Source: Nitrospirota bacterium (GTDB lineage Bacteria > Nitrospirota > Nitrospiria > Nitrospirales > Nitrospiraceae). Taken from it: a stretch of 64,000 nt of DNA. The notes below the pieces were generated by a model. It had not been told where the DNA came from. It saw nothing but the letters and a program-made list of their open reading frames with translations, and did no database searches. Location: assembly GCA_040755395.1 (NCBI GenBank), contig JBFMAX010000012.1:1-64000 (forward strand), given 5' to 3'. The translations under genes were made by a program, and so were the position numbers. Each line of letters begins with the position of its first letter. Positions within the stretch are counted from its first letter, which is position 1. Of the stretch, positions 1 through 64,000 are shown piece by piece.

Positions 1-59
1 GTTTCAAGTATGCTTCCCTCCTTCATGGCTGCGCTTGCCCGTCTCGCAACGCGACTCCC

Positions 60-252
60 GGGTACCCGTTGCTCTTTCATCGCAACGGGTGGAACGCGAC
101 GAACCGTCGTGAATCATGCGGGCTAGAGCCAGGAGTCGAACCCCTCGCCCCTTGCCTCGTGCCTCTGGCCCGGCCATGATGTTCATCATGCCGGGTACCC
201 GTTGCTGGGGCGCCTGTTGCTCTTCTGTTGCAATGGGCCAAAGCAACGGGTC
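60..252. repeat. Intergenic hairpin repeats of the ACCCGTTGC family
   Basis: Two hairpin units lie side by side. At about 65-92 ACCCGTTGC is followed by about nine bases and then GCAACGGGT. At about 183-252 CCGGGTACCCGTTGC leads to GCAATGGGC and AGCAACGGG. The same core recurs near 13320, 14967 and 18355. No gene is supported in bases 1-278, where the possible reading frames are short and composition-driven. The segment between the units (about 120-180) has the 'gaacccctcgccccttgcctc' style of sequence also seen near 24690. Confidence 0.6.
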
Positions 253-278
253 GCCGCTGAAGGCTCATGGAGATTGTT

Positions 279-1301
279 CTATCGCATCAGCACGGTGCCT
301 GTCTTGCTCCAATAATAAAAGATGGAAAGATTGGGATAAATGGACTCGATCGCATTCTGACCTGCAACGGTAAACAGGACGCCGGCGGCTCCGACGAAAT
401 TCGTGTCGCCGAACCGCCACTGGATCGTGGGCTCGAGGCCGATGATACTGAATCCGCTCCGCTGTCCCCGGTTGATCGCATGGCCGTCGGCGCGCCACGC
501 GAGTCCGTGCAGGGTGACCAGTTCCAACCCGTAGCCGAATCCCGTTTTGTCGTTCAGAATATGCTCGAACGCCAGGCGCGTGTTGACCAGATCGCCGGTG
601 TACGTCGTCTCTCGGCCTTCGCTCCCCGGCGCGGCGTAGGTATAGAAGACACCGGCCTGGACGCGAAACGGGCGGATATTCTTGCGAGCCATGATCCCTT
701 CCGTAAAAGCCACTTCGCCGAAACGGGTGGCGGGAAAGCGGCCGATCGGGGCAAAGCCGCCGGGCGGCCTGCTCGTGCCCGTCCATTTCCCCGTCGGCAG
801 AACGATGTGATTGAACAGGGTGACCGACGGGCGCCAAGAGCCCGGGTCCTGCACGATCGGCCGGTATTTGATCGCCAGGGAGGTGTCGCCCGGGCCTGTG
901 TCGGTGTCCACCTTGCCGTTTTCTCGAGCCCAAAAGGATTGAAGCGAGGTCGTGGCGCCGAACTGGATATGGTCGGTGACGCCGTATGCGAATTCGAGGG
1001 AGGGTTCCTGCACGCTATACAGATGAACCGGTCCGCTCTTGCGGTCCGAGAAGAAGCGAAAGCGGTTGTCGAAGGAATGCTCGCCGATCTGGGAAAAGAT
1101 GAAAGGCCGAAGCAGAGACTGTCCCTTGGGCTGGAGATCGACCGCCGTGTGCAGGATCGGACCGTGCGAGAACGGGTTCCAACTGTTCCGGTATTTCCGA
1201 ATGTCTTCATCGGAAGGTATCCAACTCGAAGCGTGGACCGGCTGCGCGCAGACGGCCTGCGCCAATTGTGCCCCCATCAACATCATCAACACAATCCGCA
1301 C
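279..1301 (-). CDS. Outer-membrane beta-barrel protein, paralogue 1
   Basis: This is a 340-residue protein with an N-terminal signal peptide (cleavage expected near residue 25, after the hydrophobic run and HAS). The mature part is rich in alternating aromatic and polar strands and ends in a C-terminal strand with YYWSKTG, as expected of an outer-membrane barrel. It is clearly paralogous to the product of 5049-6143: both begin the mature part with E-[DE]-I-R-K-Y-R-x-SWNP and share GKWTGT/SKWAGT, PIGRFP-TRFGEV and FTVAGQNAI. It lies 115 bp after the receiver gene at 1417-1878 on the same strand, so the two may be cotranscribed. The substrate is unknown. The family resembles uncharacterised transporter-like barrels found beside two-component systems. 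Confidence 0.8.
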   Translation of the reverse strand: MRIVLMMLMGAQLAQAVCAQPVHASSWIPSDEDIRKYRNSWNPFSHGPILHTAVDLQPKGQSLLRPFIFSQIGEHSFDNRFRFFSDRKSGPVHLYSVQEPSLEFAYGVTDHIQFGATTSLQSFWARENGKVDTDTGPGDTSLAIKYRPIVQDPGSWRPSVTLFNHIVLPTGKWTGTSRPPGGFAPIGRFPATRFGEVAFTEGIMARKNIRPFRVQAGVFYTYAAPGSEGRETTYTGDLVNTRLAFEHILNDKTGFGYGLELVTLHGLAWRADGHAINRGQRSGFSIIGLEPTIQWRFGDTNFVGAAGVLFTVAGQNAIESIYPNLSIFYYWSKTGTVLMR

Positions 1302-1416
1302 GGACTCTCCGAGGTTCGCGCGCGGCTTCGCCTCCGCGCCGCTTCGTCCGAGGACGACGTGATTGCCGGCACACAGATCGGGAGCGCATGGGAGCGATGC
1401 GTGAATGAGACTCCGG

Positions 1417-1878
1417 TCAGCATCGGGATTCGATCGGGTGGGGAGTTCGATTCCAGTGCAGCCAATGCCGGCAGAGGTCGTGGGCGAGCGTGGAGAGCTC
1501 TTCGAATGTGCCCGGCTTCACCACGTAGGCCGACGCTCCGGCTTCGTAGCAGGCGCGGATGTCGCGCGGGTCGTCCGAGGTCGTCAGCATGACGATGGGG
1601 ATAAGGGGCAGGCGCGCGTCGGCTCGAAGCCGGTACACCAATTCGATGCCGGTCATATCTCTGAGATGCAGGTCCAGAATGATCACTTGCGGGAGCGCGG
1701 GCTGCGGCGAACGGGCCTGGGCTTGGAGCAGGGCCAGCGCAGACTCAGCGTCGTGCATGGCCAGGGTCGACTCGCCGAACCCCTGCTGAGCGATCGCTTC
1801 CTGCAAGAGCTCGCACTCGCCCCGGTTGTCCTCGACCAAGAGGATGCGCTTGCCGGTTGCCGCGGTCGCGCAGTGCAT
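1417..1878 (-). CDS. Single-domain response regulator (CheY/Rcp1-like receiver)
   Basis: This 153-residue protein is one receiver domain without an output domain. It shows KRILLVEDN (acidic pocket), the phospho-acceptor aspartate in VIILDLHLRD, the switch threonine in MLTTSDD and the conserved lysine in AYVVKPG. The spacing and length are typical of Rcp1-like receivers, which normally relay phosphate to partner proteins. It is preceded by a good -24/-12 sequence (about 1914-1931) and followed by outer-membrane paralogue 1. It is probably a target of the sigma-54 regulator encoded just upstream. The partner kinase is likely the product of 3451-5028, by position only. Confidence 0.9.
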   Translation of the reverse strand: MHCATAATGKRILLVEDNRGECELLQEAIAQQGFGESTLAMHDAESALALLQAQARSPQPALPQVIILDLHLRDMTGIELVYRLRADARLPLIPIVMLTTSDDPRDIRACYEAGASAYVVKPGTFEELSTLAHDLCRHWLHWNRTPHPIESRC

Positions 1879-1913
1879 GGTGCGTCTTCGTGCCGGGTGA
1901 ATGCGGGATGACT

Positions 1914-1931
1914 CAGCAAATGAAATGCCGC
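1914..1931 (-). promoter_or_regulatory. Candidate sigma-54 (-24/-12) promoter of the receiver gene
   Basis: On the minus strand the sequence reads CGGCATTTCATTTGCTG. The invariant GG and GC are exactly 10 bases apart, and the -12 side is TTTGCT, close to the TGGCAC-N5-TTGCT consensus. The expected start of transcription is near 1905, 27 bases before the ATG at 1878. A sigma-54 activator is encoded directly upstream (2081-3454). Confidence 0.6.
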
Positions 1932-2080
1932 ATCGGAACGACGAGCAGAACGCTCAAAGCTGATTGGAAGGCGTTGAGAAATCGAGGAAATGGATCTTTG
2001 GGTGAGGCACGAGTGCGAGTACCGATGGAGCGGTCATGAGGTCTCGCCCTGGAGAAATTCCAGGGTGGAGGGGAATTTTT

Positions 2081-3454
2081 CTAGGAACCGGACTGTTCCT
2101 CCGTGACCCCGTACTTGCGCAGTTTTGTGAGGAGCGTCTTGTAATCGATACCCAGGGTGCGGGCCGTCTGAGTTTTGTTCCCGCCGTGTTCCTTGAGGAT
2201 GCGGAGGATATGTTTTTGTTCGGCTTCGTCCAAAGAACGCGGGGGCGCGGTGTGACGAGAGGAGAGTCGGTCCTGTGCGGCAGGCAACAGGGCCGCCAGT
2301 TCGTCCGGTTCGATGGTTGGCGCGGCGCCGGGCGGCGACAGGAGGACCAGGCGCTCGACCACGTTGCGGAGTTCCCGGACATTGCCCGGCCAAGGGTACG
2401 CGGCCAGGCGCTCGATCGACGGCTTTGAGAAGACACGGGGAGGCAAGCCCGGCGGCCAAAGCGCCTGCAGGAAGCCTTCGGCCAGGAGAGGAATGTCTTC
2501 CGGCCGTTCCCGCAGCGGCGGCACGCGGAGCGTCACGGTGTTGATCCGGTACAGCAAGTCGTCTCTGAATCGTCCTGCGAGAACCAGATCCTGAAGGTCG
2601 CGGTTGGTCGCACCGATGAACCGAACATCAGCCGTCAAGATTCTCGTCCCGCCGACCTGACGATACTCTCCTCGATCCAACACCCGCAGCACGCTGACCT
2701 GCATGGGCCCGCTCATCTCGCCGATCTCGTCTAGAAACAACGTGCCGCCCTCGGCCGCGGCGATCAGACCGGATTTCGGGGCGACGGCGCCGGTGAACGC
2801 GCCTTTTTCGTATCCGAACAGCTCGCTCTCCAGCAGGTCGCCCTTCACCGTGCCGCAATTGACAGCCAGAAACGGAGCGTCCCGGCGAGAGCTGAGAGCG
2901 TGAAAGGTGCGCGCGATCAATTCCTTGCCCGTGCCGGTCTCGCCCTGGATCAACACCGGCGCGTTGGACGGCGCGATCTTCCGCACCAGCTCCATCAACT
3001 TTCGCCAGGCGAGGCTCGTACCGTGCAGGATCCGGTCGACGCGCCGGGCTGCCGACTCCAGACGAAACGCCAGGTTTTCGCGGCGGAGCGCGCGCACGGC
3101 TTTTAGCTTGGCCAACGCCGCGGCGACCTGCGACCCGTCGAACGGCGTCTCCTTGACGAGGAAGTCCCAGGCCCCCGCCTTGATGGCCTCGACGGCGGCT
3201 CGAATTTCACCGTGTCCGGTCAGCACGATCACATCCACATCCGGTTGATGTTCGCGCACCCATTCCACTACCGCGCGTCCGTCCACGCCGGGCATGCGGA
3301 GGTCGGTAATCACGCAGTCATAGGACGAAACCTTGAGTGCGTCGAGCCCGGCCTGCCCATGCTCGACCATGGTCACGGCGCAGCCTTCTTGCCGCAGCGT
3401 CTCCTCCAGGACTAGACGGACGAACTCTTCGTCGTCGATGACGAGCACCTTCAT
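2081..3454 (-). CDS. Sigma-54-dependent response regulator (NtrC family)
   Basis: This 457-residue protein has the full NtrC layout. The receiver domain (about 1-120) has the acceptor aspartate in VITDLRMPG. The AAA+ sigma-54 domain (about 140-375) has Walker A GETGTGKE, the sigma-contact loop GAFTGA and the WPGNVREL motif. The C-terminal Fis-type HTH (about 415-450) is GGNKTQTARTLGIDYKTL. Its ATG overlaps the stop of the kinase gene (ATGA at 3451-3454), so the two are translationally coupled. It most likely activates the -24/-12 promoters seen before the receiver gene (1914) and before paralogue 2 (6198). The signal sensed is not evident. Confidence 0.95.
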   Translation of the reverse strand: MKVLVIDDEEFVRLVLEETLRQEGCAVTMVEHGQAGLDALKVSSYDCVITDLRMPGVDGRAVVEWVREHQPDVDVIVLTGHGEIRAAVEAIKAGAWDFLVKETPFDGSQVAAALAKLKAVRALRRENLAFRLESAARRVDRILHGTSLAWRKLMELVRKIAPSNAPVLIQGETGTGKELIARTFHALSSRRDAPFLAVNCGTVKGDLLESELFGYEKGAFTGAVAPKSGLIAAAEGGTLFLDEIGEMSGPMQVSVLRVLDRGEYRQVGGTRILTADVRFIGATNRDLQDLVLAGRFRDDLLYRINTVTLRVPPLRERPEDIPLLAEGFLQALWPPGLPPRVFSKPSIERLAAYPWPGNVRELRNVVERLVLLSPPGAAPTIEPDELAALLPAAQDRLSSRHTAPPRSLDEAEQKHILRILKEHGGNKTQTARTLGIDYKTLLTKLRKYGVTEEQSGS

Positions 3455-5028
3455 GGAACGTCCTTCATCGGGAACGCAAGATAGAACACGCTCCCCTTGC
3501 CGGGCGAAGATTCCGCCCAGACCCGACCACCGTGTTTCTCCATGACCAATTTCACGATGGCCAGCCCGACGCCCGTCCCTTCAAATTCCGATGGAGCGTG
3601 GAGGCGTTCAAACAAGCCGAAGATGCGTTCGGTCTCTTTAGAGTCGAACCCGATGCCGTTGTCTTTGATCCACAGTACGTATTCATGAGCTGTCACGGTG
3701 CCGCCAATGCAAATCTCAGGAGGAACGTCGCCGCGCGAGAACTTCAGCGCATTGTCCAAAAGATTCACGACGGCCTGCCGGATCGCTGCGGGATCTCCCG
3801 GGATCTCGGCGGCCGGCAGATCGACGGTCACGGTCGGCGCCGGGAACGGCGCGGACTGCAGGCGATCCGACACCACTGCGTGAACCAGCGCCCGTAGATC
3901 CACGCGGACCCTGGGCAGGGTCTGTCGCTCAAGACGCGAGTAGCGAAGCAGTGCGTCGATCAGGGCAATCATCTGAAGAGAGGACGCGTGGATCTTCGCG
4001 GCATAGCCCGAGGCCGTCGGATCCATCGTCCGGCCGAACTTGCGCTCGAGCAGCGAGGAAAACCCTTCGATCTCGCGCAACGGCGCTTTGAGGTCGTGGG
4101 CGACGGAATAGGTGAAGGCTTCCAGTTCCTTGGTCTTGCGTTCCAGCGCGCGGGTGCGCTCCCGCAAGGTGGCCAGCATGGCGACGAGTGATGCGGAGAG
4201 CATGCCGACTTCGTCCTTGGAAGGCCAGAGATCGAACGAAGCCGACAGGTCTTGACGGGCCACACGATCCGCCGTCGTAGCCAGGTGTGTGAGCGGCTGG
4301 GCGATTTGCTTGTTGAAGAGGGCGTAGGTGGCTGTGATGACCAAGGCCAGCAGCGCCACCAAGGCCAGAGCCACCCCGCGCGCGCGGCTGACCAGCAAAT
4401 CCCCTTCGCGCTTCATCTCCATGTCGATTCGAACGTGCGCGTCCGCGAGCTGATCGAGGCCGTCGGTCAGCTCCCCGATCAAGCGATCGGCCTGCTGCGC
4501 GGGGGAACGCGAACCCGGTCTCGTCGCGCGCGCCGCGGAAAGATAGGTCTTCCAGTTCGCCGTCAACGTCTCAATGGCTGATTCGATCCGCCGGATGGCG
4601 GCGTCTTCCTGATCGGCCAATGCCGTTTGGTGATGGTCGGTCAACATCCGGTAGAGGATAGGATGGGTGCGGGCCGCATGCGTGGTTCGATACAATTCCA
4701 ACGACCGATTGATCGCAGCCGCATGCGCGTTCAGGCGATCCAACGTGTCCTCCAAGCCGTCCGACGATTTCCGTTCCAAGAACACGTGGTAGATCAGGTT
4801 CAGCTCCAGCGTTTCCCGCTGCATGGTAGCCGCGGTAATGATCGCCGGAACGGTGATCCGTTGATGCCGGTCGACGTAACTGTTGATGCGGACGAGATAG
4901 ATCAGGATGGCGGCCAGACTGAACGCCAGGACGGCCAGCATGACGCTGGAGGAGAGGACGAGCTTCTGGCCGATCGTGAGACGGCGAAACCAGCTCGTCA
5001 GACCGCCGCGCATGGCGTAACGTACCAT
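3451..5028 (-). CDS. Membrane sensor histidine kinase
   Basis: This is a 525-residue kinase. It has a transmembrane helix near residues 25-45, a helical periplasmic sensor of about 160 residues, a second helix near 220-240, a HAMP linker, and the dimerisation/phospho-acceptor motif SVAHDLKAPL. The HATPase domain follows, with N box NLLDNALKFS, G1 DNGIGF and G2 GTGVGLAI. I start it at the ATG at 5028 (an alternative is 5013). The same frame runs open to 5190, but that part overlaps the outer-membrane gene and gives no sensible protein. The gene sits 20 bp after paralogue 2 and overlaps the regulator gene by 4 bp, forming an operon. Confidence 0.92.
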   Translation of the reverse strand: MVRYAMRGGLTSWFRRLTIGQKLVLSSSVMLAVLAFSLAAILIYLVRINSYVDRHQRITVPAIITAATMQRETLELNLIYHVFLERKSSDGLEDTLDRLNAHAAAINRSLELYRTTHAARTHPILYRMLTDHHQTALADQEDAAIRRIESAIETLTANWKTYLSAARATRPGSRSPAQQADRLIGELTDGLDQLADAHVRIDMEMKREGDLLVSRARGVALALVALLALVITATYALFNKQIAQPLTHLATTADRVARQDLSASFDLWPSKDEVGMLSASLVAMLATLRERTRALERKTKELEAFTYSVAHDLKAPLREIEGFSSLLERKFGRTMDPTASGYAAKIHASSLQMIALIDALLRYSRLERQTLPRVRVDLRALVHAVVSDRLQSAPFPAPTVTVDLPAAEIPGDPAAIRQAVVNLLDNALKFSRGDVPPEICIGGTVTAHEYVLWIKDNGIGFDSKETERIFGLFERLHAPSEFEGTGVGLAIVKLVMEKHGGRVWAESSPGKGSVFYLAFPMKDVP

Positions 5029-5048
5029 AGCGGCGGAAGCGGTGCCAG

Positions 5049-6143
5049 CTACCGCATCATCACCTTGCCGCTCTTGCTCCAATAATAGAAGAACGAAAAA
5101 TTCGGATAAATTGCGTTGATGGCGTTCTGTCCGGCCACTGTGAAGAGCACGCCCGCAGCGCACAAGAAATTCGTATCGCCAATCCGCCACTGAACAGAAG
5201 GCTCTACTCCGATCACCGAAAACCCGCTTTTCTGGCCCGCATTGATCGCGTGTCCGTCGAAACGATGAGTGAGACCGTGCAAGGTGACAAACTCCAGGTT
5301 GTAGCCGAATCCATGTTTGTCGCTCAGGATATGCTCAAAGATCAGGCGTGTGTTGATTAAATCGCCCGCGTAGGTGGCTTCGCCGCGTTCGTTCTTGAGG
5401 CCGGGGGCGGAATAGGTATAATAGACGCCGCCGCTCCAGCGAAAGGGCTGGAGATTTTTTCGAAAGGCCAGACCGGTCGTAAAACTCACCTCCCCGAACC
5501 GAGTGGAGGGAAAGCGTCCGATTGGGGAAAACCCTCCGGGAGGTTTATCCGTCCCGGCCCACTTGCTGGTTGGAAAGGCCACCTGATTGAACCAGTTGAC
5601 GCTGGGCACCCAACTGTCCGGGTCCTGCACGACAGGACGGTACTTGAGCGTGAAGGAGAGATCGCCCCAGCCGGCGTCATTCGTCACCTTCCCGTTCTCC
5701 CTGGCCCAAAAAGCTGACAGCGCGGTTTGCGCCCCGAGTTCCCAATGGTCGGTCAGGCCGTACGCAGTCTGAATGAACGGAAGCTGCGCACTGTAAAGGT
5801 GGACGGGGCCGGCCTTCGTATCGGTCGCGAAGCGCAGTTGATTGCCGAAACTGCTCTCGCCGATTTGCGAAAAGATGAGGGGCCGAATGTACCACTGCCC
5901 TTCCGGCTGGATGTCCGGCGAAGAAATCAGCATCGGCCCGTGCGAGAGGGGATTCCAACTTTTGCGGTACTTCCGAATTTCCTCTTCGGTCGGTACCCAC
6001 TGAATCTGGGCGAGCCAATCGACTATATCGGTTGCGGTTGTTACGGAAGGTGAAGCCAGGAGCAGGAAAAGGACGCCGAGCAGAAGGAGTGGCGGGCGTA
6101 TGCCTTTGCCGAGGCGAGCGCGAAGAAGCTCCGAGTTTGTCAC
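5049..6143 (-). CDS. Outer-membrane beta-barrel protein, paralogue 2
   Basis: This is about 364 residues from a GTG at 6143. A hydrophobic signal (GIRPPLLLLGVLFLLLAS) precedes the mature region EEEIRKYRKSWNP, and the barrel ends in YYWSKSGKVMMR. It is a close paralogue of the 279-1301 product and slightly longer at the N terminus. The frame stays open upstream to 7226, but there it runs antisense through the RCC1-repeat gene, so that extension is rejected. It heads the operon with the kinase and NtrC-type regulator, and a candidate -24/-12 promoter lies at about 6198-6215. A barrel encoded with its own two-component system suggests regulated transport or sensing, but the ligand is unknown. 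Confidence 0.78.
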   Translation of the reverse strand: MTNSELLRARLGKGIRPPLLLLGVLFLLLASPSVTTATDIVDWLAQIQWVPTEEEIRKYRKSWNPLSHGPMLISSPDIQPEGQWYIRPLIFSQIGESSFGNQLRFATDTKAGPVHLYSAQLPFIQTAYGLTDHWELGAQTALSAFWARENGKVTNDAGWGDLSFTLKYRPVVQDPDSWVPSVNWFNQVAFPTSKWAGTDKPPGGFSPIGRFPSTRFGEVSFTTGLAFRKNLQPFRWSGGVYYTYSAPGLKNERGEATYAGDLINTRLIFEHILSDKHGFGYNLEFVTLHGLTHRFDGHAINAGQKSGFSVIGVEPSVQWRIGDTNFLCAAGVLFTVAGQNAINAIYPNFSFFYYWSKSGKVMMR

Positions 6144-6197
6144 GGAGCGAGTATAGCAACTGGCGAAAGAGAGAGGAAGGAGCTTAAACCGTAGCCG

Positions 6198-6215
6198 GTG
6201 CAAGATGGTCGCCCG
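6198..6215 (-). promoter_or_regulatory. Candidate sigma-54 promoter of the barrel/kinase/regulator operon
   Basis: On the minus strand GGGCGACCATCTTGCA has GG and GC separated by 10 bases and an intact TTGCA at -12. The -24 half is weaker (GGC only). It lies about 45-55 bases before the GTG at 6143. The evidence is weaker than for 1914-1931 and 50562-50578. Confidence 0.4.
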
Positions 6216-6299
6216 CGGAATGCACCGCCGGAAAGCATGGAGGACGGTATGGCCAGTCGTGCACTCCCAGTTCACCTGTGTGTCGGAACCGAGTGTCTG

Positions 6300-7442
6300 A
6301 TGAGAATCGGCGCATTGCTCGCGCCTGTTCTGCTTCTGTCGGGCTGCGCCGAGATCGGCGTCCCGGCGCAGGGCATCATCGTCGTCGACGTCAAGGCGGG
6401 CGAACGGCACACCTGTGCCCTGACCTCGTCCGGCAGAGTGAAATGCTGGGGGTTCAACCACGACGGTCAGTTGGGTGACGGCACTCAAACCGATCGGGGC
6501 GCCCCGGTGGACGTGGTAGGTTTGACAAGCGGAGCAAAGGCGATTACGACCGGATGGCGGCACAGTTGTGCCGTGACCTCGTTGGGCGGCGTGAAATGCT
6601 GGGGGAACAACCACGATGGGCAGGTCGGCGACGGATCGAAGGACGACCGGAGGACGCCGCAAGACGTGGTGGGCTTGTTGGCGCGGGCGACCGCCATTGC
6701 CGCGGGGGAGCGGCATACCTGCGCCGTCACCGAGACCGGCGGGGTGAAGTGTTGGGGGCACAACCACGATGGGCAGCTTGGGGATGGGACGAGGAAGGAT
6801 CGGGTCACCCCTGTCGACGTGACGGGGCTGACCAGCGGCGTGGCGTCCATCACGGCGGGGTGGCGGCACACCTGCGCACTCACCACAGCGGGAGGGGTGA
6901 AATGCTGGGGGAACAATCACGATGGGCAACTTGGCAACGGAACGGAGAACGATAGTCCGTTGCCTGTCGATGTCGTCGGGCTGACGAGCGGCGTGACCGC
7001 GGTCGCTGCCCGCTGGCGGCATACCTGTGCGCTCACAAGCGCCGGCGGCGTCAAGTGCTGGGGAGGAAATCACCGCGGCCAGGTCGGCGATGGAACCAGG
7101 CGCGACAGAAATGTTCCCGTGGATGTCGCAGGGCTGACCCATGGTGTGAAAGCGATCGCGTGCGGATGGGGCCATAACTGCGCCCTGCTGACCGACGGTG
7201 GAGTCAAATGCTGGGGTAGTAATCATGAAGGGCAGCTCGGAGACGGCACCGGTAAGGACCGAAATGCGCCGGTCGATGTCGTACTGGCTCTAGCCGGAGT
7301 GAGCGCCATTACCGCGGGAGGAGAGCATACCTGCGCAGTGGTGAAGGGAACGGTCCTCTGTTGGGGGGCGAACGAGGACGGACAGCTCGGTGACGGGACC
7401 TTCAAGAACACGCTTGCGCTGAAACCCGAGCCCAGTGACTGA
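6300..7442 (+). CDS. RCC1-repeat lipoprotein (beta-propeller)
   Basis: I start the protein at the ATG at 6300, giving 380 residues with a lipoprotein signal (hydrophobic run ending in LLSGC). The rest is seven RCC1-type repeats of about 51 residues, each with the pattern H-[TSN]-C-A...VKCWG-x-N-[HE]-x-GQ-[LV]-G-[DN]-G. This predicts a seven-bladed propeller anchored to a membrane and facing the periplasm or outside. Each blade carries two cysteines about 11 residues apart (14 in total), so intra-blade disulfides are plausible. Such propellers usually mediate protein-protein binding, and no enzymatic residues are visible. The gene is divergent from the barrel operon at 6143 and stands alone. 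Confidence 0.88.
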   Translation: MRIGALLAPVLLLSGCAEIGVPAQGIIVVDVKAGERHTCALTSSGRVKCWGFNHDGQLGDGTQTDRGAPVDVVGLTSGAKAITTGWRHSCAVTSLGGVKCWGNNHDGQVGDGSKDDRRTPQDVVGLLARATAIAAGERHTCAVTETGGVKCWGHNHDGQLGDGTRKDRVTPVDVTGLTSGVASITAGWRHTCALTTAGGVKCWGNNHDGQLGNGTENDSPLPVDVVGLTSGVTAVAARWRHTCALTSAGGVKCWGGNHRGQVGDGTRRDRNVPVDVAGLTHGVKAIACGWGHNCALLTDGGVKCWGSNHEGQLGDGTGKDRNAPVDVVLALAGVSAITAGGEHTCAVVKGTVLCWGANEDGQLGDGTFKNTLALKPEPSD

Positions 7443-7518
7443 CCGCCGGAGCGTCTGCCGCACGCATGAGAAGGACGGAACTCCCGTGCCTCAAACGTAG
7501 GCTTTTGCGCCGATCGCT

Positions 7519-8067
7519 TCAACGCGTGTTCAGTCTCACTACAATGGCCCCCATCACATCCCCCTGCCTGAAATCGCGCTTGGGACTGGCCGGATGGGTG
7601 TTGTGACAATCCGCGCAAGCCTGGACGATGGCGAAGTCCGCGGCAAGGCCCTTAAATTGGTCGGCGTCCGCAAACGTCACGACTTTCAAGTCAGGATTTC
7701 GGGCCAGTTTCTTTAAGGCTTCGGCCTCCGCCTGTGTCTTCGGCAGATTGGCCGGGTTGATCGGCGTCAACCCGATCAGCCCTAAGTCGAAACTCCTGAT
7801 CTCCGCTCCGGCCGCTTTGACGAACTGCGCCGGCAGCATGATCGCGTGGTCTTCTGTGATCCACTGTTCGCTGGGCTTGACCCCCACCTTTTCGGCTTTC
7901 TCGACGATGGTTTTGGAATACACCGTACGGAAAGCCTGAGCCGTCTCCAGCACGTACCTAGCCGTTGTCTCGAGCGGGTTGTCGGTGGCTTGGACCAGAG
8001 AAACGGCGAGGCCGATCGACAAGGCGATCACCGCGCCATTCGCCGGCATCAAATGAAAGTGTTTCAT
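7519..8067 (-). CDS. Exported DUF3365 (Tll0287-like) mono-haem protein
   Basis: This is a 182-residue protein with a signal peptide (ending near SLVQA). The DUF3365/Tll0287-like fold has a C-terminal haem-binding motif CADCHNTHP, followed by GDVMGAIVVRLN. Family members are PAS-like periplasmic c-type haem proteins implicated in redox sensing or electron transfer. I start at the ATG at 8067, because the frame upstream to 8442 is open but has no signal sequence. The gene is monocistronic and convergent with the RCC1-repeat gene. A degraded homologue lies at 62690-63065. Confidence 0.82.
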   Translation of the reverse strand: MKHFHLMPANGAVIALSIGLAVSLVQATDNPLETTARYVLETAQAFRTVYSKTIVEKAEKVGVKPSEQWITEDHAIMLPAQFVKAAGAEIRSFDLGLIGLTPINPANLPKTQAEAEALKKLARNPDLKVVTFADADQFKGLAADFAIVQACADCHNTHPASPKRDFRQGDVMGAIVVRLNTR

Positions 8068-8433
8068 AAGAGCCTCACAAACAAAGTTGGTCTGTCGAGC
8101 TGTGTGTAGGGGGTACTCCTTGCAGGCGCGGTTTGTCAAGAATCGTTCTGCCATGATCGCCTTGGCGCCGCTGCAACCACGAGCGGTTCCGCCGTGAGCT
8201 TCCACCGCGCGGCCATCGGGTAAGGCCCGCGCGAACGCCCCGGGTTCGCTCCCGAAATACGGCTGTCCCGGGAGTGAGTGCAAGATGACGAGTCGAGTCC
8301 TGAAAAAACGGCCGGACACACACAGCCGGCGTTTCCCCATCGGCACGGTCCTCTGGCAGGGCGGATTCGGGAGGTGATGCGGACGCCCCCTGCCTCGGTA
8401 GCGTTTCAGGGCGAAAAGGATGAGTGACAGTAT

Positions 8434-8465
8434 AGTTGACAAGATATCTCCTATCGGCGTATAGT
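8434..8465 (+). promoter_or_regulatory. Promoter and candidate operator of the HTH/PBP regulator
   Basis: TTGACA at 8436-8441 and TATAGT at 8460-8465 are 18 bases apart, a near-consensus housekeeping promoter. The expected start near 8472 would leave only about six untranslated bases before the ATG at 8478. Overlapping the -35 box is TATAGTTGACAA (8431-8442). Its reverse complement recurs exactly at 10599-10610 in the next large intergenic gap of the locus. I infer a binding site for the regulator encoded here. Confidence 0.65.
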
Positions 8466-8477
8466 TTGCGCCCGCTC

Positions 8478-9707
8478 ATGGGCGAAAAGCACAAGGCTGA
8501 ACCGGCTTCCAATATCGAGAATCGCCTGCAGACCATCCGCATGGCGCGCGGCCTTTCGCAAACCGAACTCGCGAGGTCGGCGGGCATCACGCGTCAGGCG
8601 GTTTGCGCCATCGAAGCCAATCGGTATCTGCCCACGACGGCCGTAGCGCTTCGTCTGGCCGGCGCGCTGGGTTGCCGCGTCGAGGATCTTTTTAGCCTGC
8701 TGACGATCGGAGAGCACATCGAAGGCGATCTGGTCGGCAGCATCCCCCTTCATGCATCACATGCCGGTCAAGCCCGCGTCAAGGTCGCACGCATCGGAAC
8801 CCGGTTCGTCATCCGTCCTGTCTCGGCGCTGGGCGAGATCTTGAACTTCACCGTGCCGGCGGATGGGTTACTCATCGGCCCGGCAGGTGGTGAGCGACGA
8901 ACGGTCAAGCCGGGTAGTCGGGTCACCGTGCGGTTGCTCAGGGATCGTCGCGGGGTCGAGCAGGAGGTTGCCGTCGCCGGCTGCGACCCCGCCATCGTGC
9001 TGGCCGGTGAATATCTGCGGCGTCATCACCACGCGGCGACCGTCGTCGGCTGGACGATGGGCAGCGCGGCCGCGCTGGAGGCGCTCAAGCGGGGGGAAGT
9101 CCACATGGCCGGGCTCCATATCGTCGATGCGAAGTCGGGCGAATCGAATCTCCCGTATTTGCGGCGGCACCTCACGGGCGAAGATGTCATGGTGGTGACT
9201 TTCGCCATTTGGGAAGAGGGGCTGCTGGTGCGGAGTGGGAATCCGAAAGGCATCCGGAATATCGGCGACCTCGCGCGCGAGGATGTCACGTTGATGAATC
9301 GGGAGGGGGGGGCAGGAGCGCGGTTGTTGCTCGATCAGAAGCTGGCGGCGACGGGAATCGATCCGGCGCAGGTCAACGGATACCGCCATGTAGCGCGGTC
9401 ACATTTTGAAGTCGCGAGAACCGTGGCCGAAGGTCGCGCGGATGTGGGCATCGGCATCCGTGCTGCGGCTCGCTATTACGGACTGGACTTTATCCCGCTT
9501 CAAGAGGCGCGGTATGACTTGGTCGTCCCCAAGGCGGTGATCGCTTCGCATCCGACTCTCTCGGTCCTGTTGGACACGATCGTCAGCCGGCCGTTTCGCA
9601 CCGAGGTGGAAGCGTTGGGCGGGTACGATACGAGGGAGACGGGAACCGTCAGAAGCCTGCGGGGATCGCGTGTCGTCCACGCGAAAAGCAGAAAGGAGGA
9701 AGGCTAG
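8478..9707 (+). CDS. XRE-type regulator fused to a molybdate/tungstate-binding-like PBP domain
   Basis: This 409-residue protein has two parts. Residues about 13-70 are a Cro/C1-type HTH (LSQTELARSAGITRQAVCAIE). Residues about 200-400 are a periplasmic-binding-protein-like domain (VVGWTMGSAAALEALKRGEVHMAGLH onward), the architecture seen in oxyanion-sensing one-component regulators. The ATG at 8478 was chosen because it fits the promoter and the HTH start. The downstream ModA-like gene begins at the base after its stop codon. It probably senses cytoplasmic molybdate, tungstate or a related anion and controls the locus to 17981. Which anion it binds cannot be read from the sequence. Confidence 0.88.
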   Translation: MGEKHKAEPASNIENRLQTIRMARGLSQTELARSAGITRQAVCAIEANRYLPTTAVALRLAGALGCRVEDLFSLLTIGEHIEGDLVGSIPLHASHAGQARVKVARIGTRFVIRPVSALGEILNFTVPADGLLIGPAGGERRTVKPGSRVTVRLLRDRRGVEQEVAVAGCDPAIVLAGEYLRRHHHAATVVGWTMGSAAALEALKRGEVHMAGLHIVDAKSGESNLPYLRRHLTGEDVMVVTFAIWEEGLLVRSGNPKGIRNIGDLAREDVTLMNREGGAGARLLLDQKLAATGIDPAQVNGYRHVARSHFEVARTVAEGRADVGIGIRAAARYYGLDFIPLQEARYDLVVPKAVIASHPTLSVLLDTIVSRPFRTEVEALGGYDTRETGTVRSLRGSRVVHAKSRKEEG

Positions 9708-10568
9708 ATGATCGTTCCAATCAGAATCGCGGCGTCTGCCCTGGTGTTCTTGTGCGTCGGACTGTTCTGCCGGTTGGAGCTCGCACGGGCTGAGTTGTTA
9801 GTGATTGCCGCCTCACCAACCGTCAAGGTGCCGCTCGAAGCGCTCGGCAACGCGTTCGAAGCGCAGTTCCCCGGCACACGGGTTCGGTTGCATGTCGAGC
9901 CTGCGCTGGAGCTGCGCCAGACGATTGCCGGCATGCAAAACAATTTGATGGTCAACATCCACCGGGGGCGAGGGCTGATTCATCTCATTGCACCGGGGGG
10001 CGACGAATTGCTCACCCGCCTGGAGTCCAAAAACTACATCCGGCCGGGGTCGCGTCGGCCATATGCGGTGCAGCCGTTGGTGCTGGTGGTGCCGGAGTCG
10101 GTGGTCGAGGCGCCGATGACGTTCGAGGCGCTGGCACAGGGTGAGCGCCTGCGGATCGTCATCGCCGATCCGGCCGTGACGATCCTGGGGCAGAAGAGCC
10201 GAGCCCTGCTCCAATCGCTCGGACTCTGGCAGGCCGTGAACGGGCGGTTGACTCTCGCTGCGGATGCCCGCGGCGTCATCGATCACCTGATGCGAGGAGA
10301 GGCCGATGTGGGCATCCTGTTCGGGCCTGAGGCCGTACGAGAGCAACAGCGCATCCGCATTGCGGCAGTTGCGAATCACGGACAGACGGAGGCGGTGGTC
10401 TATTCGCTGGCTATGGACGCCGAATGTCCGGACCGAGCTCTCGCCCAGCGATTTATCGAATTCACGCAGGGGAGGGAAGCGCAAGCCGCGTTGCGATCGC
10501 TCGGGTATCTGTCGCCGGTCGAAGCGTTGAATGGGAAGGCGCCGGAGGCGATGACGGCGGGCCGATAG
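9708..10568 (+). CDS. ModA-like periplasmic oxyanion-binding protein
   Basis: This is a 286-residue exported binding protein with a signal peptide ending near LARA and the mature start ELLVIAASPTVKVPLEALG. Its fold resembles the ModA/WtpA superfamily, with LRIVIADPAVTILGQKSRALLQSLGLW and GEADVGILFGPEA corresponding to the second lobe. It differs from the canonical ModA at 13617: the usual alternating anion-contact serines after the first strand are only partly recognisable. The ligand may therefore be tungstate, another oxyanion or something else. The ATG directly follows the regulator stop, so the two form one operon. Confidence 0.8.
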   Translation: MIVPIRIAASALVFLCVGLFCRLELARAELLVIAASPTVKVPLEALGNAFEAQFPGTRVRLHVEPALELRQTIAGMQNNLMVNIHRGRGLIHLIAPGGDELLTRLESKNYIRPGSRRPYAVQPLVLVVPESVVEAPMTFEALAQGERLRIVIADPAVTILGQKSRALLQSLGLWQAVNGRLTLAADARGVIDHLMRGEADVGILFGPEAVREQQRIRIAAVANHGQTEAVVYSLAMDAECPDRALAQRFIEFTQGREAQAALRSLGYLSPVEALNGKAPEAMTAGR

Positions 10569-10596
10569 GGATGGCAGGAAATTTTTTTTATGAGGA

Positions 10597-10626
10597 AGTT
10601 GTCAACTATAGCAGTCAGAATATCAT
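10597..10626 (+). promoter_or_regulatory. Promoter with symmetrical AGTTG-T-CAACT operator
   Basis: AGTTGTCAACT (10597-10607) is a perfect 5-bp inverted repeat around one base. It overlaps TTGTCA (-35, 10599-10604), which is 16 bases from TATCAT (-10, 10621-10626). TTGTCAACTATA (10599-10610) is identical to the reverse strand of 8431-8442. The element drives the second part of the locus, beginning with the lipoprotein at 10654. Confidence 0.6.
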
Positions 10627-10653
10627 TCATCCTGACTAGAGGAGGACAGGGGC

Positions 10654-11346
10654 ATGACCGACAACGAAGAGAGCGTGATGAGTCGTCGCCGGCCGCTGAA
10701 GCAGTGGAGCAAGCGGGTTCTGACAATTGTTCTGCTGGGAACCTTCCTGGCCGCAGCCGGGTGCGCCAGGCTGCCGTATACCACGCAGGTGGTGCAGGAA
10801 GATCAGCGGGTGCTGGTCGCCATTCAGCGGGAGGTTGTGCCGGTGAGCTACACCCATCCGGTCAAGCTGAGCGCGCAAGAGATTCGAAGCATTCTGAAAG
10901 GCTTTTCGATCCGGGAGAAAAAGGCATTGCCGTTGCGCTGGTTTGCCGAAGAGAAACCGCCCCAACCGCTGTTTCGCGAGGATGAGCTGAATGTGCTGGT
11001 TTCGCATCTCTCGGTCGCTCTGGAAAAGGTCGGGCCGAGCGACCGGGTCGCGTTTTCCGTGTTCGCGCCCGGGTTCAATCCGGCGGTCGCTCGCGATACG
11101 ACGTCGGGCTGGATCGCCGTGCGCGATCCCTACTGGCATCTGACGATCGATCATTTTCACGTTCAAATCCCCACCAGGAAATCCGATCAGTACGATCCCA
11201 ATTATCCGCTCGTGCCGCCGGTGCCGGGCAACTACCTCCTCATGTTCGAGCCGGGACGGTTTTGGGTCACTGATCCAGCGAGGGGTGTCCGGGCAGTGGA
11301 CTATCGGGAATTTCTCAAGTCGGCGGAGTCGTTACCGGCCCGGTGA
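10654..11346 (+). CDS. Lipoprotein of a Nitrospira-type family (unknown function)
   Basis: This is a 230-residue protein with a lipoprotein signal (VLLGTFLAAAGC, lipobox AAGC). The mature part contains HPVKLSAQEIRSILKGF, a segment of the form F-x-E-D-E-L-x-x-L-x-x-x-L-S-x-A-L, then SDRVAFSVFAPG and DYREFL near the end. The same order of motifs is present in the lipoprotein at 32562-33575, so the two are paralogues. No catalytic residues or known domain are recognised. It is the first gene behind the AGTTGTCAACT promoter and is followed by the porin, so it may be an accessory lipoprotein of the outer-membrane uptake step. Confidence 0.75.
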   Translation: MTDNEESVMSRRRPLKQWSKRVLTIVLLGTFLAAAGCARLPYTTQVVQEDQRVLVAIQREVVPVSYTHPVKLSAQEIRSILKGFSIREKKALPLRWFAEEKPPQPLFREDELNVLVSHLSVALEKVGPSDRVAFSVFAPGFNPAVARDTTSGWIAVRDPYWHLTIDHFHVQIPTRKSDQYDPNYPLVPPVPGNYLLMFEPGRFWVTDPARGVRAVDYREFLKSAESLPAR

Positions 11347-11410
11347 TGCTCGTCCGTCAGCGCATCACGGAGCGGTTCTCGCGTCGTTCGGATCGAAGGG
11401 AGGAAGATCT

Positions 11411-13165
11411 ATGAAAGGTCAGGACGTGGAAGCGCAGGCCGCCGGTCGCGACGCCGGTCGTTTCTGTCGCTGGGGCACGTGGGTCTTGGTGGCGGTCGGG
11501 TTTATCGCCTGGAGCGTTCCGGCCATGGCCGTGGAAGGCGGAAAGCTCATCGAAAAAGACGGCAAGTACGTCTTTGTGGAAGATCAGGATCCGGCGCTCA
11601 AGCTGCTGTTGGAGCGGGCCGTCAAACAGGGATGGATTACCGAGGAGGAATACGAACGGGTGAAAAAAGAGTCGGAGGAGCGCGCCTATCTCCTCTCGCC
11701 GAGCTTCAAAGCCTGGTACGACCGGGGTTTTAACTTCTCGATGAACGACAACAGCTTCTTCCTCAAGATCCGGTTCCGGGGCCAGATGCGCTTCACCCAG
11801 CGGTTTCAGAACGACGCCTGGCGGAACCCTGGCGACGCGAAGAATTTTCCCGAGCTGCTGGGCGTCTTCGGCGATTATCGGGCGACTCGGCTCGGGGCGA
11901 CCGCGTCAAGCTTCAATATTCGGCGCGCCCGGCTCTACTTCATGGGGCATCTCTTTAGCCCGGACTTCAAGTATTACACCCAGTTCTCCGGAGAGACCGC
12001 GGAGAACTCGCAGACCCCCAGCGCGGTTCGGGTGCTCGACTTGGCGCTGACCAGCTCACATGTTTCCTGGTTGAACGTGCAAGCGGGGCAGTACAAGGTG
12101 TTCTTCAACCGTGCGCAGATCAACTCGACTGCGTCCATGCAGTTCGCCGAGCGGGCGCTCGTCATGGATGCCTTTACCGCCAGCGGCCTTGACCGGCGGG
12201 ACATTGGCCTCACGATCATGAACGACGAAGAAATTTACCCCGTCAACTATTACTTCGGAGTCTTCAACGGGGCCGGTCCAAGCTTCAATCGCCTGGGCGG
12301 GTTTTTCAGCGAGGAGCCGACCCCCGGGTGTCCGGGCGGCACAACGGGCCAGAATCCCTTTCCTTCTACGACCGGCTGCGCGCCGCCGCAGCGGAACATC
12401 AACGCGAACCTCCGGTCGAACCTGAACCAGCTCATGTACTCGGCCCGCGTGATGTGGAACGTGATGGGCCGGCCCGGGTACGGGGAAGGCGACCTCGCCT
12501 ACTCCGAGACGCCGCAGATGGCCATCGGAGGCGGGTTTTCCTACAATCCAGCCGTAGACACAAGCTCGAACAGCTCGTTTATCGGCACCGACCTCGCCAA
12601 CCTCAACTTTCGCCGGCAGCTTGCCACCTTTGGGAATGGCCGTGCCTTGGGTTGGGGTGTTGTGGATTTTGCCACCTGGGGAGTGGACGGAGTCTTCAAG
12701 TACCGGGGGTTCTCGCTCCAGGGCGAATATTATTTCAAAAATATCACCAGGCATAACAAGGGGCTGCCCTGCATGAGGGCGGTCGCGAACAACGACCCGA
12801 ACACCGGCTGCACGGCGTTCGCGCCAGGACTGCTGGGCAATTCCATGGGCTGGTATGTCCAGAGCGGATACTACCTCGTTCCTCGCACGCTGGAGGTGGC
12901 CGCCCGCTATGCCTATTGGGACCCGGACACCAACTCGGCGGATGATCTTGTGCGACAGGTGGATGTGTCGCTGAACTGGTTCCTGGGAGGGACCTACGAC
13001 CACCAGATCATGCTGACGTTCAGCAACATCCAGATGGGGACCGGCGGCTATGCGATCGGCCGGAGCGATCCGCTGCCGCCCGGTTCTGGCTCGGTGCCCC
13101 TGGACGCGGTTGGCGGGACGCTGATCCAGAACATGATTCGGGTCCAGTACCAGCTTTTCTGGTGA
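11411..13165 (+). CDS. Phosphate-selective-type (OprO/OprP-like) porin
   Basis: This 584-residue protein starts at the ATG at 11411 behind a GGGAGGAAG Shine-Dalgarno. It has a signal peptide ending near PAMA, then a short helical segment (GWITEEEYERVKKESEE) and a long barrel with FLKIRFRGQMRF, FNIRRARLYFMGHLFSPDFKYYTQ and the C-terminal IRVQYQLFW ending in Trp. These features match the OprP/OprO porin superfamily, which has anion-selective channels. Its place between binding-protein genes of the molybdate locus suggests it admits molybdate or a related oxyanion across the outer membrane. That role is inferred from position. Confidence 0.85.
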   Translation: MKGQDVEAQAAGRDAGRFCRWGTWVLVAVGFIAWSVPAMAVEGGKLIEKDGKYVFVEDQDPALKLLLERAVKQGWITEEEYERVKKESEERAYLLSPSFKAWYDRGFNFSMNDNSFFLKIRFRGQMRFTQRFQNDAWRNPGDAKNFPELLGVFGDYRATRLGATASSFNIRRARLYFMGHLFSPDFKYYTQFSGETAENSQTPSAVRVLDLALTSSHVSWLNVQAGQYKVFFNRAQINSTASMQFAERALVMDAFTASGLDRRDIGLTIMNDEEIYPVNYYFGVFNGAGPSFNRLGGFFSEEPTPGCPGGTTGQNPFPSTTGCAPPQRNINANLRSNLNQLMYSARVMWNVMGRPGYGEGDLAYSETPQMAIGGGFSYNPAVDTSSNSSFIGTDLANLNFRRQLATFGNGRALGWGVVDFATWGVDGVFKYRGFSLQGEYYFKNITRHNKGLPCMRAVANNDPNTGCTAFAPGLLGNSMGWYVQSGYYLVPRTLEVAARYAYWDPDTNSADDLVRQVDVSLNWFLGGTYDHQIMLTFSNIQMGTGGYAIGRSDPLPPGSGSVPLDAVGGTLIQNMIRVQYQLFW

Positions 13166-13297
13166 GCCTGCATTCTGAGACGGACGGTGCATAAGGGGCC
13201 CCTGTGCGGGGAGAAAGGAGGACCGGTGTTGGGATTGCAACGACGCCCGACAACGTGGGACCGGGTGAATATTGTGATTGATCCTAGACAAGTTGAG

Positions 13298-13440
13298 GCG
13301 AGGCGATATGGAGCCTCGTTGCTCAGCTCGATGCAACGGGTGACACGGACGTTGAGCCTCTGAGCGTCAGGCACATTGCATGAAGAAGAGCAATGGGTGC
13401 CCCAACGAAGCTGGAAAGCTTTTTCAACATCCTGCTACAG
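13298..13440. repeat. Long intergenic repeat, copy A
   Basis: This element of about 140 bp contains two hairpin cores: CGTTGCTC...GATGCAACGGG and CATTGC...GCAATGGGTGCC. It ends in AAAGCTTTTTCAACATCCTGC. It aligns along its whole length with 14949-15090, sharing for example ACGGACGTTGAGCCTC and TTTCAACATCCTGC. It lies in the 450-bp gap between the porin and modA, where no gene was found. Confidence 0.75.
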
Positions 13441-13616
13441 CTCCGCCTGGTCACCCGTCGCATCGGGGAGTTCACGCGTGTTCCTCCTGGCTCCCCGGAG
13501 GGGGAAGGGGACTCGCGGTGTCGAGGCCTCTTCCTCCCTGTGCAACGAGTGAATGATCGAGGATGCACCACGGCTGGGGAAACAGAGAACAGGAGTAACC
13601 ATAAGGAGACACTGAG

Positions 13617-14441
13617 ATGACAGACAATGCTGTGAGGCGATGGATGTGGTCAGAACCGATCGTGACCGGTCTCTTAAGTCTTGCGATGACGGCGTGGCTG
13701 TGCTGGGTGCCGTCGGCCGATGCCGGCGAATTGACGGTGGCGGCGGCGGCGGATTTGAGCTACGCCTTCAAGGATTTGGTCGCGGAGTTCGAACGACAAA
13801 CCGGAGAGCACGTGAAACTCTCTTTGGGCTCATCGGGTAATTTTTACTCGCAGATTTCCAACGGCGCCCCCTTCGATCTGTATTTTTCCGCCGATATCGG
13901 ATATCCAAGGAAACTTATTCAAGAGGGCCTTGCCGTGCCGATCTCTCTGTACCACTATGCGACGGGACGCATCGTGCTGTGGGTGCCGAACGGCTCGAAG
14001 CTGGATGTGACGAAAGGGATGGATGTCCTGCGTGATCCGTCGATCAAAAGAATTGCCATCGCCAATCCCAAACATGCTCCCTATGGGCGGGCGGCGGTGG
14101 CGGCCATGGAACACTTCAAGGTCTATGACCGGGTGAAGGACAAGCTCGTACTGGGCGAGAATGTCTCGCAGGCGGCCCAATTTGCGCAGTCCGGGGCCGC
14201 CGATATCGGGATTATCGCGCTTTCCTTGGCGCTCGCTCCGCCGGTCCAAGCCGTCGGAACGTATTGGCTGATCCCTCAGGAGGCTCATCCGAGGATTGAT
14301 CAAGGAGCGGTGATCGTGAAATCTTCGAGGAATCAGGACAGCGGCAAGAAGCTTCTGGAGTTCTTGCAGACACCGGCTGCGAGAGCCGTGATGAAACGGT
14401 ACGGGTTTCTCCTGCCAGGGGAAGATGGTGCGGCGCCGTGA
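13617..14441 (+). CDS. modA: Molybdate ABC transporter, periplasmic binding protein ModA
   Basis: This is a 274-residue protein with a signal peptide ending near SADAGE. The ModA pattern follows: LTVAAAADLSYAFKDL, then KLSLGSSGNFYSQI, FDLYFSADIGYP, IAIANPKHAPYGRAA and SGAADIGIIALSLA. The serines and alanines that normally hold the molybdate oxygens are in place. It works with ModB (16219) and ModC (16878) of the same strand, from which it is separated by small genes and a permease. A good AAGGAGA ribosome binding site precedes the ATG. Confidence 0.93.
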   Translation: MTDNAVRRWMWSEPIVTGLLSLAMTAWLCWVPSADAGELTVAAAADLSYAFKDLVAEFERQTGEHVKLSLGSSGNFYSQISNGAPFDLYFSADIGYPRKLIQEGLAVPISLYHYATGRIVLWVPNGSKLDVTKGMDVLRDPSIKRIAIANPKHAPYGRAAVAAMEHFKVYDRVKDKLVLGENVSQAAQFAQSGAADIGIIALSLALAPPVQAVGTYWLIPQEAHPRIDQGAVIVKSSRNQDSGKKLLEFLQTPAARAVMKRYGFLLPGEDGAAP

Positions 14442-14481
14442 CCGTCCGCACGGCGACCGGTTGTGCTGGTGGAGGATTGCC

Positions 14482-14787
14482 GTGAAGGCAGTGGCAGCAT
14501 GTGTCGCCGTTTTCGTGTGCAGTGGCTGCTCGATCGGAGCGACGCTGGTCAATGAAACTCCGAACGGCGGGGTCGTCACCTATGCATTCAAGGATGAACG
14601 GGGCGGGCCCGTCGTCTCGCCTTACCGCAAACGGGCGCTCGAATTGATGGCGGACAGATGCCCCCGAGGCTATCGCGTGATTCGAGAAGGCGAAGCGCGG
14701 AGGTACGGCACGGGAGCCGGGTTTCGGGAAGGCATGGAAGACGAGCCGATCGGTCGGCGCTGGGGCATTCAGTTCGAATGCAAATGA
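14482..14787 (+). CDS. Small lipoprotein, unknown function
   Basis: I start at the GTG at 14482, which has GGAGG six bases upstream and gives 101 residues with a clean lipoprotein signal (AVFVCSGC). An ATG at 14425 would lack a signal and overlap modA. The mature part (ATLVNETPNGGVVTYAF, then RALELMADRCPRGYRVIREGE) resembles small outer-membrane-associated lipoproteins that occur in many Nitrospira and proteobacterial genomes. No function is assigned. Confidence 0.65.
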   Translation: MKAVAACVAVFVCSGCSIGATLVNETPNGGVVTYAFKDERGGPVVSPYRKRALELMADRCPRGYRVIREGEARRYGTGAGFREGMEDEPIGRRWGIQFECK

Positions 14788-15023
14788 GAACCAAGCATGT
14801 TCTGCATTGTCTACTGGGGATCGGCCTGCTGGTCGCGGTGCTGGCATGGGCTGAAGACCGGGTTTCGAACGCGCCTCACCATTTGAGCACCTCGCAGACT
14901 GCAGATTGTCCAGCAACGCCGTCCTCAAGCGCGGTCGCAGTGAGTGAAGAGGCGAGGCGCACCGAGGACCCGTTGCTCTGTTTGATGCAACGGGTGAAAC
15001 GGACGTTGAGCCTCCGAGCGTAG
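14784..15023 (+). CDS. Possible small exported protein
   Basis: This 79-residue frame begins with ATG overlapping the preceding stop (ATGA) and has a convincing signal sequence (MRTKHVLHCLLGIGLLVAVLAWA). However, its last third runs into the intergenic repeat at 14949-15090, so the C terminus is repeat-derived. It may be a gene truncated by repeat insertion. No family is recognised. Confidence 0.35.
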   Translation: MRTKHVLHCLLGIGLLVAVLAWAEDRVSNAPHHLSTSQTADCPATPSSSAVAVSEEARRTEDPLLCLMQRVKRTLSLRA

Positions 15024-15090
15024 GACCCATTGCAAAAGGGACGCAATGGGTGCCCCCAACAAAGCTGGCGGTCTGTTTCAACATCCTGCC
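14949..15090. repeat. Long intergenic repeat, copy B
   Basis: This is the second full-length copy of the repeat at 13298-13440. It contains ACCCGTTGC/GCAACGGGT and CCCATTGC/GCAATGGG hairpins and the end TGTTTCAACATCCTGCC. It lies between the small exported frame and the molbindin gene, 28 bases before the molbindin ATG. Confidence 0.75.
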
Positions 15091-15117
15091 TGTGAGCGTA
15101 AATAAAAGGAGGGCATC

Positions 15118-15321
15118 ATGAAGCTCAGCGCGCGGAATCAATTTCAAGGCATGGTAACGAGCATCAAAGAGGGCCAGGCGATGGCTGAAGTGGTCGTCAA
15201 GATCGGCAACCTGGAATTTGTGGCGGCCATTACGGATGGTTCGGTGAAGAACATGGGATTAAAGGTGAATGACTCCGTGCTGGTTGTCGTGAAAGCGACG
15301 GATGTCCTGATCGGGAAATAG
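15118..15321 (+). CDS. Molbindin (single Mop/TOBE domain)
   Basis: This 67-residue protein is one Mop domain: KLSARNQFQGMVTSIKEG at the N terminus, EVVVKIGNLEFVAAIT in the middle and VNDSVLVVVKATDVLIGK at the end. Molbindins assemble as hexamers that hold molybdate or tungstate in the cytoplasm and buffer its supply. A GGAGGGCATC ribosome binding site precedes the ATG. The gene is between modA and modB, consistent with molybdate homeostasis. Confidence 0.93.
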   Translation: MKLSARNQFQGMVTSIKEGQAMAEVVVKIGNLEFVAAITDGSVKNMGLKVNDSVLVVVKATDVLIGK

Positions 15322-15328
15322 GGTGCAG

Positions 15329-16222
15329 ATGGATCAAGCTTGCCGGTCTCAGGCGCCCTTCGTGGCTGATCCGGATGTGATGCGTGCGGGAGGGCGTCGG
15401 TCCGCGATGGCCTTGGCGTACGGCGTGCCGATCGGGATGTTGGGCGGTTTGATCGGTTTGGGCGGTGCAGAGTTCCGCTTGCCGGTGCTGGCGGGCCCCC
15501 TGAAATATCGTGCGTGCCAGGCGGTGGCCCTATATTTGGCGGTCACGCTGGCGACGGTCACGGCGGTGTTGGGCACTCGCGGCGGGGCTCTTCCGCTTGA
15601 CTCTTTCGCACGTCGTATTCCGGCGATGTCGGCGCTGATCGGCGGATCGGTCATCGGCGCGTCGTTCGGCCCTGCGTTAGGCGGTCGGTGGTCCGATCGG
15701 CACCTTGATCGAGTGGTGTTCGTTCTGTTGGTCGGCCTTGGCTGCGGATTGATGCTCGACAGTGTTCTGATCCATGAACCGGTGAGGCTGATCGACCGTT
15801 CGGCGCCAAGCCGGGTCGGAGCGGGCTTCTTCTTCGGCGCGGTCATCAGGCTTATCAGCGGTCAGTTGGGTGTGGCCGGAGGTGAACCCCTCATTCCGAC
15901 GCTGATCTTTGCGTTCGGATGGGACATGCAGACCGCCGGCACGGCGAGTCTCCTAATCAGTATGCCGATGGTGGTGATCGGCTTGATCGGTCACGCCAGG
16001 CAAGGCTCTTTCACGGACCGGCGGGCATGGGGTGAAACCGTGCTTCCGATGAATGTAGGGTCGATGCTCGGCGCGGTGATGGGAGGCTTGCTGGTCAACG
16101 CGGTGTCTCTTTCCATGCTCAAGACATTGCTGGGGGTGATTCTCATCATTTCTGCGTGGAAAGTCTTTCTAAAAGAACGGCCGTATGAACGAGCTATCGG
16201 ACGGGAGGGGGCTCGGTCTTGA
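15329..16222 (+). CDS. TSUP-family permease (TauE/SafE-like)
   Basis: This protein of about 297 residues has eight or so predicted transmembrane segments and the TauE/SafE signature glycine-rich helices, GMLGGLIGLGGAEFRLPVL and SGQLGVAGGEPLIPTLIF. The family transports sulfite, sulfoacetate and related anions, usually outward. The ATG at 15329 is used; a GTG six bases upstream is an alternative. It overlaps the modB start by four bases. Its presence inside a molybdate locus may reflect export of a competing oxyanion, which is an inference. Confidence 0.85.
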   Translation: MDQACRSQAPFVADPDVMRAGGRRSAMALAYGVPIGMLGGLIGLGGAEFRLPVLAGPLKYRACQAVALYLAVTLATVTAVLGTRGGALPLDSFARRIPAMSALIGGSVIGASFGPALGGRWSDRHLDRVVFVLLVGLGCGLMLDSVLIHEPVRLIDRSAPSRVGAGFFFGAVIRLISGQLGVAGGEPLIPTLIFAFGWDMQTAGTASLLISMPMVVIGLIGHARQGSFTDRRAWGETVLPMNVGSMLGAVMGGLLVNAVSLSMLKTLLGVILIISAWKVFLKERPYERAIGREGARS

Positions 16223-16893
16223 ACTGGACCGCGATTTGGCTCACGCTGAAGCTCGCATCCCTCACGTCGCTTGTGCTGCTGGTGATCGGTCTGCCCATCG
16301 CCTATTGGGTCAGCTTTTCGCGATGGCGGTGGAAATTCCTGGTCGAGTCGGTCGTGGCGCTACCGCTGGTCTTGCCTCCCACCGTATTGGGATTCTACAT
16401 CCTCGTCGCGATCGGACCATATAGCCCGGTCGGCCGGCTCTATGCGGACCTGGTCGGCCATCCGTTACCCTTCACCTTCGAAGGGCTACTCATCGCCTCG
16501 GTTCTCTATAGCCTGCCGTTTGCCGTGCAACCCTTCGCCTCAGCCTTTGATCAAGTCGATCGGCGGCTCATCGAAGCGTCCTGGACGCTGGGGGTCTCCA
16601 AGCTCGGCACCTTCTTCAAGCTTATTGTCCCGCTATCTATGGCCGGCGTCATCACCGGTGCGGTGCTGAGCTTCGCCCATACGTTGGGCGAATTCGGGGT
16701 TGTCTTGATGGTCGGCGGCAACATCGAAGGCGTGACGCGCACGGTCTCGATCGATATTTATGATGAGGTCCAGGCACTGAATTATGCCGGGGCTGCGAAG
16801 ACCGCCGCATTTCTTCTGGTTGTCTCTTATGCGGTGTTGCTCGTCGTCTACGCCATGAATCGAAGGGTTGGGGCGGCATGGCCGCAGAAATGA
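16219..16893 (+). CDS. modB: Molybdate ABC transporter permease ModB
   Basis: This 224-residue inner-membrane permease starts with a TTG that overlaps the upstream stop. It shows five or six membrane spans and the EAA loop contacting the ATPase (EASWTLGVSKLGTFFKLIVPLSMAG read along 120-145). FAHTLGEFGVVLMVGGN is the hallmark stretch of ModB. It overlaps modC by 16 bases. It forms the channel with ModA and ModC. Confidence 0.93.
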   Translation: MNWTAIWLTLKLASLTSLVLLVIGLPIAYWVSFSRWRWKFLVESVVALPLVLPPTVLGFYILVAIGPYSPVGRLYADLVGHPLPFTFEGLLIASVLYSLPFAVQPFASAFDQVDRRLIEASWTLGVSKLGTFFKLIVPLSMAGVITGAVLSFAHTLGEFGVVLMVGGNIEGVTRTVSIDIYDEVQALNYAGAAKTAAFLLVVSYAVLLVVYAMNRRVGAAWPQK

Positions 16894-17981
16894 TCGTCGA
16901 CATTGCGAAGTCGTTTCCGGGCCGGCTGACGATCGACGCCCGTCTGACCGTGGCCCTTGGGCAATCCACCGTTCTGATTCTCTTCGGACCGTCGGGATCC
17001 GGCAAAACGACCATTCTCCGCTGTGTCGCCGGGCTGGAATGGCCTGAGCGGGGCCTGATCCGTTTCGTGTCGCAGACTTGGCTGGATACGGCAAACGGTA
17101 TACGAGTCTCACCTCAGGACCGACGCATTGGTTACATGGCGCAGGATTACGCGCTGTTCCCGACCTATTCGGTGGCCGGCAATATCGCCTATGGGCTCGG
17201 CGATCTCGCCACCAGTGAACGCGATCGTCGGGTAGCCGAAGTCTTAGCCATGCTCCAACTCCAAGGCTTGGAACGGGCGAAACCCGCTCAACTCTCGGGA
17301 GGCCAGCAGCAGCGGGTGGCCTTGGCGCGAGCGATCGCGCGGCGGCCGCAATTGCTCCTGCTGGATGAACCGCTGTCCGCCCTGGATGTGCCGACGCGTT
17401 CCCGTCTCCGCAGCGAACTGCGAACCCTGCTGAGGCAATTGTCCTTGCCGTCGATCGTGGTCACGCATGATTGGGCGGAGGCGCTGACGCTCGGAGACCT
17501 GATGGCGGTGATTGGTGAGGGCCGTGTGCTGCAGGTCGGGACGCCGCAGGAGGTTTTCAGCCGTCCACAGAATGCGGAGGTCGCTCGAGTCGTCGGAGTG
17601 GAAACAGTGGTGCGAGGAAGGGTGGTCGGCGGTTCACAGGGGCTTACCACAGTGGAAGTCAACGGGATCAAACTTATGGGGCTCTGTGCGGAGGACATCG
17701 GACCGGATGTGTTCGTCTGCATCAGGGCCGAGGATGTCATTCTTGAGCCGGTCGGGACTGGCGCCACCAGCGCGCGCAATCACCTCCAAGGGGTTGTCAG
17801 TGAAATCGGTTCACTGGGCGCGTTGGCCCAGCTTCGTCTTGACTGCGGGTTTCCGCTGACGGCGACGGTCACACGGTCTGCGTTAGAGCAACTTGGTCTT
17901 GCTCCCGGTGTGCCGATCGCCGCTGCAATCAAGGCAGGAGCCGTCCATCTGATTCCACGACGCGATGGACAGGCTGCATAG
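16878..17981 (+). CDS. modC: Molybdate ABC transporter ATPase ModC
   Basis: This 367-residue ATPase has Walker A GPSGSGKTT, the signature LSGGQQQR, Walker B LLLLDEPLSALD and the switch histidine in VVTHDW. The C-terminal 120 residues form a TOBE/Mop-type regulatory domain (NHLQGVVSEIGSLGALAQLRL). It powers the ModAB system and ends the locus. No clear terminator was seen after it. Confidence 0.94.
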   Translation: MAAEMIVDIAKSFPGRLTIDARLTVALGQSTVLILFGPSGSGKTTILRCVAGLEWPERGLIRFVSQTWLDTANGIRVSPQDRRIGYMAQDYALFPTYSVAGNIAYGLGDLATSERDRRVAEVLAMLQLQGLERAKPAQLSGGQQQRVALARAIARRPQLLLLDEPLSALDVPTRSRLRSELRTLLRQLSLPSIVVTHDWAEALTLGDLMAVIGEGRVLQVGTPQEVFSRPQNAEVARVVGVETVVRGRVVGGSQGLTTVEVNGIKLMGLCAEDIGPDVFVCIRAEDVILEPVGTGATSARNHLQGVVSEIGSLGALAQLRLDCGFPLTATVTRSALEQLGLAPGVPIAAAIKAGAVHLIPRRDGQAA

Positions 17982-18606
17982 GCTCGGATTGTTCTCTCCC
18001 CAAGTTTTGTGGATATCCCTGTGAATAAGTCCACTCCGCCACGCTCAGACGCGGCAAATGATCAGCGCTCTAACAACTTGCCTAATTTTTGAGCATTGAG
18101 TCTGAGCCGGTTTGAACCCCAACTAATTGAGTGGAAGAAAAGAGGTGTAGGCATTAGCATCCATCGGCACATTAAACCACTTGTGTTTTTCGATTGGCCG
18201 ACGGTTTCCAGATCATCAGCGAGTCCGACCGGCTGCGCCGATGACGAAATACACGGGGACAAGCCCGAGGTTGGGGATAATTGCTCCTGTGCAGTTCGGG
18301 TTTCCCAGCTTTGAAAATGCGGGGCCTGTCACCGACCAGCCGGGTACCCGGTGCCGGGGCACCCGTTGCTTCGTCTTGCAATGGGTCGCGTGCAACTGGT
18401 GGGGGGCACCCAGGTCGGCGCCACCCGCATTTTCCGGGCCCAAAGGGCCATGGAGACCGTGGCCTTCCTGGCTGACCGAAACGGTGCAGAATAGGCTTTA
18501 GACTTTCAATCAAGCTTTCGGTCCCGCCGACGCCGGCCGTCTTTTTCCCGCGCTGTTTTGACCTTCCTTGTCGGCAACACAGGTCGTTGCGTGCGAAATT
18601 AGGGGC
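17982..18606. other. Gene-poor interval with one hairpin repeat
   Basis: I see no supported gene in these 625 bases. At about 18338-18410 there is another member of the hairpin family: CCGGGTACCCGGTGCC, then ACCCGTTGC and GCAATGGGT. The flanks contain short frames on both strands without ribosome sites or recognisable products. Confidence 0.5.
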
Positions 18607-18647
18607 TTGACACGCGACTACCCACTGATGTAACCATTGGTTACATC
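18607..18647 (+). promoter_or_regulatory. Promoter with perfect 21-bp palindromic operator abutting the start codon
   Basis: TTGACA at 18607-18612 is followed after 17 bases by TGTAAC (18629-18634) as the -10 element. Covering the -10 and the start point is a perfect inverted repeat with arms GATGTAACCA (18627-18636) and TGGTTACATC (18638-18647) around a single T. The arm ends at the base before the ATG at 18648. No ribosome binding site fits in between, so the transcript would be leaderless or nearly so. This is the expected form of an autorepressor operator. Confidence 0.75.
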
Positions 18648-19190
18648 ATGAAGCCACGGGAACTGAAACAACTCCGACATTCGTTAGGATTGACGCAAGA
18701 GCAGCTTGCAAAAGCGTTGCACACGACTCGCATGACGATCACGCGGTATGAAGGTGGAACACGCCGTATCCCCGGGGTGGTGGAGGTTGCGCTGAAGCAA
18801 ATGATGTCATCTGCGCAGATTCCCATGGCCGGGATTGTGGCTGCCGGGGCGCCGATTGAACCGGTTCCTCAGTCCGAGTTGGTCGAGGTGCCTCCGGGGA
18901 TGTTGCGGGACGGAGAGAATTTCGCCCTGCGGGTGAAGGGCGAATCGATGTTGGACGTGGGCATTCTGCCCGGGGATCTGGTCATCGTTCATAAGCAGCC
19001 AACGGCACGGAACGGTCAAACCGTGGTCGCGCTCGTGAATCAAGAAGCCACGATCAAGACGTTCTACCAGAAAGCGGATCGCATCGAACTGCACCCGGCA
19101 AACCCGTCGATGAAGCCGATTATCGTGACGCCCTCGGATGATTTCCGCATCGAAGGAGTTCTCATCGGTGTCGTCAGGTATTGCCGCTGA
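18648..19190 (+). CDS. LexA-like XRE/S24 self-cleaving repressor
   Basis: This 180-residue protein has a Cro/C1 HTH (residues about 6-45: LGLTQEQLAKALHTTRMTITRYE) joined to an S24/LexA protease-like domain. The catalytic serine is in VKGESMLDVG and the general-base lysine in ATIKTFYQ. The probable cleavage dipeptide is AG within PMAGIVAAGAP. This is the phage C1-like rather than the winged-helix LexA arrangement. The 21-bp palindrome overlapping its promoter strongly suggests autorepression. It may run an SOS-like or stress response, but its other targets are unknown. Confidence 0.88.
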   Translation: MKPRELKQLRHSLGLTQEQLAKALHTTRMTITRYEGGTRRIPGVVEVALKQMMSSAQIPMAGIVAAGAPIEPVPQSELVEVPPGMLRDGENFALRVKGESMLDVGILPGDLVIVHKQPTARNGQTVVALVNQEATIKTFYQKADRIELHPANPSMKPIIVTPSDDFRIEGVLIGVVRYCR

Positions 19191-19220
19191 TTGACGGTGG
19201 TCATTACAAGGAGGTGACGT

Positions 19221-19472
19221 ATGGCTGTCCGGATATCGCACCGACTGACCGAGCGTCTCATCGGACTAGAACGCACGGTCGAGCAGTTGAACGCCCGTGT
19301 GAATCAACTCCACCACCGGTTGAGTGAACCGGCTTGTGGCGTAGGATCGACTCAGCCCTGGACCGGTTCGTGGTTCAGCCGTTTGATGAACCGCCCTATC
19401 CTGACGCCGCCACAGCGGACTGTTCGGGAAAATAGAAGGAGGGCGTCCCATGAGACCGCGTCGCGGAACTGA
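19221..19472 (+). CDS. Small basic hypothetical protein
   Basis: This 83-residue protein has a very strong ribosome site (AAGGAGGTGACGT) before the ATG. Residues 8-34 (LTERLIGLERTVEQLNARVNQLHHRL) form a predicted coiled coil, and the remainder is Arg/Pro-rich. It starts 30 bp after the S24 regulator and overlaps the next small gene. No family is recognised. Confidence 0.55.
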   Translation: MAVRISHRLTERLIGLERTVEQLNARVNQLHHRLSEPACGVGSTQPWTGSWFSRLMNRPILTPPQRTVRENRRRASHETASRN

Positions 19473-19629
19473 TCCAAGCACAGAAGGGGCCTGTTCAGAT
19501 TGCGGAATGATGGTGCCGCAACGGACTCGCTGCCTCGATCGGCAGACCCATTCGGCGCTCGATTTGTGCGGCAGATGCCTTGGCGCGTTCATGCAGCGCC
19601 AGCAATTTCTCACCGGCTGCTGCGATTGA
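19450..19629 (+). CDS. 59-residue zinc-ribbon-like protein
   Basis: The frame from the ATG at 19450 has GAAGGAGGGCGTCCC upstream. It encodes 59 residues with CSDC near position 15, a cysteine at 28, CGRC at 40-43 and a terminal GCCD. The paired CxxC motifs suggest one small zinc ribbon. It overlaps the end of the 19221 gene in another frame, which suggests translational coupling. Function is unknown. Confidence 0.55.
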   Translation: MRPRRGTDPSTEGACSDCGMMVPQRTRCLDRQTHSALDLCGRCLGAFMQRQQFLTGCCD

Positions 19630-19970
19630 GGCGTCAAAGTCCGGCCGCGTCGGTGACGCTACATCTCAAATAAGCGGCCGGCTCAAGCGAAGCGTGGTGT
19701 GACAGCAGTGGAGGGGAGGGTAGCGAAAGGGTTTTATCCCGTCGGCAAGAGCAATTTCTCAAGGCTCCGGGTCGAGCAAGCTCGGAATTGGAGAAAGAGG
19801 AAGTCAACTGGAGGTGTCTCTCCGCTCGCCAGGAGCTATCGGATGGCTCGCGGTTTCAGCAAGCTGTCGGAATGATCAATAAGACAATTTTGTAAGGACG
19901 AAGGTGTTTATCCGCGGGCATCAATAACGATAAAACGCTAAAGCGCCTGCGGCACGAGCAAGCTCGGTTT
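19630..19970. other. No gene seen
   Basis: No supported gene was found between the zinc-ribbon frame and the tRNA fragment. The motif CGAGCAAGCTCGG occurs twice, near 19773 and 19954, and may be a short hairpin or an island scar. Confidence 0.4.
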
Positions 19971-20007
19971 GGTGGCGGTGGAGGGGTATCGAACCCCCTC
20001 CGCCGCC
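19971..20007 (-). repeat. Duplicate of the 3' end of tRNA-Met (att-like remnant)
   Basis: The plus strand reads GGTGGCGGTGGAGG followed by GGTATCGAACCCCC. This matches the 3' T-arm, acceptor stem and CCA of the tRNA at 20192-20267 with one inserted G. The 5' half of the tRNA is absent. A partial 3' tRNA copy on the same strand, about 220 bp downstream of the intact gene, is typical of an integration site or its scar. No integrase is present in the window. Confidence 0.6.
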
Positions 20008-20191
20008 GGATCGGCTCTGACGCCTGCCTCACCGGCTCCCACGAGAGGGCCAGCCGTCTCGTGCGCTCCCCACGAAGGGAGCACACTCCCTTCGAAACCC
20101 TCCGTCGGGGGTTCGACCGACGACGAACACTGAAGGGTTTACGCAGTACGAAACAACGGTGAGGAGCCAGCGGTACACACGAAGTGCGGTA

Positions 20192-20267
20192 TGGTGGCGG
20201 TGGAGGGTATCGAACCCCCGACCCGCGGCTTATGAGTCCGCTGCTCTACCAACTGAGCTACACCGCC
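20192..20267 (-). tRNA. tRNA-Met (anticodon CAT)
   Basis: The minus strand folds as a 76-nt tRNA including an encoded CCA. It has acceptor GGCGGTG/CACCGCC, the D arm GTAGCTCAGTTGGTAGAGC, an anticodon loop with CTCATAA and the T arm GGGGGTTCGATACCCTC. The anticodon is CAT, and the body resembles an elongator tRNA-Met. The possibility of tRNA-Ile2 with a modified C cannot be excluded from sequence alone. Confidence 0.93.
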
Positions 20268-20580
20268 ACGTCATTGACTTCTAAGGGTTTCTCGTCGTGC
20301 CCGCCGAACGCTCCGGCCCCGAACTGTGCACCAACTGTTCACCGCGACTGTGCTGCCGCTCGTGGTGTGCTTATACCACGCAGCAAGGACCTCGTAAAGG
20401 TCCCTGCCCTCACGGCCACCCGTTCCTCGTCCGTCTTCGTAGTTTCTCACGCAAGAAGGATCTCGACGGTGAGCTTCTGATGATCGAATGGGCACAGGGA
20501 GGGAGTCACGATGGAGAAGTAAGCCCTCAGTCCAGTAGGCTCCCCGCCGAGTCCAATCACTTCGTCGGAGGACTGATGCT
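20268..20580. other. No gene seen
   Basis: This 313-bp stretch upstream of tRNA-Met and downstream of the OxyR-like pseudogene has only composition-driven short frames. It probably includes the tRNA promoter. Nothing else is supported. Confidence 0.4.
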
Positions 20581-21492
20581 CTACGGCTGCTTCAGTGGCA
20601 CGAGTCCGGCTATCTTCAATGACTGCACAGCATCGGCAATGGCGTCGATCGCTGCGGGTCTGGGAAACCCTTTGCGCCAGGCGAGGCCGATGCGGCGTTG
20701 TGGCACGGGATCGGCAATGGGCACAACGGCTAGGCGCTTATGACGATGTTTGGCGGTCAACGCGCTGCATGGGAGGACGGTGATACCCAGTCCTGAGGCG
20801 ACCATCTGCCTGATGGTTTCCAGCGAGTTCCCCTGGATGCCCTCATGATCGGAACGGCTGAGCTCGGGACAGGAGTCCAGGACCTGCTGGCGGAAACAGT
20901 GGCCCGCGTGTGGGAGCAGCACTTGTTGGCCGGCAAGGGCGCGGGAACCGATCCGCGATTTCTTCGCCCAAGGGTGGTTGACAGGCACGACCGCCTTGAA
21001 CGGTTCGTCGTAGAGCACGCGAGCCGAGATGCCCGGTTCGTCGAATGGTCACGCGATCATGATCGCGTCGAGTTTGCCGTTCTTCAACATGCGACTCAGA
21101 TTTGCAGTCAGATTCTCTTCGATCTCCAAGGGCATCTCCGGCGCATGCTTGCGGAGAGCATGCACCAGATCCGGCAGGAGGTAGGGGCCGACTGTGGCGA
21201 TGACTCCGAATCGCAAGGTCCGTTTCAATTGGTCTTTGCCCTGCGCCGTGATCAGCTTGATCTGGTCCGCCTCCTCTAACACCCGTTGAGCCTGTTCGAC
21301 GATCTTCTGGCCAAGCGGCGTCAGGGCCACGTCCTTCCGTTTCTTCTCGAAAATCTACGCGCCCAACTCGTCCTCTAGTTTCTGAATCGCAAGACTGAGC
21401 GCCGGCTGTGTGATGAAACACCGCTCCGCCGCGCGGCCGAAGTGGCGATCCTGGGCCACGGCCACGATGTATCGCAGTTCTGTCAGCGTCAT
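20581..21492 (-). pseudogene. OxyR-like LysR regulator interrupted by two in-frame stops
   Basis: Read from ATG at 21492, one continuous frame of 304 codons encodes a LysR protein of normal length. The HTH is [14 protein letters not shown] through [18 protein letters not shown], and the effector domain includes LRFGVIATVGPYLLPDLV and ALAGQQVLLPHAGHCFRQQVLD. The stretch around HCFRQ and later residues matches OxyR-type peroxide sensors. Codon 46 is TAG (21355-21357), where relatives would continue GA-x-IFEK, and a TGA stands at 21049-21051. No frameshift is present. The gene is divergent from the lipoprotein and Dps genes, the usual OxyR neighbourhood. Loss may be compensated by PerR at 43578. 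Confidence 0.85.
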
Positions 21493-21639
21493 CTTCGTCC
21501 TCGAAGCGTTTTAATAAACAAAATAAATCATGAAAGCAGACACAATCAATTGGACTCATGTTTCGCCAAGCCCTATGCTGCAGCCAGAGAGTACATAAGA
21601 GAATGTCTGCGTTACATCATAAGAAAGGAGGAAGAGACC

Positions 21640-22002
21640 CTGACACGTCATCATCTGGTTCGAAGGGGCGGCCCGTTGCTGCTCGCAGGTCTTTTTGCAG
21701 GGTGTGCGGGATTGGCGGCCGATCCACCATCGCCGGCGACAAAGTTGGGCGAGTTGAAGGCCGTCAGCCCGCGGGAAGCCGCCGAACTGGCCTTTCGCTA
21801 TCGCCAACAGGCCGCCGATCTTCGCGAGGCTGCGCGTCGGTACGAGCTCGAGGCGAAGATTCTGGCGAAGACACGAGGAGGAAACGACGAGCAGGTCCGG
21901 CGAGATCTCGAGACGGCATCACAACTTCAGACGGCTGCGTCGCAGGCTGAGGGAACAGCCATGGAGTATCGCCGGCAAGTGCCACATGCCCAAGTGTATT
22001 GA
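21640..22002 (+). CDS. Small helical lipoprotein (start uncertain)
   Basis: The open frame starts upstream, but the only good ribosome site (AAAGGAGGAAG, 21624-21634) points to CTG at 21640, giving about 120 residues. That start yields a lipoprotein-like signal (LLLAGLFAGC). The mature part is a long Ala/Arg/Glu-rich helix (AAELAFRYRQQAADLREAARRYELEAKIL). It resembles small coiled-coil lipoproteins of unknown function. It precedes dps by 84 bp. Confidence 0.5.
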   Translation: MTRHHLVRRGGPLLLAGLFAGCAGLAADPPSPATKLGELKAVSPREAAELAFRYRQQAADLREAARRYELEAKILAKTRGGNDEQVRRDLETASQLQTAASQAEGTAMEYRRQVPHAQVY

Positions 22003-22085
22003 ACCGAGGAACTGAATCACTGTGCGAATACCAGTCGACCTCGACCGGGCGACTTGACTAGGTGATCGTAAAAGGAGGGGAGACT

Positions 22086-22562
22086 ATGGAACGCAATATC
22101 GGACTCACAGCCAACCAGCAGGCCAGTGTGGCGCAGATCCTCGCCAGCCTGGTGGCTGACGAATATGTGCTGCACACGAAGACGCGGAACTCTCATTGGA
22201 ACGTCAGGGGCCCGCAATTGCACGATCTGCACAAGTTCTTTGAAGCCCAGTATGAAGAGCTGGATGACATCGTTGATGAGATGGCCGAACGGATCCGTGC
22301 GCTCGGTGAGTCGGTGCCGGGGACGTTGGCGAAGTTTCTTCAGGCGGCACGACTCAAGGAGCAACCGGGGCAGCGCTCTTCAGCCGCCGACATGATCGCT
22401 CAGTTGCTGGCTGATTATGAAACCCTGATCCGGCAGCTTCGGAAGGATCCGGAAACAGTAGGGGCGGAGCACCACGACGCCGGGACGAACGACTTTCTCA
22501 CCGGTCTCATGGAGAAGCACGAACACATGGCGTGGATGCTTCGCGCGCACCTGGAGACATAA
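22086..22562 (+). CDS. dps: Dps-family ferritin-like DNA-protection protein
   Basis: This 158-residue protein starts at the ATG at 22086 behind AAAGGAGGGG. The ferroxidase signature is intact: HTKTRNSHWNVRG (His and Trp), then LHDLHKFFEAQYEELDDIVDEMAERIRALG (His, Asp and Glu ligands). Dps dodecamers oxidise iron with peroxide and shield DNA. It lies beside the disrupted oxyR-like gene, so its former regulator may be lost. Confidence 0.93.
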   Translation: MERNIGLTANQQASVAQILASLVADEYVLHTKTRNSHWNVRGPQLHDLHKFFEAQYEELDDIVDEMAERIRALGESVPGTLAKFLQAARLKEQPGQRSSAADMIAQLLADYETLIRQLRKDPETVGAEHHDAGTNDFLTGLMEKHEHMAWMLRAHLET

Positions 22563-23110
22563 CTCGCGAGCGGACAATCTCAGGCTACACCATCTAAGTT
22601 TGGTCCATCATCAGGAAGAAAGGACAGGCGGCATCGCCGAACCGTTCGATCGAGAATCCGTCTGTTCGACCGAAGCGGAGGAGGCATCCGGTCGCTTCGG
22701 GGTGTGACATGGCGTGGGCATTCGATACCGACGTTCGGCGGCACCCCGTTGGCTTTTCACCCCTTCCACTGCGGGCGATAGGGGACCCCGCTCACGCGTC
22801 ACCCGCTCCGTCTTGTACAGTTCTTCGCGGCCATTATTGCTTGATCTGGTCTAAGGCCTTATGTTTTCGAAGAGATTCGGTCTTATTGGATCGGGAATAT
22901 ACGGCCGGCCTTGTCTGTTAGAGACATACGGGGTGGATGACTGTAGCGTAGTGTGCCTCTTTGCGCAAGACTCAAGAAATAGCTATTCACGAGAGAGGGT
23001 GTGTATAAATTGTCGTTTTAGAGTATCATCTGCGCAACCTGCTGAGAGCTACCGTGTGATGCAATGCGATCTATGTAAAGGTTGTGTTCGGGGTCATTAG
23101 CCGGGCCTCT
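22563..23110. other. Long leader before the ECF sigma gene; no gene seen
   Basis: This 550-bp stretch is more AT-rich toward its right end and holds no supported gene. It probably contains the promoter of the sigma/anti-sigma pair. No element could be assigned with confidence. Confidence 0.4.
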
Positions 23111-23692
23111 ATGGATCTCGACAAACAACGCGATGCTTTTGAAGCAGCCACTCTTCCGCACATTGATGCGTTGTATAACTTTGCGTTGGTCTTAACGAGG
23201 CAGCCGGAAGAGGCCGAGGATCTTGTCCAGGATACCTACGTTCGTGCGTTGCAATTTTTCAGCCGTTATGAATCGGGGACGAATTGCAAGGCCTGGTTGT
23301 GTACAATCATGAAGCGCATTTTTCTGAATCGCGTTCCGCAACGAGCTCGAGAGGTGCTCTGCCCGGAGCAGACCCAACACGGTGATGAGGAATTGATTGA
23401 GTCTCTCGACAGCGGCGTGAAGCTCGATGCGGCTCGAAGCGAGCAAGAGGGCGTGTTTCGGCACGACGTGGCGATGGCGCTGGAGCTGTTGCCTGATTCA
23501 TTCCGCGTCGTCGTCGTGCTCAGAGACATTGAGGGATTTAGCTATCGTGAGATTGCTAATCTATTAGATTGCCCGATGGGGACGGTGATGTCGAGATTAT
23601 CGCGCGGGAGAGAGCTGCTCCGCCAGGTGCTGAGCGCGTACGCCAACGTGGAAGATCAACCGACAACAAAGGCGAAAAAGGTAAGCCCCTGA
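23111..23692 (+). CDS. ECF-type RNA polymerase sigma factor
   Basis: This 193-residue protein has region 2 (LPHIDALYNFALVLTRQPEEAEDLVQDTYVRAL) and region 4 (ALELLPDSFRVVVVLRDIEGFSYREIANLLDCPMGTVMSRLSRGR, read along about 125-170). The ATG at 23111 gives the normal N terminus; an open extension to 23084 has no support. Its stop overlaps the ATG of the anti-sigma gene (TGATG). It should direct polymerase to an exported-stress regulon when released by its partner. Confidence 0.93.
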   Translation: MDLDKQRDAFEAATLPHIDALYNFALVLTRQPEEAEDLVQDTYVRALQFFSRYESGTNCKAWLCTIMKRIFLNRVPQRAREVLCPEQTQHGDEELIESLDSGVKLDAARSEQEGVFRHDVAMALELLPDSFRVVVVLRDIEGFSYREIANLLDCPMGTVMSRLSRGRELLRQVLSAYANVEDQPTTKAKKVSP

Positions 23693-24510
23693 TGCTTGAT
23701 TGCCAATCCATGCGACCGTTACTCCATCCCTATCTCGATGGCGAGCTTGACACACGAGATGTCATCGAGATCCAAGCGCACCTGGAGGGTTGCGCGGACT
23801 GTACGGCTCTGTTCCGTAACGAAAAGTTGTATCTTGACATGCTGAAAGCGTCTTTGCGCCGGGTGCCGGCACCCAGTAGGCTTCCGTTCAAGGTCAAGCA
23901 GGCGCTCGACAAAGCGACCGAGCGAAAACAGTCAGCCATCAGGTTCTGGAGGGTCCTCGTTCCCACGTTCGCAGTCTCACTCATCGTTCTGGTCGCGAGC
24001 GTCTTGTTAGTCCGTCAGCCTACGGTGCCGGGGTTCGTCATCGCGGCGGTCACCGCGCATGAGCAGTACGCAGCTCATGAGGTCTCGCTGGAAGTCAAGA
24101 GCAGTGATCCACGCCGGGTCTCGAGCTGGTTGAGGGAACGGGCGGGCTTTACCGTCGCGCTCGGTCAAAGTCCGGTCAAGAATCTGAAGCTCATGGGAGG
24201 GACCGTTTTACCGATTCAAGGGAAAAAGGCGGTGCTCTTGGCGTACGATGTCGACGGGCGCCCATTGTCCCTTGTGATGACGACTGCGGATGGCGTAGAA
24301 CTGTTCGGCAGTCAGGAAATGATCGATACGAATGTCCACTTCTATCAATCCTCGTATCATGGTCTTCAGACAATGAGCTGGACGCTCGAGGGAATGGCGT
24401 ACGTTTTCGTGTCCGATTCTCAAGACAAAAATCGACAGGCTTGCCAGATTTGCCACGGTACCGGTCGATTGCTCCAATCTGCGGTTAAGGCCGCGAGAAA
24501 GTTGATCTGA
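23692..24510 (+). CDS. Zinc-finger anti-sigma factor with periplasmic CXXCH motif
   Basis: This 272-residue membrane protein has a ZAS zinc site HLEGCADC (His30, Cys34, Cys37) in the cytoplasm. A single transmembrane helix spans about residues 87-107, and a periplasmic domain of about 165 residues follows. The periplasmic part ends with QACQICHGTG (251-258), a CXXCH sequence of the kind that holds c-type haem. This is unusual for an anti-sigma factor and suggests redox or ligand sensing at the membrane. The start overlaps the sigma stop, so the pair is translationally coupled. Confidence 0.88.
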   Translation: MLDCQSMRPLLHPYLDGELDTRDVIEIQAHLEGCADCTALFRNEKLYLDMLKASLRRVPAPSRLPFKVKQALDKATERKQSAIRFWRVLVPTFAVSLIVLVASVLLVRQPTVPGFVIAAVTAHEQYAAHEVSLEVKSSDPRRVSSWLRERAGFTVALGQSPVKNLKLMGGTVLPIQGKKAVLLAYDVDGRPLSLVMTTADGVELFGSQEMIDTNVHFYQSSYHGLQTMSWTLEGMAYVFVSDSQDKNRQACQICHGTGRLLQSAVKAARKLI

Positions 24511-24984
24511 GCGCCTCGGTCCGTCTTCTGGGCCGGGCTGTATCAGCCTTCCGCAATTCCGTGTTTCATCCGACGTAAAGCCCGCTGTCCTGCCATCGTT
24601 TCCCCCCCCCAAGAACCAAAAGTCATTCACAGCGTATCTCTGCTTTGAAATAGGCGCGAGGCTAGAGGCCGGGGCTAGAGGTCGCAGTTGCTACCCCCTT
24701 GCCCCGAGCCCCTTGCCTCTTACCGGTTCGTGATTTTCATCATGCGAGGTGAGCGATCGATCATGGGGATTGTTGGGAATAAAAGGAGGCGCTGTTCTGT
24801 TATTACGCCAAGGTTACAACAGGTGACGACTCGATCGGCTGAGAAGACCAACGGCGAAATGAAAGAAAGGGGGTGGCAGGCAAGGGGGTAGCAAACAAAG
24901 AGGAGAAGTTTGGTCAGGTGAGTGGGCCAGTCAGTCATAGGAGATAGTAGGTGAAACTGAGGGTAAGCATCCTTGGAGGGAATG
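24511..24984. other. Intergenic stretch with a 'gaggctagaggcc' repeat; no gene seen
   Basis: At about 24657-24740 the sequence alternates GAGGCTAGAGGCC-like and CCCCTTGCC/CCCCTTGCCTC tracts, like the region at 120-180. The remainder has a C8 run near 24604 and no supported gene. A promoter for the phosphoesterase operon is expected here but not defined. Confidence 0.4.
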
Positions 24985-25995
24985 ATGAAAACAGACAATA
25001 ACAAGCCTCTTGTGGGACTGGGGGTCTCACGACGGGATTTCATGAAGATGTCCGCGTTTACCGGTCTTGCGGCATCGCTGGGTGGATTGGTGTCGCTCGA
25101 TTTTTTGTCTCCATCGGCCGCGCAGTCTGAAAGTATGGGGATGACAAAGCCGTTTACGTTCGCGGTGATGGCCGACCACCATACGATGGGACCCAAAAAC
25201 AACTACATGAAAATGCGCGTTGAGCGCTGCGTGCAAGAGATCAACAACTTGAGTTCGAAGCCTGACTTCATCATGTCGCTCGGCGACGTGGTGCACGATG
25301 GGTCTGATGAACAGATGAAGTTCTTCGATGAACTCATTGCGCCGCTCAAGGCTCCCGTGAAGTACATCACGGGCGAGCACGATTGGTATCTCGATTTGGG
25401 AGAGTCCTACAGCAAGCATTACGGCAAGACGACGTATTCGTGGGATCACAATGGGGTCCACTTCATCGCGCTCAATACAGTGATGCTGAGAGACTTCTGG
25501 ACCGCGCGTGGTCTCACTGCTCAAGAACGAATGGATATCGCCGGCACGCTGAATCACCCCCTGCCTGGGCCTTTCCACGTCGGCGAGAAGCAACTCGTCT
25601 GGCTCCGCGACGACTTGAAGAAGGTCAAGAAGACCACCCCCATCATCATTTTTTCCCACTCGCCGCTGTACTACTACTACAAGCCCTGGAACTTCTGGAC
25701 AGAGGACGCTCCTGAAGTGCATCTCCTGCTGGAGGGATATGAACATGTCCAAGTGATTCACGGCCATGTTCACCACATCGTCAAGAACCAGATCGGCAAC
25801 ATCAAATTTGCCAGCAGCCTGTCGACCGGGTGGCCGCATCCTTACCCGACCAGTGGAGTGCCGGCCGGATCGCCGAAGATGCCGCGTGCCAATCCGGCCA
25901 ATATCTTCGGCGGCTTAGGGTGGGAGACGATGAGCGTGGGTGATCAAGGGGAAGTGAGCGTCAAGTATGAAGAGTGGTCCCGTACGAAGGCCTGA
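24985..25995 (+). CDS. Tat-exported calcineurin-like metallophosphoesterase
   Basis: This protein of about 336 residues has a twin-arginine signal (SRRDFMKMSAFTGLAAS). The metallophosphoesterase motifs follow in order: ADHHTMG, SLGDVVHDG, TGEHDWYLD, FSHSPLYYY and VIHGHVHHI. These supply the two-metal site. Export by Tat implies cofactor loading in the cytoplasm. A GGAGGG site precedes tandem ATGs at 24982 and 24985. It starts a run with a cytochrome c, a hypothetical protein, a barrel protein and a cupredoxin. The substrate is unknown. Confidence 0.88.
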   Translation: MKTDNNKPLVGLGVSRRDFMKMSAFTGLAASLGGLVSLDFLSPSAAQSESMGMTKPFTFAVMADHHTMGPKNNYMKMRVERCVQEINNLSSKPDFIMSLGDVVHDGSDEQMKFFDELIAPLKAPVKYITGEHDWYLDLGESYSKHYGKTTYSWDHNGVHFIALNTVMLRDFWTARGLTAQERMDIAGTLNHPLPGPFHVGEKQLVWLRDDLKKVKKTTPIIIFSHSPLYYYYKPWNFWTEDAPEVHLLLEGYEHVQVIHGHVHHIVKNQIGNIKFASSLSTGWPHPYPTSGVPAGSPKMPRANPANIFGGLGWETMSVGDQGEVSVKYEEWSRTKA

Positions 25996-26014
25996 TCTCA
26001 GGGGAGGTGTAGTG

Positions 26015-26530
26015 ATGAAGATGAAGAGGAACGTATCGATGAAACACGCCGTATGGATGGTGATCGGGGCATTGGTCGTATCGGTTCCGGTATGGGTCTA
26101 TGCACAGCGGGCCATGGATATTCAAACCTTGCCAGGCCTGACCTCTGAAATTCAGCGCAAGGATGCTCAAAGTGGTGAAATCCTGGACCGCAAAACGGTC
26201 GAAACCGGGACCAAGGAACTGCAAGAGATGATCGCCTTGGGCGATAAGCTCTGGCACAGCCGTGACTTGCCGATGAGCGGGAACGGTCAAGCTTGCAACA
26301 TGTGCCATGCGGATGGATCTGTCACGCACCCGGAGACCTATCCCAAATACAAACCTCAGTTAGGACATGTCGCCACAGTGCAAGAAATGATCGGGTGGTG
26401 TATCGCGATCCCGAACCAAGGGAAGCCTTACCCCTTAGGTAGCAAAGAGATGAATGCTTTGGAAGCCTACATGAACTGGAACAACCAGGGCCAGGTCATG
26501 CAAATCGGAGCGGCACCTTCAAATTCCTGA
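26015..26530 (+). CDS. Exported mono-haem cytochrome c
   Basis: This 171-residue protein has a signal peptide (ending VWVYA) and one haem motif, CNMCHADGS. It also has WHSRDLPMSGNGQ before the haem and candidate axial methionines in the C-terminal half (EMIGWCIAIP, KEMNALEAYMNW). The pattern LGxKEMNALEAYM resembles SoxX/cytochrome c class I folds. It lies 19 bp after the phosphoesterase gene and behind GGGGAGGTG. It probably carries electrons to or from a partner in this operon. Confidence 0.88.
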   Translation: MKMKRNVSMKHAVWMVIGALVVSVPVWVYAQRAMDIQTLPGLTSEIQRKDAQSGEILDRKTVETGTKELQEMIALGDKLWHSRDLPMSGNGQACNMCHADGSVTHPETYPKYKPQLGHVATVQEMIGWCIAIPNQGKPYPLGSKEMNALEAYMNWNNQGQVMQIGAAPSNS

Positions 26531-26587
26531 CGCAAGTACGGGCGCATCCTCGTCATACGCGGGACCACAGCAAAGGGAGATCGCCAC

Positions 26588-27226
26588 ATGAGCCTGAAAC
26601 TATCCCGGAGCGACAAGCGTGCAGCTAGCTGGTTTTTGGTCCTGGGGGTCATCGCTGTCCTGGAGGGGATCCCTTTCAGGGCAGCGGCCTTCCCCGGGGA
26701 GTCGGCCATGGAGATGATCGTCAAGCACGGTGCCCCGTCCTTGCCCGCATCCGTAGAACTTCCGCCAAAGGCCCTACTCCAGGCAGGGAAATCTCCCTCC
26801 GTCTTGGTGGTCTGGTTCAACACCAAATACCATCCACTGGCGTTACCGCTGGAGTTGGAAGGGCGGGTTGTGGCATCGTTTCGATTCGACAGGGAGTCGG
26901 CATTGCGGCGAATTAAGCAGGGTGAGTCGTATGCGATGTGGGATGATTTGCGCAGCGACTTTGAGAATCTGTTCACCTCCCTGACCGCCGAGCAGTTTCA
27001 GCAGTTTCTCACTGCATTGAATCGAGGATGGACGGTCACAAACATCACCCACCATCAGGAACCGCCCTACGATCTCTACGAGGCCGTGTCGCGCGACGGG
27101 AAGCTGAAAGCCGAATTTTCATTCCGGGCGCCCCATGTCCCGTCACCGTCCGCGAACGATCCGTACTACGGGGGGAAGTTTCCGGACGGCAATTTCTGGG
27201 TCCGCGTCCAGCGCATTAAGACGTAA
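26588..27226 (+). CDS. Exported hypothetical protein
   Basis: This 212-residue protein has a signal peptide (FLVLGVIAVLEGIPFRAAA). The mature part has no cysteine and no recognised domain. Noticeable stretches are MWDDLRSDFENLFTSLTAEQFQQFLTAL and the proline/Gly-rich end. It follows the cytochrome c in the same direction with a 57-bp gap, so it is likely part of the same redox operon. Confidence 0.6.
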   Translation: MSLKLSRSDKRAASWFLVLGVIAVLEGIPFRAAAFPGESAMEMIVKHGAPSLPASVELPPKALLQAGKSPSVLVVWFNTKYHPLALPLELEGRVVASFRFDRESALRRIKQGESYAMWDDLRSDFENLFTSLTAEQFQQFLTALNRGWTVTNITHHQEPPYDLYEAVSRDGKLKAEFSFRAPHVPSPSANDPYYGGKFPDGNFWVRVQRIKT

Positions 27227-27243
27227 GGACGAAGGGGGGCGCC

Positions 27244-27510
27244 ATGGCACCCGATATTTTGGATTTGCGATATCGGATCGAGAAGGCCGAACGGCAGTTC
27301 GATGACATGCGCAAGTTAGTCGAGGCGAAAGGCTACGATTGGGACACGATTGATCTGAAGCGGATGCAACGGGAGCTCGATGATTTGATAAAGCGGTACG
27401 AAGAGCGGATGTCGAAGATTCTGGGGTGCGCCTATCGATACGGCTCTTCATCCGTGAAGCCCCAAATCGGAACCCATCCGTTTGATTTCCACCAGACGCG
27501 GGAGAAATGA
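27244..27510 (+). CDS. Hypothetical coiled-coil protein
   Basis: This 88-residue soluble protein is predicted to be a helical hairpin: IEKAERQFDDMRKLVEAKGY and LKRMQRELDDLIKRYEERM. It starts 17 bp after the exported protein and overlaps the next small gene by ATGA. No family is recognised. Confidence 0.55.
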   Translation: MAPDILDLRYRIEKAERQFDDMRKLVEAKGYDWDTIDLKRMQRELDDLIKRYEERMSKILGCAYRYGSSSVKPQIGTHPFDFHQTREK

Positions 27511-27710
27511 CCATGCCGAGCCGTTCGCAGATTGCTCGCGAAGCAAAAAGAGGCGGGGCTCCTGCGCTGGCATTTCAAGAGGTGAGATGCCAGCGTTGCA
27601 GCCGTCTGTTGCTCCGGTGGGATAGGAGCGGACCGTCTCAAGTCGAAGTGAAATGCCCGCGCTGTCAAGAGATGAACTTGTTCACCTTGCTCGGTCCCAC
27701 AAGCTGCTGA
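27507..27710 (+). CDS. Small Com-like zinc-ribbon protein
   Basis: This 67-residue protein has two zinc-binding knuckles: CQRCSRLLL and, 25 residues later, KCPRCQEMN. The order C-x2-C-x2-LL ... K-C-P-R-C matches the Com family of small zinc ribbons first known from phage Mu-like elements. The ATG at 27507 overlaps the preceding stop. Its role beside a periplasmic redox operon is unclear. Confidence 0.65.
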   Translation: MTMPSRSQIAREAKRGGAPALAFQEVRCQRCSRLLLRWDRSGPSQVEVKCPRCQEMNLFTLLGPTSC

Positions 27711-27777
27711 CTACGCCGTCGTCGTGACTGTGTCGCGACGCTGACATATCGAGACTCGGAAGCCCTCGAGGCTCAGA

Positions 27778-27815
27778 AGCCCATCGCGGAGTGACATCCG
27801 GGATGGGCTTTTTAT
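27778..27815 (+). terminator. Rho-independent terminator
   Basis: AGCCCATC (27778-27785) pairs with GATGGGCT (27802-27809) and is followed by TTTTTATT. It separates the phosphoesterase/cytochrome run from the barrel gene at 27856. Confidence 0.8.
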
Positions 27816-27855
27816 TGGGTCCCACGTAGCTGGCTGATTCCAGGAAAGGAGGATT

Positions 27856-29472
27856 ATGAAAAGGTTTCTACTCACTGTCACGTTCGCTCTTGGATTGCCT
27901 GGTCTGGTTTGCTCTGCCGGATACGTCCTGGCCCAGGAAGCTGGCCCGGTCGTACAGGCGCCGCCTGTAGCCGGTCAGGAATATGAGCAGTATTTTCGTC
28001 CCGGCCCGAGGTTTTCAGGCCCCGCTACTCTAAGCCCCAAACTCACGATCAACGGCGATTTTCGCATCCGTGGGTTCTACAACACTAACCTGACGGATGC
28101 GAGTAATGCGCGCAAGGACAGCAACGCGTTCAATATTCAGCGCTATGTGCTGGATGTCGGCGTGGTCAGCGGTGAGGGTCCGATCAGCATTGAGGGTCAC
28201 GTGACGCCGTTCTTGACGAGTTCCAACGGTACGGGACAGTCGCGCCTCGGCAAGGTCGCCTTTGGCCCCGATAGCAGTGCGGCTGTGACGTGTACCGGTG
28301 TAGGTAATGAGGGAGGTGCTACGGCGTGCACGCAGAACACGTTCTCGATGCTGCAGGCCTATCTCAAATTGAACATTTATCGGGCGAGTTTCACGGCCGG
28401 GCGCCAGATTTTCACCATTGGGAATGCCTTGCTGGTGCAAGACGCTGTGGACGCGTTTCGCCTGGACGTGCCGATCGGCTCCATGTCGACGATCACGGTG
28501 GCGAACCTGAAGATTTTGGATTCGACCCGGTCGGCTGGGGCGGGCGGTGTGTTTCCAGGTACCGGATTGTTTGGCGGGACCGGTGGCGACACAGACCTTT
28601 ATCTGCTGAATTACCGCTTGACTCCGGACAAGGACTTGCGTGTCGACGTCTTCGCTGGGTACTACCAGGATCGGGGCCCCTCCTTTATCACTCAACTCAA
28701 CCCGGCGTTGCCGGCGCTCGGCGCGCCAGCTTCTGCGCATGCCGGTATTTATGGCATTGCGGGCGACGTTCGGAAAGGCATTTTTCACGGAGTGTTCGAG
28801 GCGGACCTGATTCGAGGGGTCATTCAGAATCCGAACGGCCCCGCGCCGTTGCTTCAAGGGTATAACCTGCTCCTCGGTGGGGATGTGGATCTCGGAGGTG
28901 GGCTTAATGTCGGAGCAACCTTTCTGCACAGTTCCGGTCAGGATGCCGGGGACTTGAGCACCGGCAAGCGGGCGAATATCAACGGCATTAACGGCAATTA
29001 TACGATGGGGATCATCACGATGAACGTCGGAGCTCGATCGCCCGCGCCCATCGACGGAACCTGTCCGAGCTGGTTCGATGCTCAGGGCTTGGGAGGAAGG
29101 CCGGGATGCTACGGCGGCTCCGGCCTCACCGCGTTCAAGTTTGCCGCGAATTACACGCCGCCCTCTATGCCGAAACTGAATATCGAAGGCGATGTCATAC
29201 CGGTTTGGACGGCCCGTGACCGACCGATCCAGACTGCAGCCGGCAGTCCGAACTTCACCAAGGGGGGCGATCATATCGGTACAGAGTTGGACATCTTTCT
29301 CCGGTATCAGATTCTCAAGGACCTGTCAGCCGTGGCAGCCTATGGGTATCTGATCACTGGCAATTATTTTGAGGCTCCGTCGGCTACGACAGTCGGGATC
29401 GGAAACAACCCGGTCACGCAGAAGGCCGATAATATGCAAGTGGGATTGCTGGAACTGAATTATCGCTTCTGA
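27856..29472 (+). CDS. Outer-membrane beta-barrel (porin-like) protein
   Basis: This 538-residue protein has a signal peptide ending at YVLAQ. The mature part is a barrel rich in alternating strands: LTINGDFRIRGFYNTNL near the start, LNYRLTPDKDLRVDVFAGYYQDR in the middle, and a last strand LLELNYRF ending in Phe. It follows its own AAAGGAGG ribosome site behind the terminator at 27778. The substrate is unknown. Pairing with the cupredoxin gene downstream suggests a shared envelope redox role. Confidence 0.78.
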   Translation: MKRFLLTVTFALGLPGLVCSAGYVLAQEAGPVVQAPPVAGQEYEQYFRPGPRFSGPATLSPKLTINGDFRIRGFYNTNLTDASNARKDSNAFNIQRYVLDVGVVSGEGPISIEGHVTPFLTSSNGTGQSRLGKVAFGPDSSAAVTCTGVGNEGGATACTQNTFSMLQAYLKLNIYRASFTAGRQIFTIGNALLVQDAVDAFRLDVPIGSMSTITVANLKILDSTRSAGAGGVFPGTGLFGGTGGDTDLYLLNYRLTPDKDLRVDVFAGYYQDRGPSFITQLNPALPALGAPASAHAGIYGIAGDVRKGIFHGVFEADLIRGVIQNPNGPAPLLQGYNLLLGGDVDLGGGLNVGATFLHSSGQDAGDLSTGKRANINGINGNYTMGIITMNVGARSPAPIDGTCPSWFDAQGLGGRPGCYGGSGLTAFKFAANYTPPSMPKLNIEGDVIPVWTARDRPIQTAAGSPNFTKGGDHIGTELDIFLRYQILKDLSAVAAYGYLITGNYFEAPSATTVGIGNNPVTQKADNMQVGLLELNYRF

Positions 29473-29536
29473 GCCACTGCTGTGAGTCTGACACCGCCCG
29501 TGTCTGAAATGAGGTGTACCTAGAGGGAGGTAGTAC

Positions 29537-30016
29537 ATGCTGAGGAACGAAAGGCTGACCATATGGATTGGAGTGAGCCTCTTGGTCGTCGCATCGGCGC
29601 TCAGTGCGGAGGTGGCATCCGCAAAAGAGATCAGGTTTATCGCCCAGGAAATGGCGAAGGAGCGCGCGATTTGGCAACCTGGTACGATTGTCATCGATCA
29701 AAAGACCGATCTGAAAGAACCGTTGTATTTCGTCCTAGAAAATCCGACCGGGACCGACCACGAGTTTGCCGTGGGAGGGCTGCTCATGGTTCTCCCCGAA
29801 GAGACGACCAGTTCGCTCCGACCCGATCCATTCACCGGTCCGATCACGGGGCACGTGATGGCCCCGACTCGAGTCCAAGTGAAGGCCAATAGTGCCGTGA
29901 AAATACAAGTGGCGCCTATCGGGTTGGAAGGAGCGCGCAACCTCGGGGCTCGGTACCCGTTTTTCTGCCCGACTCACAAAGATCTCCACTTGGGAGGGTT
30001 CATTCTGGTGGAATAG
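29537..30016 (+). CDS. Exported cupredoxin-like protein
   Basis: This 159-residue protein has a signal peptide (ending SAEVASA) and a single cupredoxin fold. Candidate type-1 copper ligands are His in GTDHEF and the Cys/His set in FFCPTHKDLHLGG. It starts 64 bp after the barrel gene and behind AGGGAGG. It probably transfers electrons in the periplasm. The CPTHKDLH spacing is close to plastocyanin-like C-x2-H. Confidence 0.82.
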   Translation: MLRNERLTIWIGVSLLVVASALSAEVASAKEIRFIAQEMAKERAIWQPGTIVIDQKTDLKEPLYFVLENPTGTDHEFAVGGLLMVLPEETTSSLRPDPFTGPITGHVMAPTRVQVKANSAVKIQVAPIGLEGARNLGARYPFFCPTHKDLHLGGFILVE

Positions 30017-30018
30017 CA

Positions 30019-30345
30019 ATGGTTGACAAGCTAGCAGGAGACCAGCAGCAGCGGATGGTGGACGGAGTTGGCAAGTCCGCCATTGATGCCTCCATTCCTT
30101 TCTTCTCAGGACGGATAGTCGACTTGTGTATCGGGGTTCGGACCGCGCGAATCGTGTTGGGCGTTGCCGGCAGTCGGATCCATGCGATACTTGATAAGTA
30201 TGAGATCGATGATTTTGTGCTCGGAATGGAGTTGTTAGTTCAAGTGCGGCCCGACGCGATCAATCTGTTCCTTCTCGGTTCGGAGGCCTCTGGGATTGTA
30301 CGTGTATCCGGTGGTGTCGTCCTTGCGCAAGAAGGAACGGTCTAG
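30019..30345 (+). CDS. Hypothetical protein
   Basis: This 108-residue frame begins two bases after the cupredoxin stop, so translational coupling is likely. It has no signal peptide and no recognised motif. Residues 30-75 form mixed hydrophobic strands and helices. It may be cytoplasmic. The function is unknown. Confidence 0.45.
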   Translation: MVDKLAGDQQQRMVDGVGKSAIDASIPFFSGRIVDLCIGVRTARIVLGVAGSRIHAILDKYEIDDFVLGMELLVQVRPDAINLFLLGSEASGIVRVSGGVVLAQEGTV

Positions 30346-30491
30346 ACAGAAACGGGAGAGCCGACCACCCCGCATTCCGGCACTCGAGAGGTTCGGGTGT
30401 TCCTCCTGTCCTTCTTGGCCTGTCGGGTGGGCGGGCCGCGCTCTCCCTCATTTAACGGTCATCACGTGGGAACGATGAAAAGAGGCCATGG

Positions 30492-31406
30492 ATGGATAAG
30501 TTTCCACAATGGACCCATACTATTCTGATGTGCGAGCCGGGGGTCATAGGGGCTGTGACTGGCGTCTCGGCGGCGATCGCGTTGAAGACGTACCGGCCGG
30601 AGTGCCGAGTGACCTGTGTGGTCAGTGGCGACGGGGCTCCGATTTTGGAACGTCATCCGGCCGTCGACCAGACGCTCAGTGATCTGAGCTTCCCGGACCT
30701 GGTGGCGTTCTTTCGACGGCAATCGCCGGGCTCCGTGCTCCTGTTGACCTACAGCCCCGGAGGGTTTGTTGCCGCGATGCTCGCGCGGGTTCCCGTCCGG
30801 ATCTGCTGCGATGGAGGATCAGGGTCGGGGACCATAGCGCGCATGCTGGCCGGTCTCTTCGGCTGTCGCCAAGCTGCGGTCGAGGCATCGGTGCCCAGCA
30901 CCTTCCGGATCATGGGCCTGCCCTCTCGCCTTCCACCTCGCCCCTGGATCGTCCTGACGCCGCGAGAGCGGCGGCGCGCTCAACGGCGCCTTAGAGCCCT
31001 GTCAAGACCGCGCGTGTTCGTTCATCCCTCATGTTTATCCGGCGCAATGGGTCTCCTAAACTCTAAATGGAACCTTGTCTTGGCCGGCCTGAAACGATCA
31101 GATCAAGAACCTTGCTCTCTTGCCCCGTGGCTGGAACGCGGGGCGCTTGATCTCCTCTTTAGCTTGTCCTTGCGCGAATGGCTCGCGGTGCTTGCTGAAA
31201 CAGATGTGCTGGTGTCGGCCGACGAGGAGTCGCTCGTCCTCGCGGAGGCCATGGGAGTTCCGGCGGTACGGGTGGCCAAGACCCCTGGAGACAAGGATGT
31301 AAGGTCCGTCTTGCCGGAAGCGGTGGCCTGGCAGGTGGAAGCGATTCTCCGCCACCGGCTCCGAATCGTGCGACCAACCGACGTGCATCAGGCGGGAGTC
31401 GTCTGA
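30492..31406 (+). CDS. Glycosyltransferase family 9 (heptosyltransferase-like)
   Basis: This 304-residue protein has the GT-B fold pattern of lipopolysaccharide heptosyltransferases. It begins MCEPGVIGAVTGVSAAIALKT, and in the C-terminal domain has VFVHPSCL and LAETDVLVSADEESLVLAEAMGVPAVRV, corresponding to the nucleotide-sugar site. It is slightly shorter and more divergent than typical WaaC/WaaF. Its acceptor is unknown. It lies 26 bp before ccsA. Confidence 0.7.
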   Translation: MDKFPQWTHTILMCEPGVIGAVTGVSAAIALKTYRPECRVTCVVSGDGAPILERHPAVDQTLSDLSFPDLVAFFRRQSPGSVLLLTYSPGGFVAAMLARVPVRICCDGGSGSGTIARMLAGLFGCRQAAVEASVPSTFRIMGLPSRLPPRPWIVLTPRERRRAQRRLRALSRPRVFVHPSCLSGAMGLLNSKWNLVLAGLKRSDQEPCSLAPWLERGALDLLFSLSLREWLAVLAETDVLVSADEESLVLAEAMGVPAVRVAKTPGDKDVRSVLPEAVAWQVEAILRHRLRIVRPTDVHQAGVV

Positions 31407-31432
31407 ACCTCCCGTGTCAGTGCGAGGGTGCC

Positions 31433-32344
31433 ATGCTGCGGTCCTTGTTTCTGTTCGATATGACCTTCTGGCTCTACCTGGTTGCATTTGTCCTCTACGT
31501 CTTGTACGTGTTCGTCAAACGTCCTTCCGTTGAGCTGGCTGTCGCTGGCCCGTCGCTCACCTCGAGAGGAAACGAGGCGGGATGGGCGGGGCAGATCGGG
31601 CAGGTTGCGACCCTGGTCACCGCAATCGGGTGGCTCGTGAATACTCTCGCCCTGACGATCCGTGCGAACGAACGCATGCAGCTCTCCGGCACCTTCGCCC
31701 CCTGGTCCAACCAGTTTGAAGCGATGGCCTATGTCTCGTGGGCCATCATTCTCGGCTACGTAGTGCTCGAGTCGATCTATCAGCTCAGAGCCGTCGGCGC
31801 GTTTGTCGTCGGGATCGGATTTATCGCGATGGGGGCTGCTTCCTTGCTGCCGTATCGGTACCAGACCGCGGAGCCGCTCGTGCCGGCGCTCAACAGTTAT
31901 TGGATCTATATTCATGTCTCGGTGACGCTGACCAGCTACGCGGCCTTTGCGATGGCAGGCGGCCTCGGGGTGATGTACCTCGTGAAGGAACGCGCGGATC
32001 GGCGAGGAGGCCGGTCCAGAATCGCGGCCAGCCTGCCCGATCTGGAAACCATCGACGAGCTTGGCTACAAGGCGATCATGGTGGGATTCCCGTTGCTGGC
32101 CTTCGGGATCATTCTCGGGGCGATGTGGGCGAACTATGCGTGGGGCGGCTACTGGAGCTGGGATCCCAAGGAAACCTGGTCGCTCATCGTGTGGTTGATC
32201 TACGGCGCCTATATCCATGCTCGGATGACTCGTGGCTGGGAAGGGCGCCGCGCCGCGATCTATGCTATCTTCGGGCTGCTGATGGTCATCTTCTGCTTCT
32301 GGGGGGTAAACTTTCTGCTGTCTGGCCTCCATGCCTATGCGTGA
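31433..32344 (+). CDS. ccsA: Cytochrome c biogenesis protein CcsA/ResC-like
   Basis: This 303-residue protein has about eight membrane spans, and the haem-handling WWD segment is visible as WGGYWSWDPKETWSL. Conserved histidines flank it (YIHVSVTLTSY and YIHARM). System II synthases move haem to the periplasm and attach it to CXXCH motifs, matching the many c-type cytochromes in this window. The partner Ccs1/ResB is not in the window. Confidence 0.9.
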   Translation: MLRSLFLFDMTFWLYLVAFVLYVLYVFVKRPSVELAVAGPSLTSRGNEAGWAGQIGQVATLVTAIGWLVNTLALTIRANERMQLSGTFAPWSNQFEAMAYVSWAIILGYVVLESIYQLRAVGAFVVGIGFIAMGAASLLPYRYQTAEPLVPALNSYWIYIHVSVTLTSYAAFAMAGGLGVMYLVKERADRRGGRSRIAASLPDLETIDELGYKAIMVGFPLLAFGIILGAMWANYAWGGYWSWDPKETWSLIVWLIYGAYIHARMTRGWEGRRAAIYAIFGLLMVIFCFWGVNFLLSGLHAYA

Positions 32345-32392
32345 TCGGAATCTATCGTTGCGGAGTCCAAGAATCGAAAGGAGGCAGGCATC

Positions 32393-32476
32393 ATGTGGAT
32401 CCTTTTCGTGGGTTTTGTCGTGGTTGTTTCAATGGTCTGTTTGCGAGTGATTGCCAGGCTGTTCCTATCGGAGTAG
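32393..32476 (+). CDS. 27-residue single-span membrane peptide
   Basis: ATG at 32393 follows AAAGGAGGCAGGCATC, a very strong ribosome site. The peptide starts MWILFVGFVVVVSMVC and ends LRVIARLFLSE, giving one transmembrane helix with a positive cytoplasmic side. It lies 48 bp after ccsA. Very small membrane peptides are often subunits of cytochrome assembly or oxidase complexes (CcoQ or CydX type). It is an inferred gene. Confidence 0.55.
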   Translation: MWILFVGFVVVVSMVCLRVIARLFLSE

Positions 32477-32561
32477 GGCACCCAGCACAGTCGAGTCGTT
32501 GCTCGATTTCCTTCTCACTGGTGTGCTAGCATTTCTACGATGTGGAAAAGGAGTCTCGATT

Positions 32562-33575
32562 GTGGCTCCGGTTCTCAAGGCAACTCTTTCAAGCTGCCTG
32601 GTAGTCGGACTCTTCGCTTGCGGGGCATTGGGTCCCGGTCACGTGATTGTTTACCAGGACCCGCAGTTCACGGTGAGCGTGGTGCCGGATCCGTCCGTGG
32701 ACACCGCCAAGCCGTCCACCTTGCATGACCATCCTGCCAGAATCAGGACAGATCAAGTCTTCGGAATTCTCAGAGAGATCACCGTCGAGCGTTCGCGCGG
32801 ATTGCTCGTATCGATGGTGCTAGGGACCCAGCGCGAGCCTGGGTTCTCTCGGGAGGAATTGACCATCCTGGCCCCTCAGGTCTCTGCTGGGCTGGCACGT
32901 GCCTCGTCGAGGGACCGGGTGTCCGTGATCGTGTCACGGGCAGTAAATGCGAAGACTCCTGAAGTCTTAGAGTGGGCGGTGTGGATTCACAGTGAGACGT
33001 TGCATGTGCAACTCGTGCGGCACCAGGTTGCAAGCAGTCGCCAGCAGTCCGAACTGAAGTCAACCCTGGAAGGAGCGGCAACGAGAGGCCCTGGGGTGTC
33101 TCGTGATCTTCCCGGAGATCTGACAGTCGGGTTCGCATATCCGGAGTACCTCGTGGCCGTAGAACCGTCTCCGGCCACAGAATTATTCGGGAATCCTCAT
33201 GCCCATGTGGCAATTGATTACCGACGGTTCCTATCCACTCCGTCGCCCAAGGCTCTGTCTTCTGAGCGCACTGCGTCTTCTTCCGTTGCCGGTCAGGGTT
33301 CCCATATTCAGCGTGAGCCAGAAGTTTCGAAGGCGGCCGATGAGACGTCCGTCATTAATGCGGGCGGAGACAGACCTTCGAACGATGTTCAGGCCGTGGC
33401 GGAGCGTGTGAAAACTTTGGAGGCTCAGGTCAACGACCTGCTCGGTGTGGTCAAACAGCTCACCAAGGAACTGGCTGAGTCGAACAGGGCGCTTACCGCC
33501 AGGGACGAAGAGATCCGGTCGCTCAAGAAGCAGGTGAAACCGGCTGAACGGCAACGGAAGCCTCGGGCTCCGTAG
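32562..33575 (+). CDS. Lipoprotein with C-terminal coiled coil, paralogue of 10654
   Basis: I start at the GTG at 32562 behind AAAAGGAG, giving 337 residues with a lipoprotein signal (VVGLFAC). The N-terminal domain shares the motif order of the 10654 protein: HPARIRTDQVFGILREI, then FSREELTILAPQVSAGLA and RDRVSVIVSRA. A low-complexity linker leads to a coiled coil at about 280-325 (ERVKTLEAQVNDLLGVVKQL). It may anchor an envelope complex. The function is unknown. Confidence 0.7.
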   Translation: MAPVLKATLSSCLVVGLFACGALGPGHVIVYQDPQFTVSVVPDPSVDTAKPSTLHDHPARIRTDQVFGILREITVERSRGLLVSMVLGTQREPGFSREELTILAPQVSAGLARASSRDRVSVIVSRAVNAKTPEVLEWAVWIHSETLHVQLVRHQVASSRQQSELKSTLEGAATRGPGVSRDLPGDLTVGFAYPEYLVAVEPSPATELFGNPHAHVAIDYRRFLSTPSPKALSSERTASSSVAGQGSHIQREPEVSKAADETSVINAGGDRPSNDVQAVAERVKTLEAQVNDLLGVVKQLTKELAESNRALTARDEEIRSLKKQVKPAERQRKPRAP

Positions 33576-33685
33576 AATCTGAATGGGATCGCGCGCAAGA
33601 CTCTTTGATGGTTTCTTCGCTGCCCCTCTCGCATCCCCCTGCAACGAGATATGGACTCCGCACGCACCAGTTTATCATCCCGGTC

Positions 33686-34003
33686 ATGGGTGCGGTGCTC
33701 ATTTTCTGGCTGGCGATGCTGGCGTCCTGCGCCTTGGGGTCCGAGGACTATCTCCGAGACTCGCTCGATCTTGCGACCCAGAACGACATTGTGGCTCGGT
33801 GGGGTCTACCGGCAATGGAACAGCCAGGAGCTGACGGAACCACGGTCTTAACCTATGAATATCGAGTGAACCGCCTGATCCCGGTCTGCCGCGATATTCC
33901 CGTCAGTGATTGTGTGCGCGGCAGACAGGAATGCATCGCCTACCGCCTCACGTTCGACACCGAGAAGATTCTACGCAGGTGGACGAAACACCCCTGCTCG
34001 TAG
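33686..34003 (+). CDS. Small lipoprotein
   Basis: From the ATG at 33686 this is a 105-residue protein with a lipoprotein signal (LIFWLAMLASC). The mature part begins ALGSEDYLRDSLDLATQNDIVARWG and has a cluster of cysteines near the end (PVCRDIPVSDCVRGRQEC). Family members in related bacteria are SmpA/OmlA-like in length, but the fold is not confidently recognised. Confidence 0.6.
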   Translation: MGAVLIFWLAMLASCALGSEDYLRDSLDLATQNDIVARWGLPAMEQPGADGTTVLTYEYRVNRLIPVCRDIPVSDCVRGRQECIAYRLTFDTEKILRRWTKHPCS

Positions 34004-34187
34004 CCATCTCGTTTCGTTAGCCCAAGATCTGCGCGGTTCAGCGGGATCTATTCTTCACGATCTGTGAGACATGCGCTCATCGGCTTCAGAGAGCAGACCT
34101 CATTCCCGTTGGATGATGTTGAAAAACGGCTCAAGGGGAATTGGCGTCGCTTCTGCATCACGCCACACGAGTCTCCAAAACGCACCG

Positions 34188-35792
34188 CTACGTGGGTAAA
34201 AGTCCGAGGGGTGACAGCGGTGCACTATGGCACGGCGCTGAACGACTCTCCGCTTCGGGCTTGATCAAAGGTCGCTTCGGCTCGTTTCCCCTTGCCCGAT
34301 GCATCTTCTCGCGAGTGTGATAGGGAATGAGCCCTTCCAAGACGCGGGGAAGTTTTTCGCACGGGACGTCTTCCAAAATCTTGAGGGCCACTTTGGGGTT
34401 AGGACCGGAGCAGCCACCCACATAGACATCCACGGCATCCACGACGTGCCCGTCGACTTTAGCCTTCTTGCCAAGCAATCCGATGTCGGCAACCAGGTGG
34501 TTCCCGCAACCGGCTGGGCAGCCGGACCAGTGCATCGTGATCGGCTTGACCCCATCCCTTAGGGTTGCTTCCAGCGCCCGTGCCGTTTCAACCGCCCTAC
34601 TTTTTGTCTCGATCACAGCCAGGTTGCAATAATCATTGCCGACACAACTCACGAGTCCCTTTCGGATGGGCGATGGATTGTAGGCAAACTGCGCGACGAG
34701 CGGCTCTTCCGCGAGGGCTCCCACTTTCCGATCCGCCACATTGGGAATGATCAGCGCCTGAGCGGGAGAGAGCCGGATCTCTCCTGTGCCGTATCGCTCG
34801 GCGAGCGCGGCGATGTTCTGAAGATCGACCGCCGCGATGCGTCCGACGGCCACCTTGAGCCCTACGTAGTTCAAACCGGCTTGCTTCTGGCGGTAAATCC
34901 CCACGTGATCGTTCGTGGCGCTCCTTCGGGCGTCGATGCCGGCCGGCTTCAGCGATCGTCCAAGGCGGGCCTCAACCTCATGGCGAAAGCGTGGTTCGCC
35001 CCAGTCCTCCAAGAGAAAGGCCAGACGCGCCGCATTGCGTCTCTCGCGTGGCCCGAAATCGCGATAGAGGTGGATGATCGTCCGGCATACCTCAAGAACC
35101 TCACCTGGCGTCACGAAGATATCGAGCGCACTGGCGATCCGGTAGCCTCCGGAGCCCAACTTACCTCCGGCCAGGACATTGAAGCCATACACTTTGTCGC
35201 TGCCGACTTCCCGATAGGCCGGAACAAGAGCCAGATCCTGCGTCTCCAGGTGAAGGCAATTATCCGGGCATCCCGTGACGGCGATGTTGAACTTGCGCGG
35301 CAAGTTCGTATAGGCCCGGTTGTCGAGGATCTCCTGTGTGAGAGCGGTGACCTCCGGTGTGGCATCCAGGGTCTCGTCCGGACTCAGTCCTGCCACCGGG
35401 CAGGTCATGATGTTGCGGACGTTATCCATACCGGTTTGCAAGGAGGTCAGTCCGACGTCATCCATCCTCGTGAAGACGGCTGGCACGTCGTTGATCCGGA
35501 TGTGCCGAAGTTGCACTTGCTGGCGAGTCGTCAGATCAAGCACGCCGTTCCCATAGGTCGAGGCAATCTCAGCCAATGCGCGCAGCTGATACGAGGTGGT
35601 TCTGCCGCCCGGAATCCTGACCCGGATCATAAAGAGGCCCGGTGTCGGATTGCGGAGGAACAGGCCGCACCATTTCAGTCTCTGGATATCGTCTTCCGAG
35701 ATCGCTTCCCATCCGGTTTGGGCGTAGTGTGCGATCTTGGCTTTGACGTCGAGGCCGTCGCATTCGTGTTTCATCGCTTCGATCTTGTTCAT
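34188..35792 (-). CDS. nirA: Ferredoxin-type siroheme nitrite reductase NirA
   Basis: This 534-residue enzyme reduces nitrite to ammonium using six electrons from ferredoxin. The [4Fe-4S]/siroheme ligands are visible as Cys383-x5-Cys389 (SCVGNDYCN) and Cys425-x3-Cys429 (WSGCPAGCGNH). The NIR/SIR half-domains are repeated (TTRQQVQLRHI, then LSPAQALIIPN). TGCPDNC near 174-179 is also characteristic. The last about 40 residues are basic and low-complexity and look like an extension. It is the last gene of the minus-strand operon NarK - PII - molybdoenzyme. Confidence 0.93.
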   Translation of the reverse strand: MNKIEAMKHECDGLDVKAKIAHYAQTGWEAISEDDIQRLKWCGLFLRNPTPGLFMIRVRIPGGRTTSYQLRALAEIASTYGNGVLDLTTRQQVQLRHIRINDVPAVFTRMDDVGLTSLQTGMDNVRNIMTCPVAGLSPDETLDATPEVTALTQEILDNRAYTNLPRKFNIAVTGCPDNCLHLETQDLALVPAYREVGSDKVYGFNVLAGGKLGSGGYRIASALDIFVTPGEVLEVCRTIIHLYRDFGPRERRNAARLAFLLEDWGEPRFRHEVEARLGRSLKPAGIDARRSATNDHVGIYRQKQAGLNYVGLKVAVGRIAAVDLQNIAALAERYGTGEIRLSPAQALIIPNVADRKVGALAEEPLVAQFAYNPSPIRKGLVSCVGNDYCNLAVIETKSRAVETARALEATLRDGVKPITMHWSGCPAGCGNHLVADIGLLGKKAKVDGHVVDAVDVYVGGCSGPNPKVALKILEDVPCEKLPRVLEGLIPYHTREKMHRARGNEPKRPLIKPEAESRSAPCHSAPLSPLGLLPT

Positions 35793-35895
35793 TGGTCCCT
35801 CATGCGGAAATGTGGCGCGGATCCGGCAGACGCTGGCTCGTTTCGTTGAAGGCGGTTATCGGTGGACGGGATGGTCATGAACCTCCGTGTGGAGA

Positions 35896-37140
35896 TCAGC
35901 CTCCGAAGACCACTTCCATTCTGATCCGCCTCGGTTGGTCTAGAGCTAACTCTTCCACCGGCGGTGCCCACGCCAGCGTCCATCGCCGTTGATGCACCGC
36001 TATGGCGGCCCGGCAACCAAGCGCAATGAACGCAAACACGAGAAATCCCGCTCCATAAGAGCCGGTCAGGTCCTTTAGCGCGCCGAGCAGGGAGGGAAGG
36101 AAAAACCCTCCGACTCCGCCCGCCGCTCCGACGATTCCGGTGACGACGCCGATCTGGCCCGCGAACCGCTGGGCTACCAATTGAAAAATCGCGCCGTTTC
36201 CCATGCCCAGCGCCAGCATCCCGAGAAACATGAGACCCACGACCGGATACAATGGGGGCAGGAGGCCGACACACCCAAACAGGACGGCGATGAACCCGTA
36301 GAGGAGCCTCAAGAGCCTGAGCCCGCCCGCTCGATCGGCGAGGAAGCCCCCGACCGGTCTGATCAGACTCCCGGCGAAGACGCAGAGCGCCGTCAGCATT
36401 CCGGCTTGGACTGCCTCCACGTCATATTGGTCGTGGAAAAAGATACTCAGAAAGCTGGCCAGTCCGACGAACCCGCCGAACGTGACGCTGTAGAAACCAC
36501 AGAACCACCACAGGTCTGGCTCCCGGAGAACTGTGGCCGCCCGCGGAGGCGTGCGGGGAGGCACTTCACGAGCGAGAAGCAAAAAGGCGATGAGCGTCGC
36601 CAGCACGGGGAGTATGGCGAGCCCGAATACGCCATGCCATCCGATTCCATCAAGGTGAGCCACTCGCGGAGCCACCAGAACGGCAATGATGGTCCCGCTG
36701 TTACCCGCCCCGGCGATGCCCATTGCGAGCCCCTGATGCGCCAATGGATACCACCGGCTGGCCAGCGGAAGCGCGACCGCGAAGCTCGCCCCTGCGACTC
36801 CCAGAAGAAGGCCGAGCCCCAATAATTCGGGAAAGCTCCCAGCCGCCCGCCAGCCCCAGAGCAGCGAAATAATCACCACCGACAGGCTCCACGCGCCGAT
36901 GCGCTTCGGGCCAAACCGATCTGTCAGGACTCCAATGAGGATCCGCATCGCCGCCCCGCTGAGGAGCGGCACAGCCACCATCAGCCCTTTCTGGGTCGGG
37001 GACAATTCCAAATCCTGAGAGATCAAGACCCCCAGCGCGCCGATCAAGACCCACACCATGAAACTCACGTCGAAATAGAGAAAGGCCGCCAACAGCGAGC
37101 CGGGGTCGCCGCTCCGAATCCCCGCGATCAGCTTCTTCAT
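35896..37140 (-). CDS. NarK/NasA-type nitrate/nitrite MFS transporter
   Basis: This 414-residue protein has 12 predicted spans. It shows the MFS loop motif GVLTDRFGPKRIG and glycine-rich helices, GIAGAGNSGTIIAVL and GNGAIFQLVAQRFAGQIGVVTGIVGAAGGVGG, that match the nitrate signatures of NarK/NasA. It is placed 20 bp after the PII gene and before nirA. It most likely imports nitrate or nitrite for assimilation. Confidence 0.9.
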   Translation of the reverse strand: MKKLIAGIRSGDPGSLLAAFLYFDVSFMVWVLIGALGVLISQDLELSPTQKGLMVAVPLLSGAAMRILIGVLTDRFGPKRIGAWSLSVVIISLLWGWRAAGSFPELLGLGLLLGVAGASFAVALPLASRWYPLAHQGLAMGIAGAGNSGTIIAVLVAPRVAHLDGIGWHGVFGLAILPVLATLIAFLLLAREVPPRTPPRAATVLREPDLWWFCGFYSVTFGGFVGLASFLSIFFHDQYDVEAVQAGMLTALCVFAGSLIRPVGGFLADRAGGLRLLRLLYGFIAVLFGCVGLLPPLYPVVGLMFLGMLALGMGNGAIFQLVAQRFAGQIGVVTGIVGAAGGVGGFFLPSLLGALKDLTGSYGAGFLVFAFIALGCRAAIAVHQRRWTLAWAPPVEELALDQPRRIRMEVVFGG

Positions 37141-37160
37141 CTCCGCGCAGCCTCCTTTTT

Positions 37161-37478
37161 CTAGAGTTCCCGCTGTCCCGTTCGGATCGTATAAACTTCC
37201 TGGACCTCCTGAACGAAGATCTTCCCGTCGCCCGGGTGGCCGGTATGGGCGCTGTCTTTGATCGTCTGCACGGCCCGTGGACAGTCTTGATCCTCGACCA
37301 CGAGCATGACCATCAGCTTGGCAAGCTCGGAATAGGTCACCGATCCGACCTGAATCCCGCCCTGCCGGCCGCGCCCGGTCACCGGGAACTTAGTCAGGGC
37401 ATAGAAATTCTCCTTTTCTAGCGCGGCGATGACATCGTTCTCTTTCTCTGGGCGCAGAATCGCGAAAATCCTCTTCAT
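37161..37478 (-). CDS. PII-family regulator (NifI/GlnB-like)
   Basis: This 105-residue PII protein has strand KRIFAILRPEKENDVI, the T loop VTGRGRQGGIQVG and the C-terminal signature GHPGDGKIFVQEVQEVYTIRTGQ. The T-loop tyrosine used for uridylylation in GlnB is absent, and the loop is closer to NifI-type proteins. PII proteins bind ATP, ADP and 2-oxoglutarate. It lies between the molybdoenzyme-PII fusion and narK in the same operon, so it probably senses nitrogen status for this locus. Confidence 0.92.
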   Translation of the reverse strand: MKRIFAILRPEKENDVIAALEKENFYALTKFPVTGRGRQGGIQVGSVTYSELAKLMVMLVVEDQDCPRAVQTIKDSAHTGHPGDGKIFVQEVQEVYTIRTGQREL

Positions 37479-37501
37479 GACAAGCGGTCCTCCGGCAACA
37501 A

Positions 37502-38632
37502 TTAGCGCACAGTCACACGGTCGTATTCGGCTGCGCTGATGCGGACGGCATCAGCGACTTCCAACACGAATATTTTTCCGTCTCCAAAGTGACCGGGGCC
37601 GCTCCGGTTGGCCCGGATCAAGGCCTCGATCACCTCGGCAACCATTGCCTTCTCGATCACCATCATAAAAAGCAGTTTCGGAAGGAATCGGATCGCCGGG
37701 CGGTTTCCGATCTGGGCTCCAGCCGATGGAAATCGCAGCCCCCGCTGTCGACTTCGACCCATCACCGGCTGTGCGCTGTAGGCCACAACGCCGATCTGTC
37801 GTAAGGCCCTCTGAGTCGCCGCTCGCTTGTCAGGTCGAACAACCGCCATGACCTCGCACAGCGAATCAGAGCGGCTGAGGTGTTCCTCTACGACCGTCAG
37901 GTGAGAACTGAACACTGTGGCCTCGACGGCCGGGGCATTCGGCTGTCGCATCACCGCATCAATTGGTGTTTGACGGACCGATGCAACCATGGACTCTGCG
38001 GGGTCGGCCGCACGGCCCACCGGTTGCTCTATCCCGAATCGTTTCTTCCATGACGCACTGAGTTGTCCAGTTCGACTCTGGCCGAGCAGACGCTTGATGC
38101 CTACCGGGTTGTGACGGTACGCCTTAATGGCGCCGATCCATTTGACGCTCTTATAACCCTGAAGAAAGGGCACTACCAATCGCAGCGGTCCTCCGTACTG
38201 GTTCGGAAGCGGGATGCCGTTCAACATGGTTGCCAGCAGAACTCGCGGATCTCGCGCCTCGTCTCGCGATAAGGCTTCGAAATACATCCCATCACGGGAC
38301 GCAAGGGCGTAGTATCCCTCCGGATGGGTGTCAATCTTGAGGTGATCGAGCGCGTCCACCAGCCTGATGCCTCCCCATTCGACCGTTTCGGACCAGTTGA
38401 AGATCTGACAGACCAGCGGGGCCTTAAGTGAGACAAAGGGCAACGCGGCCAGGTCATGCCAGGTAATTCGTCGAGGATGCTGGTCTAGACCACAGATCTC
38501 GATGCCGAGCTCGTGAAGCGTCGTCTGCGGCGGTACGGGATACAAGGACAGCACCGGCAGAGGATCGGCCTCGAAATCCATCACCGCGAACTTATCCGCG
38601 AACTTGGGATAGTTCACTCCTTCTCTCTTCAT
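37502..38632 (-). CDS. SUOX-fold molybdoenzyme fused to a C-terminal PII domain
   Basis: This 376-residue protein is a fusion. Residues about 35-175 match the molybdopterin domain of the sulfite oxidase family, with the probable molybdenum ligand Cys75 in PLVCQIFNWSETVEWGG and the cofactor-binding stretch NGIPLPNQYGGPLRLVVP. After a linker, residues about 257-366 form a PII domain that mirrors the free PII next door: EVMAVVRPDKRAATQ, the T-loop-like VMGRSRQRGLRF and HFGDGKIFVLEVADAVRI. No signal peptide is present, so it is cytoplasmic. It heads the operon with PII, NarK and NirA. I infer a PII-gated molybdoenzyme of nitrogen metabolism, possibly a nitrate reductase. The reaction is unproven. 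Confidence 0.85.
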   Translation of the reverse strand: MKREGVNYPKFADKFAVMDFEADPLPVLSLYPVPPQTTLHELGIEICGLDQHPRRITWHDLAALPFVSLKAPLVCQIFNWSETVEWGGIRLVDALDHLKIDTHPEGYYALASRDGMYFEALSRDEARDPRVLLATMLNGIPLPNQYGGPLRLVVPFLQGYKSVKWIGAIKAYRHNPVGIKRLLGQSRTGQLSASWKKRFGIEQPVGRAADPAESMVASVRQTPIDAVMRQPNAPAVEATVFSSHLTVVEEHLSRSDSLCEVMAVVRPDKRAATQRALRQIGVVAYSAQPVMGRSRQRGLRFPSAGAQIGNRPAIRFLPKLLFMMVIEKAMVAEVIEALIRANRSGPGHFGDGKIFVLEVADAVRISAAEYDRVTVR

Positions 38633-38680
38633 GTTTGGGCCTCACTCAGGGAGTTCGTCGCATTGGAACGAGGCATCTGG

Positions 38681-39601
38681 TCATCTCAGATTATGATCAA
38701 GATGTGATTGCACCGGGTCCTCCTCAGCGATCTCGACGCTGGCCGGAGCCATGCGGAGAGCTTCTTCGGCGGAGCTCGCATGCTGGTGCAAAATCCTGTA
38801 CATTCGTTCCAATCGAGCCAGTTCGCTAGGCAGTCGCACTTTTTCCCCCATAATAGATTTCCAGCAGAGCGGTCCGAACAATCGCGCTTTCCGATGGTCG
38901 AAGAGCACGAAATTCGTAACCTCCTCAATTCCCTCTCCAGTTCCGAGTCCTCCTGAAAAGCGCAAATCTTCGCGGAGCGCCACGTGCACCTTGACCCCAT
39001 CGTCCAGTTGGCTCTTGATTGTCCGTTGGATCTCCAGCGAAGCCAATTCTTTACGGTGAAGCACAAAGTTGCGGTCCACGTCGACCCCGCGTCGGCTTGC
39101 TTAAATTTGGGCTTGGTCGTAATTCCGTTTTTGTACCTTTCCGATCCAGTCGGTGATATCCACAGCATTGACCGCTTGAACGAGATGGATGCACTGACCG
39201 GGGCTTTGCGTGGCTTCGTAATAGCATTCACTCTCGGTCAGCGGGATGTCTCCTTGCCGGAGCATGCCGAGTACATTGCGCATGCTTTCAACCAGCGCGC
39301 GCCCTTTTCTGGCGGCCTCGACATCTTCAATGAGCTCCACCAGCGAAGGAAGGGGCTGCAACTGGCCGACGGCGTCGAGCATCGTGGCCTGAAGCTTGAC
39401 GAGGCGGGCCTGAAGGAGGTGAACTGCCAAGGTCAGCAAGAGGCCCACGGCCAAAACGATATAGGCTTCCCGCTCCATGTGCAGCCCCACCTGGAACAGC
39501 TGCGCCAATCCGGCGGTCATGAGAAACTTCACAAGCAAGTTCACCGGCACACCATGATACCTCTCCTTCGTCTTCGCAAATGGGTTGAGTTGATAAACCA
39601 T
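38681..39601 (-). pseudogene. Membrane-anchored protein interrupted by an in-frame TAA
   Basis: From ATG at 39601 a single frame runs to 38681 except for TAA at 39101-39103, where the reading goes QAQI-stop-ASRRGVDV. Both halves are plausible parts of one protein: two membrane helices (LVKFLMTAGLAQLF, then AYIVLAVGLLLTLAV), then a soluble domain with LASLEIQRTIKSQLDDGVKVHVALREDL. The preceding codons make CAA to TAA likely. It lies just upstream of the nitrite operon on the same strand. No firm family is recognised. Confidence 0.6.
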
Positions 39602-39848
39602 AACGAGTCGATTGTCTGCTTCAAGCCTCACGAAATTAAGTAAGCAACTTGGATGCCACACCTCACAATGGCAATTCGCGAGGATTCTTGGGTTCTGAAT
39701 GGAATCACCGGGTCTGATGCTGACACTATTGTCGGACAACAGACAACGTGACAGACATTTATGTCGGAAGACATGGTGCCAGACTCACTCAATCGGTAAT
39801 AAAAAAGGATCTTCTCGGAAGGTTCCTCGAATAATCATCCATCCAAAT

Positions 39849-40308
39849 CCCGGTGAGTCGTCCCGATCAGTCGAACGTCAACGGCAATGGGCTGGGTACC
39901 TCCGACCCGCTCGAATCGTCGATCCTGGAGAACGCGCAGCAGCTTGACTTGGGTAGTGACGGGGATGTCCCCGACTTCATCGAGAAACAAGGTGCCTCCG
40001 TGAGCTTGCTAGAACCGCTCTTTTCGCAATCAAATCGACCCGGTAGAGGCGCCAGGCTCAGGGCCGAACAGTTCACTTTCCAAGAGGGTCTCGGCTACCG
40101 CGGCACAATAGAGCGCCAGAAACGGACCGTTCGGCCTCAGGCTTGCCGTAAGAATCGCTTTCGCCACAAGTTCTTTCCCAGTCCCGCTTTCGCCCGCAGC
40201 AATATTGTTGCGTCGCTCTGACAGACCAGCCGAATGGTCCTGTAGGCGTCGGACATCGCGTAGCTGCGTCCAATGAGTGTCATAATCCCTGACGGTTTGG
40301 ACTTCCAT
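39849..40308 (-). pseudogene. Fragment of a sigma-54 activator AAA+ domain
   Basis: The minus strand encodes, in broken frames, [14 protein letters not shown], then LLESELFG and later [23 protein letters not shown] and GTTHR. These are in the order of an NtrC-type AAA+ domain. There is a stop within RF-stop-QAHGG and a frame change. Both the N-terminal sensor and the C-terminal HTH are missing. It is a dead remnant next to the IS3-like copy. Confidence 0.8.
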
Positions 40309-40479
40309 TGGGGCGTGCGACTATCGCTCATCAAACAATTATGGTCAGGTTCTGTCCCGTCCAAACGCTATGGGTGCCTCGAGCGTCCTGGATGGATAGT
40401 CGATTATACTGCTCCCCTCTAAGACAACGGCCAACTGAACTCAGTAAACTGAGGCTGATCCACCAGGGAGGGATGAGCC

Positions 40480-40752
40480 ATGAAGCGACGGAAGTGGGAC
40501 GCGAAAACCAAACCCACCATCGTGCTCGAAGGCCTCAAGGGCCAATCGGTCACAGCCATCTGTCAGGACTACCAGATCAGTCAAGCACACTCTTACTAGT
40601 GGCGTGATCAATGTCTCTCAAACGCCCCCAAAGCGTTTGAGGTGGCCCAGCAAACGGAGTGTGACGCGCGGCTCCAACCTGAGAACGCCTGGCTGAAAAA
40701 GTTGGTCGAGGAGCTCCCGCTGGAGCTCAAAACAAGCGACGAAGAGGCCTAG
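40480..40752 (+). pseudogene. IS3-type orfA with internal TAG
   Basis: From ATG at 40480 (GGGAGGG upstream) the frame encodes an IS3 orfA HTH: MKRRKWDAKTKPTIVLEGL, then GQSVTAICQDYQISQAHSY. The TAG at 40597-40599 stands where relatives have YYQWRD, so CAG to TAG is likely. The coding capacity continues WRDQCLSNAPKAFEVAQQ to a stop at 40752, with the leucine-zipper-like end. Confidence 0.75.
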
Positions 40753-41480
40753 CCAGGAGCGGGCACCGCTCGCCGACGGTCGACCAGCGCCATGCGCCGG
40801 TGCTGGTACGAATCGAGGCGCTGAACGCGGAGCAGCCGTTTGGGGGCTCTCACCGGCTGGGGGCGCACCTGCCTTGTGCGGACGGGCTGGCCGTCAACAA
40901 GAAGCGCCTCATGCGGCTGATCCGAGCGCAGGGCTGGATCGTGACAGGCAATCCCCGGTGGAAGGCGACCCGGACGCCGATGCGCAGTCAGCCGGGGCCC
41001 ACGGCTCCGAATCGGTGGTGGGAGATGGATATGACCACGGTGATGGTGAAGCCGGTCGGCTGGGTCTACCTCGTCCTGGTGTTGGACTGGTACACGAAAC
41101 AGATCGTGGGGTCTTCTGCCGGCCTCCAAGCCAAGACATCGCGCTGGCTGGCCGCGTTGGCAATGGCAGTGCAGCGCCCGTTCCCCAACGGAAGCCGCGA
41201 TCAGGAGCGGCACCGCATGAGTGATACCGGCTGTACGCCCCCGGCCGTCGCGTTCATGAAGGCCTGTGCGACGCTCGGCCCCACGCCCGCCTTCACGCGC
41301 GACTACACCCGGAGGAGAACGCGGAGACGGAACGGCTCATGCGCACGCTCAAGGAAACGCTGCGTTGGCTCCGTGACCGGACCAGCCGGCCACAATTGGA
41401 GCAGGCGCTCGGGACCTGGATCGCAGGTCCAACACGCGGTATTGGCATTCCGCACTCGGGGATCGGACACCGTGTCAGAT
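40753..41480 (+). pseudogene. IS3-type orfB integrase with frameshifts
   Basis: The DDE transposase core is recognisable: PFGGSHRLGAHLP, LMRLIRAQGW, NRWWEMDMTTVMV with the first Asp, and LVLDWYTKQIVG with the second. The frame breaks near 41300: the continuation TERLMRTLKETLRWLRD with the catalytic Glu region is in another frame. It breaks again near 41430, where NTRYWHSALGDRTP is in the third frame. The element is inactive. Confidence 0.75.
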
Positions 41481-41483
41481 TGA

Positions 41484-42455
41484 ACAACCACCACTCAGCC
41501 ACAGCACTCAGTTCGTGGCCGCTCGACAAATGGGGAGCAGTACATGATCTCCTCGCGCTTCATGACCACACCTCCAGCCGATGCCGATCACGCTCACCTT
41601 GTGGGTTCCGCTGAGCCATTCGTTCCCGCAACAATCGAGGCCGGAGCCGCGGCGACCACGACCGGCTCCCGAGCCCTCGCGTTCTCGGCCACGCAGAGCT
41701 GCCGATTCGGCGCGTGAGTGCTGTCCGGCAATTCCACATAAAGGCGGGCAAGAGCGGTGAGCACTGGCCTGATTCGGAATCACGGTCGGTTGAGTTCTCC
41801 AGAGACTGTTGAGCAGTTTCCGTCACGTTGGAACAAGCCATCACGCCACCTCAAATAAAAAAGGCGCCAGAGCAACAGCTTCGAGAAGGAAATATCCCTC
41901 TCGAAACTAGTGCTGGCGCCTTTGCCAGGTTAAGGGGACTGTCTACCTCGTCCAGCCCCCAAGGATGAGTTCTACGACAACTCGAATGTATTGCCCAGCC
42001 AGGCAGCTTCGCCTGACCTTGTGTAGACAATCGGGAGAGAAACTCGTCAGGATCGGGTCACCTGATAGTCCTGAAACAGGCGAGACCCTGTAAAAATTCC
42101 ATCGATCAAGATACTCAATCATGACTCGCTCTATGCAATGAATTTGTAAGAGGAACATCCCACTCCGTGCTCGGTGTGAGTTTCAGGTGCATCGAAGCTG
42201 AAGTGGAAGGTATTGAGCCCCATTGCCTTACGGGAACGAGTCTCTTCCTGATCAGCGAGGATTCTCACATGATTGATGAGGGAGGAACATTAATCACTGG
42301 GGAGAAATGGGAATTTTCGTGGATGGCCCAAGATGGTAGGAGTCCCCGGTGCAGGGGATAGTGACATGGGGAATTGTGTAACTATCTAATAAGGTGAAAG
42401 AAAATTGGATCGAGTAGGAAGAGAACTCTGAACGAAAAATTTTCTGTAGCGGGTC
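41484..42455. other. Non-coding interval right of the IS3 remnant
   Basis: No convincing gene was found. Frames of 60-95 codons exist on both strands but lack ribosome sites, families or sensible composition. The left part includes a long hairpin (41860-41923), and the right part becomes AT-rich before the promoter at 42456. Confidence 0.45.
41860..41923 (-). terminator. Long two-stage hairpin, terminator-like on the minus strand
   Basis: AAAGGCGCCAG (41860-41870) pairs with CTGGCGCCTTT (41913-41923). Inside, TTCGAGA (41880-41886) pairs with TCTCGAA (41899-41905), leaving a 12-base loop. On the minus strand the stem is followed by TTTTTATTT, the form of an intrinsic terminator. No minus-strand gene enters it from the right, so it may be an imported remnant. 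Confidence 0.5.
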
Positions 42456-42484
42456 TTGACAAGAATGAGCTTCTCGGCTATAAA
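42456..42484 (+). promoter_or_regulatory. Consensus housekeeping promoter
   Basis: TTGACA (42456-42461) and TATAAA (42479-42484) are 17 bases apart. It lies 46 bp before the ATG of the small exported protein at 42531, with AATAGGAGG in between. Confidence 0.8.
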
Positions 42485-42530
42485 TAGTATCGATTACTGA
42501 ATGAGAACAATTATTAAATAGGAGGTAATA

Positions 42531-42965
42531 ATGGTTATGGTGAAGAAGATGTTGGCCCTTGCACTTCTTGGCATTGGACTTTGGGCCAATCCTAGCTTGG
42601 CTCATGAAGCTCATGCCGTCAATGAGACAAGGGATGTCATGTCAACAGCAGCTCAGCAGTTCAGTAGCGCTGGTGAAGCGACAGCACATGAATCTTTGGT
42701 CCATGGTCCGGCCGTCCATGATCACGAGGCCTCGCTTGTCGATACCTGTCCTCAATTGGCGGCTAAGGCGGAGAGCGATGGATTGCGGGAATGCGTCGGT
42801 GTCCTGACCCATCAAATGAGCGACCTGTTACGGCTCATCATGAACCTGTCAGAAGCCTTGGCAGAATCCCAGAACCAGTTGATGCGGAGAAATCATGAGT
42901 CGCAAAGCCGACCTATCATTCAGAGTGCGTCGCCTCGATCATACATTGGGAATGAGATGCAATGA
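42531..42965 (+). CDS. Small exported His-rich protein
   Basis: This 144-residue protein has a signal peptide (MLALALLGIGLWANPSLA) and a His-rich N-terminal half (HEAHAV, AHESLVHGPAVHDHEA). A helix follows with CPQLAAKAESDGLRECVGVLTHQMSDLL. The histidines suggest metal binding, but no family is recognised. It has a consensus promoter and a strong TAGGAGG site, so it should be well expressed. It is followed by another exported protein and PerR. Confidence 0.65.
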   Translation: MVMVKKMLALALLGIGLWANPSLAHEAHAVNETRDVMSTAAQQFSSAGEATAHESLVHGPAVHDHEASLVDTCPQLAAKAESDGLRECVGVLTHQMSDLLRLIMNLSEALAESQNQLMRRNHESQSRPIIQSASPRSYIGNEMQ

Positions 42966-43049
42966 CGGTGAGTAGGGTAAGGAGCTCGCTTGGACCAGAA
43001 AGACGGCGGCCGGTTCTTATGGGCCGCTTAAAAGGAAAGGAGGCTACAT

Positions 43050-43460
43050 ATGAATCACGTTCGATCTACAGACCGTATGCGGCAAGTGTGGCCCGGTCGC
43101 TTCATCATCGCTGTCGCGATCGTGGGGCTGGGATTTCCAGCAGTATCAGGAACGGCTGAGGCGTTCGAGGTTTCTCTTCCCGAGAATTGCGCTCGAGAGA
43201 CCACTGAACTTAACCGGTGGCCCTTGCGCACCCAGGATTTGGCCGGATGTCCTGAGAGGGGCAACGGGCAGCTTGTCCTTCAGACAACCGGTTTCCGCAG
43301 GGAGGCCGAAGAATCGGCTCTGAACCGGTGGCCCTATACGTTTAAAGCTGAGCAGATCGAGTCTGCCAAGGCTCTCGTTTACGATGGTCGGGAACATCCC
43401 ACGATATCGAGACGGACCGAGCCGGACCTCAATATGTGGCCATTGTGGCCCAAATCGTAA
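43050..43460 (+). CDS. Exported protein with repeated LNxWP motif
   Basis: This 136-residue protein has a signal peptide (FIIAVAIVGLGFPAVSGTAEA). The mature part of about 95 residues repeats a short motif three times: ELNRWPLRTQ, ALNRWPYTFK and DLNMWPLWPKS, spaced about 35 residues. AAAGGAAAGGAGG precedes the ATG. No family is recognised. The repeated L-N-x-W-P may be a ligand-binding or partner-binding signature. Confidence 0.6.
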   Translation: MNHVRSTDRMRQVWPGRFIIAVAIVGLGFPAVSGTAEAFEVSLPENCARETTELNRWPLRTQDLAGCPERGNGQLVLQTTGFRREAEESALNRWPYTFKAEQIESAKALVYDGREHPTISRRTEPDLNMWPLWPKS

Positions 43461-43577
43461 CCAGCGGGGCTCGGCGTGGAGCTTGCGGCCCATGCTGAGC
43501 CCGCTGAGGACACAAGCAGGAATAAATTGAGGATGATTCCTGTTTAGGAACCAAGTAAAGACGCGGGGCGTACTCCT

Positions 43578-44066
43578 ATGAAGACCGTTCGCGACCTCAC
43601 ACCGGTACGTTTGCAGCAGCGATTTCAGGAGAAAGGGCTCAAGCTCACACCTCAGCGATTGGCCATCTATCAGATGCTGATGAATACCGAAGCGCATCCC
43701 ACCGCCGATGATATTTATCATGCCGTTAAACAAACCTTTCCCATGCTTTCGCTCAACACCGTCTACTACACGTTGACTGCACTCAAGGAGGCGGGGTTGA
43801 TCTGGGAAGTGCCGGTCGAGCATGCGAGTTCACGCTACGATGCCAATATGGATCAACACCATCATCTCGTGTGTGTGAGGTGTGGGAAGATCGAAGACCT
43901 GTACGACGAGACCTTGGATCATCTACGGCCGTCGGCCGCGCATCAGCGGGGCTTCGATATTCGCACGCATCGGGTGGAGTTTCGCGGGTATTGCGAACCG
44001 TGTCGAGCGAGGTGGGGAGGCGAACGAGACGTCGAGTTCGAGAACAGGAACATGTCGCAAACGTGA
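43578..44066 (+). CDS. perR: Fur-family peroxide regulator (PerR-like)
   Basis: This 162-residue Fur-superfamily protein has a winged helix (LKLTPQRLAIYQMLM, then TVYYTLTALKEAGLI). The metal sites are DQHHHLVCVRCGK and YCEPC, with the two CxxC motifs of the structural zinc site. It is next to rubrerythrin and in the same block as KatG. The HHH-containing stretch and this context favour PerR over Fur. It should repress the rubrerythrin genes until iron-bound protein is oxidised by peroxide. No clear PerR box was seen. Confidence 0.85.
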   Translation: MKTVRDLTPVRLQQRFQEKGLKLTPQRLAIYQMLMNTEAHPTADDIYHAVKQTFPMLSLNTVYYTLTALKEAGLIWEVPVEHASSRYDANMDQHHHLVCVRCGKIEDLYDETLDHLRPSAAHQRGFDIRTHRVEFRGYCEPCRARWGGERDVEFENRNMSQT

Positions 44067-44152
44067 GAAACTGACTTGTGGAGTTTCGTGCAGCGGCTTC
44101 CAAGTCGGCACGCCAGACGAGGGACCGTTCACCATCAAAGGAGGAGTGAATC

Positions 44153-44578
44153 ATGGGAAAGAGCCTGAAGGGGACCAAGAGCTTCGAGAATCTTAAAGAG
44201 GCCTTCGCCGGGGAGTCGCAGGCGAATCGGCGGTATCTGTACTTTGCGCGGCGCGCGGATATCGAAGGCTATCCGGACGTGGGCGGGTTGTTCCGGGACA
44301 CCTCCGAGGCGGAGACGGGACACGCCTTCGGACATTTGGATTTTCTGAAAGACGTTGGTGACCCGGTAACGGGGGTGCCGATCGGCAATACGGAAGCCAA
44401 TCTGAAATCGGCGATCGAAGGCGAAACCTATGAGTATACTCAGATGTATCCGGGCATGGCCAAAACGGCGCGTGACGAAGGCTTTCCGGAATTGGCTGAA
44501 TGGTTCGAAACATTGGCCAAGGCAGAACGTTCGCATGCCAACAGATTCAAGAAGGGACTGGAGACACTGAAAGTGTAG
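44153..44578 (+). CDS. Rubrerythrin (ferritin-like domain only)
   Basis: This 141-residue protein has the diiron residues in [15 protein letters not shown] and [14 protein letters not shown] in the first half. The second half has [16 protein letters not shown] and [12 protein letters not shown]. The C-terminal rubredoxin domain of classical rubrerythrins is absent, so it is a short form. It reduces peroxide and needs an external electron donor. GGAGGAG precedes the ATG, and the Fe-S protein and DUF3501 genes follow closely. Confidence 0.9.
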
Positions 44579-44624
44579 TAACGCCGAGCCGTTCGGGACC
44601 GGGAGATGATCCGGTGAGGAGAGG

Positions 44625-45893
44625 ATGAAAGGGGTCGACCTGGCAGGTGACCGGATAGACCGCGCGGCGGTCGAAAAGGAAACGCTCCGCATCTTCGATA
44701 TCTGCGACGGGTGCCGGAGATGCATCAATCTGTGTCCGTCGTTCAACACCCTGCTTGATCGGCTGGACGTTGTGGACAGTGACGTCCACAAGTTGACAGC
44801 CGACGATACGCGCCGGATCGTCGACGAATGCTATTACTGTAAGCTCTGTTTTAACCATTGTCCCTACACGCCGCCGCACCAGTTCGATCTTGACTTTCCC
44901 AGGCTGATGGTGATGTGGAAACGCATTTACGCCGAGGCACGCACTCCGCCGTTGCGTGATCGACTCCTCGTCCGGACAGACATCATTGGGCGTGTCGGAA
45001 CGTTGCTCGCGCCTGTGGTGAACTGGGCCAATCGCAATCCCTTCCTGCGCCGGGTGATGCACGCTGCGCTCGGGATCCATCGCGAGCGCCGGCTCCTTCC
45101 CTTCCAATCGGAAACGTTTCCCCGCTGGTGGGCCAGGTCCCATGCAACCAGCGCACCTTCGGGCTCGACGTCCGGCCCCAAGGTCGCCTTGTTTCCGACC
45201 TGTACGGTGAATTACCACTGCACCGAAATCGGCCGGGCTACCGTGCAGGTCCTGAAAAAGAACGGGGTCGAGGTGATCGTTCCGGATGGGCAACAGTGCT
45301 GCGGGATGCCGTTTTTCGACACTGGCGACGTCGCGACGATCAAGCGGATGGCCGAGACCAACCTGCGTGCGTTGGAGCCATGGGTCCGCCGGGGTTACGA
45401 CGTCATTGCACCGGTGCCCAGTTGCAGCCTGATGCTGAAGCGGGAATATCCGGACCTGCTCAAGACCGACATCGCCCGATCGGTGAGTGCCCGTACGTTT
45501 GATATCTGTGAGTATCTCGTGGCGCTGAAACGGCAAGGGAAGTTGAACATGGACTTTGTACGGCGTCCGCTTAAGATCGCCTATCAGATTCCCTGCCATC
45601 TCCGGGATCAAAACATCGGCTTCAAATCCAAGGAATTGATGGAGTTGACCGGAGCCACGGTGGAGGTGATCGAGCGATGTGCGGGACATGATGGAACCTG
45701 GGGAGTTAAAGCGGAGTTCTTCGAGCTGTCCATGAAAATCGCCAATAAAGTGGTGCGCCAGGTCAAGGAAGCTCAGGCAGATCTCGTCGCGTCCGATTGT
45801 CCGCTGGCGGCTCTGCAGATCGATCAAGCCGGTCAGGCCGGTCGCCCCACCCTGCACCCGATCCAGATTATCAAGCAAGCGTATGGATTATGA
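44625..45893 (+). CDS. Two-[4Fe-4S]/CCG-domain protein (GlpC/HdrD-like)
   Basis: This 422-residue protein begins with two ferredoxin-type sites, [12 protein letters not shown] and [12 protein letters not shown]. It continues with two CCG domains: CTVNYHC with GQQCCGMPF, and CHLRDQN with ERCAGHDG, where the second CCG is altered to CAG. The order resembles HdrD and GlpC electron-transfer proteins. It lies 46 bp after rubrerythrin, and DUF3501 follows. This trio is common in bacteria, and the protein may donate electrons to rubrerythrin. Confidence 0.88.
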
Positions 45894-45908
45894 ACGAAGG
45901 TGATTGCG

Positions 45909-46490
45909 ATGCAACCGTTGACGGTTCAAGACCTGAAGCCTCTCGACGAATACGAACAGACCCGTGAGGAGGTGCGCCGATGGACGATCGCGCTCAAGCG
46001 CAGCCGGCGGATCGCGGTCGGAGAGTGCATCACGCTCGTCTTCGAGAACCGGGAGACGATCTGGTTTCAGATTCAGGAAATGATCCGCGCCGAGAAAATC
46101 ACGGACGTTGAGAAGGTTGAGGCCGAAGTCGAGACCTATAACGAACTGATCCCGGCTCCCGGCGAGCTCAGCGCCACGCTGATGATCGAAATCACGGACA
46201 AATCCAGAGTGAAGGAGATCCTCGATCGGCTGCAAGGCCTGGATCGGGAGAAGACCGTCTGGTTGCGCATCGGTCCGCACATGATCTACGGGGTGTTTGA
46301 AGCAGGACGGAGTCAAGAAGAGAAAATCAGCGCCGTCCATTTTGTTCGGTTTCGTGTTCCGGACCGGGCGAAGACGGACTTGCAGAATCTTCAGACGCGG
46401 GTCGACCTGGGAATCAGTCACCCCAACTATTACGCGACAGTTCCCGTTCCCGACGACATGCGGTTTGCGCTCTTGAACGACCTGGAGTGA
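45909..46490 (+). CDS. DUF3501 protein
   Basis: This 193-residue protein matches the DUF3501 pattern: YEQTREEVRRWTIALKRSRRI, then LVFENRETIWFQIQEMIRAEKI and SHPNYYATVPV near the end. It nearly always follows rubrerythrin and a CCG Fe-S protein. The start used is the ATG at 45909, with a GTG at 45900 as an alternative. It may bridge rubrerythrin and its reductase, but no mechanism is known. Confidence 0.85.
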   Translation: MQPLTVQDLKPLDEYEQTREEVRRWTIALKRSRRIAVGECITLVFENRETIWFQIQEMIRAEKITDVEKVEAEVETYNELIPAPGELSATLMIEITDKSRVKEILDRLQGLDREKTVWLRIGPHMIYGVFEAGRSQEEKISAVHFVRFRVPDRAKTDLQNLQTRVDLGISHPNYYATVPVPDDMRFALLNDLE

Positions 46491-48755
<2,265 letters not shown>

Positions 48756-48774
48756 CCATCCTCGATCTTCTTAG

Positions 48775-48813
48775 CCGGTTCAGCGGACGGCGCACAGCCG
48801 TCCACTGAACCGG
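48775..48813 (+). terminator. Terminator-like hairpin after katG
   Basis: CCGGTTCAG-C-GGACGGC pairs with GCCGTCC-A-CTGAACCGG around a GCACA loop, 20 bp after the katG stop. There is no U tract, so it may be a processing or Rho-assisted end. From here to 49038 I see no gene. Confidence 0.55.
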
Positions 48814-49038
48814 GCGATGGCCTTGTAGTAAACCTCTCCAGAGGACCCATCGCAGCATCTCCGCCGGGTCCCGCGACTTGACGGTGTTCGTCACGACTTT
48901 GCAGTTTCTGGAGGCGCCCCAGACCCCTCTCTCCGAAGCCCTGCGGATTGCTCGCTGGGGAATCCAACCGGTGCGGATCACGGCGGATCCGTAGTATGAT
49001 ATCCCGCCGAGGAAACCGACGGTGGCTGTGAGCATCTG

Positions 49039-50430
49039 ATGGAACTGGATTTCCGCAAGAATCCGAGTATTCTCGCGACGATGGTTGATGCCATGGCGGA
49101 CGGTGTCTTTACAGTCGATGCGAAGGGGAACATCGTGGCCTGGAGTGCTGGCGCCGAGCGGATTACCGGGTATCGCAGCGAGGAGCTGGTCGGTCAGCCG
49201 GCGCACGTTCTGGAGGGACCGAGCTGCAAGGGGTTCTCCACTGTCACCGACCTGCTCAGCAATCCGTCCTCAGCCCCTGCCGGCATTTGTCACCAGGAAT
49301 GTAAGATCCTCAGCCGAAGCGGACAGGAACTCTACCTGCATGGGAACGTGCGCCTGCTGACCGATGAGGAAGGGACCGTGGTCGGTGCCATCGGGACGTT
49401 CAGCGACCTCACCTCGTTCGTGCTGAACAATGAACGGATTTCTCTGCTTGAAAAGCATGCCCGGAGTCGCCAGACGTTCGAGCGGCTGGTGGGGAAAAGC
49501 TCGGCCATGCAGGAAGTGTTTCGCCGTGTTCGGTTGGCCGCGGAGAGCGAGGTTCCGGTGCTCGTCACTGGTGAGTCCGGGACTGGCAAGGAACTCGTGG
49601 CCGGAGCCATTCATTCACTCAGCGGCCGCAAGGCCGGACCGTTCCTGGCGATCAATTGCTCGGCCATCCCGGAGACGCTCTTGGAAAGCGAGTTGTTCGG
49701 CCATGTGAAGGGCGCGTTTACGGGCGCGACCAAGGACAAGCTGGGCATGTTCCAAGCGGCGAACGGCGGAACCCTCTTCCTCGACGAAGTCGGCGACACG
49801 AGCCCGCTGCTCCAGCTCAAGCTCCTCCGGGTGCTGCAGGAGCGGGAGGTCCGGCGGGTCGGCGAGGAACGTCCGATCAAGGTGGATGTCCGGTTGGTCG
49901 CGGCCACGAATCGGGATCTAAAGCAATTAATCCGGTCCGGGGCGATGCGGGAAGATTTCTACTATCGGATTCGCGTCTTTGAAATCAGGCTGCCACCCCT
50001 GCGCGAGCGTCGTGAGGATATCCCGCTCCTGGTGGATCATTTCATGACTGAATGCGCGCGGGACTACGGCAAGGCCGTCAAGGGAATCGCGCGTGATGCG
50101 CTCAAGGCCCTCGTGCAGTATTGCTGGCCCGGCAACGTGCGCGAACTCAAACATGCCATCGAGTACGCGTTCGTGACGGTCGGAGGCGATCGCCTGACCC
50201 TGCTTGATTTCCCGCCGGAGATCCGGCAACCCGCTGAACCGTCCACGCCCGTGAAGGATTCACGGGCCCGACCTGAGCCGAACGAAGCCGAGCGGGCTCG
50301 GATCCTCAAAGCCCTGAATCAGGCGAACGGCAGTCGTCTCAAGGCGGCCAGACTCCTCGGTTACAGCCGTGTGACCCTCTGGAAGAAACTTCGCCGCCTG
50401 GGCATTCCCACCGAATCCTTCCGACGTTAA
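49039..50430 (+). CDS. PAS-domain sigma-54 activator
   Basis: This 463-residue activator has a PAS sensor (residues about 10-125: MADGVFTVDAKGNIVAWSAGAERITGY). Its AAA+ domain has GESGTGKEL, the intact sigma-contact loop GAFTGA and WPGNVRELKH. The C-terminal HTH is ANGSRLKAARLLGYSRVTLWKKL. Two cysteines (GPSCKGF and HQECKI) lie in the PAS region. It is transcribed toward the persulfide dioxygenase gene, whose upstream region has GTTAAC repeats and a -24/-12 promoter. It probably senses sulfide or persulfide, similar in role to FisR-type regulators. Confidence 0.92.
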   Translation: MELDFRKNPSILATMVDAMADGVFTVDAKGNIVAWSAGAERITGYRSEELVGQPAHVLEGPSCKGFSTVTDLLSNPSSAPAGICHQECKILSRSGQELYLHGNVRLLTDEEGTVVGAIGTFSDLTSFVLNNERISLLEKHARSRQTFERLVGKSSAMQEVFRRVRLAAESEVPVLVTGESGTGKELVAGAIHSLSGRKAGPFLAINCSAIPETLLESELFGHVKGAFTGATKDKLGMFQAANGGTLFLDEVGDTSPLLQLKLLRVLQEREVRRVGEERPIKVDVRLVAATNRDLKQLIRSGAMREDFYYRIRVFEIRLPPLRERREDIPLLVDHFMTECARDYGKAVKGIARDALKALVQYCWPGNVRELKHAIEYAFVTVGGDRLTLLDFPPEIRQPAEPSTPVKDSRARPEPNEAERARILKALNQANGSRLKAARLLGYSRVTLWKKLRRLGIPTESFRR

Positions 50431-50433
50431 TCC

Positions 50434-50466
50434 GTTAAGTTAACACGTTAACATTCTGGAGTTAAC
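50434..50466 (+). promoter_or_regulatory. GTTAAC repeat array (candidate activator sites)
   Basis: Within 33 bases there are GTTAAC at 50439-50444, 50447-50452 and 50461-50466, and GTTAAG at 50434-50439. GTTAAC is a perfect palindrome. The array lies about 100-130 bp upstream of the -24/-12 promoter, the usual place for enhancer sites of sigma-54 activators. It begins just after the activator stop codon. Confidence 0.65.
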
Positions 50467-50561
50467 AGCGGGCGACTGCTTCCAACGCTCAGGAGTGCCT
50501 GAGTCCGAAAAAGTCATAACGTGACAACAACGTCTGTGTGTCAGTCGTTGTGAGCCTGCTT

Positions 50562-50578
50562 TTGGCATTCTTGTTGCT
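50562..50578 (+). promoter_or_regulatory. Sigma-54 (-24/-12) promoter of the cstB-like gene
   Basis: TTGGCATTCTTGTTGCT has GG at 50564-50565 and GC at 50576-50577, exactly 10 bases apart, with five of six bases of TTGGCA and all of TTGCT. The start is expected near 50589, 33 bases before the ATG at 50622. CAACAACG and CGTTGT upstream form an imperfect inverted repeat. Confidence 0.8.
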
Positions 50579-50621
50579 GAATCCTTCTTCGTGCGACATC
50601 ACTCTGAAAAGTTGGAAGTGG

Positions 50622-52053
50622 ATGGCAGAAAGGAGCGACTTCATAATCTTTAAACCCTATTACCTCGACTGTTTGGCTCACGCGTCCTATTTGATCGGTG
50701 ATGAAGCCACGAAACTGGCAGCGGTGATCGATCCGCAGCGCGATATTGACCACTATGTGAACGATGCAGAAGCGATAGGACTCCATATTCGTTACGTCTT
50801 TCTCACCCACTTTCATGCCGATTTTCTCGCCGGGCACCTGGAGCTCCGGGAACGGACCGGCGCCGAGATCTACCTCGGCGCCAAGGCGCAGGCGGAGTAC
50901 GCGTTCTTCCCGGTGGAGGATGGGGATGTCGTGGAGTTCGGGCAAGTCCGTTTCCACGTTCTGGAGACCCCCGGGCATACGCTCGAGGCGATCTCCATCC
51001 TCCTCTACGACTTGGCCAGGGACGACAGGAAACCTTACGCGGTCTTCACCGGCGACACCCTGTTCATCGGGGACGTCGGCCGGCCCGATTTGATGGTCTC
51101 GCAGGGCGTCTCTGCCGATGAGCTGGCCGGATGGCTGTACGACTCACTCCACACGAAGCTGCTCGCCCTTCCCGATGACACGCTGGTCTATCCCTCCCAC
51201 GGAGCTGGCTCGATGTGCGGCAGGAATCTCAGCGAAAAGCGAGTCTCCACGATCGGAACGCAACGCCGGCACAACTATGCACTGCAGCCCATGAACAAAG
51301 CCGCCTTCGTCAAACTGGTGACCACGAACCAGCCCGAAGCGCCGCAGTACTTCCGCCATGCGGCAGAGTTCAATCGGCTGGCTTACCCAATCCTGGAGCA
51401 GGCGGTGGCGGCGCTCAAGCCGCTCAGCGTGGAGGTGGTCCTGGAGGCACAGCGGAACGGCGTGCAGCTTTTGGATGTCCGCGAGCCGGCCGACTTCGCC
51501 GGGGCGCATCTTTGCAGCAGCCTGAATATCGCGCTGGGCGGAAGGTTCGCCACGCGGGCCGCACGTGGGCCGGCAGCCTGCTGGACAAGTCGACACCGAT
51601 TGTCCTCATCGCCGACCGGGGCGGGAGCAAGAAGCGGCCATACGGCTCGGCCGAATCGGATACGACCGTGTGCTGGGGTATCTGGCGGGAGGGATGAGCG
51701 CGCTGACAAACAGGCCGGAGCTGATCGGACAGACGAAACGGGTCACCGGCGGGGCGCTTGCGGAACTACTCATGAGCCGCCAGCCGCTCCTCGTGCTGGA
51801 CGTGCGCACCGAGGGTGAATGGCAGGCGGGACATATCGAGGGCAGTGTGAAGATTCCCCTCACTCAGCTTCGGGCTCGCGCCTCGGAGTTACACCAGAGC
51901 CGGCCGATCGTGGTCAGTTGCCAAAGTGGATATCGGTCTTCCATCGCTACGAGTCTGCTGGCCCGAGAGGGGATGGCCGACGTGATCGACCTTGTTGGGG
52001 GATATGAAGCCTGGGCAAAAACCTGGGGGAGGCGGAAGAAGATTGCGACGTGA
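50622..52053 (+). pseudogene. CstB-like persulfide dioxygenase-rhodanese, two frameshifts
   Basis: Three parts are recognisable. The metallo-beta-lactamase persulfide dioxygenase part has THFHADFLAGH, TPGHTLEAISI, FTGDTLFIGDVGR and YPSHGAGS. A middle rhodanese lacks a catalytic Cys (VQLLDVREPADFAGAH, then IADRG where the Cys loop should be). A C-terminal rhodanese has the active loop VSCQSGYRS. This order is that of CstB. The frame changes near 51560 (to WAGSLLDKSTPIVLIAD) and again near 51625 in a G run (to REQEAAIRLGRIG). Each is equivalent to one lost base. It might be real decay or a sequencing artefact. Start ATG 50622 is favoured by the promoter. Confidence 0.8.
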
Positions 52054-52113
52054 GGCGGAACGTGTGGGAGGAGCCGCAGACAGGATCCTAGAACAAACCA
52101 AGGAGCATCCATC

Positions 52114-52695
52114 ATGAAGATAGATCGGAGGGCAATCGGAATGCTGGGAGTCGGCGCCTTGATGATATCTGCGGCCGCATGGCTGGCCATGCCGGCAACG
52201 GCTGCCGCAGGCGCGAAGGACGACAAGCTGATCGAGCAGGCAGAAACGCAGTTGACGATCGCCCTGAAGCTAGCGGAGCAGTCGCTGGCTCCGCACAAAG
52301 TCGGTTCGGGATGGACCCGCATGCACATGCAGCAGGTCATCAATGTGCTGCAAGGCGAGCAAGGGCCGGATTTCAAAGCCAAGGTCGAAAATCCGGGTGA
52401 TGGGCATGGAGCAGTAACCTACCTGAAAGCTGCCCAGGATGCGCTGGCGAATGACCAGATCAGTCCCGAGGTCAAGGAAGCCTTGTCGCATACGATGGCC
52501 TATCTGGAAGAAGCGACGGAGCATGCCAAGCGATCGATCAAGGGCGCGAACGTCGCGGAAGTGCACGGCCACGCCCGCTTGGCTGTGGGGATGTTGATGG
52601 CGGCGCTGGGATCTGCCGAGTCGACGTCGCCGGTCACAGGCGGCTTGCGGTATGTCCGATCGGCTTTGGTCAAGACGAGCATGCCTGCTAAGTAA
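52114..52695 (+). CDS. Exported helical protein
   Basis: This 193-residue protein has a signal peptide (ending PATAAAG). The mature part is helical with scattered histidines: GWTRMHMQQVINVLQG, HTMAYLEEATEHAKRSIKG and EVHGHARLAVGMLMAAL. It loosely resembles small metal-binding periplasmic proteins. Behind AAGGAGCATCC and 60 bp after the sulfur gene, it is probably cotranscribed. The role is unknown. Confidence 0.6.
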   Translation: MKIDRRAIGMLGVGALMISAAAWLAMPATAAAGAKDDKLIEQAETQLTIALKLAEQSLAPHKVGSGWTRMHMQQVINVLQGEQGPDFKAKVENPGDGHGAVTYLKAAQDALANDQISPEVKEALSHTMAYLEEATEHAKRSIKGANVAEVHGHARLAVGMLMAALGSAESTSPVTGGLRYVRSALVKTSMPAK

Positions 52696-52810
52696 GCGAA
52701 TACTCGTCGAAGCCGCTAGCACAGGAGTGTGGTGCATCCAAGGCAGGCCAGGAGCCATCCCCTTCAGCTGTGACCGCTTAAGAACGAGAAATGGGAAAGG
52801 AGTGAGAACC

Positions 52811-53077
52811 ATGAGAACCCAACGTGAAACGGCTTGCTATGCGACCGCTGCGGTCGAGTCCGGGAAAGGCAAGACGCAGGCTCTGTCTCTCAACCTCAAT
52901 GAATGGCTACGCTTGATCGCCGGCGCGTTCGTGCTGCTCGCACTGGTCCTCGGCGCGACGGTCCATCCGTACTGGAACTATTTCGCGGCCTTCGTGGCGG
53001 TGAACCTGCTGCAGTCGGCATTCACCGGCTGGTGTCCCATGATGGCCTTTTTGCGGAAGTTGGGCGTCGAAGAGTAG
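52811..53077 (+). CDS. DUF2892 inner-membrane protein
   Basis: This 88-residue protein has two transmembrane helices (LRLIAGAFVLLALVLGATV and YFAAFVAVNLLQSAFTGWCPM) and ends FLRKLGVEE. This matches DUF2892, the membrane part of YgaP-type rhodaneses. The GWCPM cysteine is conserved. GAAAGGAGTGAGAACC precedes the ATG. Next to the rhodanese gene it probably acts in sulfane sulfur handling at the membrane. Confidence 0.8.
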   Translation: MRTQRETACYATAAVESGKGKTQALSLNLNEWLRLIAGAFVLLALVLGATVHPYWNYFAAFVAVNLLQSAFTGWCPMMAFLRKLGVEE

Positions 53078-53196
53078 AAAGACTGCCACCGGAAATCCGG
53101 GGAGTATGAGGCGGACCCCGAGAAGAGTGATCTTGGACCACCATGGGCGGTCAAGGAGAGCGTGTCATGCATGGGGACAAAGGAGAACGATGATGG

Positions 53197-54052
53197 ATGA
53201 GAGGAGGTAGGCTTGTCTTAAGAGGTCTTGCGAGTATCGGGTTGTTGACAGCCACGTTGCAGGTGGCGGCGCCAGCAGCAGTGGGAGAGACGATTGGATC
53301 AGTGACAATCGACGGGGTCACCGTGCCTGAGATTGGTCCGCTGCCGACAGCGGTGCCGGTCCCGGCCACGAACCTCAAATACAAGGCCAAGGTGGACCTG
53401 GACAGGCAGCTCTACTTCGATGGACGGCTCTCCAAGAACGGCGCAGTCTCCTGTGCCTTCTGCCACAATCCTGGGACGGGCTTTGCCGATCCGCGCCAAA
53501 CCTCGATCGGCGTGGGGGGTGGCGTCGGCGGCCGGCAAGCACCGACCGTCTACAACACGGGATTTCTTCCGTTCCAGTTCTCGGACGGCCGCGCCGGCTC
53601 GCTGGAAGGGCAGGCGATCGGACCGATCCAGAATCGGGTGGAAATGGCCGAGACGCGCGAGAACGTCGTGAAGAAACTCAGCCAACCGGTTCCACAATCT
53701 CGGGGTCCCGCAGGCCGGGCCTCAGAAGGAAGACCTTGGCCGCTACTACGTCACGCGGCATGAGAAAGGCAAAGGGGCATTCAAAACCCTGGCATTGCGC
53801 AGCATCGCCGAGACGGTGCCCTACATGCATGATGGTGGGTTCAAGACGCTGGAAGAGGTCGTGGACTTCCTCGATCAGGGAGGCGGTCAGAATCCGAATC
53901 TGAGTCCGTTCCTGAAGCCGCTCGGCCTCACCAAGGAGGAGAAGGTGGAGTTAGTGGCCTGCCTCAAAGCGCTCATCGGCGAGCCGATCAAGTTCGAAAT
54001 GCAAGTTGCCGAAATGAACCGTGTGAATCCTTTTTGCGGCTTGGTGCTCTAA
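53197..54052 (+). pseudogene. MauG/cytochrome c peroxidase-like gene with internal deletion
   Basis: The N-terminal part has a signal region, LYFDGRLSKNGAVSCAFCHNPGTGFADP with the first haem motif, and DGRAGSLEGQA. It breaks off at ENVVKKLSQ. The frame then resumes with FHNLGVPQAG, EDLGRYYVTRHEKGKGAFKT and PYMHDGGFKTLEEVVDF, the C-terminal section of the same family. Roughly 110-120 codons, including the second haem motif CxxCH, are missing, and the join shifts the frame. The enzyme is unlikely to be active. Confidence 0.85.
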
Positions 54053-54139
54053 GGCGGTATGCCATGCGGTCGAGTTCCGCGAGAGAGGGATTCCACCGCC
54101 CTATCCTGTTCACCGTTAACCTTAACCAAGGAGGCCATA

Positions 54140-54655
54140 ATGAGGAAATACGTATTCGTTGCCGCAATCCTCAGTGTAGTTGGAAGCATTGGGCTCACCC
54201 CAGTGCAAGGTAGTGCCGAACCGAAATCGCCGGTCGATGGATTTGATATTCATGTCCAGGCGCCGCACATGATGCATGATGGCACTCCGGGCGGGCCGTT
54301 CCACCATTACTGCAAGGGCATTTCCGACAAGATTCTCCAATGTCTGCTGTTCGAGTCCACGGATCCCAAGGCCAAACTTGTTGCGGTTGAATACTTTGTG
54401 GCCAAAGACCTGTCCAGGAAACTCCCACCGGTTCAATGGCACCGCCATTTCCATGATCACAAGGTCGAGATCGCCACTGGTCGGGTGCAAGTGCTGGACA
54501 TGCCGTCCGACCAAGCGGCCAAAGTCGCCGAGGCCGCATCCAAGACGGACGGTGTTATTTATCATCTGTGGCAACAAGGCCAGGAGTTCCCCGATGGCAC
54601 GGTGACCTTTCCGCAGTCCCTTGGGCACAAGTTCACCGGATACACTGAGCACTGA
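54140..54655 (+). CDS. Exported DUF1264 protein
   Basis: This 171-residue protein starts at the ATG at 54140 behind AAGGAGG and has a signal peptide. The DUF1264 core is FDIHVQAPHMMHDGTPGGPFHHYCKGI and VQWHRHFHDHKVEI. The many histidines may bind metal. DUF1264 occurs in plant oil-body-associated proteins and in bacteria of uncertain function. It sits between broken and intact redox genes. Confidence 0.75.
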   Translation: MRKYVFVAAILSVVGSIGLTPVQGSAEPKSPVDGFDIHVQAPHMMHDGTPGGPFHHYCKGISDKILQCLLFESTDPKAKLVAVEYFVAKDLSRKLPPVQWHRHFHDHKVEIATGRVQVLDMPSDQAAKVAEAASKTDGVIYHLWQQGQEFPDGTVTFPQSLGHKFTGYTEH

Positions 54656-54690
54656 TCTCACGGTAGCGCATATCGACTGGTGAGTGGAGA

Positions 54691-54735
54691 ACGCCTCGTC
54701 CGACCCTCCCTCTGCGCGGGGGAGGGTCGGGGAGG
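54691..54735. repeat. GC-rich intergenic hairpin repeat (CCCTCCC/GGGAGGG)
   Basis: ACCCTCCCTC...GGGGGAGGGTCGGGGAGGG can form a short stable hairpin. A related sequence is at 59640-59695. Such C/G tract hairpins are common scattered repeats in these genomes. Confidence 0.5.
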
Positions 54736-54776
54736 GGGCTCAACATAGAAGGGAGACGGTCGTGCAAGGAATCTGT

Positions 54777-55256
54777 ATGGATCAATCCATTCGACACTCG
54801 GCCCCGTCTGGAGGAAAGGGGCTTTCCGTTCTCCTTTCTTTTGTCGTCATCCTCGCGCTGCCATGGGCTTCCCCAGCCTGGAGCGCCGACGCGGAGGTAC
54901 TGAAGGCCCGTGTGCCTCCTGATCAACTGGAGGCGGCCCGTGCGGTGACCAACCCGTTCCCCATGACCCCGGAGAATATAGAGAAGGGCAGGGCGCTGTA
55001 TCACGGTAAAGCGTTTTGTGTCACTTGCCACGGACGCGATGGCAAAGGGTTGACTGATGTCGAGGGCCTGCGCGGGAAGTTGCCGCGGAACTTCACCGAC
55101 AAGGCCTGGCAGAAGGCGAGGACGGACGGCGAACTGTTCTGGATTCTCCGGAATGGAAGTCCGGGAACGGATATGGCGTCGTTCATCCCGCTCGTGCTGA
55201 CCGAAGATGAAGCCTGGCACGTGCTGCTCTATGTGCGATCGTTCGGTCAACCGTGA
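54777..55256 (+). CDS. Exported mono-haem cytochrome c
   Basis: This 159-residue protein has a signal peptide ending near SPAWSADA. The single haem site is FCVTCHGRDGKG, preceded by NPFPMTPENIEKGRALYHGKA. The second half has DGELFWILRNGSPGTDMASF with a candidate Met ligand. It shares this layout with the cytochrome at 58040-58582 (EIFWSIKHGIAGTAMIPF), so the two are paralogues. It starts at the ATG at 54777; a GTG at 54762 is possible. Confidence 0.88.
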   Translation: MDQSIRHSAPSGGKGLSVLLSFVVILALPWASPAWSADAEVLKARVPPDQLEAARAVTNPFPMTPENIEKGRALYHGKAFCVTCHGRDGKGLTDVEGLRGKLPRNFTDKAWQKARTDGELFWILRNGSPGTDMASFIPLVLTEDEAWHVLLYVRSFGQP

Positions 55257-55266
55257 CCCGTGAGAC

Positions 55267-56268
55267 ATGGGCGCGCGGGCATGCCAGCTCCTGATCGGTC
55301 TCACCGCTTTGCTTGCTGTCCCCGCCCTTGTGCAGGCCGAGGGAGCGTGGTCTTCCGTCGTCGGTGCGAAGGTGAGTTACACGACTGATGTCTTTCAGTT
55401 CTCGGCTGCTCGCCGGCTGGCGCTGGCCGAAGATCCTTCGCAGCCGACGGTCGTCCCCCTCGACAAGCCGGAAGACGTGATTTGGGAACCGTCAGTCGAG
55501 GTGACCAGGGCTTTCTCCACCTGGCTTGGACGGAACGAGGTTTCAGTCAAAGGGCATGGGTTCCTGTACACCGATAAGGCGATCTTCAACCACGGCGACT
55601 ACCGCATTCAGACAAGACAGTGGCTGGGATCCGACACCTCAATCCTTTTCCGGTACCGTTACCTTCCCAATCTGTTCCTTGGTCCGAATTTCGAGCGTCG
55701 GACTGGTCAGCGACTGATGCGAGAGGAGCGGGTGACGACCCATCGGTGGCGATTCGAAGTGGACCGAGAAGTCGCAGACTCATGGCGACTGAGCGCAATC
55801 GGTCGTTACGGCATTCGGTTGTACAACGAGCCATTTGCGGAGCGCGATACCCAATTCTTTGCGATAGGCCCGCAGGTTGCCTACACACCGGTTCCCTGGG
55901 TCACGGCCACGGTGGGTTATCTCTACGAGCGCGGGCTGGCCGATGGGCGTGAGGAGCCACAGGTTCAGGACGATGTCTCGTATTACCTCCACGTGCTCTC
56001 GGTTGGCGCGGAATTCCGTCCGATCGAGCGCCTGGCGCTCAACCTGGCGTACCTGCATCTCCGAAAAACTTTCACCAGCTCCATTGCCGGCGATATCCAT
56101 CTGGGACGGTTCGATACGACCCACCAGGGTCTGGTGGAGTTTCGATATCAGATTACACCCGCTACCGGGGTGTCTGTGAGCTATCAACGGACGCAGCGAA
56201 GTTCCAACGTGGTGACGAGGTCTTTTCACGACAACATCGTGTCACTTGGAGGAGAGCATCGGTTTTGA
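55267..56268 (+). CDS. Outer-membrane barrel protein
   Basis: This 333-residue protein has a signal peptide (LIGLTALLAVPALVQA) and a barrel rich in aromatic strands: WRLSAIGRYGIRLYNEP, VTATVGYLYERGLA and LALNLAYLHLRKTF. It ends in SLGGEHRF. It starts 10 bp after the cytochrome c, so they are an operon. A barrel beside an exported cytochrome c suggests transfer of electrons or substrate across the outer membrane. No known porin family is recognised. Confidence 0.7.
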   Translation: MGARACQLLIGLTALLAVPALVQAEGAWSSVVGAKVSYTTDVFQFSAARRLALAEDPSQPTVVPLDKPEDVIWEPSVEVTRAFSTWLGRNEVSVKGHGFLYTDKAIFNHGDYRIQTRQWLGSDTSILFRYRYLPNLFLGPNFERRTGQRLMREERVTTHRWRFEVDREVADSWRLSAIGRYGIRLYNEPFAERDTQFFAIGPQVAYTPVPWVTATVGYLYERGLADGREEPQVQDDVSYYLHVLSVGAEFRPIERLALNLAYLHLRKTFTSSIAGDIHLGRFDTTHQGLVEFRYQITPATGVSVSYQRTQRSSNVVTRSFHDNIVSLGGEHRF

Positions 56269-56310
56269 ACGCGGCGTCTCGGCGGTTTCGTCACGACCTG
56301 TCACAAATTT

Positions 56311-57199
56311 AAAGGGATTAGACCACTAATTCGGACCAAAGTTTAGCAGTTTGTACAGGTAGTTTACGGGATCAGGATCATGGCGGTGATTGAATCGAAA
56401 CTCCATCTCGCGCATGAACAGCCGGAAGTTGCGCTTGAATCCACCGTGATACAACTTGAGCCGTCGTTTGGCAAAACCCCAGAAGTTCTCGATCCCGTTG
56501 ATATGGATTTTGCCGCCACCAAACGTCGATTCATGGCTGATGCGCACGTGGTGAAACCCTTCCACATCGAGCCGGTCATAGGCCCTGAAGCTGTCTGAGT
56601 ACACCCAAGACTGCGGTTTCACGTGGGTCTTGATGGCGCCAAACAGCGTGGACGTGTCCAGTCGCTCGGGAAAGACCACGCGGACTTCACCAGCGCGCTT
56701 GAGCAGGTCAAATACAGGGATTTTGCCGCCTGCGCCGCGCCCCCGTTTGCCTTTACGGACGCCGCCAACGTACGACTCATCGACCTCGATTTCGCCACCG
56801 AGTTGGTCCAGATGGCGCTCGCTCTCCACCGCAATGGCTTCCCTCAGACGCCTGTAGTAGCGTTGCACCGTCTTGCGGTTGACCCCCAGGTCACGAGCAA
56901 CCCGCTCGGCCGGAACCATCAGCCAGAACAGGCGTACGATCTCCTTGACCGTCTTCGCTTGCAGCCGGGCCTTGCGAAGCCGGGGCGTAGATCGGTGGCG
57001 ACATACTTTGCAGCACCGACGACCATCAGCCAGCTTATCACTCCGCCGCGTACCGCATCGAGGACACTTGACAGGATGTCGCGAAATCTGTGTTGATTTC
57101 TGGAAGCCTGTTTCTCGACAGCGTCCATGCCGCCAATAACCCGGGTTTTCCATAGTCGGACCATCTTAGCTTGGTCCGAATAACTGGTCTAATCCCCGG
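56311..57199 (-). mobile_element. IS1595-type insertion sequence
   Basis: About 889 bp are bounded by inverted repeats: the left end has GGGATTAGACCA then ATTCGGACCAA (from 56314), and the right end in reverse has GGGATTAGACCA then ATTCGGACCAA (to 57196). ACAAATT occurs just outside both ends (56303 and 57200), a probable target duplication of 7-8 bp. One intact transposase is inside. The exact end bases are uncertain by about three. It lies between the barrel gene and sodC and interrupts nothing obvious. Confidence 0.85.
56326..57153 (-). CDS. IS1595-family transposase
   Basis: This 275-residue transposase has a zinc ribbon (KCPRCGTRR and CCKVCRHRS), an HTH (VARDLGVNRKTVQRYYRRL) and an ISXO2-type DDE core with EVDESYVGG, VYSDSFRAY and HINGIENFWGFAKRRL. 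It is intact in length and frame, so the element may still move. Confidence 0.9.
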   Translation of the reverse strand: MENPGYWRHGRCRETGFQKSTQISRHPVKCPRCGTRRSDKLADGRRCCKVCRHRSTPRLRKARLQAKTVKEIVRLFWLMVPAERVARDLGVNRKTVQRYYRRLREAIAVESERHLDQLGGEIEVDESYVGGVRKGKRGRGAGGKIPVFDLLKRAGEVRVVFPERLDTSTLFGAIKTHVKPQSWVYSDSFRAYDRLDVEGFHHVRISHESTFGGGKIHINGIENFWGFAKRRLKLYHGGFKRNFRLFMREMEFRFNHRHDPDPVNYLYKLLNFGPN

Positions 57200-57427
57200 A
57201 CAAATTATCGCTACCAACGATTCGCAAGGTGCTGCGCGAGTACGCCTCGGCCGGGCGGAGCTCCACGTGGTGACACGGCGAGTACCATGTCCGACATTGT
57301 GCCTGCATGGCTCAGCAATTGCTCGCTGTGTTACCGACGGCGGCGATCGCGCCGGAGGCAGGTTGGCGCATGCCGGGTTTCCTGACGGTCAGCGGGCCCG
57401 GCTCCGCGACGAGCAAGGAGATGGCTT
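57200..57427. other. No gene seen
   Basis: This 228-bp stretch between the IS and sodC may hold the sodC promoter. No gene is supported. Confidence 0.4.
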
Positions 57428-58036
57428 ATGAGCGATAAAAAGGCGGCTCAGATGATTCGCCTATCTATTCGGGGCGCTATGGGCCTGATTATGATCCTCG
57501 CGCTGGCTGGCTGTGCCCGATATTACACAGGCAAGCATGACACGACGTTGCGTGCCAAGGCAACGATCGCAGGGCCGGGCATTACGGGCGAAGCCAAGCT
57601 GTACGAAGAGTACGAGGGAAGGGTGCGGATCAAGCTCAAGATGGAGGGAACGCCGGACAGTAAGCTCATTCCCGGCAGGCACGCAATCCATATCCACGAG
57701 ACCGGGAATTGTGAGCCGTTTTCGGCAGCGAAGGGTCACTATGACGGAAATGTTGCTCCACAGGTGAACCCGGAAGCCAACGTGAGCCCCGGCCTCGGCA
57801 ACCATCCCTACCATCTCGGCGACTTGCCGAATCTGATGGTGAACGAGGATCGCAAAGGCACGCTGTACACGATTACGAGCCGGGTGACGCTGTCCCCCGG
57901 ATTGAACACGGTGTTCGATAAGGACGGCAGCGCCTTCATCATCCATGAATTCGAGAACAAATACCTGCCCGATCCTCCGACGAAAGACGCGCCGGGCGGG
58001 CCGCGCATCGCCTGCGGCGTGATCGTCAAGGAGTAG
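57428..58036 (+). CDS. sodC: Cu/Zn superoxide dismutase lipoprotein
   Basis: This 202-residue protein has a lipoprotein signal (IMILALAGC). The Cu/Zn SOD signatures are GRHAIHIHETGNC (copper histidines), HYDGN, then GNHPYHLGDLPNL (zinc site) and a late SAFIIHEF. A C-terminal GGPRIACGVI supplies the second disulfide cysteine. It protects the envelope from superoxide. CAAGGAG precedes the ATG. The three cytochromes that follow are on the same strand. Confidence 0.92.
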   Translation: MSDKKAAQMIRLSIRGAMGLIMILALAGCARYYTGKHDTTLRAKATIAGPGITGEAKLYEEYEGRVRIKLKMEGTPDSKLIPGRHAIHIHETGNCEPFSAAKGHYDGNVAPQVNPEANVSPGLGNHPYHLGDLPNLMVNEDRKGTLYTITSRVTLSPGLNTVFDKDGSAFIIHEFENKYLPDPPTKDAPGGPRIACGVIVKE

Positions 58037-58039
58037 CCC

Positions 58040-58582
58040 GTGTCACGTGTACTTCGGCTCGTAGCCGGCGGTCTCCTCTTGGTCGCGGGGTCCGTGCAGG
58101 CGGCCGAGCGATCCATGATGCAGCCAAGGGTGTTTCCGGATGAACTGGCGGAAGCGCGAGCGCTGAAGAGCCCGCTCCCGGACTCGACGGAAGTGGTGGA
58201 GAACGGCAAAGCGCTTTACGAAGGGAAGGGGACCTGCGTCAACTGTCACGGTAAGGATGGCATGGGCAACGGTCCGGCTGCGGCGGGGCTCGATCCGTCC
58301 CCCCGCAATTTCCACCATCACGGATTCTGGCGTCATCGGACGGAAGGCGAGATTTTCTGGTCGATCAAGCACGGCATTGCAGGGACGGCGATGATTCCGT
58401 TTGGCGGCGTACTCACGGATGAGGAGATCTGGTCGATCATTTCGTACGAGCGCAGCTTCGCGGGGGACTATGGACGCGGAAGGCCCATGGGGCCACGGGA
58501 AGGAAAGGGTCACAGGGGACCACGTAAGGGGATAGGTCCGCGCGAGGGAGGATGCTGTGAACGGCCGGAATCAGCTCAGTGA
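58040..58582 (+). CDS. Exported mono-haem cytochrome c
   Basis: This 180-residue protein has a signal peptide ending SVQAAE. The haem site is TCVNCHGKDGMGNG, and the second half has GEIFWSIKHGIAGTAMIPFGG with the candidate Met ligand. The tail is Gly/Arg/Pro-rich and unusual. It is a paralogue of the 54777 cytochrome and starts three bases after the sodC stop. It is probably an electron carrier. Confidence 0.88.
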   Translation: MSRVLRLVAGGLLLVAGSVQAAERSMMQPRVFPDELAEARALKSPLPDSTEVVENGKALYEGKGTCVNCHGKDGMGNGPAAAGLDPSPRNFHHHGFWRHRTEGEIFWSIKHGIAGTAMIPFGGVLTDEEIWSIISYERSFAGDYGRGRPMGPREGKGHRGPRKGIGPREGGCCERPESAQ

Positions 58583-58608
58583 TGGCTGGCCGGAGGGCGG
58601 GAAGATCG

Positions 58609-59076
58609 ATGACAGCACGCGCGATTGGAGTGACGGCATTGGTGTTGTGGGTCGTGACCGTGGCGGCGCTGGGCTGGTTCTTCATCAAGGGGTGGACCGT
58701 GTCCAGCTCGGACGGGCGCACTGAGATTCTCCTGGCACCGGCCGAGCGGGAGCAGATTCTGGCCGAGATGCGGCAACTCCTGAAAGCGGGCCATAGCGTG
58801 GTGACAGGATTGAGCAGGTCAGGCGCTGACGTGAAGGCCGCAGAACAGGCGGCGCGCGCAGCCGGAAAGATCATGGCGGCCGACACGAGTCCGGCGATCA
58901 TGGCCAAGCTGCCGCTGGCCTTCAAGCAGATGGGCATGTCGATCCACCAAGACATGGACGCGCTGGCCGACGCGATCGTGCTGAAAGAAACCCCAGAACA
59001 AATCCTGCAGCGGCTCTCCAGCATGACGGCGTGCTGCACGACCTGCCATGATCTGTACCGGCTCGGAGTCAGGTAA
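58609..59076 (+). CDS. Cytochrome c'-like exported or membrane protein
   Basis: From ATG at 58609 this is 155 residues (alternative start 58582). It has an N-terminal transmembrane helix (GVTALVLWVVTVAALGWFFI), a helical region and a C-terminal haem motif CCTTCHDLYRLG. The motif near the very end with a preceding four-helix pattern is characteristic of cytochrome c' or c556 folds. A role in binding NO or peroxide at the envelope is possible but unproven. Confidence 0.75.
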   Translation: MTARAIGVTALVLWVVTVAALGWFFIKGWTVSSSDGRTEILLAPAEREQILAEMRQLLKAGHSVVTGLSRSGADVKAAEQAARAAGKIMAADTSPAIMAKLPLAFKQMGMSIHQDMDALADAIVLKETPEQILQRLSSMTACCTTCHDLYRLGVR

Positions 59077-59160
59077 GAGCGATGAGCTTATGAGCGGGTG
59101 AACCGCTCGCTTCCGCTGGGAGCCATGACGCTCCGGCCTTATCTAGGGGGAGGAGACGAG

Positions 59161-59532
59161 ATGATTCGAAAGGGGCTGCTGAGCCTGTCTGTTTCGATCG
59201 GTATGGCGATCCCGACCGTGGCAGCGGGAAGCGGGTCTGTCCTTTGGGCGGGGGCATCCAAGGGCAGGCCCGAAGCCGGGAAGCCAATCTACATGGAAAG
59301 TTGCCAACATTGTCACGGGCCGCTCGGCGACGGGAAGAGCGAGATGGCTCAGTATCTCACACCGCCGCCGGCCGATCTCACGGCCAAGAAGACGCAATCC
59401 AAGAAGGACGGGCAACTGCGCAAAGTGATCATTGAGGGGGTGCCCGGCACGGCCATGAGCGCCTTCGGTGAAGCGTTCGACGACCAACAAATGGCTGATC
59501 TCCTAGCCTACATACGGTCCCGAAAACGCTGA
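59161..59532 (+). CDS. Small exported mono-haem cytochrome c
   Basis: This 123-residue protein has a signal peptide and one haem site (SCQHCHGPLGDGK). The C-terminal half has VIIEGVPGTAMSAFGEAF with the candidate Met and DQQMADLLAYIRSR. It is a class I cytochrome c. It starts at the ATG at 59161 behind GGGGGAGGAG. It completes the three-cytochrome run after sodC. Confidence 0.88.
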   Translation: MIRKGLLSLSVSIGMAIPTVAAGSGSVLWAGASKGRPEAGKPIYMESCQHCHGPLGDGKSEMAQYLTPPPADLTAKKTQSKKDGQLRKVIIEGVPGTAMSAFGEAFDDQQMADLLAYIRSRKR

Positions 59533-59635
59533 GTGCAGGGGCTTATGCCGCTCCCCTCAGAAGTCATTGGTACCACGAAAGAATATGAGCGATGGCTCAC
59601 CTATGGATGATGAAACGGCCTTATCTGAGGCTCAC

Positions 59636-59700
59636 TCATTCTGATTCTCTCCCTCCGCTCAGGGGGAGAGGGGAGGGTGAGGTGGGGAGGGGACATTTTC
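59636..59700. repeat. GC-rich intergenic hairpin repeat
   Basis: TCTCTCCCTCCGCTCAGGGGGAGAGGGGAGGGTGAGG can form a hairpin and resembles the repeat at 54691. It lies in the gap 59533-59811, where no gene was found. Confidence 0.5.
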
Positions 59701-59811
59701 AACGCACTCTTGAGGATCAGACTGTCAGCTCGCGGACGGATGAGACCCGTGCAGAAAAGGGAGTTGTCATACACATCACAACAACTCTAACCATAACAAG
59801 GAGGGATGGTC

Positions 59812-60292
59812 ATGGCAGACTTGACACGGTGGGAACCTTTCCGGTTGCGGCGAGGGTGGGATCCGTTCAAGGAACTGGAAGACATGGAGCGACGGCTGTC
59901 GGCGTGGTTCGGGAGGCCGCTGCGCCGCCGGGAAGGCGAGGAGGAAGCTCTGACGGTGGCGGAATGGTCGCCGCTCGTGGACATCACGGAGGACGACAAG
60001 GAGTATGTCATCAAGGCCGAACTGCCGGATGATGAAAAAGGAGGACATCAAGATTACCGTCCAGGACGATGTCCTGTCCATTTCGGGAGAGCGCAAGCAG
60101 GAGAAAGAGGAGAAAGGCAAGAAGTACCATCGGATCGAGCGCGCTTATGGTTGCTTCGAGCGAAGTTTCACCTTACCTGAGGATGCGGATGGAACCAAAG
60201 TGAATGCCGAATATAAGGACGGGGTGTTGAAGGTCCACCTGCCGAAGTCTGAGAAGGCGAAACCGAAGGCGATTGAAGTCAAAGTGGGATGA
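59812..60292 (+). pseudogene. Hsp20 small heat-shock protein with one frameshift
   Basis: The N-terminal half (LTRWEPFRLRRGWDPFKELEDMERRL and PLVDITEDDKEYVIKAELPD) is in one frame. The alpha-crystallin core continues in the next frame: KEDIKITVQDDVLSISGER, then RAYGCFERSFTLPEDADG and DGVLKVHLPKSE. The change is near 60029-60035, where relatives have LPDVKKEDIK. One extra A in GATGATG would explain it. AAGGAGGGATGG precedes the ATG. It is either recently inactivated or an assembly error. Confidence 0.85.
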
Positions 60293-60335
60293 CCGCCGAC
60301 GACACGGACATAACCACACGCAAGTAGGAGGTCCG

Positions 60336-61319
60336 ATGGAATTCGGAAGCCTCTGTTCGATTGGTCACCCATCGAAGACGCCACGAAGCCTGACCCGTCT
60401 GCGACTTATGACCTGTTGATCCTGGGCGGCGGGCCGACGGCCATGGCGGCTGCGCTCTATGCCGCGCGTAAGATGGTCAAAACGGCGCTCCTGACCAAGG
60501 ATTTCGGCGGCCAGATGATGGAGACTTCCGAGATCGACAACTACCTCGGATTTCAAATGGTGACAGGCAGGGAACTGGTCGAACGGTTTCAGCAGCACGT
60601 CCGCCATTTCCAGGTGCCGATCGGCCAGGGCGAGACAATCGAAGCCGTGACCAAACAAGACGGCGTCTTCAACCGTGGCGCTCGAAAGCGGTACGGCATT
60701 TCAGGCGCGAGCGGTGATTCTTGCGACGGGCAAACGCGAGCGCACGCTCAAGGTCCCCGGCGAAAAGGAGTTGGTGGGGAAAGGCGTCGCCTATTGCGCC
60801 ACCTGCGACGCGCCGTTTTTCAAGGACAAACGGGTGGTGGTGGCTGGCGGGGCCAATTCGGCGTTCACCGCGGCGGTGGATTTGCTGAAGGCGGCCAAGG
60901 AAGTAACCCTCGTCAACTTTGCGAAGGGCTGGCAAGCCGATGAAATCCTGCAGCGCCAGGTGCGCGTGCAGCCTCATGTGAGGCTCCTCGACCATCATGC
61001 CGTGACCAGGATCGACGGAGTGCAGTCGGTCACGGGGGTGCACATCCGCGACCGGGAGACGAATCAGGAGACGACCATCCCAGCCGACGGCATTTTTGTG
61101 GAGATCAAATTGCTCCCGAATTCGGAGCCGGTCCGCTGGCTCGCCAAGTTGAATGAGGTCGGTGAAATGATTGTGGATTGCCACTGCCGCACCAATGTGC
61201 CAGGCCTGTTCGCGGCCGGCGACGTGACGACCGTGCCGCACAAGCAGATTCTCATTTCCGCAGGGAAAGGAGCGAAAGCCGCGCTGTCCGCCTATGAGTA
61301 TCTCGTAGGACAACCATGA
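60336..61319 (+). pseudogene. Thioredoxin reductase-like flavoprotein, two frameshifts
   Basis: ATG at 60336 follows GTAGGAGG, but the frame breaks after EFG. Coding then resumes KPLFDWSPIEDATKP and LLILGGGPTAMAAALYAARK (FAD site), with GGQMMETSEIDNYLGF. It breaks again near 60668 and continues VALESGTAFQARAVILATGKRER, CATCDAPFF with the redox-active CATC, and GLFAAGDVTTVPHKQI. This is the order of a thioredoxin reductase of about 325 residues. It sits beside the disulfide oxidoreductase, and the pair would form a reducing system. Confidence 0.85.
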
Positions 61320-61355
61320 AGATGAGTCGTGTGGGATTGAGGGTGAGGAGGGCTC

Positions 61356-62017
61356 ATGGGACTGCTCAAGGACAAGGACAAGGACAAGGACAAGGACAAG
61401 CACGCGCTCCGGAAGACCTTTGATGAATTGGCGCACGAGGTGAAGCTCGTGATGTTCACGCAAGAGGTCGAATGCGAGTCCTGCCGGCTCGTGCACGACT
61501 TACTCGCCGAAGTGGGCGCGCTTTCGAAACGCCTCGCCGTGGAGGTCCATGATTTCGTCGCTGAAGCAGCGTTGGCGCTGCAGTATCGCGTTGATAAGAT
61601 TCCGGCCACGATCGTGATGGGTAATCGCGATTATGGGATTCGTCTTTACGGTGTGCCGGGCGGCTATGAGTTGCCTCGCTGATCGAAGCGATCAGGCAGG
61701 TGGGACGGCGCGATCCGTGACTCGGGCCGGAGGTGCTCTCACTGCTGGCCAAAGTGGACCGGCCTGTGCACATGCAGGTGATGGTGACGCTGACCTGTCC
61801 GTATTGCCCCGTGGCCGTGAGGACCGCCCACCGGTTTGCGATGGCGTCGGACCATATCACCGCAGACATGGTCGAGACCACCGAGTTCCCGCATCTCGCG
61901 GTCAAATACAACGTGCAGGGGGTGCCAAACACGATTATCAATGAGACGCACAGCGTCCTGGGTGCGCAGCCGGAAGTCGCTGTCGCGCAGGAAGTGCTCA
62001 AAGCGATCGGGAAGTGA
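61356..62017 (+). pseudogene. Protein disulfide oxidoreductase (PDO, double thioredoxin fold), broken
   Basis: The first half has ALRKTFDELAHEVKLVMF and the redox site ECESC. The second half has VTLTCPYCPVAVRTAHRFAM with CPYC. This is a PDO of about 220 residues. The frame breaks near 61672 (GYELPR-stop, continuing as ASLIEAIRQVGRRDP), and a TGA stands at about 61720 where relatives read GLGPEVLSLL. The N terminus contains a tandem AAGGAC hexamer (61368-61400) encoding Lys-Asp repeats. The gene is inactive as it stands. Confidence 0.82.
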
Positions 62018-62029
62018 GGGGAGAGGATC

Positions 62030-62665
62030 ATGACGATTCGGCAATGGGCTGGTGTGTGTGGCGCGGCGGCATGGCTGTTCGCCGCGGCGCCTCCGGCCGA
62101 TCTTGCGGCTGATGACCACGGGGTCACGATGCGCGGCCAGATGCATGGCGGCCACGATCAGGGCGAACCGGAGGAGCACAGCGCTGACTACCTGACGCAT
62201 CTGCAGAAGCATGCCAAAGAGATCGGCCTGACACCGGAACAGATCGGCAAGGTCAAAGCCATGCAGCTCGACCTCAATCGAAGCCGAGCGAGAAAGGAGG
62301 CAGACATCAAGATCGCCACACTTGAGTTGCATGCGCTCTTGGAGGAGGAGGAGGAGGAGCAGGCCGACCTCTCCGCAGTTCAAGCGAAGGTTGACCAACT
62401 CGAGAAAGCAGAAGGGGCCCTCCTGCTTGCCGCAATCAAGGCCGAGCGTGATGCCATGGCGATGTTGACGCCGGAACAGCGGGAAAAAGATCGTGCCCAT
62501 CGTGAACGGATGATGAGGGAAGGCAGGGGCGAGGGACAACATCGTGGTGGCATGGGTGGAATGCAGCGCGGCATGGGCACGATGGGCTGCAGCGGGGCAC
62601 GCGGAGACCATGGCGGAGATGGGCCCGAAACCGAACGTCCCGGCGGGGAAGAGCATAAACATTGA
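62030..62665 (+). CDS. CpxP/Spy-like periplasmic LTXXQ protein
   Basis: This 211-residue exported protein has a signal peptide (AAWLFAAAPPADLAA). Two LTPEQ signatures (IGLTPEQIGKV and AMLTPEQREKDR) are linked by a long helix containing a run of six Glu residues. The tail is His/Gly/Met-rich (HRGGMGGMQRGMGTMG), which may bind metal. CpxP/Spy proteins are small periplasmic chaperones that answer envelope stress. It starts 12 bp after the PDO. Confidence 0.75.
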   Translation: MTIRQWAGVCGAAAWLFAAAPPADLAADDHGVTMRGQMHGGHDQGEPEEHSADYLTHLQKHAKEIGLTPEQIGKVKAMQLDLNRSRARKEADIKIATLELHALLEEEEEEQADLSAVQAKVDQLEKAEGALLLAAIKAERDAMAMLTPEQREKDRAHRERMMREGRGEGQHRGGMGGMQRGMGTMGCSGARGDHGGDGPETERPGGEEHKH

Positions 62666-62689
62666 AAGACGATGCAAGGGATCGGGCCC

Positions 62690-63065
62690 TTTCGATAGGT
62701 CCCTGACCCTGGAGCCGGTTGGAGGGGTTGCAAACATCGTTTTCGCTGGGGTGGCCGATCGTGAACGGGCTGCCGAGGAAGTGGCCGGTCTGTTCCTGAA
62801 GGAGTTGGGCGAGGGGATGACGAGGGAAATGAGCAAAAAAGGGACGGCGGAGGCGATCAAGGTCTGCGCCGAACTCGCCCCGGGTATCGCCGGCAGGCTA
62901 TCTTGTGAGCATGGCTGGCGCGTGACCCGCGTGGCGACGCGGGTGCGCAATCCCTTGCTCGGGATGCCGGACGCGTGGGAGCAGAAGGTCTTGGCCGAAT
63001 TCGCCGAGCGGGCGACGAAGGGGTCTGGACCGCCATGCGCCCCGCCACGCCCGGGAGGAGCTTAG
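62690..63065 (+). pseudogene. DUF3365 (Tll0287-like) gene fragment
   Basis: The readable part is TREMSKKGTAEAIKVCAELAPGIAG, then RVTRVATRVRNPLLGMPDAWEQKVLAEFAERATKG. This is the DUF3365 core also seen at 7519-8067, but no CXXCH segment follows. There is no start or signal at the left. The end runs directly into a thioredoxin fragment, which looks like a deletion join. Confidence 0.65.
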
Positions 63066-63381
63066 GCGGACTCTCACTGGATCACCGGAGGCCGAGTCTG
63101 ACGCACTGGCGGACCGGTTCGGCATCACGGACATCCCGACGCTGATGCTCTTCCAGGGGAGACGTGAGGTGGCGCGGCAGTCCGGCGCGTTAGTCCTCCA
63201 GGACATCTTGCGCTGGGTCCGCGGTCACATCGAATCCGGTGCGAGGTCTCCGTCGGTGAAGAAAGGGAGATCGATCACCTGTATCAATGACTGTAGCAAT
63301 CGGCAACATGTGTCCAGGCCGAGGATACCCAGATCTCCATACTGGACACCTTCTTCTCTCCACCAAATCTCAGCATTCTGA
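63061..63381 (+). pseudogene. C-terminal half of a thioredoxin
   Basis: The frame from about 63061 encodes DALADRFGITDIPTLMLFQGRREVARQSGALVLQDILRWVRGHI in order. This is the second half of a thioredoxin fold including the cis-proline (IPTL). The redox-active WCxxC part is missing. It follows the truncated DUF3365 sequence without a start. It is part of a run of damaged redox genes. Confidence 0.7.
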
Positions 63382-63430
63382 AGACTCCCTTGGTATGTGA
63401 TCTACTGCTACTCGCTTCTTGGAGGCGTCC

Positions 63431-63970
63431 ATGCCTGGGAACAAGCGCCCGATATTCAATGTGCAGAAACACCGGGCCTCTCATTTACATTACGATTTTC
63501 GCCTCGAGATTGGCGGTGTGCTCAAGTCATGGGCGATTCCAAAAGGACCGTCCATGGATCCGACCGTCAAGCGGCTGGCCGTGGAGGTCGAGGACCATGC
63601 CGTCGGATACGCGGATTTTGAAGGCGTCATCGAGGAAGGTCACTACGGGGCCGGGCCGGTGCTGGTTTGGGATACGGGCTGGTTCGAGCTGACCGAGGAG
63701 GGTAGGGCCGCGACCGCTTCAGGAATGCTCAAGTCCGGGAAATTGGACTTCTGTTTGCATGGAAGAAGGCTTCAGGGCCGATTCACCTTGGTCCGGATGA
63801 AGGGTCGTCCGCGCCAGTGGTTGCTCATGAAACAACGTGACGAGCGCGCCCAGTCAGGCGTCGAGATCACCGAGAAATGGACGACCTCAGTTCTGACCGG
63901 CAGGACGATCGAGGATCTGGAGCAGGCCGCCGCAGCGGGGAAGCTCAAGATGTACCGGTGTGGGGGATGA
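63431..63970 (+). CDS. Stand-alone LigD-type 3'-phosphoesterase
   Basis: This 179-residue protein is a complete LigD PE domain: [18 protein letters not shown] with the catalytic His/Asp/Arg, then [25 protein letters not shown] and the C-terminal [18 protein letters not shown]. In LigD the domain trims 3' ends before end joining. Free versions occur in many bacteria without the ligase and polymerase parts. No Ku or ligase is in the window. The start used is the ATG at 63431. Confidence 0.88.
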
Positions 63971-64000
63971 CGCTGTCACGATCGTTCAGGCACCCGGCAG

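Follow-up and report, generated by a model that had tools for sequence, protein, structure and literature searches.

A probable SUOX-family nitrate reductase with a built-in NifI2-type PII domain, encoded beside a NifI1-type PII in Nitrospirota

The window, a stretch of 64,000 nucleotides from a Nitrospirota genome, carries on its minus strand an operon in the order SUOX-PII fusion, free PII, NarK-type transporter and NirA-type nitrite reductase. The fusion gene (37502..38632) reads from 38632 to 37502 as a single uninterrupted frame of 376 codons with an ATG start, giving a protein of 376 aa, and many stops interrupt the plus strand across the same positions; homologues with this architecture occur in other genomes. 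Pfam found two domains in the translation and no others. PF00174 (Oxidored_molyb), the SUOX molybdopterin domain, covers residues 34-174 (38111..38533, minus) with an E-value of 3.2e-24 and 85.8 bits against a cut-off of 24. PF00543 (P-II) covers C-terminal residues 260-367 (37532..37855, minus) with an E-value of 3.8e-14 and 53.3 bits against a cut-off of 25. PF00384 and the Mo-co dimerisation, cytochrome b5 and FAD/NAD domains are absent from the protein by the same search. The SUOX domain, at about 206 aa, has no haem, FeS or flavin, and the N-terminus, MKREGVNYPKF, shows no signal peptide. With the translation and both Pfam scores far above their cut-offs, the 376-codon frame of SUOX and PII domains described in an earlier note on this DNA is borne out, and the pairing of the two Pfam models in one protein, for which that note suggested a search, recurs in other Nitrospirota genomes.

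An AlphaFold2 model with 33 family members as input has two folded parts. They are joined by a low-confidence linker (about residues 207-256; 37865..38014, minus) that is disordered at residues 214-253, where pLDDT is below 50, and unconserved in the alignment of fused relatives. Over residues 10-160 of the SUOX part pLDDT is mostly 80-96, and Foldseek matched this part with a probability of 1.00 to chicken SO, SorT, YedY and the Pichia nitrate reductase fragment; the PII part matched GlnK1 (2j9d) with a TMt of 0.73.

The free PII gene, 23 bases past the fusion gene, encodes 105 aa (37161..37478, minus; PF00543 8.8e-24, 84.2 bits), and so the separate PII that the earlier note had seen next door is confirmed. 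It is followed by the NarK-type nitrate/nitrite MFS transporter (35896..37140, minus; PF07690 2.5e-41), which scores 271 bits with TIGR00886, slightly below the cut-off of 311.7. The NirA-type ferredoxin nitrite reductase (34188..35792, minus; PF01077/PF03460) has no flavin part and scores 562 bits with the ferredoxin-nitrite reductase model NF007125, slightly below the cut-off of 594.

A scan of species genomes for relatives returned 40 loci, and a profile survey covered 396 Nitrospirota genomes. Cys75 (38408-38410) occupies the molybdenum-ligand position of SUOX proteins, as the earlier note had it: Cys stands in its column of the alignment in 35 of 36 other SUOX proteins and is invariant in 33 family members. 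The Cys loop, C-x4-W with no insert, looks closer to that of MsrP than to that of plant nitrate reductase. This more MsrP-like loop implies that the substrate is not readable from sequence, and active-site residues were set aside as a way of deciding it; the lack of the sulfite-oxidase insert likewise gives the family no close tie to eukaryotic nitrate reductase. In the SUOX tree, in which no eukaryotic sequence was included, the family is united in a single clade (100/99; stem 1.46), to which neither MsrP nor the other SUOX groups of these genomes belong. L077 sits on a long branch, and its placement is unsure. This protein (L077 3-1118, from a Polyangium MAG) is a divergent SUOX relative with a Rieske [2Fe-2S] domain fused N-terminally, an arrangement that hints at an electron route to the Mo centre.

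By sequence, the solved structures nearest to the SUOX part are sulfite oxidases and YedY. Membership in MsrP, SorT or SoxC was rejected because the NCBIfam scores fall far below cut-off (48.1 bits against 207 for MsrP). The fusion resembles MsrP (YedY) in its bacterial SUOX domain and short Cys loop, but lies in a separate clade, has no signal peptide and has no MsrQ in its operon. SUOX-fold nitrate reductases occur in plants and fungi. With these assimilatory enzymes the fusion shares the SUOX Mo domain, the ligand Cys and the proposed step, and the Pichia enzyme (2bih/2bii) is a fold match to its SUOX domain; it differs from them in the small size of that domain, in having no Mo-co dimerisation, cytochrome b5 or flavin domain and no insert after the Cys, and in carrying PII. 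Eukaryotic nitrate reductase is described as confined to eukaryotes, with its origin in their own SUOX (excerpt of PMC6400420). NasA, NasC, NarB and mycobacterial NasN have equal operon partners (NarK or NrtABC, NirA or NirBD) and an equal proposed role, but are by description other enzyme types, NasN being a diflavin enzyme (excerpt of PMC11001197), whereas the fusion belongs to the SUOX family.

Across the relatives, NirA or NirB-NirA lies beside the SUOX family in 32 of the 40 loci. Of the remaining eight, four run into a contig end and one, L059, has NrtABC-type genes. Where NrtA/B/C-type ABC genes occur, as they do in some loci, NrtB scores above the cut-off of the nitrate-permease model, the ATPase falls just short of the nitrate model and the binding protein is NMT1_2. 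A moaA homologue is found nearby in L043, L049, L067, L068 and L069, and no sulfur-metabolism gene recurs beside the SUOX family in the clusters seen. NirBA proteins of more than 1000 aa (L046 5388-8642, L050 7615-10674, L138 7797-11015) join a NirB-type NADH flavoprotein with a BFD [2Fe-2S] domain to a NirA-type sirohaem reductase, and might supply electrons to the SUOX enzyme as well.

We then consider what else in these genomes could reduce nitrate. The window genome (4.1 Mb, 100% complete) encodes four PF00384 proteins, namely a formate dehydrogenase, two of NuoG type and one FdhF/YdeP, together with four PF00174 proteins besides the fusion. Whole-genome profile searches found in it no Nas/NarB, Nap or Nar enzyme, no PF02738 (the Mo domain of the xanthine-oxidase family) and no NarG/NxrA-like protein, the NarG model giving weak side matches alone. 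The NasC cut-off was reached in none of 39 related genomes; only G098 came near it, with 826 bits, and the SUOX protein of that genome is L077. G066, G068 and G073 have NasC-like proteins of 525 bits. Two of these were tested as hidden Nas enzymes, L093 (G066) and L051 (G073), and both scored below the NasC, NapA and Fdh cut-offs. At L051 (1333-6586), just 5' of the SUOX operon, a 761-aa molybdopterin oxidoreductase is accompanied by DmsB/DmsC-like domains and MobA/MOSC genes; this DMSO-family protein may itself act on nitrate or formate, and it counts against the nitrate reading of the SUOX protein. A further nitrate reductase may be present in two genomes: in G068, where a different protein (L092) resembles Nap, and in G063, whose L098 exceeds the NapA cut-off. 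In two Elusimicrobia neither PF00384 nor PF02738 gave a match and PF00174 gave a single protein, which is the SUOX family member, with nirA and moaA beside it. Absence in any one genome is weak evidence because most are incomplete MAGs, but the pattern of a missing standard nitrate reductase across the related genomes is strong.

The clearest case is G116, a single contig of 2,559,538 bases that groups with a MAG labelled Leptospirillum in the PII tree. Its operon runs fusion, PII, NarK, NirBA, PII, MoaA, MoaD, MoaE, MoeA, MoaC and Mog. The genome has one PF00174 protein and no PF02738, its one NasC-like match is NuoG beside NuoH, and the fusion is its only molybdenum-enzyme candidate within these searches. 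The Moco genes of this operon point, indirectly, to a bound molybdopterin. No mobA was seen among the operon genes, which fits the molybdopterin cofactor without nucleotide that the SUOX family uses.

These observations bear on a different account of the operon, in which external nitrite is assimilated and the SUOX protein acts on sulfite, a sulfoxide or an N-oxide, or serves as a nitrite-handling side enzyme. NarK-type carriers move nitrite as well, but some operons have NrtABC-type transporters. Sulfite oxidases and YedY as nearest solved structures, and MsrP, SoxC and SorT as NCBIfam matches, would suit such an account; those matches are all far under cut-off, however, the family stands as a long-branched clade apart from MsrP and the other SUOX groups, and sulfur-metabolism genes are not among its recurring neighbours in the clusters seen. 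G350 has the fusion operon together with a 1149-aa Nar/Nxr-like protein; it is perhaps a nitrite oxidiser, and it is the main odd case for the nitrate reading. A nitrite oxidiser need not reduce nitrate. For Nitrospira with NXR, which live on nitrite, NirA suffices (excerpt of PMC12342949), but the window genome shows no NarG/NxrA-like protein, and G116 keeps Moco genes in the operon with no other molybdenum enzyme found. We consider this account unlikely. Nitrate, favoured over sulfite and sulfoxide by the operon context and genome content, is instead very probably the substrate of the SUOX domain, a choice that the earlier note had left open. Manganitrophus enrichments were grown with 1 mM nitrate as nitrogen source (excerpt of PMC9040806), which is consistent with nitrate but not decisive because these were mixed cultures.

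Turning to the PII domains, the best solved matches of the fused and the free PII are chains G and H (5.3e-27), respectively, of one PDB entry, 9p1x. This entry contains the nitrogenase alpha chain (NifD), identified by a search with an alpha-chain sequence used as a probe alone, and comprises 6 alpha, 6 G and 12 H chains. We built a maximum-likelihood tree of 81 PIIs, limited to 114 columns, with a hand-entered E. coli GlnB row and 9p1x as the sole complex of its kind. In this tree the fused PIIs and the separate first PIIs group with 9p1x_G (99/98), the free second PIIs group with 9p1x_H (100/99), and the canonical GlnB group, including the GlnB of the window genome itself, stands apart. This implies that the fused domain is a NifI2-type PII and the free protein a NifI1-type PII, and an ordinary GlnB-type PII is ruled out by the same tree. 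Besides the canonical GlnB (L001), the window genome (G000) encodes a divergent PII (L006) and four more short PII-like proteins without the GDGK motif (L002, L004, L007 and L008). The chain counts of 9p1x suggest trimers in which one NifI2-type chain joins two of NifI1 type, and for our proteins a fusion-only trimer is less likely than a mixed one made of one enzyme-borne PII and two free PIIs.

Ligand positions were compared across 16 fused PII domains, using canonical numbering. Q39, G87-D88-G89 and R101 are present in all 16, K58 and K90 are Lys or Arg, and T29 is Thr or Ser. The phosphate-contacting arginine R103 is Ser or Asn in every one, and the uridylylation Tyr51 is absent. The nucleotide and 2-oxoglutarate positions are thus largely kept apart from R103, where the earlier note would have taken a lack of nucleotide-binding residues against its reading, and the residues make ligand binding by the fused PII plausible, though possibly altered.

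NifI1 and NifI2 occur in methanogens and some bacteria. The pair in the window is like them in being two PIIs that adjoin the gene of their enzyme and group with the 9p1x chains, and unlike them in lying beside nitrate-assimilation genes rather than nifHDK, in having one PII fused to the enzyme and in having Ser or Asn for R103. NifI1,2 inhibits nitrogenase directly by blocking the NifH site on NifDK, and the block is reversed by 2-oxoglutarate, Mg and ATP (excerpt of PMC9765008). In mycobacteria, PII lowers nitrate-reductase activity (excerpt of PMC11001197).

The fused PII could also be a non-switching part of a nitrate reductase, tethering it to NarK, an ammonium channel or NirA, or holding three catalytic domains together. 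The long, poorly ordered linker and the loss of R103 would suit a tether, and PII proteins bind transporters elsewhere (excerpt of PMC6603209). The clade to which this PII belongs is, however, the NifI type, which is known for blocking an enzyme directly (excerpt of PMC9765008), and the ligand positions other than R103 are conserved in the fused set. Moreover, a NifI1-type partner, which a mere tether would not need, comes directly after the fusion wherever the contig continues. We regard a purely structural role as quite unlikely.

Several relatives carry signs of the transcriptional control known from nitrogen fixation. A sigma-54 consensus with 10-11 of 11 matches was found 5' of the SUOX start in 12 of the Nitrospirota loci examined (L039, L043, L044, L046, L050-L054, L057, L138 and L139), at most 140 bases from the start in 11 of them; as a control, 2 of 400 random 500-base stretches reached 10 matches. 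The regulator upstream in L050 (5180-6835) passes the NifA equivalog model with 587.9 bits against a cut-off of 528.85. With a NifA-model activator standing before nitrate-assimilation operons, the range of NifA-type regulators here extends beyond nitrogen fixation. Related sigma-54 activator ORFs lie 5' of SUOX in L052, L053, L054 and L057. The sigma-54 promoter is absent from the window operon and also from L042 (9 matches), L045 (8) and L137 (8). A sigma-54 activator fragment of 92 aa (40030..40308, minus; PF00158 5.7e-17) sits 1.4 kb 5' of the window fusion, near an integrase-domain fragment. Over 53 aa it is 64% identical to the L050 regulator, which makes it a probable remnant of the NifA-type activator seen 5' of the relatives' operons. 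The truncated activator adjoins an integrase-core (rve) fragment, and the two (40030-41483) are probably remnants left by a mobile element. With no sigma-54 promoter and a truncated activator, the window copy may be under other control.

The fusion itself is intact in at least 14 distinct genomes, comprising the window, L039-L047 and, outside the 40-locus set, G116, G237, G260 and G350. They belong to three phyla, Nitrospirota, Lindowbacteria and, with one MAG, Acidobacteria. Among the 396 Nitrospirota genomes, 15 have the SUOX family, and in 9 of these 15, the window genome and G116 included, the fused frame is long (376-406 aa). The aligned fused relatives show 51-54% identity. The L064 fusion is partial, at a contig end. 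Two further copies are interrupted by sequencing error or decay, with an in-frame stop in the PII part in a Troglogloeales MAG (L048 7895-7897) and frame breaks in a complete Manganitrophus genome (L061 6854-8110). These interrupted copies might suggest that the fusion arose by faulty assembly or sequencing, or that the gene is in decay, and the earlier note had guarded against two genes joined by a sequencing error. All of this can be dismissed with near certainty because the frame is intact in so many genomes of three phyla, among them one on a single contig.

The PII tree unites the fused domains in one clade (100/95), which suggests a single fusion event and then spread. In Chloroflexi and Elusimicrobia, the PII of fused type is a separate gene immediately 5' of SUOX. 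Several other Nitrospirota have it as a gene of its own 3 kb downstream, past the nitrite reductase and in tandem with a NifI1-type PII, and in some related loci no PII of fused type was seen nearby. Every fused locus with a continuing contig has, as in the window, a second, shorter PII directly after it. No close homologue was found on a plasmid: every match stayed below 60% identity and short of 80% query coverage.

Taken together, the locus is likely to encode a SUOX-family assimilatory nitrate reductase with a NifI2-type PII built in and a NifI1-type PII free in the next gene. NarK would bring nitrate in, the SUOX Mo centre would reduce it to nitrite in the cytoplasm, and NirA would reduce nitrite to ammonium. 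The fused PII would trimerise with two free PIIs. Under nitrogen plenty (low 2-oxoglutarate), the trimer, held at the enzyme by the flexible linker, would close off either the active site or the place where the electron donor docks. MgATP and 2-oxoglutarate would release the PII trimer, a putative switch direction proposed by analogy with NifI1,2 on nitrogenase. We infer that control of the fusion by 2-oxoglutarate is fairly likely. The earlier proposal of a molybdoenzyme switched by its own PII therefore stands as the best-supported reading, with a NifI2-type rather than a generic PII and with a mixed trimer preferred to one formed by the fusion alone. More broadly, we lean, if only by a little, toward several phyla having an undescribed SUOX nitrate reductase run by a nitrogen-fixation kit (NifA-type activator, sigma-54 and NifI1/NifI2), each with an off switch controlled by 2-oxoglutarate in the fused clade.

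The earlier note knew of no described example, and we found none either. Within the passages retrieved from open-licence PMC papers on Leptospirillum nitrogen genes, Nitrospirales genomes, Manganitrophaceae, molybdenum enzymes, eukaryotic nitrate reductase and PII, there is no description of this enzyme, of a PII-molybdoenzyme fusion or of NifI-type PIIs in nitrate assimilation. One review counts three prokaryotic nitrate reductases, Nar, Nap and Nas, and places in the SUOX family plant nitrate reductase and uncharacterised single-subunit cytoplasmic bacterial enzymes (excerpt of PMC7759655).

If the nitrate reading is true, nitrate assimilation is routinely missed by annotation limited to DMSO-family Nas/NarB. 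The taxa affected would be Leptospirillum-like bacteria, Manganitrophaceae and other Nitrospirota, SAR202 and other Chloroflexi, and Elusimicrobia. The SUOX fold would then have been turned to nitrate in bacteria and not in eukaryotes alone. Direct inhibition by PII, known for nitrogenase, would apply to the other principal path to ammonium as well, and with the fused form the blocking of an enzyme by a PII trimer could be measured in a one-chain system.
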